The position numbers and the translations under genes are program-made. DNA of 64,000 bases from Gossypium raimondii (taxonomy: Eukaryota; Streptophyta; Magnoliopsida; Malvales; Malvaceae): contig NC_068570.1 of assembly GCF_025698545.1 (NCBI RefSeq), positions 2,356,001 through 2,420,000 of the forward strand, read 5' to 3'. The notes below the pieces were generated by a model. The model was not told the DNA's origin. It searched no databases and worked only from the letters and a program-made list of their open reading frames with translations. This document shows, in pieces, positions 1-64,000 of the stretch. The number at the start of each line of letters is the position of its first letter. Within the stretch, counting starts at the first letter, position 1.

Positions 1-521
1 TAAAATCAATTTTAACAAAACAATTTATTTACTCTTTAATTTCACGTACAAAAATTAATTAATTAATTAATTTTTTAATAAAAGACATCTATCTTGGTAC
101 CTCTATGTTACCTCTATGTTACGTTCACCATTTTCCATGAAATCAAAAGGATTTTAAGGAATACATATATATATATATGTATATGTGTATGTGTATGTGT
201 ATATAAAAACAATGCACAATGCTTTGGAACTGTAATGGAATTCCTCGTTGATTTTTGAACAACAATTTTTTCTTACAAAAGAATCACAGACATGCTGAAA
301 GAGTATTACCATTTTCAAGTGTACCTATATGTCCAAATTGAGTCCCATTGTTCTATCAATGCTAAAACACAATTTCTCCTTCGTATCAGGTGGACCCTAG
401 AACCGAAATCTCGAGTATAGAAGACGATGAACACTGCTCTCAGCCAACCCTCTCCGCCCGAAGTTTTCATTTGGTAACCACCCGAGTTCGAGTCCGCCTA
501 TATTTACATCGACCACACTTC
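1..521. other. 3' flank of the CSLC gene
   Basis: AT-rich sequence downstream of the CSLC stop codon, which lies on the minus strand. It contains a run of TTAA repeats near 55-75 and a TA/TG dinucleotide microsatellite at about 165-205. The part nearest the stop (about 360-521) is more GC-balanced and probably belongs to the 3' UTR. I see no gene here. Confidence 0.5.
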
Positions 522-2976
522 TTATAAAACCTGCTCACCAATTAAGTCTAGACCAACAAGAAGGAAAGATATCCCTTGAAATAGCAAGAAATAAAAATGG
601 ATACCCTGTGCTGATAAAAGACTCCTAGCTGAAGCTGTTAATAGAAGGAATGCTAAAGCTAGTTCCTTTGTGTACATCCTATTATGCTTCTTTTGCCTAC
701 TCTTTTGTTCTCGAAGAATATCGGTTTTTGTTTCGTCAAGATTGGGTTCGGATTCCCCGCGCTGTTGTTTTGTTTCTTTCTCGACCAAGGATACAAGATC
801 ACCCTCGGATGATCGACCTGATTTCTTCGTAACAACCCATTCGTATGCGCTACCAAGTTGGAAAAGACCGGAGATCATGGCGTTGAACTTGGTCACTGAC
901 ATGGTGTTCTCGAAAAGAAGGTAAGGAACAATGAATGGGAATGATTTCGGGGTTGGAAGGATGTTTAGGAACGACATTGTAGCAGGGATATAACAGACTA
1001 CCCATGCCGGAAGCTCGGCCTCGGGAATGAACATTGTCATGGGGAGAATTATGCAGAAAAGAGTGAACGAATAAAACGGTAGGATCAGCTTTCGAAGCAA
1101 AAAGAACAGAAAGATCATATTGAATTTCTTCCACATACTGATCTGCATCGATCGAAATACATAACAAGAACAATAAGAATCGATCAAGAATTACGGGTTT
1201 TAAAAGTGTTTCAAAAAAGCATTCACCTTAGCACGAATAATATCCGGCAAACAAAGACGAAACAACTGCATCGGTCCTGAATGCCATCTATGTTGTTGTT
1301 TCCTATAAGCTTCATAAGATTCGGGAAGCTCACATTGACACTGAAACAGATAACAAACCCCGGAAAAACATTACAAAATGAATGGCAGCTAAATTCAACT
1401 ACCAATAACTAAACTTGAGCTATACCTCGACATCATTGATGAAAACGAATTTCCATCCAAGAAGATGAGCACGGACCGCGATATCCATGTCCTCAACGGT
1501 TGTTCTTTCCAACCAACCACCGGATTCCTCCAACGCCTTAATCCTCCAAACCCCGGCAGTACCATTAAACCCGAAGAAATTTATGAAAACACCATTCACT
1601 TGTTGTTCTACCTCAAAGTGAAATGACAAATTAACATTTTGCAATCTAGTTAGTAAATTCTCATCTTTATTAACAAAGGACCACCTTGCTTGAACCAGCC
1701 CTACATCCTCATTATCCTGTAAGAATTACGACAACAACAAAAAAAAACACAACTAATTTCACTGCCAATTAATTCTAAAACATGCACGATACATCAAGGA
1801 AAACAGTTACCTTAAAATGGGGAATGGTTCGTTTTAAAAAATCGGGTGCCGGTTGGAAATCGGCGTCGAAAATGGCAACGAATTCGTATTCTTTAACGTA
1901 ACTATAACTCATGCCGGACTTAAGATTACCAGCTTTATAACCATCTCTGATCACACGGTGGCGATATACAATCCGGGCACCTTCTTGTTGCCATTTATGT
2001 ACTTCTTCTTTAATAAGCAGCTGTGTTGTTGGCTCATCAGAATCATCCAATATTTGTATCAAAATCTTCGATTTTGGCCAATCTAAATTACAGACTGCAG
2101 CTATTGATTGTTGATAAACCTGCAAAAATACAAAAAAAAAAAAAAGGAGCAAAATTTAAGCATGGATTTATCATAAAATGATTAAAAAAGGGTCTTTTGT
2201 GTGTGTTTTTTCTGGGTTTTAATTTTTATTACCTCTTTTTCGTTGCACATAGGGATTTGAACGAGGACCATTGGGAAGAAACCATTTTCTTCGAGGTCAA
2301 CAATGGCGTCTTGTTTAGGGATTGGTTTGATTTTCTTGAACCGGATCCAAAAGCAACCCAAACAGAGTACAAGCCGGTCCAAGCTTTGTACAATGAAGAG
2401 GATGATACAGACATTAGCGAGGAATTGAAGAGGTGGAGCTAAATACCCGACCCGAATCAAAACCCAACGAGTATACAACCCGTCGAACAAATCCCTAACA
2501 CCGAACGGCGCCGTGAAAATGTACTGTAATTGGAGTTTCGGGGCACCGAAATGCCAACCTTTGAAATACGCGGCGATTTCGAAACCGAGTAATAACAAGG
2601 ATAACCAAAGGAACGCTTTGATGCAGTTATAGAACCGGGTTTTAACAGTTTTGTTTTCGGTCGAGGGAGTGCTGTCGTTGTTGTCGGTTTGACCGGAGAT
2701 GACTCGGCGACGTATGGTTGAACCGAGACTGAACAATGTGGAAGCAACGGAGGTTAAACAACCGGCGGCACGGTGAGCTTTCAAGAGGAGTACCCAAGTG
2801 AGTTGCTTCGCGTTTTTGCCACGCGCTTTCTCTTGCGTGACCGTCGACGTTTGAAAATCGGATTCCGATGGAGCTTCAAGTTCAACCATTGACCAGTTTG
2901 GGTTCTCCATTGTGACGACGACCGGAGTTCCTTTATGACTTCCTTTTCCCCACCAATTAAACGACGGCAGCGCCAT
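522..2976 (-). CDS. Cellulose synthase-like C (xyloglucan beta-1,4-glucan synthase)
   Basis: Five exons read on the minus strand: 2976-2233, 2119-1811, 1716-1426, 1340-1227 and 1142-522. All introns are phase 0 and GT-AG, and the product is 692 aa, the usual CSLC length. CSLC proteins are Golgi membrane GT2 enzymes that polymerise the glucan backbone of xyloglucan. The conserved catalytic set is visible: DDSD at about 273-276, DAD at 333-335, VEDMD around 425-429 and QQHRW at 463-467. Hydrophobic segments lie in the N-terminal third and there are several in the last exon, as expected for a GT2 transmembrane channel. The N-terminus ([18 protein letters not shown], then [12 protein letters not shown]) and the C-terminus resemble the CSLC12/CSLC5 branch, from memory of the family. 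The start is chosen because this conserved N-terminus begins there. The gene looks intact. The exact paralogue is not assigned. Confidence 0.95.
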
Positions 2977-3660
2977 TGTTGTGTTTGAAGCTTTTCTCTT
3001 GGGTTAACCGTTAATGCTGTAATAAGAAAAAAAGAACTAACAAATTAACACCATTGTTGAAATATGAAGAAAAACAAAGCTTCCCTTTAATGGCGAATCG
3101 AAATTTACACCAAATATTAAAAATCTAAACTTTGGGTTTTGAAGATGAAGCTTTCACAGTTTAAAAAAAAAAAAAAAAAAAAGGAAGTTCCACAAAAAGC
3201 TCTTCCTATTCAATTACAGCTTGCAAAAAAGGACATGGCTTTAAAAACCCAAAAAGAAATGGAAAGAAAAAAAGATGGTAACAGCTCAACAGGTCTTTGA
3301 TTTTGATATTATGTAAAAGAAAATGAATTGTTTTTTAAATTATTATGTTTTGGGAGAAAAAAAAATCGAATTTTTACATACTTTTTTTTTATGACAGACA
3401 GAAAACACGACAGTGTGCTGTCTTTCAAAATCAAAGGATTCAAAAAGACAAAACAAAAACAATTCCTTTTACCAAATCTTAATTAATTTAACACAACTGA
3501 TTTTGTTAATGCATGTTTTCTTTTGTTAAACTTGATATTTTCTCCATATTTTGTAAAAGTTACGAATTTAGTTTTTATATTTTTAGCTCTCGTACATTTT
3601 GAATTTTTTTAATTTAAGTTCTTATACTTTTTTTATTTTTAAATTTAATCCTAACTCAAC
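2977..3660 (-). promoter_or_regulatory. Probable 5' UTR and promoter of the CSLC gene
   Basis: Upstream flank of the CSLC start on the minus strand. It carries a long poly-A tract at about 3163-3182 and CT/GA-rich stretches typical of plant 5' leaders, but I cannot place a TATA box or transcription start with confidence. A MITE-like repeat begins just beyond, at about 3665. Confidence 0.35.
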
Positions 3661-3664
3661 TATT

Positions 3665-4005
3665 TGGAAGTTGCTCACGTAAAGGTTAAATCTTTCAAAA
3701 TGATTAAATAAGGACTTAGCCCAATTTGTGGAAAAAGCTAGGTAAATGCTTACGTGTTTAGAATAAAACACATAACATCTGAATCAGATATCGTGTGGAA
3801 AAAGAAAAACTGTCAAAACATAATCTGAAACATGATATATGACATTTGAAAAGCCCTTATTTGAACACTTTTGAAAAGGTTTGACCCTTATTTGAGTACT
3901 TTTATCAAGTTTACCCACTTATATGACTATTTTGAAAGGTTTTATCCTTATGTGAGCAACCCCTAAAAGGTTAAGCCCCAATTTGAGCATTTATTCTTAA
4001 ATTTG
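3665..4005. repeat. Foldback MITE, copy 1 (same family as 16062-16495)
   Basis: Palindromic element whose arms consist of degenerate repeats of a phrase pairing AAACCTTT-like and TCAAATAAGG-like words. The two arms read as inverted copies of each other. The central spacer, with the words AGGTAAATGCTTACGTGTTT and TAGAATAAAACACATA, is shared in inverted orientation with the spacer of the larger copy in the transporter intron. No coding capacity. Confidence 0.7.
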
Positions 4006-4009
4006 TTTG

Positions 4010-4345
4010 GTTAAAGTCAATTACCAGTCCTACGCTATGTGTACTGTTGTAGATTTAGCATATCTTCTCCAAATGTATCATCCTAAGTTCCTAGTTTTTT
4101 TCAAATTTTGAAATTCTAATATTGACGCAAATAACAGTCATTAATCCATTAACTGGATTTTTAGTGAGTACTATGTGAAAATAATAGATTGACATAGCAT
4201 TAGACATACGATAATATGTTTGTCTCATTAAATTTCAAAATAACACAATTTAATGAATTTAACAACTACTATTTCATAAAGACTCAAATTTTAAAATTTA
4301 AAAGTACAAGGATTAATAGCATAATTTAACCATTTATTGTTGATA
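4010..4345. repeat. Palindromic MITE, family shared with 47805-48180
   Basis: The element begins with CAATTACCAGTCCTACGCTA and ends with AAGGATTAATAGCATAATTT. The ends are approximate inverted complements, and the internal text (preference for the words TTAACAACTACTATTT and GACATAGCATTAGACATACG) matches the copy at 47805-48180. No ORF. It directly abuts the foldback MITE on its left. Confidence 0.6.
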
Positions 4346-7159
4346 GTTACAATGAAAAATTTCACGAAACAAGGACCTTTAGATTTCCGATGAGGACCGT
4401 TTTTTCTTTCCAAATTTTTTTCAACTAATGCTTTTAAACTGTAATAATAAATCAAACAACTTATCTAGAAACCCTAACCCTAAAAATTTATTAATAAAAT
4501 CGAAATCATTGGGTAATTTATTTTACAGTGAGATTTAAAAAAAAACAAAAGGAAACAAATTATGTTACTGAAATTGTAAAAAAAATTTGTGGTACTAAAA
4601 GGAAAAAAAATCTAATTTAGTTTTTCAAAGAAAATTAATGATTCCTAAGTGTCCGTACGGTTGGGATAACTAGATTAATTGTGGGTAATTTATAATTCGC
4701 ACCTTAATCAATTTTGGTTATTCAGAAATCATTCAAGCATTAAATCTCTAATGATGGCTGATTGTATACGTCAAATTATATTCATATCATTTTACATTTT
4801 CATATTAGCCACCTAACGTGTAAATCGTTTTCATTTTAGTCGTTAAAACAAATGTTTTTGAAGTCGGCATAATTTGGTTATCGTACTTTTAAGTTCACAC
4901 AAATTGGATTTAATATCATTAGTAAATATTTCAATTAAAATGTCGAGGCAACATTATTATTCAAAGTACACATTTTAACTTATCATATTAAGATAATTTT
5001 TTTAATGTTAAAAAGTGCTTTTAAGAAAAGTTCTTGTCGGCTTTTTAATTGAACTAGTTGAGGATGATAATTATTTGGAAGGACTAATGTCATCAAAAAG
5101 CAGATAAAATAAAATATAAAGATCAAATCTCAAATGTAATCGTAATAGATGGATCAAAATTGCAATTTAACCATTACAAAATAATGACGAAAGAGAGCAG
5201 TGACATGTGTCATGTAGCCATCCTTTTATACAACATTAGGTATAGATAGTCAAAATACTCGATCCTAACGTTTAATAAGCCACCGACAGTTTTATTGATA
5301 AATTATTTTAATTAATAAATTCAGTAAAACGTTATTATTAATAGGAATCATGAACAACAGTAATATAAAGACACGATATATAGTATAAATAATAAATAAA
5401 TCACTATAAATTAATACACAAATATCATACCTATGAAGTAATCTAAAACAAATTGTTGAAATTTGTATCCTAACCTCGAAATCATCAAATCAACTTGACG
5501 ATGAGCATTGATCAGTTAAAAATAGATTGTCAAAAGCTTCCAAAAGACCCATCACATCAATAATGTACAAAAGGCTAAGTCTCAGGTAGCGTATCATTCT
5601 CCTCATCACCTTGAATCTATCACCATAACTATAATTTATCATGATAAAGCTCTTCAAGATGATTCATAATAGATCTGGTGATACATTTATATTGATAAAT
5701 CTCATGTTGAAAAATATTGACATTACATGTTATTATTATTTAGTATCATAATAGGTTAGCCCAAATTAAAAGTGAGTTAATTTGGTTAAGGTTTATTGGG
5801 CTTTAATTATTAAATAAAGTATGGGTCAAATATACGTAGATACTTTAGTAACTCATTTTTGATTGATGATGGACTGATTAGAAATTAGAGCTGCATAAGT
5901 TAACTTTTATAATATCTCAACTTTAGAAAAGAGATAGTCACTTCCTCTATATTACTTGTGTGCTAATTGGGAATATCAAAACCTCAAAATTCGTATATTT
6001 CAAGAAACTAATAAATTCAAGTACGCTTCTGCATCTAGTTTTGTTCTTGATGATTTGACATGATAGATCTTAGTTTAATGCTTTAAGTTTATATCAGATT
6101 TTGTTTTACAGTTCTACCATCTCACATATACGCCAAAAAGTAAAAATAAAATCACTTCTGTTTTATTTACGTGTTTAAATTTTATTTTACTCATAATTTA
6201 ATTTTTTTATTATTAATAATTAATTTCAAATAATTTATTTAACTATTTATTGTATTTTTAAAATATAAATTTATATTTTAAATACGTAACACATTTCAAA
6301 ATTTACAATTTTTATTTATTTAAAAAACTCACGAGAGTCTTGTGGGGATTAGGTCAGCGGTCCGGTCCGAACCATAAGGATAGGGGTGAAATTGGAAATT
6401 TAATGTTAATCGGCGTGGTAGAAAGGGAATTTTTGGAATACTTTATGTTTGTTGGGTTGGATTCATACTGAGCCGTTGAACTTGTGACACGTGTGAGTAA
6501 GACCGTGATGAGAGAAGAAGACACGTGACACTGATGAGTGACGGTGCTGACTGCTGACCATGCATACTGTGACTTCACTTTCAACGAATTTTTATTTATT
6601 CTTTAATATTAAATACATATTTTTATATGAACATGTGTATATATATATTTAAAAAAATAAATATTGTCATTTTTAAAAAATATATAAATATTAATTTTGA
6701 CTCCATTAAGATTTTATTGAACCATCAAACATTGCATTCGCATAAGGTTTAAAATTACATTATTTAATCTTAATTTAACTGGAATAAATATTATTATTAA
6801 TATAGGAAGATATGAGTTCGAATACTTTGAAACGTAAGAGTGAACAAAACTCAATTCGATTTAAAAAATAAATTTTAAATTAACTAAATCGAATTTTAAA
6901 TTTATTTGATGTAGTTAATATTTTCTATCAAAATTTTCATCCATTAACATACAACATGTCATGCTGTTTTACTTGGTATCAAAAGCAAAGGTATAGGGAG
7001 TAGATAGTGACTTTAACCCTAAAAATTGGTAGATTTTTATTTAGTTTTTAAAATTTTATGAAATTATATGTTAGTGTACAATGGTAAAATTGTAGTTTGA
7101 TTTCGTAAAAAAATTGTAACTCTTCTCTAGCTCCTCTTAAAACAATTTTTTGAGTTCAC
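4346..7159. other. Gene-free AT-rich intergenic region
   Basis: No gene supported. A short telomere-like motif (CCCTAACCCTAAA) occurs near 4470. A more GC-rich island at about 6335-6590 carries two GACACGTG words (about 6486 and 6521). The rest is low-complexity AT sequence with repeat fragments. A B-box-like GAGTTCGAATAC near 6813 hints at a decayed SINE. Confidence 0.4.
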
Positions 7160-7680
7160 TCTAGACCTGATCATGGGTCGAGTCAAGCTAGGCTCAGGCC
7201 AGGCTAGTGCAAGATTTTAGGCCCGTTTTTTAGGCGCTTGAGCCAGAAAATGGGTCTAAAATTTTATCCAAATCTGGCCTAGATAAAAAATGTTTATATA
7301 AAATAAATTTAAAAAATATGATACATCAAATACACTAAAAACATTAAAATAAATGTTTCCCAACAAAATAAAAATGAATAAAAAAGTTTTTCTATTTAAA
7401 TAACACTAAGATAGTTGCAACTTAGCAAACAAATGCCTCTAAAATGGTAGCAAAATTAATAACAAAATAAGAGTTTTACAATATCCAAACAATAATAACA
7501 AAATCCTAGCAATATAATAGTAAAATGATAGCAAAAAAAAATCAAAATGACAACAAACAAGCCTTATTTTTTATCCAATCTCACTTTTCGAATCTATACT
7601 TTTACCCAAACGTCCCCACTTTTTAGACGGACCCAAGTGAGTGACCCAACACATTATCAGATCTGATTGACTCTTGCTTG
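7160..7680. repeat. Palindromic MITE-like element (AGACCTGATCATGGG family)
   Basis: The left end, AGACCTGATCATGGGTCGAG, has a degenerate inverted counterpart at the right end (ACCCAACACATTATCAGATC). The interior shares AACTTAGCAAACAAATGCCT followed by AAAATGGTAGCAAAA with two further copies at 37375-37725 and 37727-38115. The GC-rich end next to an AT-rich core is characteristic of this family. No ORF. Confidence 0.6.
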
Positions 7681-10029
7681 GTATGCTTTTAATATTTAAT
7701 TAAAAACTTTATTAAAGCACAGAGATTGTTAACATATTTTGACAGCCAATTATCTTCTAAAATGTTTTATAAGAAAATAAAGAAAATATATAATGACTTG
7801 TTTAGCTCCCACGATTATTTTAGCTTATTCGGTTAATTTTCGCCTCCTTTAATCTTTATTTTGCATTTTATTAAATTACATAAAAATAAATGAAAAGTTA
7901 ATAAACATGAATTTACTTATGTGGACATACATGTGGATTGTCACGAGAATACTAAATCACCAATTAATTAAATTTAAAGAAAACCTCAAAATAAAGGAAG
8001 TTATTAAAATTATTTAAAAGTTTTGTAAAAATATAAAAATATTATAATTTTTTAAGTAAAGAAATATTAAAAGTTAGTTGATTACTCTATATCCGTAAAG
8101 TCAACTGTTGTTAAGTTTTTCGATTATTTTGGAGTGATTTATAAAAAAATATATAAATTCAAAGATTAAAATAAAATAGAAAATTAAATTAAATTGAGGT
8201 ATAAAATATTTTTATAAGATTAAAAGAATAAATAAGAGAAAAAGGAAATCAAAATTAAAAAAAATAAAAATGAGAAAATAATCAAGGAAGGTCATGGATG
8301 ACAACTGTCCATGTAATTATGTGCTTATTATAAAAACAACTAAACATTGTACTATAGATTAATATTAATATTATAGTTTAAGAAATAAAAAAATTGCAAA
8401 ACATGTTGGACTCTAGCATTTGTATTATATAATCATAAATCATGAGGGTTAGTTGAGACTTGAGAGTAAAGAGCATTGATCATAAACATAATTAATTAAT
8501 CACCGTTATATATAATAAATACTTAATTTAAATGGATATGATTGATTGAATATCATGAGTTAAATAATGGGCATACACGTTGATTGAGTATTAGTTCGAT
8601 TAATATGAGCATTGTTATCAATGTAGGAAGACGTGAATTTGAGTACGCTGAAGCATGTTATCCTCCTATTTATGAGTTTTGAGAGGTTATAGATAATTTT
8701 AAACATTATATAAATAAACAGATATTATCAAAATAATGTGCTTTGTGTTGGCCTTCAGACAATACCGACACTCAAACTTTTTCTAAGAATCTTTTTAATG
8801 TTAAATGTGATCAAAAATATTTATAGGTAAAACACTTTCTATGTATAAAATTGAAATTCAAAGTGGATTGGTCAATTCATCAAAACAAGAAAATTGTAAT
8901 GGGATATTGACCCCACTTTATATATATATATATAATTTTATATTGTTTCATATATATTTTTAGTAATAATTTGATTTTAAATTTATTAATATATTTGTAT
9001 TTGTTGTATATGTGAAATTTTGAATCGATTTAATATATTATTATATCGATTTAAATATTATATATATTAATATTTATTGAATGATTGAATTTTTTATGTA
9101 AAATAGATAGTTAAAATATTTAATTTACATCAAGCTTAACATGCATCGTTCACATGAATGAAATATGAAATATGACGGTTGAATCTTTAAAATATTAATC
9201 GTATAAAAACATATGAAAAGACTCTGCAAGTGGATCCATCCAAATATAGGGAGGATAGGTTTGATTGACTTTAGTATATGTTTAAAAAAAAATGGTTTTG
9301 TCAAAGTTGTTGAAATTTATTTAGATGAGCTGGTGAAATTAGTTAGACCAGGAATCGATTGATACACCAAGCCATAATAAGGAAAAGAATTGATTGATCT
9401 TGATTCAATATGTCTCGAGACAATCAAATCAGTTTGATTTGGTAGTCGAACATGATTTTTTTTCAAAATTTAATGATTTATTTAATTAATCTTGAATCAA
9501 TGGCCAGATCAATTGAATTAAAAAACGATAATCTGATTGGTTCAATCATCGATTAGATTCCAAAACATTAAATTTTGTTGTATTGTTTTTATGAGTTTAT
9601 ATTTTACATATATATATACCACTTTATCATCAACAAAATATTATTAAAAGTAGTGCAAATAAAAAGAAGGAAAGGAAGATGAATGACACCATATGGTATC
9701 TTTAGTTTTATTATTTCTTATTAAATTAACATTAAAATTTCAATATTTAATTTTTTTTCGAAATATTTATTGAATTATTAAAATTTTAACCCTAGTACAC
9801 ATTTTTAGAAAAGTTTTTTAAATGTTAAATAAAAATTTTAAAATTTATTCATGTCAACAGTGAAGTTACATGTGAATTATTACGGTGATGCCATTAAATT
9901 TTCAATAATTTATCAAGTTTTTTTTGTCTAAAAAAGTAATTTAATTAAAATTTAAAAGTTTAAGATTGTGTTTTTTGGTATGTTTGTGTAAAATAAGAAG
10001 TGATTAAAGTAAAACTACTTTATTGGGCA
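7681..10029. other. Gene-free AT-rich intergenic region
   Basis: No gene seen. At about 8545-8720 lies a SINE-like stretch: TTAGTTCGATTAATATGAGC followed by GTGAATTTGAGTACGCTG is reminiscent of RNA polymerase III A and B boxes. Short TA microsatellites occur near 8920 and 9610. Everything else is low-complexity. Confidence 0.35.
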
Positions 10030-10510
10030 AGACCACAATAGAGGTGTTTATGAGTCAGGTCGGGTTTGAATTGAATTTAAATATGATATTAATATACTTT
10101 ATGTTTACCTGAGTCCAACTCAACTCAAAATATAAGTCCAAAATTTTGTATAAGTCTGCCTATATTTGTAAATAGTTAACTCAAGCTCATTTTAAATCCG
10201 TCCATATTATTTTTTAAATAATAAAATATATTATTTTTTAATTTAATATTTGTATATATTTTTATTAAAATTTTATATATTGTCATCTTAATATTTTCTT
10301 ACATTATAATAATATTATATATTATTATAAATTTAATTTATGTATTATAAATTATGTAATATATAAAATAATATAATATAAAATATTACAAACTTGAAAA
10401 AGTCAATCTGAACTCAAGTTTTGAATATTTAAATTTAAACTCGACTCATGTTTTAAATACAATTAATTTTTTATCTAAATTTATTTTTAAAAATAATATT
10501 TTTACTTAAC
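10030..10510. repeat. Inverted-repeat element, family shared with 52930-53365
   Basis: It starts AGAGGTGTTTATGAGTCAGG and continues into a long AT-only core before closing with text on the theme of TCGACTCATGTTTTAAATA. The copy at 52930-53365 carries the same ends in the reverse orientation (TTATGAACACCTCTAATC), and a fragment is present at 13740-13985. Non-coding. Confidence 0.6.
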
Positions 10511-10714
10511 CTAATGATTTTGTTGATGGCTATTTATGGTAGAACTGTAGCCGACAAACCATGTGTAAGATACTGCTTTTCACTGAAAAAGCCAATTTCT
10601 TTTAATTTCTCTTATTGTCAATCTATTTTCAATTCCGAAAAATAAAAATAAAATTCGTGACGTAAACTCCGATCAATCTGCCCTGACATCCGATATTGAT
10701 ATTTTAAAATTTTA

Positions 10715-10864
10715 GGGTGAGTTTGGATGGGCAGTGCGTTTATCTGCGATTAGTGTAAAAACAGTGGTGGCGGTGATATTAGATACTGTAGTGATACTGT
10801 AGCGTGAAACAAAAAGTAAGCTAAACGCACCGCACCACACCCAATCGCCCATCCAAACCCACCC
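10715..10864 (+). mobile_element. 150-bp PIF/Harbinger-like MITE, copy 1
   Basis: Exactly 150 bp with terminal inverted repeats: left GGGTGAGTTTGGATGGGC, right GCCCATCCAAACCCACCC. It is flanked on both sides by TTA (10712-10714 and 10865-10867), the three-base target duplication typical of PIF/Harbinger elements. A second 150-bp copy in opposite orientation sits at 28523-28672. There is no coding capacity, so it would be a non-autonomous element. The superfamily call rests on the TTA duplication and is an inference. Confidence 0.85.
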
Positions 10865-10867
10865 TTA

Positions 10868-12384
10868 GTTGCAATTTTATTTTTAAAAATAATAAAATTA
10901 CAGTGTTTAGAAAACTAGCTAAATATGAAGGAAAGAAAATATTAATTGGTAAAATAGGCAAACTTTTTTTAAATTTGAAAAAAAATAAGTCTTTTTTGAG
11001 AAAGAATATAAAAACACGTCCAGTTAGGTGAATTTTTCACTAATATATTAGGAAAAATGTGCCCAGACAAACACATTTCTAATAAGTAAAAAAAAATGAC
11101 GCGTTTGTCTGTCAATTGTGCAGAAAGTGCGTTCAAGTATACGCACTTTCACCCACTCTCTAAAAATAATCTATTTTTTTAAATTTTATTTTAAAAAATC
11201 AACTTTTTTTTTCAGTATATTCAACTAATTTTACCCGAAAAACGAACACTTGCATCATAATCATATATATATATATATACACATATAAATTGGATTTTAT
11301 GAATGGATGCATTTGATGTATAGTGGGATCGTATCACTCTAACATCAAACACAGAGTTTGTAGTTGAAATGTCAATTATCAGTGCTGATGGATACCCCCA
11401 ATATTAAATTCCCAGTTTTTAAGAAACCTATATATAAAAGCAATTAGAAGGGCCATGGATCAAGGCAGTCTAGGAAAGAACCAAAAACCCTCGCATGTGT
11501 TGGGTTGCTATTAGTGGGTAAGAGTAAATGATGAGAGTAGGGATTAAAAAGAATAAATATTCTAGTCGTGGATCTAGAAATATGATTTAGGAGATAAGGA
11601 TAAGGTTAAAAATATTTTTCTGGGAGGAGGGAGGCGGAGTTAAATTATATATTTTTACGATAATAAAAATACAATTTTTTTATTTTAATAGTCTATATAT
11701 TTATAATTTTTAAGATAATAAAAATACTAGACTTGCCCCTAGTCTTGAGTAAGATAGTAAGAGAGGGGATAAGGGTTACTTGGAGTTTAACTTCGTTCCT
11801 GGATCCATATATATATTATTCCTTATCTCAATATGTTATGTGTCGAGTCGTTATTAGTGGGTTAAGAATAAGTGATCAAGTAAGTTGACATCGTATATTT
11901 AAATAGAGTGGAGCTATGACTTGTCTTAAGTCAATTCAAATGAAACGTAATAATTGAGATCTAATATATTGATTAATGAGTGGGCCAACTTGTCGAGCAA
12001 GTGATAAATTGACCGAGTGATTCTTACTAGAAATTCCTCTAAAGGACTTATCAGAGTAGTTAACGATGGGGGTGTCTCGCTCTCAGCAGACCCTTGGGAG
12101 TGCACACATCCATGCAGCCATCTGATGAGATTTTACTGCTTCTACATGATGATGGTGCTCTTGTAACCTCGACTAGTGTCTCTATTTTAATAAAAGAAAT
12201 AGTAATAAACTTTTATTTATTTTAAAATTAATTTTCAATTTTTATAATACAAACTATTATATTTGATTATTTTTAAAAAAATATTATACATTAACATCCA
12301 TTCAATCTAAACCATTATCGATGATAACCGATAAGGACGAACAAAGGAGCTTTGATTTTAAAAATTTAGAGACAAAAATAACGA
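10868..12384. other. Gene-free intergenic region
   Basis: No gene. A TA microsatellite lies at about 11266-11280. The segment 11450-12180 is less AT-rich, with two similar phrases (GTTGGGTTGCTATTAGTGGG near 11498 and a related one near 11850). It could be old retrotransposon or LTR debris, but I found no coding or LTR ends to prove this. Confidence 0.35.
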
Positions 12385-12875
12385 TTCATTATTAAATTAT
12401 TAGTAACTCAACTTTAAAAAGTTATAAAATTATTATTAAACTATTTGAAAGTTTTCATTTAAGTTATTAAGTAGTTAAAATCGTTATTATATGGCCTTAT
12501 CCGTTTGCACCGCATGATGCACCAATCTAAAGTTATTCTTCTCATTTTCTTCTATAGTTCAGTTTTTCTTCATGTAACAACTTTAAATGTCATGAATCCA
12601 CAAACTAAAATCCAAACAGTTATCTTCTCAAATCTTCAACACTGACCATCAGATCGACTTGGATCTAAGATATGTTCGTCTACTCATCAATGGGTACTGA
12701 TTCACTGTACCAATAATTGATTTGTAGTTTGGAGCTCGTTAACCAGATTTAAAAAAAAACTTAACAACACGATGAATTGAATAAAAACTTCTGAATAGTT
12801 AAATAATTATTTTGTAATTTTTTTAAAATTAAGTGATCAAAATATAAAATTATTGATATTTAAAGTTATTAAATA
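12385..12875. repeat. Palindromic MITE, family shared with 38585-39085
   Basis: Shares an extended, diverged text with 38585-39085. Examples are CTGTTAAAATC-like then TTATATGGC, then CATGAATCCACAAACTAAAA and GTCTACTCATCAATGGGTAC. Both ends carry an inverted AACTTTTTAAAGTT-type motif, so the element folds on itself. Non-coding. Confidence 0.65.
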
Positions 12876-13739
12876 AATCGATTTTGAGAAAAATAAAATT
12901 AAACAGTATTATTACATCATAGAAAGAACAAAAGATGTTAAATTATTAAAAGATACGTGGCCTTGGCTTAGCTGAACACAAAGCAAAGGGGGAATCCCTT
13001 GTTGTCAAAATTAGTCTTATTTTTTGCGTCCCAAATTTCACTTCACTAATTTTTTAATAATGTTGGTCTCAAGTTTTTTGTTTTTGTACTTTTCTTATCT
13101 TTATCTGATTTATGGTTTATGTTCGAAATTTGTAATATTTCTTTTAATAAAATGATTTTTAAAATTTGAACGTGTATTTTTTTCTCTTTAAAATACGATA
13201 TATTTTATTATTGTATTCAACATTTGATAAAAAGAGATCAAACAAACTTATAAATTAAACAGAAAAAAAAAACCCTAACCGCAACCGTGGCAATGATCAA
13301 AAGTTTAAGTTAATGCTCATTTGCAAGCTCAACCATCAGAATTGTGATGCATTGATAATACTTAAATAAGATAAGTAAGATTCTCGATATTTATCATTTA
13401 ATATAGAAAATATTAAGTTAATTTTATTTTATTAAAATTTAAAATAAATTATGATTTAAAAAATGAAATATTCAAATTATCATATTTATCTTTCATCTAA
13501 AACTATTTAAAATAATATAAAATATTATATTAATAAGATTAAAATTTAAAAAATCAATAATCTTTTAAAATCAATATTTACTTTTATCGAACAACATAAG
13601 TATATTCGATACTTATATTTACTAATTTACCAAATAATTTTCTAATATAAATTCATCAGTTGTAAAATTTAGCAATAAAAATTTAATATTTAATTTTTCA
13701 GCACTTAAAATTTCAATTTATCAAACATATCCTTAGTTT
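12876..13739. other. Gene-free AT-rich intergenic region
   Basis: Low-complexity AT sequence with no ORF of interest. A short AACCCTAACCGCAACC motif near 13270 resembles a telo-box, but with no neighbouring gene its meaning is unclear. Confidence 0.4.
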
Positions 13740-13985
13740 TATGTGTTATAAATTATATAATAATAATATATTATAAACATAGAAACTGGGTTGAGCTAAG
13801 CTGAGTTGGGTTAGAGCTTTGAATGTTCATGCCTAAACCCGACCCATATTTTAAACGTGTCTATCTTTCCCAAGTCCATTTTCTCGCTTAATATTTTTGC
13901 TTAAACCCTCCCAAATTTTGAGTAAATCTTTGAGATTTAGCAAACAGCCTGAACCATAAATAGGTCTAACTCAAGTCATATAGTA
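13740..13985. repeat. Fragment of the 10030/52930 repeat family
   Basis: AT core followed by the phrase CTAAACCCGACCCATATTTT, and further text naming the same words as the two longer copies. It ends next to another element beginning TTAGGGGTGAACATTCAATT at about 13987. Partial and degenerate. Confidence 0.45.
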
Positions 13986-15723
13986 TTAGGGGTGAACATT
14001 CAATTGAATCAAATGAAATTTTTTTGAGTTCATCGAGTTAACGAATCTTATTTTATCATCCTAATTCGATTTAAAATTCGAATCGAATCGAATATATTTA
14101 TTTAAGTTAAATTAAAAAATGTCTTTAATCACGTCTTATGTAATTTTTTAAAAAATATTTTTATTTAAAGTTTTTAAATATGATTATACAAAAAAAAATT
14201 AAAGTAAACAAGTGAACAAATAAAAACAAGAATCCTGAGTGTAGAATAGCGTCATAAAATAGTTTAAGCTTCTTCTTGTACTTCAAACAAGAATAACTTG
14301 AATTAAAATTGAAAAACGAGAAGGAAAGGGAGAAGATCATCAAATCTCAAGAGGAGTTAGAGATTGAGAAGCAACGTATGGTTGCTAATAAGGAACAACT
14401 TTTGACTTAAAATATAATAAAGGGTAATTTTATCTTAAAATTTAGATTTTGACTGTAATATCATATTATTCAAGAAAGAAGTCGTAATAAGATTACGCCT
14501 TATATTATGAGATAGCCATAATGTAAGATTACGGGATGGTCAAAATGTTGAAATCCAAATACCCTAATCTCATTCCAGAATGTAACATTACATTCAGCGA
14601 ACCAAATGCCCAAATTTATCAATTTAATCCTTCTAGTATTAAAAAGAATAAAATCAAATCAAATTGTAATAGAGTTAATATTTATGATTAAAAAAATAAC
14701 ATGAAAAACTTTTTTTTTCATTTATAATTTGCAGAATAATGAAAAACTTTTAAAATATTAACTTTGTTAATAGTAAATGATATCTTTTAAATAGTGACAT
14801 AGTACAAGGACTAAATTAATTCATTTAATAATAAAAGAACTAATTTGATTTTATCTCTATAATTCAGGGGCCTATAAAGAATATTCATTCATTTTATCTT
14901 TATAAATTATGTAACAAGTGAAAATTAAAATATCAGCTTTTTACACCAGCTTTAGAAAATGCTCAACAAAAACGAGCCCAAAAAATCCATTCATAGAAGT
15001 GTTAATAATAGACTTATAGTCCATAGGCCACGGATCCTCAAGACTACCTAACAACCAACAATAATATATCAGGCTAAAAGTGTAATTGAGCCGAACCAAG
15101 TTCGAATATAATTAAATATTTATTTTTAAGTTTAAGTTTAGTTTGAGATATAATTAAACTATTCGAATTTGATTAAGTTCATTTATCAATTTTTGTATTT
15201 AAGCTCGGCTCGATAATTAAGTTTAACGTTAATAGTACACACATTAAGGTCAATATAACTTAATAATATAAAAATATGAAAAACTTGATAAAATTCGTAA
15301 GCCGTTCAAGTCAAGTATTATTAAGCTCAAATTTGACTCGATCAATTCAAGCTCGGCTAATGCTGTAAAGGTCCAAATATGAGTAGGCGAAAGTTTTCAT
15401 CAGAAGTAAACCTCCAACCATATGAAATGTAAAAAGTTAAGACATGAAAATTGCATAATTCATGTATTACCTCTAAAGAATAAAGATTTGACCAACTAAA
15501 TAGTCCCATAGAACAAAGGTTGTATCAAACCTCGTAAGTTTCTCCACAACACTCACCCTTTTTCACAGCTCATATTGCTCAGAGATGCCCTATTCATCAT
15601 GTCAGTTTTCGAGGATAAACTGAATGAAAGAAACTCGGATTGTTTCCGTTCGTTAGGTTGAGTTACCGACTATGTCAATGCACAGCAGAAACCGGATAAG
15701 TATAGACCTGTAAAATCATCTTG
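13986..15723. other. Gene-free intergenic region, 3' side of the AVT6-like gene
   Basis: It starts with a decayed element whose left end (TTAGGGGTGAACATTCAATT) resembles the left end of the element at 25310-25742. The remainder is AT-rich. Around 15050-15360 there is a repeat with the phrase GAGCCGAACCAAGTTCGAAT. The last 200 bases before 15724 are probably 3' UTR of the transporter gene. Confidence 0.35.
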
Positions 15724-18700
15724 TTATGATGTAATTCCTTCATCAACATAAAAAATGCTATAAATGTCACTAGTCACTGCCACTGTGCTTGTTGAGACAG
15801 CAAGAAAGATCATCATCCATGATATTAGTCTATCATTCTTTGTTGCAATTCCAGGGATGTTCCTGCATGGTTCCATATCAGAAAAACGAAAAAGATGTTT
15901 TGAGTTCATAAAATATGAATTTTATGCCATTTCATATATCAAAATCCCTTATCCAACCATCTAATTTAGGGCTCAATTATGTAGACCATCTATGATTTAG
16001 GGACTAATAATGTTGCCATTGATAAAATCATGTTTGACACATTCAACAAAACCGGGACATAAGAATGCTTAAATTGGTTGCCCAACATTTTAGGGGTTGC
16101 TCACATAATGGCCAAACATTTCAAAATGGTCATATAAGGCCCAAACATTTACAAAAGTGCTCAAATGAAGGCCAAACCTTTCTAAATGATCAGATAAAAG
16201 CCAAACCTTTTCAAAATGTACAAATAAGGGTTAAACCTTTTTGAAAGTGTTCAAATAAGTGCTTCTCAAATATCATATATCAGGTTTCAAATTATGTTTT
16301 TATAATTTTATCTTCTTTTCAAGCAATTTTTGGTTCAACTATCATATGTTTTATTCTAAACATGTTAGCATTCACCTAATTTTTACTACAAATTCGGCTG
16401 AAGTGCATGAAAGTCCTTTATTTGAGCACTTTTATAAAGGTTAGGCCCTTATGTGAGCAAGCCCCAACAGGTTGGCCCTAATTTGAGCATTTAGCCTATA
16501 CATAATCATATAACCATTGCTTACCTAAGAGTGATTGCAGCTGGAAAGATGAAACCAACACAAACTGCAGCAGTTGCACCAGTGAACTGAAAGGCATCCC
16601 AGATACTAGGAACAAAGCTGGCTCCCATAAGTATAAAACCCATAAGAGCAATTGTTACTGAGAAGAACCTCTTGTTGTCAAAAGCAATAGGAATTGCATA
16701 TGGAAATAGAAGACCATCAACGTTGAGACGAAGGGAGAAAAATACTATCGGGAAAACTAGCATCAGGTGAAGGCCATAGCTCACTCTGACCAGATCATCA
16801 AGCAATGAACTATATGGAATCCCGAGGTCGCCATCAAAATTGGCAAGCACATCATCCATAGTATGATCCCCAAAGAGGACTACCCCAAAGAAGCTGGTTG
16901 CTATGTACACAGAGGTGCATAATGTGAGAGACTTTCTAACTATTGACTTCATCTGTGTAGGGTCTTTAAGTTCATTCTCTATAGGGAGTACTGCAAGGTG
17001 AATTTTTGTCAATAGGAAATTGTGTTAATCAATACTCCATAGCAATAAAAGAAAGCAATCATACACTAAAGAGATTTGAAATTGAAATATCAATTTTCAA
17101 CATGTATTTAACTGCTACAATGGAATGCATAGAAAGATGGTAATAAAAGGACTAATATAAACAGATTAAATATCTCTTAGGGCATGCTTGGTTGAGTGAA
17201 AAAGTGGAAGGAAAGGAGGAGGGAGTGGAAAACTGGGAATAAAAGTTTGAATGTGCTTCGTTGGAAAGAAAATAGAAGATATAACCATTTTCCATCGTAA
17301 GGCATAAAAAACAATCCTTCCAAATTGGAATGGTAAGAGAAGAGAAAACGAGGGAGGAGTATATGATTGTTCAAAATCTCTTTAAATAATGGAAGGAAAG
17401 AAAATTACTTTTTCTTTCAATTGTTCCATCTTTCCTACCAAGCACAACCATTGAAAGAAAAATTATATTTTCTTTCTATTTTTCTACCCCTTCAATTTTC
17501 CATCTTTCCAATTTTTTTTTTCACTCAACCAAGCAAAGCTTTAGTCTCGAAAACGAACAATTTGCTACAGAATACTCATGATAGATTCAGAAAATACTAA
17601 CAGTCCTAATAATTGGTGCATCATATATATATAATTGTGTTTGTATTTGATACTGCCAATACATAAATCTACACTCTCACAGTGAACCACACATTGACAC
17701 CTCATTAGCAACCCTTAAAAACATAGATAGTTAAACATTTTAATATGCAGCATTACATAATTCATTGTCGATTTATACACTGATAGTGCATTAATAGAAA
17801 ACCTTTATAATTCTATGTAATATTGAACCAAAAAAGGGTCAACTTGGTCTTACCCTAGTTTTGTGTATGTAGATAATGCACTCAACCAACTAACAAAGCG
17901 AAAGTAAATCAACACAGTGTATTGGTTGAAAATTAACTTGAACAAACAATATACACAAGCAAAATATGATGGTAAAACGAATAGCATTGAAGGTACTAAA
18001 ACAGTATATCATTACTTACTGTTATGGTGGCATATATAAGCAGTAACTACAACAGGCACAGTGGTGAAAAGCTTCCAAAACGATGCCTGATTAACAAGCT
18101 TTGGCATTAGTCGAGGCATCCCAATCTTCCCTTCCATCAACTTAACAATTACAACTCCAGCAGTTATTGCCACAAAGACAACAGCTAAGGCAACTGACAA
18201 CGCTGATGTGTATCTCAATGAATCTAAAAATAACCAAAAGCATCACAATTTAAACCCAATAAAAAAAGTTAATACCTTCAACAATTTTATAGCAACAATT
18301 TAGAATTTTGGCCAACATGAGTTGAATCACGACCCATCCCAGCCTGTGAGGCTTGATCATGTTCAAAACATAACTCGGAATTGTCTTATTGGCACTTAGG
18401 TTTTGCCTAACTCAAGTGTGCCTCCAAAGATATTAATCATGTCACAACATAAAAACGAGTGCACTTTGCGAAATAGATACTAATTGATATCTGTTCTACA
18501 GAATACCTAGACTTAAGTACCTATAGATAACCAAATAAGACAATTTCGAGTTATGCTCTCATAACACGGCTGATACCCCAAACTGGAGCCCATCGTGACA
18601 AATTAGTTTAATTAATTGGTTGAGCACTCATTAGCACTTCGAGTTACACCGTATTGAGCTTATAAAAATTAAAATTTTGACTTACCAACGCGCTTGAATG

Positions 18701-19341
18701 AAATGAGAGGAGCAAAAACGAAAAATGTGGTGAACAAGAGTAAAGCGGAACGAGTGGTCCACCAATGTTGGCCGAACCATTCTTCGATTACTCCACCGTG
18801 GTGGAACCCATCCACCGAAGTCCCCGATAATACATCACCTGCCAAGCCAACAAATTTCAAAATTCAAATTCAGATCAAGCGGCTATTGATAGTTCCACAT
18901 GGGAGGGCTTGATAAAAGTATACCTATGATAATCATGTAAACCACGAGCATGCCCAAGTTGTTGATGACGATGCAAGCTTGGAGGATGTTACTGCCGGCT
19001 CCACCGAAAGCATTGGTGGCGACGCCTGAATACGTTTTTGACTTGGAGGCTCGGCTAAACCTTAGAATCATATCGATAGACGATTCAGTCAACATAGAGA
19101 CGAACATGATAGTGAGAAGACCGGGGATTAAGCCGAGCTGATTGACGGCGGCTGGGAGACCCATGATTCCAGCTCCGACGATGGTGGTTGAGAGGTTGAA
19201 AACGGCACCGGAAGTCGACGCGCCATCGAAGCCAGATCCGTGAGCATCAAATGATTGGTCGTCATCGAGCTTTTGAGGGAGGAGAGGGGACCGAGGAGGA
19301 CTCCGGCGGTATTTACGATCCGATGAGGGTAGAACCGTCAT
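15724..19341 (-). CDS. AVT6-type amino-acid transporter (SLC38-like)
   Basis: Five exons on the minus strand: 19341-18924, 18838-18686, 18223-18020, 16990-16525 and 15862-15724. Phases 1,1,1,2 agree across all junctions and give 459 aa. The N-terminal cytosolic tail is followed by the AAAP signature region GAVFNLSTTIVGAGIMGLPA, where TM1 is broken by the unwound GAGIMG motif, and by about ten further hydrophobic segments. Plant AVT6 proteins move neutral and acidic amino acids out of the vacuole, and that role is assumed here by homology. The last intron (15863-16524) is almost filled by a foldback MITE. The last acceptor was chosen at CATGCAG because it restores the conserved R-x-x-x-G-I-A-T-K segment. 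The ORF continuing further upstream at that exon is intronic. It looks intact. Confidence 0.92.
16062..16495. repeat. Foldback MITE with internally repetitive arms, copy 2
   Basis: Lies inside the last intron of the AVT6-like gene. The left arm (about 16066-16258) holds roughly five tandem degenerate units, each built from GGCCAAACCTTT-like and TCAAATAAGG-like words. The right arm (about 16410-16495) is the inverted form, ending TTTGAGCATTTAGCC. The central spacer matches copy 1 at 3665-4005 in reverse orientation. Non-coding. Confidence 0.75.
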
Positions 19342-19415
19342 TTTAGTTGGTTGTTAAAAAACCGTTGAAGAAGAAAATAAATTGACCCTCGATCGTTGAA
19401 GACGGGGTATATATG

Positions 19416-19423
19416 TTTATATA
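19416..19423 (-). promoter_or_regulatory. TATA box of the AVT6-like gene
   Basis: TATATAAA on the minus strand, about 75-80 bases upstream of the start codon. This would put transcription initiation near 19390 and give a short 5' leader. Position and sequence fit a plant TATA box, but no experimental start is known from this sequence. Confidence 0.55.
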
Positions 19424-21040
19424 CGGTGCGTTGGAAATGTCGTTGCACTGGAACTGACGCGGCGGCGAATAACGTGTTGACACGTATAAATGGCGTGGAA
19501 TTTTGAAGATTTAGAAGGAATAAAAGGGACCTGCTGGACTGACAGCATGGTTACGGGAAGTAAAAGGAAAGCCAGTAGTGAATAGACACCTACCTGCCAG
19601 CTTTTTATTGCCTTATTACAGCACAAGGCGTCATTCCGCTTCAAATTTGCAACGGCTAGGCTCGCCGTTGCCTTTCAAAGGTGAACATGGGCCGCTTGCT
19701 CTTTACGTTTATTTGAATTTGCCCGTGAAGGAGCCTGGGCTCCATCTCTTACAGTCGTCCAAAAAGAAGGGAATACAAGCGCTCTATACCTATTAAACTT
19801 CATCTCAAATAGAAAAATAAGATCAAATATACATAGTTGTTCTTAACTTATATCCTTAGAGAAGAATTTCAATCAACTACATTTAATATAAGATATAATA
19901 TAATTTTTGGTATTTAAATTTGGTAATTAAATTCAATTAGGTTTATTTTGGTACTTGTATCCTTTTTTGATTCATTTTGGTTCTTCAATTTGATAACTAG
20001 ATCTATTTTGATCCCTAAGCTTAGAGATGACGAGACCATTGTTATTGGAATAGGACCAAATCAGATAAATTGAGAACTAACTGATATAATGGTTTGAACA
20101 AAGGGTTTGAATTGTTTGACTCAGAAACTGCTTGAAATTGGTAAAAAAAATTTAAAAAAATTGGGATAAAATCTATAGTTAAATGGGTTGAATCAATTTA
20201 ATAATATATTTTTATTTTTCTAGATTTTTTAATTTTAATTAATTGTTTAATTATTGATTTGGCAGTCGAATTGGTTGAATCGGGAACCAATGGTTTGACA
20301 TGTTTAACCATTGATCTAATTATTAAAACACTTAATGTGACACTCCGAGATTGTATCACATCATCGTTCGAAACTTTATATAATTTTTTTTAATTTTCAA
20401 GTGATGATGTGGTACAATATTAAAGTGTCGCATTATCAAACTTTTATATTTTTCAAGTTTAGAAAATAAAATAGACCTAGTTGTCAAGTTCAAATGTTAA
20501 AATGAACAAAAAAAATAATACAGATACCAAAGTTAAAGGTAAAAAATTATATTATCCATTAACATAATCACACAAAAGTGAAAAGACAAAAAATAATTAA
20601 ACCGTACAATCACCTCTACCTATAATCCCACGTGTAAATTGTTCATATAACGGAATTGTCGTGATTAATCTAGTGGTTAAGGATCGTTCACCCATAGAAT
20701 CCACTCAGGTTCAAACTTTTAAAGAGCAGGTGATAAATCTTTATTTAGACAACTCTCTTTGATCTTTGAACGTAATATGTGTGTGTAAAGTATGAGAATG
20801 TTGTTAATAGTGAATCGATATTCAATTTCATCGAATTTATCGAAATGGGTTTTTACTGTCTCTTTGTTTGTTTCTTTTTTGTACACATGGTAACTTCTAA
20901 AAAATTTTAATTTCACTGTTTGAATTCTGAATAATTATTCTTAATAATGATGACGATGAAGAAGAACAATACACATTGACAATAAGTAAATATACAAATA
21001 AATTTTATGTGAGAAAAATTTGGAGAGTTTGGTTCTTTAC
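19424..21040. other. Promoter flank and repeat debris
   Basis: The part to about 19800 is the GC-balanced upstream region of the AVT6-like gene. Beyond that the sequence is low-complexity. A SINE-like tRNA-derived head is visible at about 20655-20760 and is listed separately. No gene. Confidence 0.4.
20655..20800 (+). mobile_element. SINE-like tRNA-derived element
   Basis: GTGATTAATCTAGTGGTTAA resembles a Pol III A box, and CAGGTTCAAACTTT about 45 bases later resembles a B box (consensus GGTTCGANTCC). That is the spacing of tRNA-derived SINE heads. No poly-A tail or target duplication could be fixed, so this is a tentative call. Confidence 0.35.
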
Positions 21041-21044
21041 TCAT

Positions 21045-21545
21045 TAGTAGTTAAGTGTCATGGATGGCTGAAGGTGAATGTTGATAGTTTAGTGTCAACT
21101 TTTAAATCAAGAGCTGCCATAAGTAGAGTGGCGAGAGGATTGAATGGTAGTTGAATGGGGGATTTTGAAATGGTGATGGGATTATCAGATATTTTTCAGA
21201 CATTAAAGTTTGTTTGGTCAAAAGGGTATCGTAGAGTGGAGATTGAGAGTGATAATTCAGTTTTGGTATCAACTTACAAAATGGGCTAGCAGCAAATAAT
21301 AACTACAATAAAGTTAGGCTCATTCAATACTGATGTCTTAAAGATTGAGAAGTGAAATTTCGGCAGATACTGAGAGAGACTAATAGTTAAAGAGGCCTGA
21401 GGTAAAATGGATCACTTCATTATTCACGAGGAACCATAAGAGAGTGTGAGGGGTTTATTAGATGATGATACCCATTGCGCTACATACCCATTGTTTGACG
21501 ACAATTAGTTCTGCTGTAATCCTAACTTAAAGCTTTATTATGTTA
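21045..21545 (+). pseudogene. Decayed LINE 3' end: RNase H-like (RVT_3) domain
   Basis: Read in the plus frame from about 21050, the translation gives GWLKVNVDS, then RVARGLNGS, stop, MGDFEMVMGLSDIF, and after a deletion and frameshift WSKGYRRVEIESDNSVLVST. This is the RNase H-like domain found at the C-terminus of plant LINE polyproteins, in which the D of NVD and the E of RVEIESDN region are catalytic. Later frames give RGLLDDD-like text, also typical of these proteins. Stops and frameshifts make it non-functional. The absence of the reverse transcriptase upstream fits a 5'-truncated LINE insertion. Confidence 0.7.
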
Positions 21546-23149
21546 TATATCAAAAAAATATTATATTATTGGTTCAAAGTAACATTTCCTATTTAAACAT
21601 AAAAATGTGATTTCAAATGTAAATTTATAATTGTTAATAAGCTTAACATGTAAATTGATACTTAAATTATGGTTTTTATAAAAAAAATTGGCATCTAATT
21701 TTTTTTTTACAAATGGTACCTAAATTACTTTTTTTAATTTGGTACCTTTATTAGTTTAATCGGTAAGTCTATTTAAAAAATTAAAAATTGTCATATGGCA
21801 AAAGGACAAAAAATTTATTTTCTTTTATATATAGAGAGAGATGGAATAATATTTGGAAAAATATTTGGTACTAAGTTTTAAACCCCTGGCGGGATTGATA
21901 AGTGTAGAGAAATAATAAAATATTAATAAATAAATATTAAGAAAAAAAGGCACAGAACAATTTTTTAAGATTGCTTGTGAAATAAAAAATTATACTACCA
22001 ATGTACCAAATACTAACCTTATTCTTCTTACTTTATTTTTTTTCTTTTCTTCGTCTCATCTTGGGTTTCTACAAGTTGAATCGATCAAACCATCAATTCT
22101 AGGTTTGATAGGTTCGTTCGGCTTGATTAAATAAATTATTAAAAAATCATAAAAATAAAAAAAATAGAGAAAACTAGTTCAATCTATTTTTTAGCTTTGG
22201 TTCAACTCATCTATATCAGTTCGCAAGTCAATCGGTTCAATCTCTATCTTTAGACCAATATTGTAGTCGATTCCCAATTTGACTACTCTATCAAATCCGA
22301 TTCTAAAAACATTGGTTTTGATCGATGAAAGAGCTTTTTCAATCTTGTCAGTCAAGCAAGTATGTAGTGAAGTTTGAAAACCAAAATTAATTTCCAACGT
22401 CTCTACCTTGAAAGGACGAATTTTGAGCATTACCAGCATTGTCGAATAATATAAAGAAAGAAAAAAGAAAAAAAAAAGAGGAGTAAAAATGGGGAAAAAA
22501 TAAAGAGAGAAAAATCATGTAAAAAAATACAAAATTTTAATAAATATTTGTTAATGTCTATATGATGTAGCAGTCTATTTTTTTTAACAAAAATAACATT
22601 TTGATATAAAATAAGTTAATAAAAAATAATTTAAATACCACTTGTGATAAAAAAATGATACTGACTTAAAAGAAAATTAACATAATTTAAATACTAAATA
22701 CTAAATTAAATTTTGTTAAAAAGCGAAAAAAAAGGCAGTGCCTTGGATCTTGAAATGTGGTTTAATCAAGCATCCAATGGGGCAAAGGTTACAAAGTATT
22801 GGAGTTGCCTCAAGATTTCGAAACTAGGCTGGTGGTAAAATTGGTCAGGTCATCAATTCGTCGGTTCAAGTAGTTCAATCAGTTTGATTAAATAAATTAT
22901 TAAAAAAATTGATTTAATCGTCTCTGTTTGGCTAGTCAACATCATAAATGACAAACAAGTAAAACCAGTGGATGAACTTATAATTAAAAAGAAAACATTA
23001 AACAAACACATCACCACTAGCATCCGACAATGGAAGTCCTGAACAGAATAAATTGAATCAGCCCTAAACCCAAGTCCTTATCGATTAATTTACTGTGGAA
23101 AACACCATTTTTGGGGACCATACAAAGCAATGCTCAATTGAAATTTAGC
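21546..23149. other. Gene-free AT-rich intergenic region
   Basis: Low-complexity sequence with A-rich and T-rich runs. One open frame at 22191-22439 (-) has no recognisable features. The stretch 22830-22920 carries the repetitive phrase GGTCAGGTCATCAATTCGTC and related words also seen near 20100 and 54400-55000, part of a widespread degenerate repeat. Confidence 0.35.
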
Positions 23150-23365
23150 CAAACGAGAATAATATGCAATAATCACAACCGTCGATATAATGTATAATAG
23201 ATAAAGAACTGAATAAAAGCCGAATCAATTTAGAAAAAAATCAGACGCATACACACAGAGTGAATAGAAGACTCACACATCACAATTACAAATAATAGGA
23301 CTTGAACCTGAAACCTTCGAAATTCGGGACATCAATCTTTACCAACAGCACCCAGAGTCCATTAG
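23150..23365 (-). mobile_element. SINE-like tRNA-derived element
   Basis: On the minus strand GGGTGCTGTTGGTAAAGATT (A-box-like) is followed about 35 bases later by CAGGTTCAAGTCCT, a good B-box match. A unique body follows with the words GTGTGAGTCTTCTATTCACT. This head-plus-body organisation is typical of plant SINEs. The ends are approximate. Confidence 0.45.
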
Positions 23366-25309
23366 CTTCAAATGCATTTTTGGGTGCCATGGAAGGGACT
23401 AATAGAAAATTTCGTATTTAGTGTGCCTTTTTCATGCTTAGCAATATCTTTGGGGACCATCTAAAACAATTCCCAATCAAGAAAAAGAACCAAATAATAA
23501 TAAAAATTAAAACAAATTCCACACGAAATGTACAAATTTTAGTACTCAACACCTCACCAAGATCATATAATTAATTAATATAATTCTAATGCAATCTTTT
23601 CAAGTGGGGACAAATAGATTTCTGATATAAGCAGAGACCAACAGTTCAATGTTCAAATATATATATATATATAGAATTTCAAGCCCAACCAATCATGTTA
23701 GTAACATTTCATTGAAAAACTATAAACATATTTTTGTTCCACAATTATTATTATGGGTATATTACACATATAATTATTCAACTATGAACAAATTTCATTT
23801 TAGGCATCCAAAGTAGAATGTTTGCAATTTAAGCATCCATGTTACATCGTTTGCCATTAAAATCACAAATGAAAAATTGCCGTGTCAATTAAAAATCAAA
23901 TAATAACAAATTTAGTCCTTAACTTTTACATATTACATCAATTTAGTCATAAATTTTAAAAATTAACCCTCAAAATTTATAGATGGTCTCAAGTTTATCC
24001 TAAAGGAATATATAAAATACATAAATATTTTAAAAATTATAATAATAAATTTAATATTAATATTAATATTAATATTAATATTAAATAAATATAAATATAA
24101 ATATAATAATATTAAATAAAACAAAATCCCCACCTCGTCCCCTCCCCTCCCCTCCACCATCTACCAAGTGTATTTAAAAAAAAAAAATTCAAAATGAGAC
24201 ACTAAATAATTTAATAGAAGAATTTTAATGATGGTAGCAATGAGACCTGAATTCTTAAAATTGAAAACTAGAGGACTAAATTCCTTAGAATAAAAGCAGG
24301 AGGACTAAATTCCAAAGTACAAAATGTGTATGCTTTCTCTCTACATTTTAAAAATGGTTAAATTTTAGTTTCAGTCCCTTTATTATGCCTAAAATTAAGA
24401 TTTAATCTCTATACTTTAATTTCTAGAATAAATTGGTCTCGTATTTTTATAATGTTATTAATTAGTCCAAATAGTTAATATCATTAACTTTTTTTGAAAT
24501 ATTACTTGGTTATATATAATTAGAATGTCGTAAGAGTTTTAGGGTTTAAGGGCAATAACAAGTGGACTTGAATTTTAAATTCAGAAAATAAATGGATTAA
24601 ATTACTGAAAATAAAAGCAGGAGACAAAATTCCAAATGTATGAAGTGTATAGAGAATTAGAGTATATTTTAACATTTATATATGTACTCAATAATTTGAC
24701 ACAAACAAATAATCAACCCATGCTTACCACCATGAATCCCTCTCATCACAATTTCGAATGAAATATTAATATCTTAAAGATAGATGGTTAGGCAGCAATG
24801 GCCAAAATCCAAGTGTAGATTTGCCCAACTTTCTCGAAGAAGTAATTAAGCTAAGCAAGTTGGTAGATATTCGATATGGGTGGACTCTAAAGCATGAATA
24901 TGTTGTTAAATTAATTTTTAAACTTTAAAATGTTCTAATTAAGACCTTAGAGTGTTAATAATGTTTCAATCGGTTTTTTTCTTTGTCAACCTTGGGTGTT
25001 AAACGTGGAGTATATTTGAAATAAGTTAATCAAATTGTGAGCATGTGTTCTTTCCGTTTGCATAATTTGATCCACGTGTTTTAAATATGTTCATGTCAAA
25101 TCTAAATTGGTATTTTAATGTTTTAATTAATAGTTAAGTTGATGGAAAGACCTAATTGATATAATGTTGATAATTTGAATATTTAATTAAAATATTCTAG
25201 AGTTTGAGAACTATTTTTAAATCTAGATGATAGTTTGGGGACTTGGTAAGGTAGAATAGCAAAACAAATACCTTTCACAAAAAAAAAAATCAATATTTCA
25301 CAACTAGTT
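23366..25309. other. Gene-free AT-rich intergenic region
   Basis: Includes a TA microsatellite at about 23657-23672, an ATTAAT/ATAAAT tandem stretch at about 24050-24120 and a short pyrimidine-rich CCCCTCC run near 24135-24155. Several degenerate copies of the phrase TTTAGTCCCT and similar mark old MITE fragments. No gene. Confidence 0.4.
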
Positions 25310-25742
25310 GTAGGGGTATTCAAACGGTTAACCGAACCAAATTAGTATTAACCGAATTAGTTGAACTTTTTAATTCTTTAACCGTTGACTGAACTGAAAT
25401 TTTTTCAAAAAAATTAACCGAATCGAATTATTTCAGTTAATTTGGTTAACTAACCGAATTAATCGAAATTTATATGTTTCTATTTTTTTTGTTAAAACAA
25501 ATATAAAACATATCAAAAATAAATTAATAATGTTAATTTGACGAATTATTCAAGTTAACGAATTAAAACTACATATAATTTGTTTTATTAATTATTAAGA
25601 TTGGTTACTTCGGTTAATTTCCCGATTTTAAACCAAATTAATCGATAACCGAACTTTCAAAAAATTAATAACCGACCTTTAACCAAATTAAATCGATTCA
25701 GTCAATTAATTCGATTTTAACCAAAATTTAAACACCCTTACT
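25310..25742. repeat. Palindromic MITE with AACCGAATTA-type arms
   Basis: The left end, TAGGGGTATTCAAACGGTTA, and the right end, ACCAAAATTTAAACACCCTT, are near inverted complements. The whole body is built from variations of AACCGAATTA and its reverse, so the element would fold into one long hairpin. A fragment with a similar left end is at about 13987. Non-coding. Confidence 0.6.
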
Positions 25743-28522
25743 ATTTGCACTAAAAGTCTTAGTTTGACTTGATTTCACTATATAAAGTAAATAAGTAAAT
25801 AAATATATTGGTGCAATTAAATCCTATTTTTAGTGCGTGCATGCATGAAATGCTTGACTTAGCTCATAAAGCTTTTAAGCGTTGAAAAGAATTTGGTTAA
25901 AATGTGCCATAAGTCCCTAAACTCCTCATAAATTGAAAATTTAGTCTCTATACTTTTATTTCTAGAAATTTAATCTCTTTATTTTTTATATTTGAAAATT
26001 TATGTCTAACTATTAATATTGTTACATTTAGGTTCATTACAATATTTTTTAGTTACATGTCAACCGAGTGAGTATTTTTTATTTAAAATGTCACAACAAC
26101 AAATTTAACATTGTTAACAATTGGGCTTGTATTTCAAATTTTGAAAAAGCTAAAAGAGATGCAATTTCTAAAAATAAAAGCACATGGACTAAATTCTAAA
26201 TTTATGAATAGTAAAAGGGCTTATGACATATTTTAATAAAAACTTTCTACTCAAGAATGATTTTTTTGTCCTCCTATTAAAATAATTTATTATTTTTAGT
26301 ATCTTTCATGTTTGTTTTATAATTCATAATTGAAATTCGTGACTATTCATCCTAACAATATCGAAATTCCGAGTGTATTATGCGTTACTTCACCAAACCT
26401 ACTAATGCCATATTATAATATTTTATTTCAATTAGTGGGTTAGCAAGACTTAGACCCTTTGTTTTCAATGTGTGATCTCCCACGCACTTCCTCTATATGC
26501 TATTTTGGTATAGAACCAAAAGGATAATAATATTATTAATAATACCTATTAATTAAATACTTTAATTAAGTGACATCCTGTCAATTTACATAATATAATA
26601 TATGGTCCTCGCTGTTTTCCCTCCATGGAATAATAATACAGAAAAGATGTACCAAATATTTAATTAACAACATGCAAGTGGCCGTTTTGTAAAACAGAAA
26701 AAAATTATGTACTTAAAATAAAAACTAGGGGCTGATGGGAATAGGATGGAGTGGGAATTGGCATAAAAACAAGTCAATTGTAAGTTGTGACATAGTTGTA
26801 TGATAAATTTTGTTTTATTCGTTGGCATATTTGGTTAATGTATTTTGACGATGTACTCGTATATTTGAGAAGTAAATCACTAGATTATAGTCGTAGACGT
26901 GATTAGATTAAATAAAGTTAGTTTTCAAGAGTTTTAGTGTGATTTATTTACCTTATGTATTGAGATACGTAATCACAAGAAGATGTGGACCGGCTTTATA
27001 AAGATTTATCTTAATCTTGATTGTTCTTATATTAAAGGTAATTGATTTTGTGAATATATCATAAAATAGAATGGATTGAAGATTAGTTAGTGAAGACTCG
27101 AATTTTTTGTTTGAGTGTGGATTTAGATTAAATAATATAATTTTTTAAAAAGTTAAAGGTAATTTATTTAAAATATAATGTTAAAAGAAATAAAATAAAC
27201 TAATAAGAATCGAACAAAATTCAACATTAAGTGATAAGTAGACCCTTATCTACTTATTGTTTTCCACACTTTTCAAACGTACTTTGAACAAAATTAAATT
27301 ATCCAAAATATTAATTTTCAGTTGATTTAATATTTCCAATGGGCTATCAAACAAAGCATTAGTAAGATAGTGATCTTAGGTGGATGTAGAGGTTGCAACT
27401 TGATAAGTGAGTTGAATAGTGGGAGAGTGATCTCAGTTGAATGTATAGAAGTGAGATCACAACTTGATAAGTGAACTGAACTTAAATCACATAATTTATT
27501 GATAATTTATAGAGATTCCGAACAGCGTAAACTATTTTCTAATTTCCATATCTATTTTTTCTTACCGTAATCACCTGATCCAATTACAACTTCACGCATA
27601 TCTATATTTTTATAAAAAACAAGCACTAACAATCCTTCTGTACATACATCTTTTCTTGTTATACAGTCTTGCTAGTTTAATCTTGTATTTCTAACCACTT
27701 AAATAAACTTGTTTTGTACTACCTAAAAATAAAATTAAAGTTCTGTTAGGATAATTATCACCACCAGCCCAAAAATTTAAATGGGTTTGGGCTAGATTCT
27801 ATTGAGCTCGCAAACTGAGCTCGCGGGGTACTCGGTAAGTTTTACTTACGTCACTTCTATTCTAGTTGAATTAGTTCCCAACTAGAGTCACTTTATGACT
27901 CTCCTTCGAATCAAATGGGGAACAAATTGTTAAGATAATTACCATCACCGATCCAAAAACCCAAATTGGTTTGGGTCGGATTCTATTGAGCTCGCAGATC
28001 AACCTTCGTCTATTGCGAAGTTACACATGCATGAGACCATATAAACACGTGTTCGGTTTAGAGTAGGATACGTGTCTATATACATGAAACCTACCTAATA
28101 TGTCATATTAATGAACAATACTCATGTCACATAAATATACACACACCGCCACGGTAGAAACATAGAGAAAATCACTCAACAAGTTCAAAACTTTAATTTA
28201 AGACCAATAATTTTTTGAATTCATTTTTCATATATTTTCAATAAATATTTTACTTTTCTAAAAATAAGATTTAAAATTTATCATGTGCATTTATTGTTTT
28301 CTATTAAAGATGTATAACAATAAACAAAATCATATTTCATTTGAAATTCAAAATTAGTACATATGACAATGATATTAAAGAAATAACTAAAAGGTTAGGC
28401 CAAAAATATAAATAAAGACATCCAAAAGGAAAATTTCATACCACACTAAAAAATAATTAATTTCACTATTTGCCTAAAGTATCTTTTCTCTTTATTTCGA
28501 GTATCTACCTTTTATTGATTTA
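25743..28522. other. Gene-free intergenic region
   Basis: No gene recognised. It includes a direct repeat of about 75 bases at about 27750-27825 and 27929-28005, sharing TCTATTGAGCTCGC and GATAATTA(T/C)CA(C/T)CACC words. These could be decayed short LTRs (TRIM-like) or a local duplication. The rest is AT-rich. Confidence 0.35.
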
Positions 28523-28672
28523 GGGTGGGTTTGGATGGGCGATTGGGTGTGGTGTGGTGCGTTTAGCTTACTTTTTGTCTTACGCTACAGTATCGCTACA
28601 ATATCTAATCTCATCGCTACCACTGTTTTTACACTAACCGCAGGTAAACACACCGCCCATCCAAACCCACCA
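28523..28672 (-). mobile_element. 150-bp PIF/Harbinger-like MITE, copy 2
   Basis: Exactly 150 bp, reading on the minus strand like copy 1 at 10715-10864. Termini are GGGTGGGTTTGGATGGGC and GCCCATCCAAACCCACC plus one mismatched base. TTA lies on both sides (28520-28522 and 28673-28675). Internal differences from copy 1 are scattered substitutions, so the two were separate insertions of the same family. Confidence 0.85.
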
Positions 28673-28675
28673 TTA

Positions 28676-29559
28676 AGCATAAAAAAAACAACTTAAGAGT
28701 ACACACTTAAATGTCCACACACCTAATGTTCATTTTGATGGAACTTCCATCCGTTTCCGTCTTAAGAATTATATTCAAATCTAGTTTATCACGAAAATCA
28801 ACAAAATCAAATCAAAATTAATTATAATTAAATAAAATTGGGCATAAACATAAATTTAGCTTTTAAGGATTATATATTTTTTAGCTAAATTTAGTTCTCA
28901 TCTTTTAAAAATAGTAGAATTTAATCATTAACTTTTGAAAAGATTCTAATTATTGTTTTTCAACAACAATTTTGATTAAAATGTTAAAATTTTAAGCATA
29001 TGACAAACCGCATGACAATTCTCGTGCACTTCATTATATATTTTAGAATTTTATGAAATTTTTATAATTTGTTTTGAATTTTGAATTTTGTAATTTTCAA
29101 ATTATTTGTTGACGTTACATATAAGATAGATAATATTATATCAACATGAAGTACATCGGACTACCATGTGGGTTGTCACAACAACATTATTAAAATAAAA
29201 TCAATGTTTTAGTCAACATTTTAGTTAAAAAACGAATTGATTTTTAAAAAAAGGTTAATAGTTAAATTTAGCTAAAAAATAAAAGCTAATTGATAAAAAT
29301 GTAAACATTAAGAGCAAAATTTATTATTATCCCATTAAATTAAAACAAAGTGGTAGAACCGGGAAAATTAGCAAGATATGAACATTGAGGGTTAAATTTC
29401 TCATTATCTCAATTTGACTAGTATTTTAAAATAAAAAAGTGGAGAGATTAAATTTTAAATATACAAAAAATACAGGGACCTAGAGCAAATTAAACCAAAT
29501 TAAAACGAGGGATGCGTAGTTTAAGTCCAACCACATAGAAGGTGCAAATTAGCAAGAAG
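28676..29559. other. Gene-free AT-rich flank upstream of squalene epoxidase
   Basis: Mostly low-complexity sequence with the recurrent phrase TTTAGCTAAATTTAG, which suggests an old palindromic MITE at about 28850-29300. The last 100 bases form the core promoter of the squalene epoxidase gene. Confidence 0.4.
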
Positions 29560-29568
29560 TATATATAA
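29560..29568 (+). promoter_or_regulatory. TATA box of the squalene epoxidase gene
   Basis: TATATATAA about 370 bases upstream of the start codon. It implies transcription from about 29595 and a long 5' UTR containing a purine-rich AAAAAGAAAAAG tract at 29667-29695. This is a sequence-based prediction. Confidence 0.55.
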
Positions 29569-29930
29569 CTTACGTTCCCTTGCGTTATGTGGACACTCTA
29601 TAAAAGCCTAAACCCCATCTCGTGTATTTTCCCGTGCTGTTTTCCTCTAAAACGTTTTCGAAAACAGAAAAAAAAAAAGAAAAAGAAAAGAAGAAGCATT
29701 CACAGCGAAGCAACAGCTGAAAGCCGTTTCAGATTCAAAGCACCACCGTCTCACTCTAATCAAAACAAACAAAAACCAGCCAAAATTCATCACCGTTATC
29801 AAAGAGAGAATCAACAGAGCAAAGAGATTCCGGTTTTCTCTTTCCTATTTCTTCTTTTTTGCGCTTTCACAGTCTCTACGTTGTCGTTCTTTTTTGGCTT
29901 AGCATTTGGAGGAGGAGAGGAGAGGAGAAG

Positions 29931-33530
<3,600 letters not shown>

Positions 33531-34084
33531 TTTATAGCAAGAATTTAGCTTTTTCGCTACGACAAAAATAGTTAGTAAATTTCATTTCGTATTCTCTCTT
33601 TTCAAAGGTTAGGGGAAAGATTTACCGGAAAATGCCCCAACTAAGAAAAATGAATGAATTATGAATGAGAAAATGTAGCTTTGCTTTGATCAAACACAAT
33701 ATCAAATTATCCAAAAATTTCACCCTCAGTAAAAGATACAATTGAATTAAGAAATCCAATGAGGGCTGTAAAATTAAGCATGGTATGTTATGCCTTCTGA
33801 TAAATACAATAGTATCACAATTCACACCCCCTCTGGTTTATTCGCTCTCGGTAAAAAAAAAAAACTATTATTCATCTGAGATGTAAAAGCCTAGAAATAC
33901 AACATGAAATATATGAACTGAGTTAAAACTCTCAACAAAAAAAAATGATTTTCAGTGCTGAGTGTGCACTCCAATCCATCAGTAGAGGTAAGAAGTGTAG
34001 GGTTTTAAATATATTCTACATCCCTATTTCTAACACTTCACACTTACTCAACTCTTGTCGAAAAGTAGCTCGGTTTTTCAGTTT
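33531..34084. other. Convergent intergenic region between SQE and J-protein genes
   Basis: About 550 bases shared by the 3' ends of two convergent genes. It contains short A-rich runs and AATAAA-like words on both strands, presumably polyadenylation regions. No gene seen. Confidence 0.5.
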
Positions 34085-36992
34085 TCATACCCTCGTGTTC
34101 TTCCTTTCTTGCTTTATAGCCTCGTACGACATCATCACCTCTTTAAATTTCGCCTCGGCAACTTCTGGAATATAACACGAATGAAGTTTAAATAAAAAAC
34201 AATCTGAAGAAACACCGTGTTATGGTTAGGGTTCATAGTAATAGTTGCCGAATGGCCAAAACATCTTACCTTTATTATCCTGGTTCTGATCTGGGTGGAA
34301 TTGTTTCGCCTTGGCCCTGAATGCTGTCTGCATATAGACATCATTGTCGTTTTATCATTTAACCGTTAAATGATACATCCCCAAACCCTTTATTTTTAGC
34401 TTTTAAAAGTTATGCAACAACATTCTAATTTTCTTTAAATTTAACTACATAAGATTTGATAACGAAGTGACCTATTTGATATAACACGATAGTTTGAGAA
34501 TGTAATTAACATGTTTTGAAGTTTGGGGACCAATTTAAAATGGGGGTCATAGTTTAGGGTGTCTGGTGCAATTAACTCTATATAGTATATGAATAAAGTC
34601 ATTCCAAGTCAACTTTTGATCAAGATATATATATATATATATATATATATGATATATAGCCAATAACATAACGACGAGCATATATATCAAAATGCAGTGA
34701 TGGAGAAGCATTTTAAAAATAATTCAGTATACCTTAATCTCATCTTCAGTATATGGTTTCAATCGGGCTCTGAGAACAGAAGGAAGTCAAGATAAGTCAA
34801 TTACCAGTGCCAAAGCTCTTGGCTATAGCAAAATGAATATGATTGAAAAGCATTTATTAACACTGTAAAAGCAGGCATTACCTGTCAAGACCTAAAACCG
34901 TGTAGTGATGTGATAATGGATAGCTCGCTCGCTCTCTTTGAGGTGGCCTGTAATTAGTTCTTTGATCTCTGTAAGATGCATCTGCTTTCCAATACCAATC
35001 ATCTCGTTGAAAGTGTTGATGGTAAGCACCGGGACCAGTTTCTTTCCAGGTTTCATAGCTCCTTTTGTGTTTATTTCGTTCCCTGTTAAACACACTTTGC
35101 ATCCGCCTTATTCGTTCCTACAAAGAGAATAAGGAATTTAATTAAACAATAAGATGACATAAAAATATAGAGAATGCTCGAAACACAATCGAAAGCTTAC
35201 CACTCTTTCCATTTCTTCTTCGTGCTCTTCTTGCATTCGGCGATTATACCTTCTCCATGCTTCCTCTTGAAAGGATGTTCGAGAAGAACCTCCTCCTCGT
35301 GATGATTTTGACCTGACTAACTTTCATGGTGCAAGTACACACACAATGATCAGATTAACAGATACGATCCGAAAAAAAATAACAAATGCTATAGTCAAAG
35401 TAAGATTTCAGCAAAAGTGATTGATCCGTACAAAAATTCAACAAGGCAACAATCAAACATAACACAGCTCAATTCATATCCTTAAATCTAAAAATATTGG
35501 TCAAAGTACTATAGAAGCCCTTGTATTAGGAGTCAGGTTGCATTTTGCCCCTTCTACTCAAAAAAATGGGCAAATTAGTCCCTACACGTTAGATAAAAGA
35601 GCTAACTAATCCTTATGTTAAAAATTTCATCCAATCTACTATTAAAAACTGGTTCTTGTAAGTCAGAATATGCTACATGTGGCACGTGTAACTGTTTGGT
35701 TAATTCGTCAACCACGCTAAATTTTAACAATAAAAACGAATGAATTTTTACACAAAAAGAACCACTTTGCTCTTTGATCTAACGGACAAAGACTAATTTG
35801 CCCATTTTTGAGTAAAAAAGCAAACTGCAATTGACTCCTAGTATAGGAGCCTCCATGATACTTCTACCAAAAATATCAGCAAATGAAAACAAAGGTACTT
35901 AAACTTGACAACAAAAATAACACTTTTTAGCACATTGCAGCAGCACACACGGTATCAAAGCAATAATTTTGTATCAAACAAATCCTTCGAAACGAATCTT
36001 CCTCTTTAAATCTATTGCATCTTTACTTAGGAAAAATGCCTATCATCCTATTAACATTATGTTCTCATAAAAACCACTAGCCATTAGTCTAAATTTGTAG
36101 TTATAGAAGCAATTCAATAGCGAAAAAATTAAAAACTTTTAAGAACCAAAAAAATCCTTCCACCATTCCCTTTAAGAAAACAACGAAGATGCTGTCAACT
36201 ATAGTATTATTGAATCTACAATAGCTGAAATTGGCGAAAGAACTTGTTTTCAATATACCTGAGTATATATCCAATCAACAGATCTCCTCAGCTGACTAAC
36301 CTGCCAGATTTTGTAACTGCAATCAAATGGGCAATTCCAACAAATAGTTGCTCCCACAAACACTAATTTAGACAAAACTACCATGGAAGCTCTGCATTAG
36401 AAGTCGGTTGCATTTTGCTCCATCTACTAAAAAAAATGGGCAAATTAGTCCCTTAATGCTAGATCAAAGAGCAAACTAGTTCTTTAGTTAAAAATTCCAT
36501 CCAACGTGTCACTCTACGACAGTTTTAAACCGTGCAAATGGATGACAGTTTTAATAGAAAGAACTAATTTGCTCTTTGATTTAACGTATAGGGACTAATT
36601 TGCTTATTTTTTTTAGTAGAGAGGATAAAATGTAATCTGACTCAGAGCCTCCATGGAACTGTTACTCACTAATTTATTAATATAATTTGTTCCCATTCCT
36701 TAAAAAACCCTAACCTTTGGTCTAAAATTGAAGGCCAATAAATCAAATTAAACCCTAACAATGCATCGTATTATAATAAACACATATATAAATCTCAGAA
36801 CCATTAAAAGATTGAAACTTCAAAAAAAGGGATTTGGTGGGGAATGGAGGAACTTACCGCGAAAGTGGTTGCAGTGGCGCCAATTAAACCAAAGAGGAAA
36901 ATTCCCCAAAGTTTGGGGTCATCATCTTTGGCTTTATAATCCTTGTTTGGAGACGACCATTGTTTATCCCTTTCAGCTCCTTCGCCTCCCAT
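34085..36992 (-). CDS. Membrane-anchored J-domain (DnaJ-like) protein
   Basis: Seven exons on the minus strand: 36992-36858, 36300-36259, 35320-35201, 35117-34882, 34769-34733, 34327-34270 and 34164-34085, all GT-AG. The product is 235 aa. It has an acidic/basic N-terminus, one hydrophobic segment (LWGIFLFGLIGATATTF, about 29-45), a charged middle rich in Arg and Glu that may form a coiled coil (about 60-125), and a C-terminal J domain from about 170 to 233 with the HPD motif at 201-203, which is needed to stimulate Hsp70 ATPase. The topology suggests a tail-exposed co-chaperone on an organelle membrane; the compartment is not shown. Two introns carry copies of one MITE family. Assembly is well supported by phase and by the uninterrupted J domain. 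Confidence 0.9.
34624..34652. repeat. (TA)n microsatellite in a J-protein intron
   Basis: About 14 TA units in the intron between exons 5 and 6 of the J-domain gene. Likely length-polymorphic. Confidence 0.85.
35500..35870. repeat. Palindromic MITE family (four copies), copy A
   Basis: Lies in the second intron of the J-domain gene. Left text: GGGCAAATTAGTCCCTACAC. Right text, inverted: GACTAATTTGCCCATTTTTG. The same phrases recur at 36375-36660, 44180-44525 and 61848-62090. The outer ends (ACTATAGAAGCCCTTGTATT and its inverted partner GGAGCCTCCATGATACTTCT) form long terminal inverted repeats. No coding capacity. Confidence 0.8.
36375..36660. repeat. Palindromic MITE family (four copies), copy B
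   Basis: Second copy in the same gene, in the first intron. It begins ACTACCATGGAAGCTCTGCA and ends GAGCCTCCATGGAACTGTTA, with the GGGCAAATTAGTCCC phrase and its inverse inside. It is shorter than copy A because of internal deletions. Confidence 0.8.
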
Positions 36993-37235
36993 TTCTTTTT
37001 GAACCCCTACAATTTTCCCCCAAATTAACGATATGTTCAACAATCCCTTTTGCTGCAATTCAATTTCAATCAACAAACCCTAATCGCATGGCAAGGGATC
37101 TTTTTTTTCCCTCCCTTCAAAGACTGTTCTTTTGCTTTCTTTCCTTTCTTTAAAATATAATATTTATGCAGAAAATTAAATCGTTTATTTTTCTCTTCCT
37201 TCTGTTTCTTTCACCGCCTTTGAAGTTGATTCTCT

Positions 37236-37243
37236 CTTTTATA
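37236..37243 (-). promoter_or_regulatory. TATA box of the J-domain gene
   Basis: TATAAAAG on the minus strand, about 245 bases upstream of the start codon. It is followed by a purine-rich leader on that strand. Predicted initiation is near 37205. Confidence 0.5.
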
Positions 37244-37259
37244 CTATTTTGTTTTTTTT

Positions 37260-37374
37260 CCAGTAATTAAAAGAGATCTTGTTAGAGTTTTAATTTCTAA
37301 AGATGATCAAATTTCACCGACAGTGATACACGTGTCGAGGGCCTAAAAAATATTATTTGAGAATGAGGTGTCCA
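37260..37374. other. Upstream flank of the J-domain gene
   Basis: Contains an ACACGTGTCG motif at about 37329-37338, similar to an ABRE/G-box core. Nothing else recognisable. Confidence 0.3.
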
Positions 37375-38115
37375 TGGTCAGATTGGGCCCAATAAAAAAT
37401 TTAAGCCCATTTGTTAGGTTTGGGCTTAATTCGGCCTAAAAATAGTCTAAAATTTTGTCCAAGTCCAATCAGGATATAAATGCTAAAATCCGGACTCTGG
37501 CCCGCCTGTATTACTTTTTTATATTATTTAAATATATATATATATATATAATAAATCAAAAATACTAAAAACATCTTGTTTCTCAACAAATTTTTAAAAA
37601 TATGTATACTTAAATAAGACTGAGATAAGTGGAACTTAACAAGCAAATGCCTCTAAAATAATAACAAAATTAAAGAGTTATATGATATCCAAATAATAAC
37701 AACAAAATAGTAGTAATTAGACCTGATCATGGGTCGGGCCACTCGGCCAGTCCGAAGGCCCACCCGAAATATGGGAGGGTTTGGGTAAAAATATAGGCCC
37801 AAATAATGGGCTTGGACAAGGCATGTTTAAAAAAGAGGCTGGGCCTCGAGTAAGGTATATTTGGCCCGGGCCCGGCCCGACCTGAATTCACTAAAAGATA
37901 AAAAAATCTGCTCTTTTTTTGTTTTGTTTTTGAATGTTATTTTCTTGTTGTTTTCTCCCTGTTTTGCTACTATTTTACTATTATGTTGCTACTATTTTTA
38001 TTGTTATTGTTTGAATATTGTATAAAACTTATTTTATTGTTAATTTTGTTATTATTTTAGAGGCATTTGCTTGTAAAGTAAAGCTATTTAAAAAAGTATA
38101 AACTAATTCGCATTT
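37375..38115. repeat. Two head-to-head copies of the AGACCTGATCATGGG family
   Basis: Copy one (about 37375-37725) reads from GGGCCCAATAAAAAATTTAA to AACAAGCAAATGCCTCTAAA and ATAACAAAAT. Copy two (37727-38115) begins AGACCTGATCATGGGTCGGG and contains the inverse, TTAGAGGCATTTGCTTG. Together they form a large inverted structure. A third copy is at 7160-7680. GC-rich ends and AT-rich cores are shared. A TA microsatellite lies at about 37532-37550. Confidence 0.65.
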
Positions 38116-38584
38116 TATGTTTACTTTAGGTAAAATATATTTACTTTAATAATAAAATAAAGGGCTTTTATGAGTAAAAATCATAGATTAAGAGCTAATT
38201 TAACTACAAAAATAGGTTGAGGGCTTGTTTATTAAATAAAAAAGTGAGTTGAAGGGGAATAAAAAGAAAATAATAAATAAGGAGGGCTTAGAAGGCAGTT
38301 AGCCACATTTCAACTTTAGTGCCGCCACACCCACATGCGGCACCATTTCACTTTCAAAATTCAAAATGGTAAATTTACATATCAAGTCCTTGAAACTTTA
38401 GAGCATTACATTTTAGTCCTGTGCCGCCTATGGGAAAGGCACCTTTGGTGCCGCCTTTTGCATGCCCTCCATCAGCCATCTTTTTTTTTTGGTATTATTT
38501 TGATAAATAAAAAAAGTTTATAATATTTTGGTAATTTTTATTTTTTTTGTAATATTTTGGTAAAAAACCCTGTAGATTACACCT
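38116..38584. other. Gene-free intergenic stretch
   Basis: AT-rich with a short GC-richer patch at about 38320-38480 (twice TGCCGCC-like words). This hints at another degraded repeat, possibly palindromic. No gene. Confidence 0.35.
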
Positions 38585-39085
38585 AAAGTTATTAAGTTAT
38601 TAGTAAGTTTATGTTATGGTCACTCAACTTTAAAAAGTTAACAAAATGACCATTAAACTATTCAAAAAAAATCATTTAAGTCACTCAACTGTTAAAATCA
38701 CTATTGTATGGCATTTTCTATTCGACCTATCTGCAGCAATCAAAAGTTGTCATCCCCTTTCTCTTTATGCAATTCAATTTTGTTTTTCATGAAACAACTT
38801 AAACGACATGAATCTGAGAAACAAAATCCAAACAACTATCTTCTCCAGTCTCCGATATTGGTCGTCAACTCGAATTGGACCTAAAGTATGTTATTCTACT
38901 TACCAATGGGTATTGATCTACCATACTGATCGTTAAATCGTACTAGTGACTTAAATAAACACTTTTAAATAGTTTTACTATTTAAATGAAAATTTCCGAA
39001 TAGTTCAATAATCATTTTGTAACTTTTTGAAGTTAAGTAGCTAAAACGTTAACTTAGTAATAATTTAGTGACCTTAGATGTAATT
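38585..39085. repeat. Palindromic MITE, family shared with 12385-12875
   Basis: Ends GTTATTAAGTTATTAGTAAG and TTAGTAATAATTTAGTGACC are inverted relatives. The interior matches the 12.4-kb copy through ACATGAATCTGAGAAACAAA and CTACTTACCAATGGGTATTG. It lies about 1.1 kb upstream of the OSCA-like start codon. Confidence 0.65.
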
Positions 39086-39332
39086 TACTCTATTTTTAAT
39101 TTATTTGTTTCGTGTCCAAGTACTACTAAATTTCTTGCCAAAACTCAGGAACTTAACCAACCCTCATTGGTCACCGACCCCGACTCCATTTAAACAAACA
39201 AAGTCACGGATGCACCGTAACAAAACCCAGAAAAATGGCGCCAGCGGGAACTCAAAAAAGAATCTAGAGACAGTTAAGCGGATCTTTGTTGAGGAGGATA
39301 TTACATGTTTCGTGCTATCCACTTATTTTTCG

Positions 39333-39410
39333 CCACGTGGGATATTCAGTTGCCATGTCGCTTAAATCTTTGATTTTCCTCATTTTTTGTTACTAACTAT
39401 TTACACGTGT
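39333..39410. promoter_or_regulatory. G-box/ABRE pair upstream of the OSCA-like gene
   Basis: A perfect palindromic CCACGTGG at 39333-39340 and ACACGTGT at 39403-39410, about 0.25 kb upstream of the inferred first exon. ACGTG cores are bound by bZIP factors (ABF/AREB) or bHLH factors in plants. Paired cores are typical of ABA- or osmotic stress-responsive promoters. Function here is inferred. Confidence 0.45.
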
Positions 39411-39644
39411 CGATCACTCACACCACCCAAATTTTTTTTGCATGTAACTAACTATCGTAAGTTAATTTTGTTTTTCACAATAAAATCATTTAAAATTTTT
39501 TCTTTTTATAAAATTTTGGGTTCTTGATTTTTGTTCTTCAAAGTTATCAAATAATTTCTCCTTTTTTGTTTTTTATTTTTGGCTCGAGAATTTCTCTTTG
39601 TTTGGTAGTTTTTACGCTTTATTTTGGCTCTAATTTTCGCACAG

Positions 39645-40051
39645 GTACTTGTTTTTTGAATTAATCTTTATTTTTTTTGCTTGTTTAATCAAAATGATTT
39701 AGTTTTGTTTGAATTTCGTCCATGGTATATTGATTGCTGTGTGTAGTTTCCATTTAAAATTGAATGTTTATTAGTTCTGTTTAATACTGGTATTTATCTC
39801 TTCGAATTCTAGTAAAGAACTAAAAACAAGAATTTTTTTTTTTTGAAATTTCATTAGGCATCACAGATTTAGAATTAGACTAAAAGGAACTGTAGATTAT
39901 GTTTTCTTTTTAAATTTTTGATTGAAATTTGGTGAAGCTTTTTTGCCTGCAATTAGTTTGAATTTTCATTGAAATATTTGTTTTTTGAGGTATGATTGAC
40001 GGAAAAAAAATGATGTTAATTAAAATTTTGATTTCTGAACAATTTTTGCAG
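39645..40051 (+). other. Likely intron in the 5' UTR of the OSCA-like gene
   Basis: A donor-like CACAG/GTACTT at 39644/39645 and an acceptor TTTTTGCAG ending at 40051 delimit a T-rich segment of about 407 bases. Leader introns are common in this gene family and in plants generally. It is a prediction without transcript support. Confidence 0.4.
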
Positions 40052-40211
40052 CACTTGATTCAGGTTCTGTGTGAAATTGAGCCAAACTTCTTTAAAAAAA
40101 TTCCTCTGTTTAAAGCAAGTTGTGAAGCAGTTTAATGTCCTACTTCAGCAACTAATCGCTTGAGTAATTGGATCTGTAAAGCTTTAAACAAAGGAAATAT
40201 AGTTGAGTGGG

Positions 40212-43200
40212 ATGGATGTCAGTGATCTTTTAACTTCTGCTGGAATCAACATAGCTATATGTGTTGTGCTTCTGTCACTGTATTCCATATTGAGGAAACA
40301 ACCAGGCAATGCGTGCGTGTATTTTACACGGCGGCTTGTTTCGGAACCGGTAAGGGGTACTGGTGCTATTAGTTGCTTTGAAAGATTTGTGCCCTCTACA
40401 GGCTGGATTGCTAAAGCCTGGCAAGCAACCGATGAAGAAATATTGGCTGTCGGCGGTGTCGATGCTGTAGCTTTCATGAGAATAGTTGTTTTCAGGTGAT
40501 TAAGTCTCAAATTTAAGTTCAAAACATCTTGAAGTGGTTCAACATTTCAATTTCTGTTTTGGTATCTATGGTTGTTTTTGCAGGTTTACTAACCGCCCTG
40601 CTATGTTCTTCATGTCCTTTACAGTATTCGGGTATTCATCATTGCTGCTGTAATTTGCCTTTTTATAGTGCTTCCAGTAAATTATTATGGACAAGATATG
40701 CAGCACAAGGAAATCCATTCAGAATCACTTGAAGTATTTACAATTGGAAATGTAAAAGAAGATTCTAAATGGTATGTTCTGTTTCACCCTTTATTATGGT
40801 GAGATATTAAGATGTCACCCCAATACGGAGAAAAAACAGCATTCATTGATATTTTTTTCCTTTTGTTTAAATTTTTTTCAGGCTTTGGGTCCATTGTCTG
40901 GCATTATACCTCATATCCTGCTCAGCTTGTGTTCTACTTTACTTTGTAAGGATGTACAACCAAAAATGCGTCATTTACTCATATAGTTTAACTTGTATAT
41001 GCATTTAATTTTTTTTTCTAGTATTCATTTAAAGATTATTGCTTTGTTCTAGGAGTATAAAAATATCACTAAAATGAGGTTAGCACATATTACTGGATCT
41101 CCTCCCAATCCAAGTCATTTCACAGTTCTAGTCCGTGGTGTCCCTTGGTCCCCGGATAATTCATACAGTAATTCAGTGGAACAGTTCTTTTCAACTTATT
41201 ATCCAGAAAGCTATTTGTCCCATCAGATGGTATATGGATCTTGTACAGTTGATAAATTAATGGTAAGCATCTATCTTTGAGTGATTTACGTTAGTGACAT
41301 AAATTTATACCAATTTAACCTTTTCTTTAACAATGCTGTCTTTGCAGAAGGATGCAGAGAGAATGTACAGAATGCTAAAATCCATTGACCCACGGTTTCT
41401 AGACAGGTCTTTGCCATATTGTATTCCTGGAGGAGCTGCACATCCCTTTATGGTGCTTAACCTTAGAGCAGACAGTGTTAGCAGTTCAACCAGTATGGAT
41501 AGGCTGCAACCAAGTCAAAGAAGAAAGGTTGAAAATCATTGAATAACTTCAATAGTTCTTATTTCAAGTTTATGTGTGTATAAATTGTATATAAGTTATG
41601 CTTGCCATTTTTAGTGGTTTTTGTTAGGAAAGTTAACAGATATTGTTTGCATAATATACAATGAAGCAGTTACTGTTTTCAGTCTCAAAGTGAATTTGCT
41701 TTAATATTTCCTCTAGATCATTTTATTGTGCTATATATAAGCATCTTTCTTTCATCTATCTTTGCCAACTTGGGAATTGCTGCCATTTTGTCGCTAAAAG
41801 TTTGCATGCTGATCACTAACTTTCATAACTTTGATGGAAGTGGCTATGTGATGTTCTATTTTATTTTGACCTTTGATACAGGAATGTCCAGCTGCTTTTG
41901 TTTTCTTCAGGACTCGCTATGCTGCTCTTGTTGCAGCACAAGTTCTTCAATCATCAAATCCCATGTTGTGGGTGACAGAACTTGCCCCTGAGCCACATGA
42001 TGTTTATTGGTCAAACCTCTCCATACCGTACAAACAAGTTTGGCTTCGTAAAATAACAACTCTTATAGCTTCTGTTGTTTTTATGTTCCTGTTTCTTCTT
42101 CCTGTTACATTTGTGCAAGGCTTGACTCAACTAGAGCACTTAGACCAGCTATCACGTAGAGTTCCATTTCTTAAAGGAATTTTAAAACAGTGAGTATCAT
42201 TCCCCACACTCTATTGCAAAACCAGTATGAGCTTGTTATTTTTTTTTTCAATTATGCTGCTTTCATATCACATTGCAGTCATGACCGATGCCTGATGCAA
42301 CAAACTCTATATAGAAACCTGCATGAAAAGAACCATAATCGTGAACCCTGTTAATACTCCTATATCTGCTAACAGGCCTAGATTGAAGGCTCTGAAAGAC
42401 AATCTAGAGTACATAAATAGCCAGATACAACTTATTATAGTGATGTCATTGTTATTTAACTGCATTAAACTCACCCAAGCTCTTGGTGTGTATTAATACA
42501 TGTACATAGGACAAATATCATTGTTATTAAGTGGAAACTGGAAGGAGTTAAAAGAGAAGGAACCAGGCACTCATTGTGAATCTATGTTGTTTGTTATGCT
42601 ATGCAGGGAGTTCATACACCGGGTGGTAACAGGTTACTTACCAAGTGTGATTCTAATGTTATTTCTTTATGCTGTTCCACCAACTATGATGTTATTTTCT
42701 GCAATGGAGGGGAATATTTCACGTAGTCAGAGGAAACGGAGTGCTTGCATCAAAGTTCTGTACTTCACAATTTGGAATGTTTTCTTTGTTAATGTCCTTT
42801 CTGGATCCATCATCAGGCAATTGACTGTTTTCTCAAGTTTTAAAGATGCACCTAAACAACTTGCCAGAGCAGTGCCAACCCAGGTAACCTTTCCATGCGT
42901 CCTCAATTGTTGGTTTAATAAAACCTCAACACCTCCAACTTCATGGCAAGTTGTTATATGCATTTAGATTTAGATTTTACCTTGGTCTATTGAGATGCAT
43001 GAAATACACTATTAAGCGCTCTCTTTTGTAGGCACTCACATAGGACAGATTGCTTTTCTCACTTTTTTATGGCATGTGATTGTGTATCTTCAGGATTACA
43101 TCTAACTGAAGTTGTTCTCGTCTGCAGGCTACCTTCTTCACGACTTACGTATTATCATCAGGCTGGGCTAGCTTGTCCTGTGAAATAATGCAACCTTTCC

Positions 43201-44136
43201 CGCTTATTTGCAATTTTTTCAGAAAATTCATACTAAGAACCAAAGTCGAACCATCTAGTTGTGCTCTAACCTTCCCTCACCATACTGAAATTCCACGGCT
43301 GCTTCTGTTTGTACACATTGGCTTCACTTGTTCCATTATGGCACCCTTAATATTGCCCTTCTTGCTGGTTTTCTTCTTTCTCGCTTTCCTCGTCTATCGA
43401 AACCAGGTGAGTTTTATCCCATCAACTTTTATATCCTCTTTCCTTTCGTCAATGATATCATCTGTAACGGTTTGTTGTATGCTTCAATGCCCTCAGTATT
43501 GTGTAAGCTCATACATAGTCTACATGTACAATTTCACATTTATGGTACTAGGTGATCATGTTGTATGCATATGCAGTGCATGATGATGTTGTGGAAGCAT
43601 TTCTATTTATGTTTTTACTGTTAGGTAGACCGATTTAGAAGAATTCAACTTTTACCTCTGTTCCTTGTCTTTTTTCTTTTTTTTTTCAGATTCTCAATGT
43701 ATACGTACGAAAATATGAAAGTGGGGGAGAATTCTGGCCTATTGTTCACAACTCAGCAATCTTCTCCCTATTGTTAACACAAGTTATCGCCCTCGGGGTC
43801 TTCGGCATAAAACAATCACCGGTTGCTTCTGGTTTCATCATTCCCCTAATATTACTCACTCTTCTATTCAATGAGTACTGTAGGCAGAGATTTTCCCCTG
43901 TTTTCAAGAGGAGACCTGCACAAATTCTTATAGAGATGGATCAACAAGATGAGCAATTGGGAAGGAAAGAAGAGATTCATAATCAAATACGTTCAGCATA
44001 CTTCCAGAACCCGATAATATCTCATCAAGTGTCCATTAATTCCAACTTGCCGTTGTCTAGAAACACATCACACCACCAAGGAGACGAAGATAATTTGCAT
44101 GGTCTCAAGTCGTTGAAACCATTCAGGTACATTTAG
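40212..44136 (+). CDS. OSCA/CSC1-like (HYP1-like) mechano/osmosensitive cation channel
   Basis: Nine coding exons: 40212-40495, 40625-40771, 40882-40945, 41053-41262, 41348-41527, 41882-42189, 42607-42883, 43128-43406 and 43690-44136. Phases match at every junction; the product is 731 aa, normal for the family (roughly 700-800). The layout is one N-terminal helix, two helices in exons 2-3 (VFIIAAVICLFIVLPVNYYG is the second), a cytosolic domain in exons 4-6, then the DUF221/7TM pore region in exons 6-9, including GYLPSVILMLFLYAVPP. OSCA channels open with membrane tension and hyperosmotic stress and admit Ca2+. The exon 5 donor is weak (AAG/GTTGAA) but needed for frame. The C-terminus is ambiguous: a GTACAT donor at 44129 and an acceptor ending at 44592 would swap the last residues. 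The N-terminus resembles CSC1-like HYP1. Confidence 0.92.
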
Positions 44137-44179
44137 TTATTCCTGCTACTTGGTGCATAGTTCCTTCCAGCCTGAATTG

Positions 44180-44525
44180 GTAAAAGTATTTTGGAGACCC
44201 CTACACTAAGAAGAATTAGATTGTATTTTGCTTCATTTACTCAAAGAATGGGCAAATTAATCCCTGTACACTAGATCAAAGAATAAACCATCTTTTTTGT
44301 TAAGATTTTCATCCATTTTTGCTATTAAAACCTAGCCTGTTGATAGAATAATCAAATAGTTACACAGGACGTGTTGCGTACATCTTAGTAGAAATTGATG
44401 GAATTTTTAACAAAAGAACCCGTTAACTCTTTGATCTCCTGTATAGAGACTAATTTGACTATATTTTTAGTAAAGATGACAAAATGCAATCTGACTCCTA
44501 CTACAAGTACCTTCTTGGTATTTTT
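44180..44525. repeat. Palindromic MITE family (four copies), copy C
   Basis: Just downstream of the OSCA-like stop codon, inside the possible last intron. It carries AATGGGCAAATTAATCCCTG and the inverted AGAGACTAATTTGAC. More diverged than copies A and B. Confidence 0.7.
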
Positions 44526-45224
44526 ACCTCCTGAATTGCTATTAATAATTTGATTTGATCTGAACTGAATTGAACCTAGCCTAACTTTTCAGGTATTCAA
44601 CAAGTTCAATTAGATGAACAATAGGCTGTTGATTGCACTTGGGAACTGATTGATTCATCTCTTATCGTCAATGTGCCAAAAAAAGGCACCATCATCATAT
44701 TGGCGGTTGCTTGCTGGGACCAGTAGCTGTAACTTGTACATTTATATAGGAAACATTTAACACCAGTAAAGAGGCAAAGAGAGACTGGAAGCAGCACATA
44801 GGTAATAGTTTTTTTGCTGTGGAAAATTAAGTACTTTTTCAGTTTTATTTTCTCAAACTTTATGGGGCTGAGATAATTCATACACAAGATGCCCTTGTAT
44901 ATGTATATAACCTTAGACTTTAGTAATTTAGGTTTTTATACCATCAATTTGAAGCTAAAATATTGTGTATTTTTTCCAATTGTATATATAATATATGTGT
45001 CTTTAAACATGTATTTTTTCAATGTATATAATATATTTTTCTTGACTAAAGAAAGATTAGTCTAATGTATAGTAAAAATAAATTAATTTAAAAATACTTA
45101 AAAGAATAAAATGATATTTTAAAAGTAATGAAAAAAAAGTAAATAATAATAGACAGTGAAACAATAGTAATTAAATAAACTAAACCAAGCATAAATTAAG
45201 ATAATTAAGCTGAGATATCTTTTG
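44526..45224. other. 3' flank of the OSCA-like gene
   Basis: Contains the possible alternative last exon (44593-44616: TATTCAACAAGTTCAATTAG then ATGA) and AT-rich sequence with TATATATA-type words that may hold the polyadenylation region. No separate gene. Confidence 0.4.
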
Positions 45225-46260
45225 TTTGTTAGATATAATAGTGATGTGATTTGATAATTTCCAAGTGATTTGTCAATGGATCAAGGAACCAACACCAAGA
45301 TGCATGGTTCTCATTTTTACTGCAACATATGTAATAAGATGGATGCCATTATTTGCATCTAATCTCAGTAGTTGTCAAAATGTAATCACCATAGTACCCC
45401 TTCAAAAAGCACCCATCTAAATTGATAATCCTTAAATCTAACTTTATAACCATCTTTGAATGCTTGCGGACAGATTATACAAGCTTTGAAATAACTTAGC
45501 ATCTAGGGAGCATATTGTGGTGGTGCCAGAGCCTTATAATCATCTTTGTTTGCTTATAGATAGATATACAACCTTTGAAATAACTTAGCATCTAAGGAGC
45601 ATATTGTTATGGTGCTAGGTGTTAGGAGTCTTAAGCTCTCATAAGTAATCATAAATCTTCCCATACTTATTTTTATGACTCCCTCTAATTAATTCCAGTG
45701 CTCTTAAGTGAGATAATTGTCAGAAAGTCTTTTTTCACGCCCTGTTGCAATGATGTCAGGGCATAATTAGGGTCACTAATAAACTCATCTTTATAATGTC
45801 TGCCAACCATTTTGCTATGTTCTTCCTTTTATGGACCTTTGAGCAAGTATGTTGAGGGTTATAAGTTTTGATTTGTCATGTTTACTCAACTTGCTCATTA
45901 GGGTTTACTTTTGAGGCTCATAAGATTAGTATCCTTACAAATTGTCTTCAACCTCATATTATCATTTTTGGGCACTTAATAAAATATTTGTTAACCTTAA
46001 CATACTGCTTAATAACCTCTTTGATAGTGTCTTTGGTTGGGATATTAAATCTTTTTTCAATTTGGACTTACCATATCAGTATTGAACTCATGCCAATTTT
46101 GGCCATCCAAGTATGAATCATGTGTACCGTGTAAATCCTCAGGTTTATCATTATCTAACACATTCTCTATAGCGACATCTTCCATGTTGAAGTAGGGGAT
46201 GATAACGAGGAAACAAGTGAGATTTATATAGGTGAAAGGGTTAGTAGAAACTTAGATGGG
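45225..46260 (-). pseudogene. Degenerate MULE (Mutator-like) transposase
   Basis: Read on the minus strand in shifting frames, the order is that of a plant MuDR-type protein. An acidic N-terminal part (MEDVAIENVLDNDKPEDL) comes first. TKDTIKEVIKQYVKVNKY then resembles the plant MULE N-terminal domain, and YKDEFISDPNYALTSLQQ resembles the region before the transposase. LDGCFLKGYYGDYILTT follows, and finally LDANNGIHLITYVAV and NENHASWCWFLDPL from the MULE catalytic core. Stops and at least two frameshifts separate these pieces. An internal tandem duplication of about 80 bases (45480-45540 and 45560-45620) interrupts the region before the DGCFLKG motif. The end of the transposase is missing. 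Non-functional. Confidence 0.75.
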
Positions 46261-46379
46261 TTCAACATGAAAAATGTCACTATAGAGAATTAAAAAAGGC
46301 ATTTTTTATTTTGTTTAATTATTATTTATTTTAATTGACTTAACAATTATTTTAAATAAAAATTCACATAAGGCGCTCA

Positions 46380-46880
46380 ATGATAAAGGAAGTAGGGATG
46401 CAGAGACAACTAGGAGGTTTGCCTAGAATTAGCCACTTTTAAAAGAGTGCATAATAACTCATTGATCGAGCACTCTTGTGTTGAAGATGAACGGGGCTAA
46501 GCGATCTGCTGAAGCTATGGGATGTAAAAATGCATTGGTAAGAGAGCGTTCTGCCTTAAGAGGAAACACCTGCATGAACAGGAGTAGACAAAGCGGAAGC
46601 AAGAATGTTAGCTTGAGTAACACAAACAATGGTGAGAATCCCAATGCCTCGAAAACTTAAGGGTTTCTCTGCAAGGTTCGTCCACGAAAGGTGAGTCAGG
46701 GCCTAAGATCAGGCCAAAAGGCATAGTCAATGGACAACATGTGAATATTCTTGTACTAGGAGGCTAGATTCATCAAAAGATGGTTATCGGTTCAAAGACA
46801 CTAGGTACCATTGCTTCTTCAAGGTAATAATGGGTAGAGAAAGTGTCCCGAGCCAATGTTTGAGTACTAGACGCCACAAA
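46380..46880 (+). pseudogene. rrn23 fragment: Nuclear copy (NUPT) of part of the plastid 23S rRNA gene
   Basis: The sequence reads in order like an internal part of a bacterial/plastid-type 23S rRNA: GATAAAGGAAGTAGGG, AACTAGGAGGTTTGCCTAGA, GAAGATGAACGGGGCTAAGC, GCTATGGGATGTAAAAATGC, GAGTCAGGGCCTAAGATCAG, GTCAATGGACAACATGTGAA, AGATGGTTATCGGTTCAAAG and GAGCCAATGTTTGAGTACTA. From memory this corresponds to plastid 23S, with many C-to-T and G-to-A differences and a deletion near 46763 joining GTACTA to GGAGGCTAG. These changes, the AT-rich flanks and the isolation from other plastid genes argue for an old nuclear insertion that is no longer functional. Plastid rather than mitochondrial origin is favoured but not proven. 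Confidence 0.88.
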
Positions 46881-47649
46881 TGCCAAATTACGTGGCATTC
46901 CATGTGGAAACTATGCGACAAACTATTGTGCCACACAGAATGCTCATGATCTCAATAATAGAACATAATAATTGGGTGATTATTTTGTGACAACTCGATA
47001 ACATCAATGACAACTATAAAAATTTTAAAATTTCCTTGACCAAGTAGTTTTAACCAAAATTAAGAGGCAATTAATGTAGTTTACTCAAATCTTTATTCTC
47101 AACAATTATAGGTACCAAATTAATGTTAGATTTTTCTTTGGGTAACCAGAAAAGTGAGCAACTACGGGAGTAGGAGGCGGCGAAGCGCAGGCAATACCTT
47201 AGCCTCCCAAAAGTAAAATTGCAGTATAATCCCACTAAAAATTATAAAATTATAAAATCATACTAATTTTATATTTTGATCTAAAAATATATATAATTAA
47301 ATTCTAACCATAAATATATTTTTTGGGCTTCACTATAGAGCTAGAAGAATATTTAACCCTAAAAGCAATTTAAGGAAGTAAGTCATGGTTTTGGTTTTAT
47401 TATGGTCATCGTTTTCTATGACAAAATATGGCTCTCAAATTATTAAAGTCAAAATTTGAAATCTTAATTTTCTTTGTTTTAGACCTTTTCTTTTTGGGAT
47501 TTACTCCTTCTTTCTTTACAAATTGAAATTAATTAATAATTTTATAATCTTAGTTTATATTATTATTTTTCAGACTTATTGACTCTTGCTTTGACACTCC
47601 AATTCATGTTAGGATATTGTAAATACATTGAAATGTCACTAATTTGTGA
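46881..47649. other. Gene-free intergenic region after the NUPT
   Basis: AT-rich apart from a small GC-rich patch at about 47160-47220 (GGGAGTAGGAGGCGGCGAAG). I could not assign it to any element. Confidence 0.35.
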
Positions 47650-48180
47650 CACAACTTTTGGTCGAATATTGTTATTAGTCCCTATGCTATGCCCAAGTTG
47701 TGAATATAATTCATATACTCTAATTTGGCCAATTTTAGTTCCTATAGTTTAGAATTTAGAAATTTCAGTTCTAACTCAAATGGTAGTTGTTATATCTTAT
47801 AGGTTCAATTTTGCTATTAGTCTTGTACTATATGTAAGTTGTGGCTTTATCGTTGTCCTCCAATTAGATATTTTAAAATTCGAAATTTTAGTCCTAAATC
47901 AAAGAGTAGCTGTTAAATCCATTAACTAAAAATGTTGCGGGTTCTTTTAGTATTATGTGGAAATAGCAAGCTGACATGATATTACATATGTGATAATATG
48001 TCGCGACATAAGATTTTAGAAAGAACAAACTTTAACTTAGCTAATTTAACAGCTACTGTTTGGTTATTATTGAAATTTCAAAATTCGAAAACCATAGAAA
48101 CTTAAAATCACCAGATTAAAGTAAAAAGATTAAATCCACAACTTATACATAATATAGGGATTAATAGCAAAATTTGACCA
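47650..48180. repeat. Palindromic MITE with adjoining fragment, family shared with 4010-4345
   Basis: A full copy at about 47805-48180 begins CAATTTTGCTATTAGTCTTG and ends GATTAATAGCAAAATTTGAC, which are inverted complements. Immediately before it (47650-47800) is the left end of a second copy, TTGTTATTAGTCCCTATGCT. Internal words match 4010-4345. Confidence 0.7.
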
Positions 48181-50659
48181 AATTTTTCAATAAAATTATA
48201 AAATTTCCACATTAAAATAACTACCTTTTAATTTGGGTACAAATTTTACATAGAGAAAATGAAAACACAAGGTGAGAAAATATTTGTTAAAGCACGACCA
48301 TGTCTTATCAACACAAGAAAAATTGACAATGAAAAATAGGCATTATTTTCATCCAATTGTTTACATTATTTATATGGTCAATCTGAACAAGTTTACGGAG
48401 CAGGACTGCGTCGCTGAATTAGGTCGTGTGTGAAACATGAACAACTTATTAAACGAATGTACACACATCACGATCGGTAGAGTTTTAATTCCCTTATCAA
48501 TACATAATTTTTCCTATTTTGCAAGTAAATCTATATTTTTTTTTGCTAAAAAGAATATTATATCATCAACCCCTCATGAAAAATATTTCACCAACAACGT
48601 AAAAATGTCTTCAACATTATTTTGTCTCAGATAATGTCATCTTATAACTTTACCTTCGACAGGACGAACTATTGTTGTACGTCTCCATTGCGTTTGGAAG
48701 GTCTGACCAGGTTGACCATCATGCATGGAGACCTTCCTCAACGAACCTAAAAGACGACCATGCCAATATGCTGTATGACTATAAACACGTGGACTAATGC
48801 ACTACCTACACATGATCTTATACACCCCACACTTGTCTCAACAAGAGCATTTAGCCCCTCAAAATTTTAAAAATTTTAGTTTTTTATTTTTATTTTTATT
48901 TTCTAAAAATTTTAATTAAACTCTTCTTTTTTTTTTTTCTGAAATTCTCATTAGTCTCACAAAAATTTAAAATTTATAATTAAACCCTCTAATTATTTTT
49001 GAAAAAATATCATTAAATTTTAAAATTTTGAAAATTCTATTTAAGCTATCTCAATATTTAGTCCTAACATCCGTCATTGAAGAGTAATGAAAATATGTTA
49101 CCCAAAGAAAATTTCATTATTTCCTTTTGGAATTTGTTATGATTGATTGGTTTTGAATAAAAAATAGACATGAATCTAAACTTATAGCACAAGTTTATTA
49201 ATTAATAGGTAGCATAATTTGACTTCAATCAATTTCATGGAAATTAGAATGTTTAGAAAGCTAGTAGTAGATTGAAAAATCTAAAGAGTTTTCCTCTTTG
49301 AATAAAATAAAAGTGTAGGTAGCATGTGGGGTTACTTTTGATAATGATTGAAACCAAATTTAATGAAATTAATTGGGCAATAATCAATGGTCTTTGCCTT
49401 ATATGACCAAATGCACACCACTTTGCATGAAATTGATAGTCAAATGATTATACTACTTATAATGATCTTCATATTAGATTTTGGGTAAATTAAAGTACTA
49501 AAATTATATATATGTTTTTGGAAATTTTGCATTACAATTTTATCGCTTTCTCTTTCGTATTGGAGCCAGAGATGGGTCAGGCGGTAATTATTTAGAGAAG
49601 GAAATAAAAAGTTATAGATGAAGGGGTAATTTTATATGTGTTGAGATTCAAACCCTAAATTTATTAGATGTTATCTTATAAGTCAGATTAATTTCAAGTT
49701 TAGACAATTACCATGTTATTTATATATAATTGTATATTCAAATGATTGTTCGGTTTTCACATGAGTAGATTATGAAATCAACTATTGGACCCTATCAGAT
49801 TGTAAGATGCAATAATATGGTAGATTGCACTCTTAATGAGAGAACTCAAGTTCGAACTTTGGAGATAACATTATTAAAAAAATTGCGGTCACGAATTTTG
49901 AAAGGATTAGTCTTCATGGACAATATATATTGCTTTTAAGCCTTTGGTTGGTGGTTTGACTCTCTCACATGCATTTTCCATAATGATGCATAATATTAAG
50001 ACTTCTCCCATAAGCTTCTGGTAGGTCGTATCTCCACCAACTGAGGTATCTTCCATCTATAAACAGTACATAGCTCTTTGCGGGAGCTGGGGACAATATC
50101 TTTGATTGTTGGGGATAGTGTTGGCTATCTGATGGACAACATTTCGTAAATTTCTCTCGAAGGAGTCCATTCCCACCATAACAAAGTATAAAATGTATAA
50201 ATTGTTTGATATAATACATATAGAATCTAGCTTAAGTGGATTAGAGAAAGGATGATTGTTTTCTTCAACAACTCCCTTATAGGCAGGCATTAGCCCTCGG
50301 TAGCTATTAGATAATAAAATAATATACGAGGTTATCATCTATATATTGAACTATAAGCTAGCAAATTAAACTGCTTCAATTACCCATAAACTTTCAACAA
50401 GAGCTTTAAATCAATTAATATACCTTCAATTACATGTAATACTATGACACAAATAGGCATTAAAAAACACACAAAAAACAAAAAATGAGCACTAAAAAAC
50501 ACAGTGAAGAAAAAGAATTCACCAAGATTCAAATATAACACCAAGCACATATGAACAATACAAAGCAACCATATAATAATGAGCTAAAACTAGATTATAA
50601 TTATCATTTAAATTTAGGGTTTTCTCTCTAAGATTATAATTCAACACCTCCCTTTCAAT
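48181..50659. other. Gene-free region with unassigned islands
   Basis: The segment 48370-48850 is less AT-rich and may be retrotransposon debris. At about 49770-49870 a B-box-like CAAGTTCGAACTTT suggests a SINE. The segment 49920-50340 is GC-balanced with open frames on the minus strand (49965-50219 and 50057-50338) that I cannot relate to any family. Apart from these, it is AT-rich with MITE fragments. The last 100-200 bases are 3' UTR of the MYB gene. Confidence 0.35.
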
Positions 50660-51459
50660 TTACTGCAAGCTGATACGATCATTGAACGCATAGTGTTGAA
50701 ACATTCCAAGGCAAACCAGAGAGCTTGTATCATTGATAATGTCTTCCCCATATAACAATCCCATTCCATTTAATGAAGAAGAACTGGTTTGCCCTTGAAG
50801 CATGTGCTGCTCCATATTTGCTCCATCTACAACACTGCACTGAGAGTTCGTAAACTGGATACTTTGTTCTTGGCTCGAGTACGGTACCGGCACCACCGGG
50901 AAAGGCGGCTCAGGCCGGAGATATCTGCCAAGAAGCTTCTTCTTAAGTCTTGTGTTCCAATAATTCTTTATATCATTATCAGTCCTCCCGGGTAACTGTG
51001 CAGCAATAATAGACCACCTAACAAAAAAAATCATGCAAGTAATTATAGCGATATATATACTAGTTTAAATGAATATGAATCATTATATTATATATATATA
51101 CGTACCTACTCCCAATACTGACATAGAGACTACAAATAATTTCATCTTCTTCTTCCGAGAAACCTCCATGTTTGATATTTGGGCGAAGATAGTTCAACCA
51201 TCTTAAACGGCAGCTCTTCCCACATCTCTTGAGACCTATGTTATCATAAAAAATCCTCTCAAAATCACATCATACACCATACATAAACACATCCATATAC
51301 ATATATTAATATTAGTTTATTACCAATTTTCTGAGGCAAAGAGATCCAGTTTCCACCAGTACCATAGTGCTCAATATATGCCTTGAGCTTGGCATCTTCT
51401 TCAGGTGACCATGGACCTTTTTTCACGTTAGCTTTGTCACAGCAAGGAGCTCTACCCAT
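50660..51459 (-). CDS. R2R3-MYB transcription factor, RAX-like group
   Basis: Three exons on the minus strand: 51459-51324, 51235-51106 and 51017-50660. They give 207 aa, with the two introns at the positions and phases usual in R2R3-MYB genes. The N-terminus [20 protein letters not shown] is that of the subgroup containing RAX1-3 and MYB36/68/84/87, as I recall it. R2 spans about residues 14-62 and R3 about 67-113, with the regular tryptophans in R2 and [20 protein letters not shown] in R3. In R3 the first tryptophan is not in its canonical place, as in most plant R2R3-MYBs. The C-terminal part after [13 protein letters not shown] is only about 85 aa, shorter than most relatives of this group (about 300 aa). 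Nuclear transcription regulation is the expected role; relatives control axillary meristems and root or endodermal development. Confidence 0.92.
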
Positions 51460-51571
51460 GCTTGTTTTTTTTTTCTCTATCTTTCCATTGAAACAAAGAA
51501 TTATAGAAGAGAAGAGAGAGGAAAAGGGGTCTAATTAATAATAAAATACATCCATATGATATGTATGTGTA

Positions 51572-51582
51572 TATATTATATA
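51572..51582 (-). promoter_or_regulatory. Possible TATA box of the MYB gene
   Basis: TATATAATATA on the minus strand, about 115 bases upstream of the start codon. The surrounding region is rich in TA words, so the call is weak. Confidence 0.3.
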
Positions 51583-52929
51583 CATGTGGTTTTTCAAAAA
51601 GGGTGTGTGGCATAAAAGAAAGACTTGGAGTGGTAATAATATAGAAAATGGACATGCCATACCATTAATCAATATTTTAGTTTTTCTTAAAAGGGGCTGC
51701 TATTTTTCTTGGAACCATAAGTCCAATTCGAATTAAATCATAGTGTAGGCCTAGCTATGTAGTGGAACATTACGTACGTTTGAATGTGGACATATGGAAA
51801 TGGAATTAATATGTATATATCTTTGAGGCTAGAATTAATCTATCTATATACTTTATTGATGAATAAAATTATTCCATATTATTTAGTGCTATGTAATACA
51901 TTGTTGCAGAAGCTTAGGGTTCTATAATAATTCTTATTGCATAACTTTTGCTGTTGTCAAAGATTACGATTTCTTTTGGTATCAAGTCCATTTATAAATT
52001 TGGGTTTGGTTATTGGGTGTCAATAAAGAGCAGCTCTCTTATTGATTAAATTTTTGTTCGGCTGGTATTATTGTGGGTTTGAACATATTTAACCGTGTAT
52101 TATTCTTCGATTTAAGAGTTGAGAGGTTTATAGATAGTCTAAGAATTATATAAAATATATAATATCATAAACAACGCTCATTGGGTTGAGTGATAAGGAG
52201 TTAGATGCCTCTTAAGTAAAGTCTCAAATTCAAGTCTTACGAATGAAGAAAAACAACATTATAAGAACTTTGCTCCTGTTTAAGAGTTCAACCTGACTCA
52301 ACTCTTAATTTAATCGAAACTCAATGTGACTATAGAATATTTAAAGATCTCATGATAATATAATAATTATTATATATATTTGTCATAAAAGTTGTGATAA
52401 TAGGTAGAAAATTATTCAACATTTCCTATATATTAATTTTTTTGCATTAACAGACTTAATCATGGTTCAAGAGTTCTTTTCCCCTCCAATGGATAAAGAG
52501 AAATATGTTGACATATTGCAGAGTTGAAAAGAAGCTAATGATAACTAAAATCTGATCAATATATACACTTTTATCTATAATCATATTAATCCATTATGGA
52601 CTTAATTTTACAAAGGTATGTGACTAAAATAAAACATTACTATATTAGGTAGGTTAACATTTTTAAATGGGATCCAGAACTTGGATGCTTATATATAAAA
52701 TTCAATCCATAAATAAGATAATAACGCGTTTCAGTGCACTCGAACTTACGTATTCTTATATTAACAACAATGCTCATACCAATTGAAGTAAAATTCAATC
52801 AACCAATACATTTCGAGTTTTGATGAAGCAAATAAGTAATTGAGAGGTAATGAAGTGTTGAAATTGATGAAAGTTTTTCTAGCCTCGTTAGTACGTTTTC
52901 TTTTGTTCTTTATTTAGTTAGCTATTAGT
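51583..52929. other. Promoter flank of the MYB gene and SINE-like debris
   Basis: MYB upstream region to about 51900. At 52165-52300 a stretch with GGGTTGAGTGATAAGGAG (A-box-like) and CTCAAATTCAAGTCTTACG (B-box-like) resembles a tRNA-derived SINE. No gene recognised. Confidence 0.35.
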
Positions 52930-53365
52930 ATAAGATATTAAACCTATTTAAAATATGAGCCGGTTCAAACTCGAATATTCATGCTCGACTCGTTTTCTAT
53001 GTTTATAATATAATATATTATTTTATATTTATATAATTTATAGCATATAAAAACTAAATCTATAATAACATATAATACTATAAGATAAATATTAAAATTG
53101 TTAAAATATTTATATATGAAATTTTAATAAATGAAAATTAATATAAAAATATGAAATATTAAATTAAAATAATATAAATATTTTTTAAAAATTATAAAAA
53201 AATATAAACAAACCTAAAATGAGTTTAGATTAACCATTTACAAATATGGACGGGCTAAGACAAAATTTTAGACTCATATTTCAAGCTAGGACAAACATAA
53301 TATCATGCTTAAATTTGGCTTGAACCCAACTTGATAAGGCTTATGAACACCTCTAATCATCCAAA
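52930..53365. repeat. Inverted-repeat element, family shared with 10030-10510
   Basis: Begins with TTTAAAATATGAGCCGGTTC, has an AT-only core and ends TTATGAACACCTCTAATC. In reverse orientation it matches the 10-kb copy. Non-coding. Confidence 0.6.
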
Positions 53366-55241
53366 TGAAGCGGCAAAATTCTAGAAAGTCATCATTTTAC
53401 TCTTCAAAAACGAAAGTCTTCATTTTTCTTCTTTTATTAAACTTGTTTGATATAAAAATTAAAATAGATAACATTGTTAATTGATTTTTTTAAAAATTGA
53501 ATAATACTTATTATGGATTAGAATTTTAAACCAAACATTTGATTATTAAAAGTCAAATATTTAATTAGAAATTTAATTTTTAAATTAAACAAGTAGAAAA
53601 TTAAATTCCTTAAATAAAACGAAAAAAAAAACTAAATTTCAAAAATCTTAAAGAGTGCAAGAGATAGGAGTAAAATCAAACTAGTTATATACAATCATCT
53701 TTGAAAGTAGCACCCGTGATCAAAGTAAATTGTTGTTAACTTACACACCACAAATAAAGCTATCCTTGTGATTTGAACTCACGACGTAAAACTTTTAGAC
53801 AAACACCTGGTACTATTAAATTGAAATTCTGTGATAACCTTCTCCGGTATTTATAAATAAAACCTTGTGTCGATAAGAACTTTAAGGTGTATATTTCAAC
53901 AATCCCACATATTAATAACATAAAATTTAAAAAAAGAATCATTATCTAATTGTTTATACTCTTCACTACCTTCTATTTTCTTTTCCATTACAAATGGATA
54001 AGCTTTATGTAGAGACCCCAATCTCCTAAAAGCATGAAATAATACTTAATAATAAAGAGAAACCTGATCACTAGTGCTTAATGCTTGTACATGCATGCTC
54101 CTTTGAGTGAGCAAAAGTCTAATGAAAATATACTTTAATTGAGTAAAAAGAATCATTTTTTTATCTTATAATTGAGTGAAATAATGGGATTAGATTATAC
54201 GTTGAATTATTAAGGAAAAGAGAAGAAATGCATAAATATATTGATTGCCCTCCAAAGAATATCATATGTTAGAAAGTAGCAACACACACAAAGAGTTTCC
54301 TCCAGCCCTCCCCCCAAAAAGAGGAAGAAAAATTACCAAGCAATTGCTGAGCAAGTAAATAACAACATTGGTTTTTTATTTGACCAGTTTAAATTTAATT
54401 AATTAAATTGTTGACAAATTTGTAAAAAAAAAATCGATTCAACCGATTTTTAATCCAGTTCTGAGTGATTCGCTAAACCTCGATTTAAAATCAATTTAAA
54501 GAAACAAATAAAAAAATTACCAAGTAAGCAAAGTTGTTTAGACCAGACTAGATCAACCAATCGGATTGGGGTACCAATTCAAAAAAGAGCATTGAACTGA
54601 TTAACTTGAAAACTAATACAAATTAATGGAACCAACCAAAAAACCAGTTAAACCGAACAATTGGACTGAATGTTAATATTTTTTATTATTTATAAATTTT
54701 TAATCGAACTGGACGAACTGATTGGACCAATGAACCCGTGGTCAGCCGATTCTGCCACCGATTCACAAAACCTTGCAAGTAAGTGAAGAATAAGGCTTTT
54801 AAAATTGGACCAATGGTTGAATTAATTAGATCACCGGTTCTCAATTCGACTAATTCAATTGATCAATTAAACCTTAGTTAAATTAAATTGTTAAAAATTC
54901 ATTCAACTAGTTTTAAACTCGATTTAGCCAGTTCAAAATAATCCGTTAAAAATTCGATTCAGAATTAGTTCGCTCCTTTGTTCAGGCCAATATACTAACA
55001 AATTTTCAGTTCAACTAGTCTGATCGGTTGGTTTGGTTCCAACTTCTATTGTGGCAAGAAAAAATAGATTTAAAATTCCTAAATGTGTAGATGAACAAAG
55101 ATGAAATTATTAGGTCTGGATTTAACCATCTCTTTAATGTCTCACAACCTTTCCAACCTTTGAATGGGTACCCTACTGCACCTTGGTAATTCAACGATGT
55201 TAAATATTCTAGAAAATAAGTAAATACCTTTGTTTGTTTAA
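53366..55241. other. Gene-free intergenic region, 3' side of the aminotransferase gene
   Basis: AT-rich. From about 54360 to 55020 there is a degenerate repeat built of words such as AACCGATTTTTAATCCAGTT and GAACTGATTAACTTGAAAAC, related to stretches near 20100 and 22850. The final 200 bases probably include the 3' UTR of the aminotransferase. Confidence 0.4.
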
Positions 55242-56284
55242 CTAGTTTAACAATGTAGTCCAACCCATTTTATCTTCTATAAGACCCATCTGTATATTTG
55301 CAAGTGCTGAGTGGAGCTGTTGAGATACCACAAATCCACTCTCGCCATAATCCACCCTGCAATAATCCCAATCAAGCAAGCAACAAATGATGCAAAAATA
55401 CGACTCTGTCATCAACAATGTTTAATTAAGCCCTTTCAACCTTGAACTTTTCTCTAAAAAATTTCAACTTTCAACATGATGTGGAAGTTCAAGGAAGAGC
55501 CTTTTCAATGGTGTCGTATGAGAGGCACAGATTTTTCTTCTGTAGTCGTTCTGGTAATTTAGTTGCGCACCATTTAACGTAGATAGTTATGTAGCTGTTT
55601 GGATATTTTATTTTTTGTAAAAAAATCTCTCCAATCCCTCTCAATTTTGATATTGAGCAAATTGGTTCATAAAAAAATCAGAACAGTTTAATCCGTGTCA
55701 ATTTCAAAAATGAGCAACTAAAGACAATTTATCACGGTGCTAATATTTTTCGTCAATTGTACATAATTTTAGTTATTATAAAAACAAATTTATCCCTCAA
55801 AGCTTACATATTCTATTAATTTGATCTTAATTGTTAAATTAGCTTGCAACATTATGTAAGGGTATAAAATTGAGGCTAAATTTATTGATTTTTTAGAATT
55901 AAAGTCAAATTGACAAAAATGTAAATATTGATGGCTAAATTTGTTATTATACCAATCAAAATTATATATGATTGATGTAAAACATTAGCGCCATGATTAA
56001 TTGTCGGACACCAATATTTAAATAGGTAACTAAGTAATTCAAGGGAATCAAGTAAGAAAAGAAGATGCACCTTTTCCCATTGAGAGTAATGCTGCCAACA
56101 GGCAATACGCAGACAGCATTCCCGCAACAAAAGACTTCGTCGGCATCAAACAATTCCTCAACCGGCACGAGTCGTTCCTCAACCTGTTTTTAAGTGATTA
56201 TAAATGCAAAGGGCCTAGATCAGATATATACAACTGATATACCCTGTGCATATAAAGAAGATTTTTCAAGCTATCAATCAATCA

Positions 56285-56342
<58 letters not shown>

Positions 56343-58375
56343 CAGCTTTTAGAATACGAAAGAATGAGCAAATTGTTCTTACCTTGAAACCTTGGCTGTG
56401 AGCAATTTCTATAATACTTTTTCTTGTAATGCCAGGAAGAATTGTTCCTCCTAGAACAGGAGTGGAGATGGTATTATCCTGCAATATATATGTATGTATG
56501 TATGTATGTATTACGGGGAATTATTTAATGGCTTGATACTATAGCAGAATTCATAAAACTGCAAAATTCATGGTCTAAATGTATGATATGCCTATGAAAT
56601 CAATCATCAAGCATCCGTTAAGTCAAAACTCCGTCATACCTTTACGACAAAAACATTAGCGGTAGAGACCTCTTCGAGATATCGATTATGAATGGAGTCG
56701 AGATACAGAACATCAGAGAAACCATTTGCTTTAGCTTTAGCCTGTGCCTTCATAATCTATGAAAAAGAAAAAAGATAATAGCCTCAATATACTAAAAGAC
56801 ATGAAGTGGGGTTATGCAAATAAAGTCAGATTACCCCGGCGTAATTCCCTATAGCTTTTATGTTTCCAACTCCTCCAAGGGTTGCACGATGTATATCGTT
56901 TTCGACCACCACATTAATCGGCTTCAAACCACCCTGTCATCACGATAATCGTATAAGGTCAATGATAAAGAACTGGGGTACTTGCTATTTGAAATCGATT
57001 TGATTCATGCACGAATACCTCAAAATAGTTCCTAACTGGTGTAACATAGATCAAAAAGATGAATTCGGGTGCCGGTGTAAGACTAAGAACAGGTCCATTC
57101 CCCATAAGTAGCGGTCGAACGTGTAAAAAGCCTTTATTGGAAGGAGGAATCTGCAACATCAACATAGCATATAACATAAGGTTGAAGTGCTAAAATGCAA
57201 ACAACAAGCATTTGGTGTCCAATTACCCATCGTTCATTCGCCGATACGGTACTCGTTACAGCTTCCACAAACTGTTCGATAGTCGGTGCAGGCATACACA
57301 TTCGATCTGCACCAACCCTCATTCGCAATCCATTTTCCTCAACACGAAAAAGTATAATCGAACCATTTTTGTTCTTGTATGCTTTCAAATTCTCAATAAT
57401 CCCCTACATGAAAAACAAAAAGACCATCAAGAACAATAAGGGTAAAAAGACCTCTCCAATCACCCTCAATTTCAAAATTAAGTGAATTGATCCCTCTCAA
57501 AAAATTTAGAACAATTTAATCCCTGTCAATATCGCAAGTGAACAACTAAAGACAATTAATCACGATATTAATATCTTTTGTCAGTTGTACATAATTTTGA
57601 TTGGTATAGTAACAAATTTAACCTTCAATGTTTACATATTTTATCATTTTGGCCTTAATTCTAAAAATTTAACAAATTCAACTTCATCATTTACACAAAT
57701 ATTGTGGGATAAATTTGTTAAATTAAGACCAAATTGACAAAATGTATAAACTTTAAGAGCTAAGTTTATTATACCAATCAATGGAAAGATTAATTGTCTT
57801 TAGTTGAAGACATTAAATTGCTACAACTTCATTGCCTTAAACAATTAGAGTTCCAAGCAAATAACCTAACCTGTCCATAATTCAAGACAGCAGCTGATGG
57901 ACTAATCTCAATGTTCCCATAATGTCTTAAACCACCATTTGAAAAGCTTCCATCTTTACAACTTTTCATTACATAAATATAGTCTGTTTTCACAGGATTG
58001 AATGCAAGGCTATCCCATCTTTTATCCACTGATGTTTCACTATTTCAAAAGAAAACTCTTATAAAAAAACCCCAGTTCAGACATGAATTACGTCGTACTA
58101 AAACACATCAAGACGTGCAAGGAAAAAGACACTTTTTTTTTACCTATGACCATCTGATGGAGTGGCTCGAAGCCAACCATATGAAGATGCAGCAGCCAAT
58201 TGAAGATGATGTTGAACCTGCAAAGAACCAAATTGTTTCATAATGGGGGTGTAAAATTGTAAATTGCTGTTATTCTCTGTACTAAAAAGGAAAAATAAAG
58301 AAAAGGGGTTACCATGAAAGAAGAAGAGAATTGGAAAATTGAAGCGTTTGTAAAGCTCAATTGAACATTAAACAT
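55242..58375 (-). CDS. BCAT-like: Branched-chain amino-acid aminotransferase, plastid-type
   Basis: Ten exons on the minus strand: 58375-58313, 58217-58144, 58039-57871, 57403-57227, 57150-57019, 56933-56835, 56756-56640, 56478-56383, 56183-56071 and 55356-55242. The product is 384 aa. It is a fold-type IV PLP enzyme that interconverts Leu, Ile and Val with their 2-oxo acids. The core runs from RWDSLAFNPVKTDYIYVMKS to MGLIEDKMGW. The PLP lysine is K231 in GNIKAIGNYA, and the region STPVLGGTILPGITRKSIIE is well conserved. The first ~45 residues, rich in Ser and Ala and poor in acids, would be a plastid transit peptide. Two positions differ from the consensus I recall: GGVGNIK where relatives have GGTGGVK, and CGNAV where they have TGTAV. 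The start is the ATG giving the transit-like exon 1; a further upstream ATG exists in frame. Introns 3 and 9 carry related MITEs. Confidence 0.93.
55620..55975. repeat. MITE in BCAT intron 9 (twin of 57465-57800)
   Basis: Shares, in the same orientation, the text GAGCAACTAAAGACAATTTA, CAATTGTACATAATTTTAG and GACAAAAATGTAAATATTGA with the copy in intron 3. Arms TTTATCCCTCAAAGCTTACA and AATATTGATGGCTAAATTTG are inverted relatives, so the element is palindromic. Confidence 0.7.
56284..56339. repeat. (TA)n(GA)n compound microsatellite in BCAT intron 8
   Basis: A TA run followed by about 15 GA units, 45-100 bases downstream of the exon 8 donor. A separate TATG run lies at about 56490-56510, on the acceptor side of exon 8. 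Both are likely length-polymorphic. Confidence 0.85.
57465..57800. repeat. MITE in BCAT intron 3 (twin of 55620-55975)
   Basis: It contains GAACAACTAAAGACAATTAA, CAGTTGTACATAATTTTGAT and GACAAAATGTATAAACTTTA, matching the intron 9 copy in order and orientation. It fills most of the intron. Confidence 0.7.
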
Positions 58376-58560
58376 CTCTGTTTCTCGGTGTCTTTTTTTT
58401 TCTTTTGAGTTTTTTTTTTTGTTTGATATGAACAAAAATTATGTTTTTCACTACAATAATTGTTCTTCTTCCACTTGGGGCATTTTAGACTCTGACACGA
58501 TCTGTAAAGGTTTTTTTTCGGTTTAATACGTGTAAAGTTGTTTTCTTTGTCTGTTATGGT

Positions 58561-58568
58561 TTTATATA
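58561..58568 (-). promoter_or_regulatory. TATA box of the BCAT gene
   Basis: TATATAAA on the minus strand, about 186 bases upstream of the chosen start codon. Predicted initiation is near 58530. Confidence 0.5.
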
Positions 58569-59289
58569 GTGAAGAACAAGCAAAAAATCAGAGCTTTTCT
58601 TGTATATAAAAAAAAGCTTGTATCTTTCTAGTTTTCCCAATGTAGAACTTTCCTGGAAAAAGTTAGAAAAATCGAAACTTTCCTCCATGATTCTTGCGTC
58701 AAAAACTAAATTTACTCAAGTGGATAAAATATTGAACCTTGGTAACAACGGTTTTTAAGCAATCACCGTAGAATAAACAAATAAAAAAAAAGGGAGCAAT
58801 TTTCAGATTTCAATGTTAAGCCTAGCCCACCAATCAATGGATCCATGTTAACCTAGCAATCATCTAATAAAAAATTAATAAATTAATTCATATAGAGTAA
58901 AGTAATTATTTATTTTAAAAATTTATTTATTTTTATTTTTAAAATTTATCTTCGCAGATCAGCATAAGATATACATGGTGGATCACGTATAATTGTTCGA
59001 TTATTTTATTAGCCTTGTCGGTTTTAAATAGAAATGACGAAAATTTTAACATAAAAATTAGATTGTTCTATAATTTTACGATAAAGACTATTTTTTGAAT
59101 AAAAAGATAAAATATAATCTAACTTTTAGTACAAATATTGTCATAACACTTTTTCCGATTTTAGATGTTAAAAATTAAATTTTATGTAATTTATTCAACC
59201 TTAAACACGTCGAAGAACAATTTTAAATTTCAAAGCCCTTAATTTTAACTCAATCTCCATGATAGGTTTCATTTTCTACGAGTGCATTT
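58569..59289. other. Upstream flank of the BCAT gene
   Basis: AT-rich promoter and intergenic sequence. A fragment at about 59040-59150 resembles the four-copy MITE family (AAAAGATAAAATATAATCTA). No gene. Confidence 0.35.
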
Positions 59290-60560
59290 GGATAAGGCCT
59301 GCTCACATGAGCATCGTCACAAGAAGGCTCAACGTCCCCACTAACCCCAAAGTCAAATCATTAGACTTTCCTAGGCTCGAACGAACTTCTTCTTGGCATA
59401 TAATGTAGAAGTTTGAGCTCCCTCCTGATTACAATTCATAATCTCAATGCCATTATTACCTACAACCTATCCCACGTCTTCCAATACAGACAAATGTTAA
59501 TCATGGTTCAGGCAATGATCATGAAATGCCTCCCCATTAGCTTTTTTTCTACCAGTTCACCAATAGCAGTAACCCTCTCATCCAAGTCATTTAATCTTTA
59601 ATTGTATACCCTCATTGTCACGTGTAATTCATCGTCAACCTCTCTCCCGATTGACGAGTCCACTTCTTTTGCATCATGTTTCTACCGGACAACACCTTTA
59701 CCATTGATTCGAATTCAGACCTTTCCTTAGATTTTGAACTCATATTCTTTTCATCGTCACTAGAACAACAACATTTTAAGATGAGTTTAATGACAGATCA
59801 AATTCAACTTTGCCCCCATCTGCAAAGCAATAGTGTCGTTTATCCTTTCTTCATGGTCTGTAACGATTTGGATACTTCAAGCATGATGGGGGATACCATA
59901 ACAACTAATCCAAGTTCTTCGATTAATAGAAACAACACTCTCACTCCATGACTCAATTTTAAGAAACCATTTCATTAACACATCCCAGTTAGAGACTTTT
60001 AAGGGATTGAAACATTTTAACATCATTAAAGGGCAATCATTGTCGTTCCTGATAGTTTGAATGTATCTACGCCAGAGATACCAGCTAAAAGAAGCTTTTC
60101 GTAAAGAGACTCAAGAACTGAGAAGTCTTCTATCCAACCGATAGCATAGTGGCTAAGCCAATCCAATTTTTCCGGATTAATTACCCCTTGAATCGTCACC
60201 TACTTACGATCAGACTTCTTATTAAGCTCCATATAAGTTTTTCCCTTTACCCCTCTGTCTGGAAGACTGCCTTTCACATTAGTACCCTGACGATTCATAT
60301 TCTTGGCTTCCCCTTTTGTGGATTGAGAATGATGTTGACCTTTACGTACTCTCTTTCAAAAGGTAGCTTTCTCCCCAGGCCAAATTGACACCAATGCGAA
60401 ACCCAAATGATCTGAAACCATTCAAACGTTCAATTTTCCTTTTAGCATCCGCCATGCTTTCAAATCTAATGAAACCAAATCTACCCTACCAATGGAAACG
60501 AGGTGGAAGGTTATTCACATATACAGTATTGCATCTCCCATGCACGATTCATCATCTCCT
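59290..60560 (-). pseudogene. Degenerate LINE-type ORF1 with RRM domain
   Basis: On the minus strand near 60530-60360 the frame gives TVYVNNLPPRFHW, stop, GRFGFIRFESMADAKRKIE, then RLNGFRSFGFRIGVNLAWGE. This is an RRM with its RNP2 (VYVNNL) and RNP1 (GRFGFIRF) joined too closely, so about 20-30 residues of the fold are missing. Further along, ISGVDTFKLSGTTMIAL and SWSESVVSINRRTWISCYGI, then PHHAW, match the region following the RRM in plant LINE-related ORF1 proteins, as far as I recall them. Many stops and frameshifts show it is dead. No reverse transcriptase is seen nearby. Confidence 0.6.
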
Positions 60561-61043
60561 ATAACGAGGCCTTATTAGGAAACATACATACATACATACA
60601 TACATATACACTTGAAGTCACTGGCAATTATAACCATCCATCCAATTATAACCATCCATCAAGACAAAAGTTCTAAGTTATTCAAGACAGATTAAGATCC
60701 CCAAGTACTACAACATCATTAACTGTTTAGCACTATATACACTTAAAACAGGTAGTACTTAAACATACAGACATGAAATTTCAATTACACAATTACCATC
60801 TCTCTTACAGGATTAAAGCTCCTTACATGCCCTTCTACTTGCAGACAAAGCACGACAGCATACCATCGAACATGAGCAGCAAAAAAAAGCAAACATCCCA
60901 AATCTTGTGTAACTGGTAAAATGACGACGAATGCACAACATTATAAAAAGGATGTTTGTAATATCGAAAGAACATACACTGTGACTGCAGTGTAACTAAA
61001 CAAACAACAAGCACATATATATATAATGGTGTATTGCACATTA
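60561..61043. other. 3' flank of the KNOX gene
   Basis: Holds a short CATA microsatellite (about 60583-60605), a tandem CATCCATC-type duplication (about 60632-60660) and presumably the 3' UTR and poly-A region of the KNOX gene. Confidence 0.45.
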
Positions 61044-64000
61044 TCATGGTCCCAAACAGTAAGGACCATCACCCATGTAATGACCATCCATATATAAAGC
61101 TGCATTTTGCGGATGCAGACCATCCATCACCATGAATTGCATGTCTTCAGAAGGTTTCCAATGGCGTTTCCTTTGGTTTATGAACCAATTATTAATTTGT
61201 TTCTGGTCTAAACCAGTTGATTCAGCCAATGCCACCTTCTCAGTCTCCTGTGAGAATATAGCACTGTGAGACAGTAGAATTTAGCTTAAAAAAGAGGATA
61301 TAATATAACAGTTCGTACCGACGGGTACGGCCATTTGTAGTGTAACTCCCACCAACTAAGCAATTTTTGTCTAGCTTCTTTGGGTAGTTTCCCTTTCTTC
61401 TTTTTCTTGGATAGTTCTTGCTTGAGACTACTTAAGTAACCACTATATTTCCTCAATAAATGGTTCTTCAGTTCTCGATCTTCAGCACGTGGGTCGATTT
61501 CAGGGAGTTCGGTTTCTCCGCCACTATTGTCTTGATCCTCTTCGGATGAACCAACACCTTCACATTTCTCATCTGTTCAAATTAACCAAATCAAAACATT
61601 TTAAGTCCTTGCAATGACAACTATTATGGAACATGTAAATCAATAGTCTACCTCAAAAGGTCAAGAGCCACAAATAAATTAGGCAGATTGTAATGAATGA
61701 ATTGGCTATTCATTTTGGTGAAAGTTGAACACATTCAAGATTATAACACACTTTTATAGTTAAGTGAAAACTATTTCCAAAAGTAGTTAAATAGTGAACT
61801 AATAAATGAACCTTATGATGTTGTCAATGACAAAAGATTATGAAGGTAAAAGTACCATGGAGGCCCTTGTAGTAAGATTCAAATTGCATTGTGTCCCCTC
61901 TACTAAAAAGATGGATAAATTAGTCACTATACATTAAATCAAAGGCACGCCAATTTTTAGATGAAAATTTTAATAGAAAGAACTAATTTGCTCTTTGATC
62001 TAATATACAATGATTAATTTGCTCATTTTTTGGAGTAAAGGGAATAAAATGCAATCTAACTCCTAATATAGGGGCCTCTTTGGTACTTTTTAACCGGTTT
62101 ATGAGTGGTGTAAAGCTAAAGAAGTAGACTGTATCAAATGAACGGACTCAGGACTTTCTTCCGAGGCTGCCATGGTACTTTCACCATTCCATGCATTTCA
62201 TGTTCCCATTAGTGAAAAACAAATTAAACCCAACAAAGATCACATAAATTTAGCACCTTATAAGCAAATGGCTTGAGCTAGAACTTTGGTCATCCACTTC
62301 ATGGGACACCAATAATGAAGGAACTACTCAACTATTCCTTCCATCTTATGATTGTGTTCACATTAACCAGTAAAATCTTAAAGACTTGCTCCTCCTATGA
62401 TTCACTTCATATATAGCTTATACAAATATCATATATAAGCTATAATATACCATCATCATCCAAACAAAAATTCCAACAGTCAAGGATGGTCAAGGGCTCA
62501 AATACATATGAATGCATGACAGAAAGACCTTAAAATTGATACTTATTATCCACCTACCAGACAGAAATCAAGGCAATCCACATCCAAATTCAGCACAAAT
62601 ACATATGAATCCATACATAAATTTTACCATAAATAGAGACCTTTAGCTCACCAAATCCAATTGCTTTGAAGCATTCAAGTGAAGATGATATAGTAAAATA
62701 TTTCTTGTATATAGTTTATGCAGCATAAAAAACTTAGATAAAGAGAACTCTGACAAAGCACAAAGCAAATTTTATAAAGAAAACAAATATAGGTTACACT
62801 ATTTTTTTTCACTGCCAAAGCCGTACAGGCTACATGGGGTATAGCACTGATTTGAACAGCATCATGTGTTCTCTCCATTTTTATTTTTTTTTACAAACTA
62901 CTGTTTTAAAAGACGGCACTAATGAGTAATGATCAAGCCTCCATTAATATCCCTTGAGAAGTATATATGTTTATGTACAAAAACCCACATAAATAGAATC
63001 AGATTTACACAGTATCCAGATTTTGGGAAGTGAAAAACAAAACCCTAAAATAAGGAACATGGCCTTTTGTCAGAGATCATCGAAAAGGTAAACCCCATTA
63101 CACAAAAGAGAAGCCCCCAACGTGTCTTTTTTCTAATATATACATGAGCTCCCTTTGTTAACACATTGTAATCAATTTATATCTAAACAGACTCTTCATT
63201 AGCTAGGGTTTTTTTTTTTGTAACCATCACTACCATAGCTATTTTTCTTCATTATTGGAAGACGTGATTTGGGTCAAAGTTATCATTCTTTTCCTTCACT
63301 AGGAAAGAGAAGTCATGGCAAATGAATGAAAGAGAGAGAGATATACATATATGCATATATATACATGTATAGGCTCAGGTCTACAATTTCCAAAGGAATC
63401 CAAGCAAATCATCTTCATTAAGCATGCTGAAAATGGGAAAAAAGAAAGTACCAGAATTAAAGATCCGCACAGGACCATTGCCAAGCATGTTAAGTTGAGC
63501 TTCGATCCTCCGCATGAAATCCCAAGCTTCTTGTATTGGTCTCGTTAGTTCCTCCCGATATTTCACCAACATATCATAGTAAGCTTCCTGGGTTTTATGG
63601 ATCCATAAAAAGAATTTACCAGTAAATACAACAAGCAGTTGCCATTAAATTTATACCCACACAAAAGTGATAACCAAAAAAGAAACAAAATCACCATAAA
63701 CTGATCAAGTTCTGGGTCTTTTGAGTTATCTCTTGATGTTACTGAAGATCTTTGCCTTGCTTCGAACTCTTGTCGAACAGCTGCTAGTCGTACCACTACT
63801 TCAGGTGGAGCTCCTACCTATAGCATAAAAAGAAGCTTTTAAGTGAGAAAAACAAAGGGTAGCTAAATGAATTAATTGGGTAACTCACTTTTTGACAATC
63901 CATGTAAGCTTCAAGGAGATTAGAGTACTGAGGATGAGCTATGATCTTGGCTTTAATAGCTTCCACTTCACTAGAGCTTTCATTCCCTTTTTGTTGGTGA
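61044..64000 (-). CDS. Class I KNOX homeobox transcription factor (5' part missing)
   Basis: Five exons on the minus strand: 64000-63889 (runs off the window), 63817-63695, 63587-63452, 61572-61319 and 61247-61044. Order of domains: KNOX1 ([20 protein letters not shown], then [15 protein letters not shown]), KNOX2 ([20 protein letters not shown] through [18 protein letters not shown]), ELK ([20 protein letters not shown]) and a TALE homeodomain ending in [14 protein letters not shown]. The very long intron (61573-63451) sits just before the ELK exon, a usual place in KNOX genes. The C-terminus [15 protein letters not shown] suggests the KNAT1/BP or KN1-like type. One residue near the end reads C where I recall R in relatives (GPYCLGP). 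KNOX I proteins keep meristem cells undifferentiated by modulating cytokinin and gibberellin; this role is inferred. Confidence 0.93.
61848..62090. repeat. Palindromic MITE family (four copies), copy D
   Basis: In the long KNOX intron. It starts AGTACCATGGAGGCCCTTGT and ends GGGGCCTCTTTGGTACTTTT. Internal words TTTGCTCTTTGATCTAATAT and ATAAATTAGTCACTATACAT mirror copies A-C. Confidence 0.75.

Follow-up and report, generated by a model that had tools for sequence, protein, structure and literature searches.

A stretch of about 500 bases in the genome of Gossypium raimondii reads like the inside of a plastid 23S rRNA gene and lies among nuclear repeats. It was found in 64,000 nucleotides of contig NC_068570.1 (from here: the window; locus C6:2356001-2420000). 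Is this stretch a NUPT, i.e. a plastid-derived sequence on a nuclear chromosome with non-plastid flanks? By which changes did it come to differ from its source, and did it reach this place on its own or as a member of a repeat family?

Identity, limits and surroundings of the 23S rRNA fragment

The initial annotation had described some 500 bases as an internal part of plastid-type 23S rRNA, and the matches to RF02541, the bacterial LSU model of Rfam, agree in this with the alignment to other copies in the genome. RF02541 (gathering score 50) matched the plus strand at 46374-46503 (72.6 bits, model 1057-1188, E 2e-19) and at 46650-46852 (52.4 bits, model 1338-1685, E 9.8e-13). A local alignment between the fragment and the consensus built from the other copies reached a score of 343.6, compared to 18.9 for the best of 200 shuffles in blocks of two bases. 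The rRNA stretch itself thus stood, while its limits, previously set at 46380-46880, were refined to those given in Table 1, resulting in an insert of 504 bases. The fragment is nuclear because it is embedded in a contig (C6) of 60.4 Mb. A functional LSU rRNA gene would be complete and free of losses, whereas the insert holds an internal part only and carries a 25-base deletion.

Table 1. Coordinates of the insert, of neighbouring features in the window and of three atypical 23S copies elsewhere in the genome
Feature	Position	Strand	Remarks
Decayed internal fragment of plastid-type 23S rRNA, NUPT	46374..46877	+ (sense strand)	RF02541 model ~1057-1685 and copy alignment
Left insertion junction	46373..46374	.	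by eye without microhomology or target-site duplication
Right insertion junction	46877..46878	.	consensus alignment
Junction of 25-base deletion	46757..46758	.	consensus alignment; +/-1 owing to a shared A
60-aa mechanical ORF, GTG start	46478..46660	+	within rRNA text; nothing speaks for a gene
Inverted repeat	44213-44497		left of insert; sequences related to its right part occur elsewhere in the genome
Dispersed repeat	~45176-46191		left of insert
Inverted repeat	46162-46290		just left of insert; 30-base arms, 90% complementary, 69 bases apart
Dispersed element, MITE-like	~47656-48182		right of insert; inverted ends of ~160 bases
MIR7502 microRNA precursor match	35616-35754	-	77.2 bits (gathering 71)
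Copy L022	G000:C2:15005600-15012100		many non-deamination differences, 304 such events in 3498 positions
Copy L035	C7:26319200-26325500		many non-deamination differences
Copy L020	C11:19774800-19781300		many non-deamination differences

The insert is flanked by dispersed repeats on both sides, as the initial annotation had it. The MITE-like element to the right has relatives at 39 other places with 68-77% identity (39 scored of 1562 candidates). No match elsewhere was found for the 87 bases directly left of the insert (46287-46373; 40 of 1839 candidates scored) or for the ~775 bases to its right (40 of 1562 candidates scored). When two long plastid-type loci of the same genome, L014 and L022 (6.5 kb each), were compared with the window, nothing matched outside the insert.

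The 60-aa reading frame had been called an artefact of the rRNA text; it exists, and it lies entirely within that text. The opposite strand has two further frames, of 61 and 50 aa, that overlap the rRNA stretch. Elsewhere in the window, five of eight ORFs scanned, at 1775-2152 (-), 16521-17012 (-), 18883-19341 (-), 32749-33165 (+) and 50660-51034 (-), had Pfam matches (Glycos_transf_2, Aa_trans in two, squalene epoxidase and Myb_DNA-binding) and look like exons of ordinary plant genes. The MIR7502 family is known from cotton.

Substitution spectrum and deletion

As reference we used the majority consensus of 33 decayed copies, with the window copy left out and in the frame of L014; it is not a plastid genome, and it rests on 11-24 copies per position (sampled in steps of 25 bases between 1100 and 1725). 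The window copy was identical to this consensus in 434 of 503 ungapped columns. The 69 substitutions comprised 61 transitions and 8 transversions, and 58 of them were C>T or G>A, which bears out the earlier description of the differences as mostly of this type. Both strands were affected alike, with C>T at 24 of 110 C and G>A at 34 of 167 G. When sorted by context, deamination-type changes were found at 22 of 67 CG, 14 of 46 CHG and 22 of 164 CHH sites; hence, cytosines in CG and CHG were changed about 2.4 times as often as those in CHH (Fisher p 0.0003). The C>T/G>A excess and its concentration in CG and CHG argue for deamination of methylated cytosines, which the initial annotation had proposed.

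The remaining 11 substitutions are not of the deamination kind, and the copy has one 1-base insertion. The consensus reads A/T at six positions of the stretch where G or C is retained in two copies; the window copy agrees with the consensus at five of them, and the remaining one falls inside the 25-base deletion. The consensus is therefore perhaps itself decayed at these positions, so that the deamination count is if anything slightly low. With gaps included, the window copy (82.0% identity) belongs to the more decayed of the 34 copies, next to L033 (80.8%) and L027 (82.4%). Because just 11 of the 69 substitutions are not deaminations, an age between millions and tens of millions of years may be roughly guessed for the insert, using nuclear substitution rates from the literature.

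A short deletion had been noticed near 46763. It is real and 25 bases long, and its junction was moved a few bases to the left (Table 1). The deletion is absent from 20 of 20 other copies that span the site; the other 13 of the 33 do not reach across it. A recurrent deletion at a hairpin near consensus positions 1531-1555 was considered and rejected, as none of the 20 spanning copies has the 25-base loss. Small losses do occur there, of 4 bases in L022, 2 in L025 and 1 each in L029, L033 and L035.

Other 23S copies in the genome and independence of the insertion

A search of the G. raimondii genome (750.8 Mb, 281 contigs) with the stretch 46380-46880 yielded at least 37 matching pieces, the window's own included; the remaining 36 sit at no fewer than 33 other places, these counts being lower bounds. 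All 33 places were retrieved, and cmscan was run on five. Here, L014 showed a 5S and a tRNA next to a complete 23S, while the other four contained partial 23S sequences. ARAGORN called no tRNA on L014, although Rfam matches one. L022 possesses a full 23S and a tRNA-Arg(ACG) found by ARAGORN; within 3 kb on each side of it (L053, L054) a single tRNA was found, and no additional rRNA reached the gathering score. L014 and L022 follow the order of the plastid ribosomal operon. In a plasmid collection, the best three records and five of the six best were cyanobacterial, the sixth being labelled E. coli. The insert shares its text with these rRNA-tRNA loci, and the top plasmid records are cyanobacterial, which together point to a plastid origin. 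A pattern scan for a deposited plastid reference returned a single Caldilineaceae contig from genome_contigs and zero matches from viral_contigs.

Since a bacterial LSU model matches the insert, one might suspect contamination (bacterial or in the assembly) or a functioning rRNA gene. We regard this as next to negligible: the locus lies within the 60.4-Mb contig, just an internal 23S part is present, with 69 substitutions, a deletion and a methylation-type spectrum, and the closest cyanobacterial record among the plasmids has 76.5% identity over 76% of the stretch. As a side observation, most of the 2911 bases of the plasmid record NZ_AP027616.1, whose label is Escherichia coli, align with plastid-type 23S, and the record is as close to the 23S of L022 (74.9%) as cyanobacteria are; it is perhaps a mislabelled or misassembled rRNA circle. 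In another copy, L015 (G000:C8:37825000-37831500; also L004), the flank left of the 23S piece, read by eye, presumably resembles plastid ndhH, and this locus may be a mosaic of rearranged plastid segments.

The number of matching pieces could also mean that a dispersed repeat or transposon once captured a 23S piece and then spread it, and two pairs of copies, L013/L019 and L024/L043, do have near-identical ends on both sides. Such a family would be recognizable by common ends, common flanks or an excess of shared derived changes; among the copies compared, ends were not clustered, shared changes were not in excess and the inspected flanks differed. The shortest aligned copies have ~100 bases, the longest include the entire 23S and extend past it. 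Their ends on the 23S map are distributed as at random, with 14 pairs within 3 bases compared to 13.4 in simulations (p 0.46; 49 ends between 1100 and 1700, some of them internal breaks). Both ends lay within 5 bases of each other in three copy pairs; the agreement of L014 with L022 merely reflects the limits of the consensus, and the other two pairs had 11 shared derived changes versus 14.5 expected (L013/L019) and 1 versus 0.6 (L024/L043), with differing 40-base flanks. With expectations set by context class, the window copy shared 187 derived changes with the other copies compared to 205.7 expected (33 pairs), and all 461 comparable pairs together shared 1701 versus 2064.1. Spread by a transposon is therefore highly improbable. 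As there is neither an excess of shared changes nor a clustering of ends, the insertion in the window is, by these comparisons, an event independent of those at the other 33 places.

Two further hints of a common unit were discarded. Many matches started at base 1-2 of the query and stopped near 491-498, which is explained by the limits of the query; the repeat-unit reading was dropped because ends were spread as at random on the 23S consensus and the inspected flanks differed. The left ends of the window copy and L016 differ by 1 base, and their flanks match at 11 of 16 bases (a single, post hoc test gave p 0.00075). Nevertheless, for the 120-base flanks 116 of 500 shuffles scored as well, and the two copies had 3 derived changes in common versus 3.9 expected, so the agreement is taken as chance.

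Origin of the fragment and comparison with published NUPTs

We put the probability at about 97% that an interior part of plastid rrn23 was captured in the nucleus as an independent insertion, became methylated and decayed by 5-methylcytosine deamination. End joining at a broken chromosome would be the most likely way of entry. The fragment would then have been methylated, as the mutation spectrum suggests, and would have decayed mostly through deamination with few other substitutions, acquiring in addition one 25-base deletion and one 1-base insertion. The sequence evidence supports the view of the initial annotation, a plastid 23S fragment in the nucleus decaying by deamination, and the insert is most likely without function.

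A detour is conceivable, in which the fragment came to the nucleus from the mitochondrial genome as plastid-derived mitochondrial DNA. Plastid-derived DNA is present in plant mitochondria, according to the accessible part of a report on cotton (PMC6852956), and the non-deamination changes of L022, L035 and L020, some of them common to two copies, could reflect such an intermediate. The window copy itself shares 0 of 36 events other than C>T with L020, 4 of 37 with L022 and 1 of 36 with L035, and the four and the one are gap columns inside its own 25-base deletion. Its substitutions are, moreover, mostly deaminations, which makes the mitochondrial route very unlikely.

The three atypical copies deserve mention in their own right. 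Their differences include deletions of 1-4 bases. L022 has 12 non-deamination events in common with L035 and 9 with L020, while none is common to L020 and L035 where the two overlap (270 bases). That these copies carry the changes of a second source, such as a foreign plastid or mitochondrial DNA of plastid origin, with the window copy coming straight from the cotton plastid, appears doubtful; an assembly error in L022, L035 and L020 is the simpler alternative.

The gene rrn23 is located in the plastid inverted repeat. Nupts have been described for four cottons; a hotspot among their sources is the inverted repeat, and they total 2072 kb in G. raimondii (PMC6852956). As far as the accessible part of that report goes, its Gossypium NUPTs and the window copy are alike plastid DNA in cotton chromosomes, without a difference in kind; the window copy stands out as short and as one of the more decayed of the 34 compared. 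In what is available of two other reports, the C>T and G>A excess of NUPTs was attributed to methylation and deamination (PMC6376042, PMC7037861). The window copy shares this excess; here, the CG, CHG and CHH counts were made on the copy itself and methylation was inferred from them. For moringa, prokaryotic-type rRNA genes derived from NUPTs have been described, in the part of the source at hand, with expression reported for some of the NUPT RNA genes (PMC11110229). Both cases concern plastid rRNA in the nucleus; expression was reported for moringa, whereas the cotton copy is known from its sequence.

The insert is thus an ordinary further example of a NUPT, a kind already known. For annotation it means that such pieces yield false rRNA matches and false ORFs, and they are usable as clocks of methylation-driven decay.
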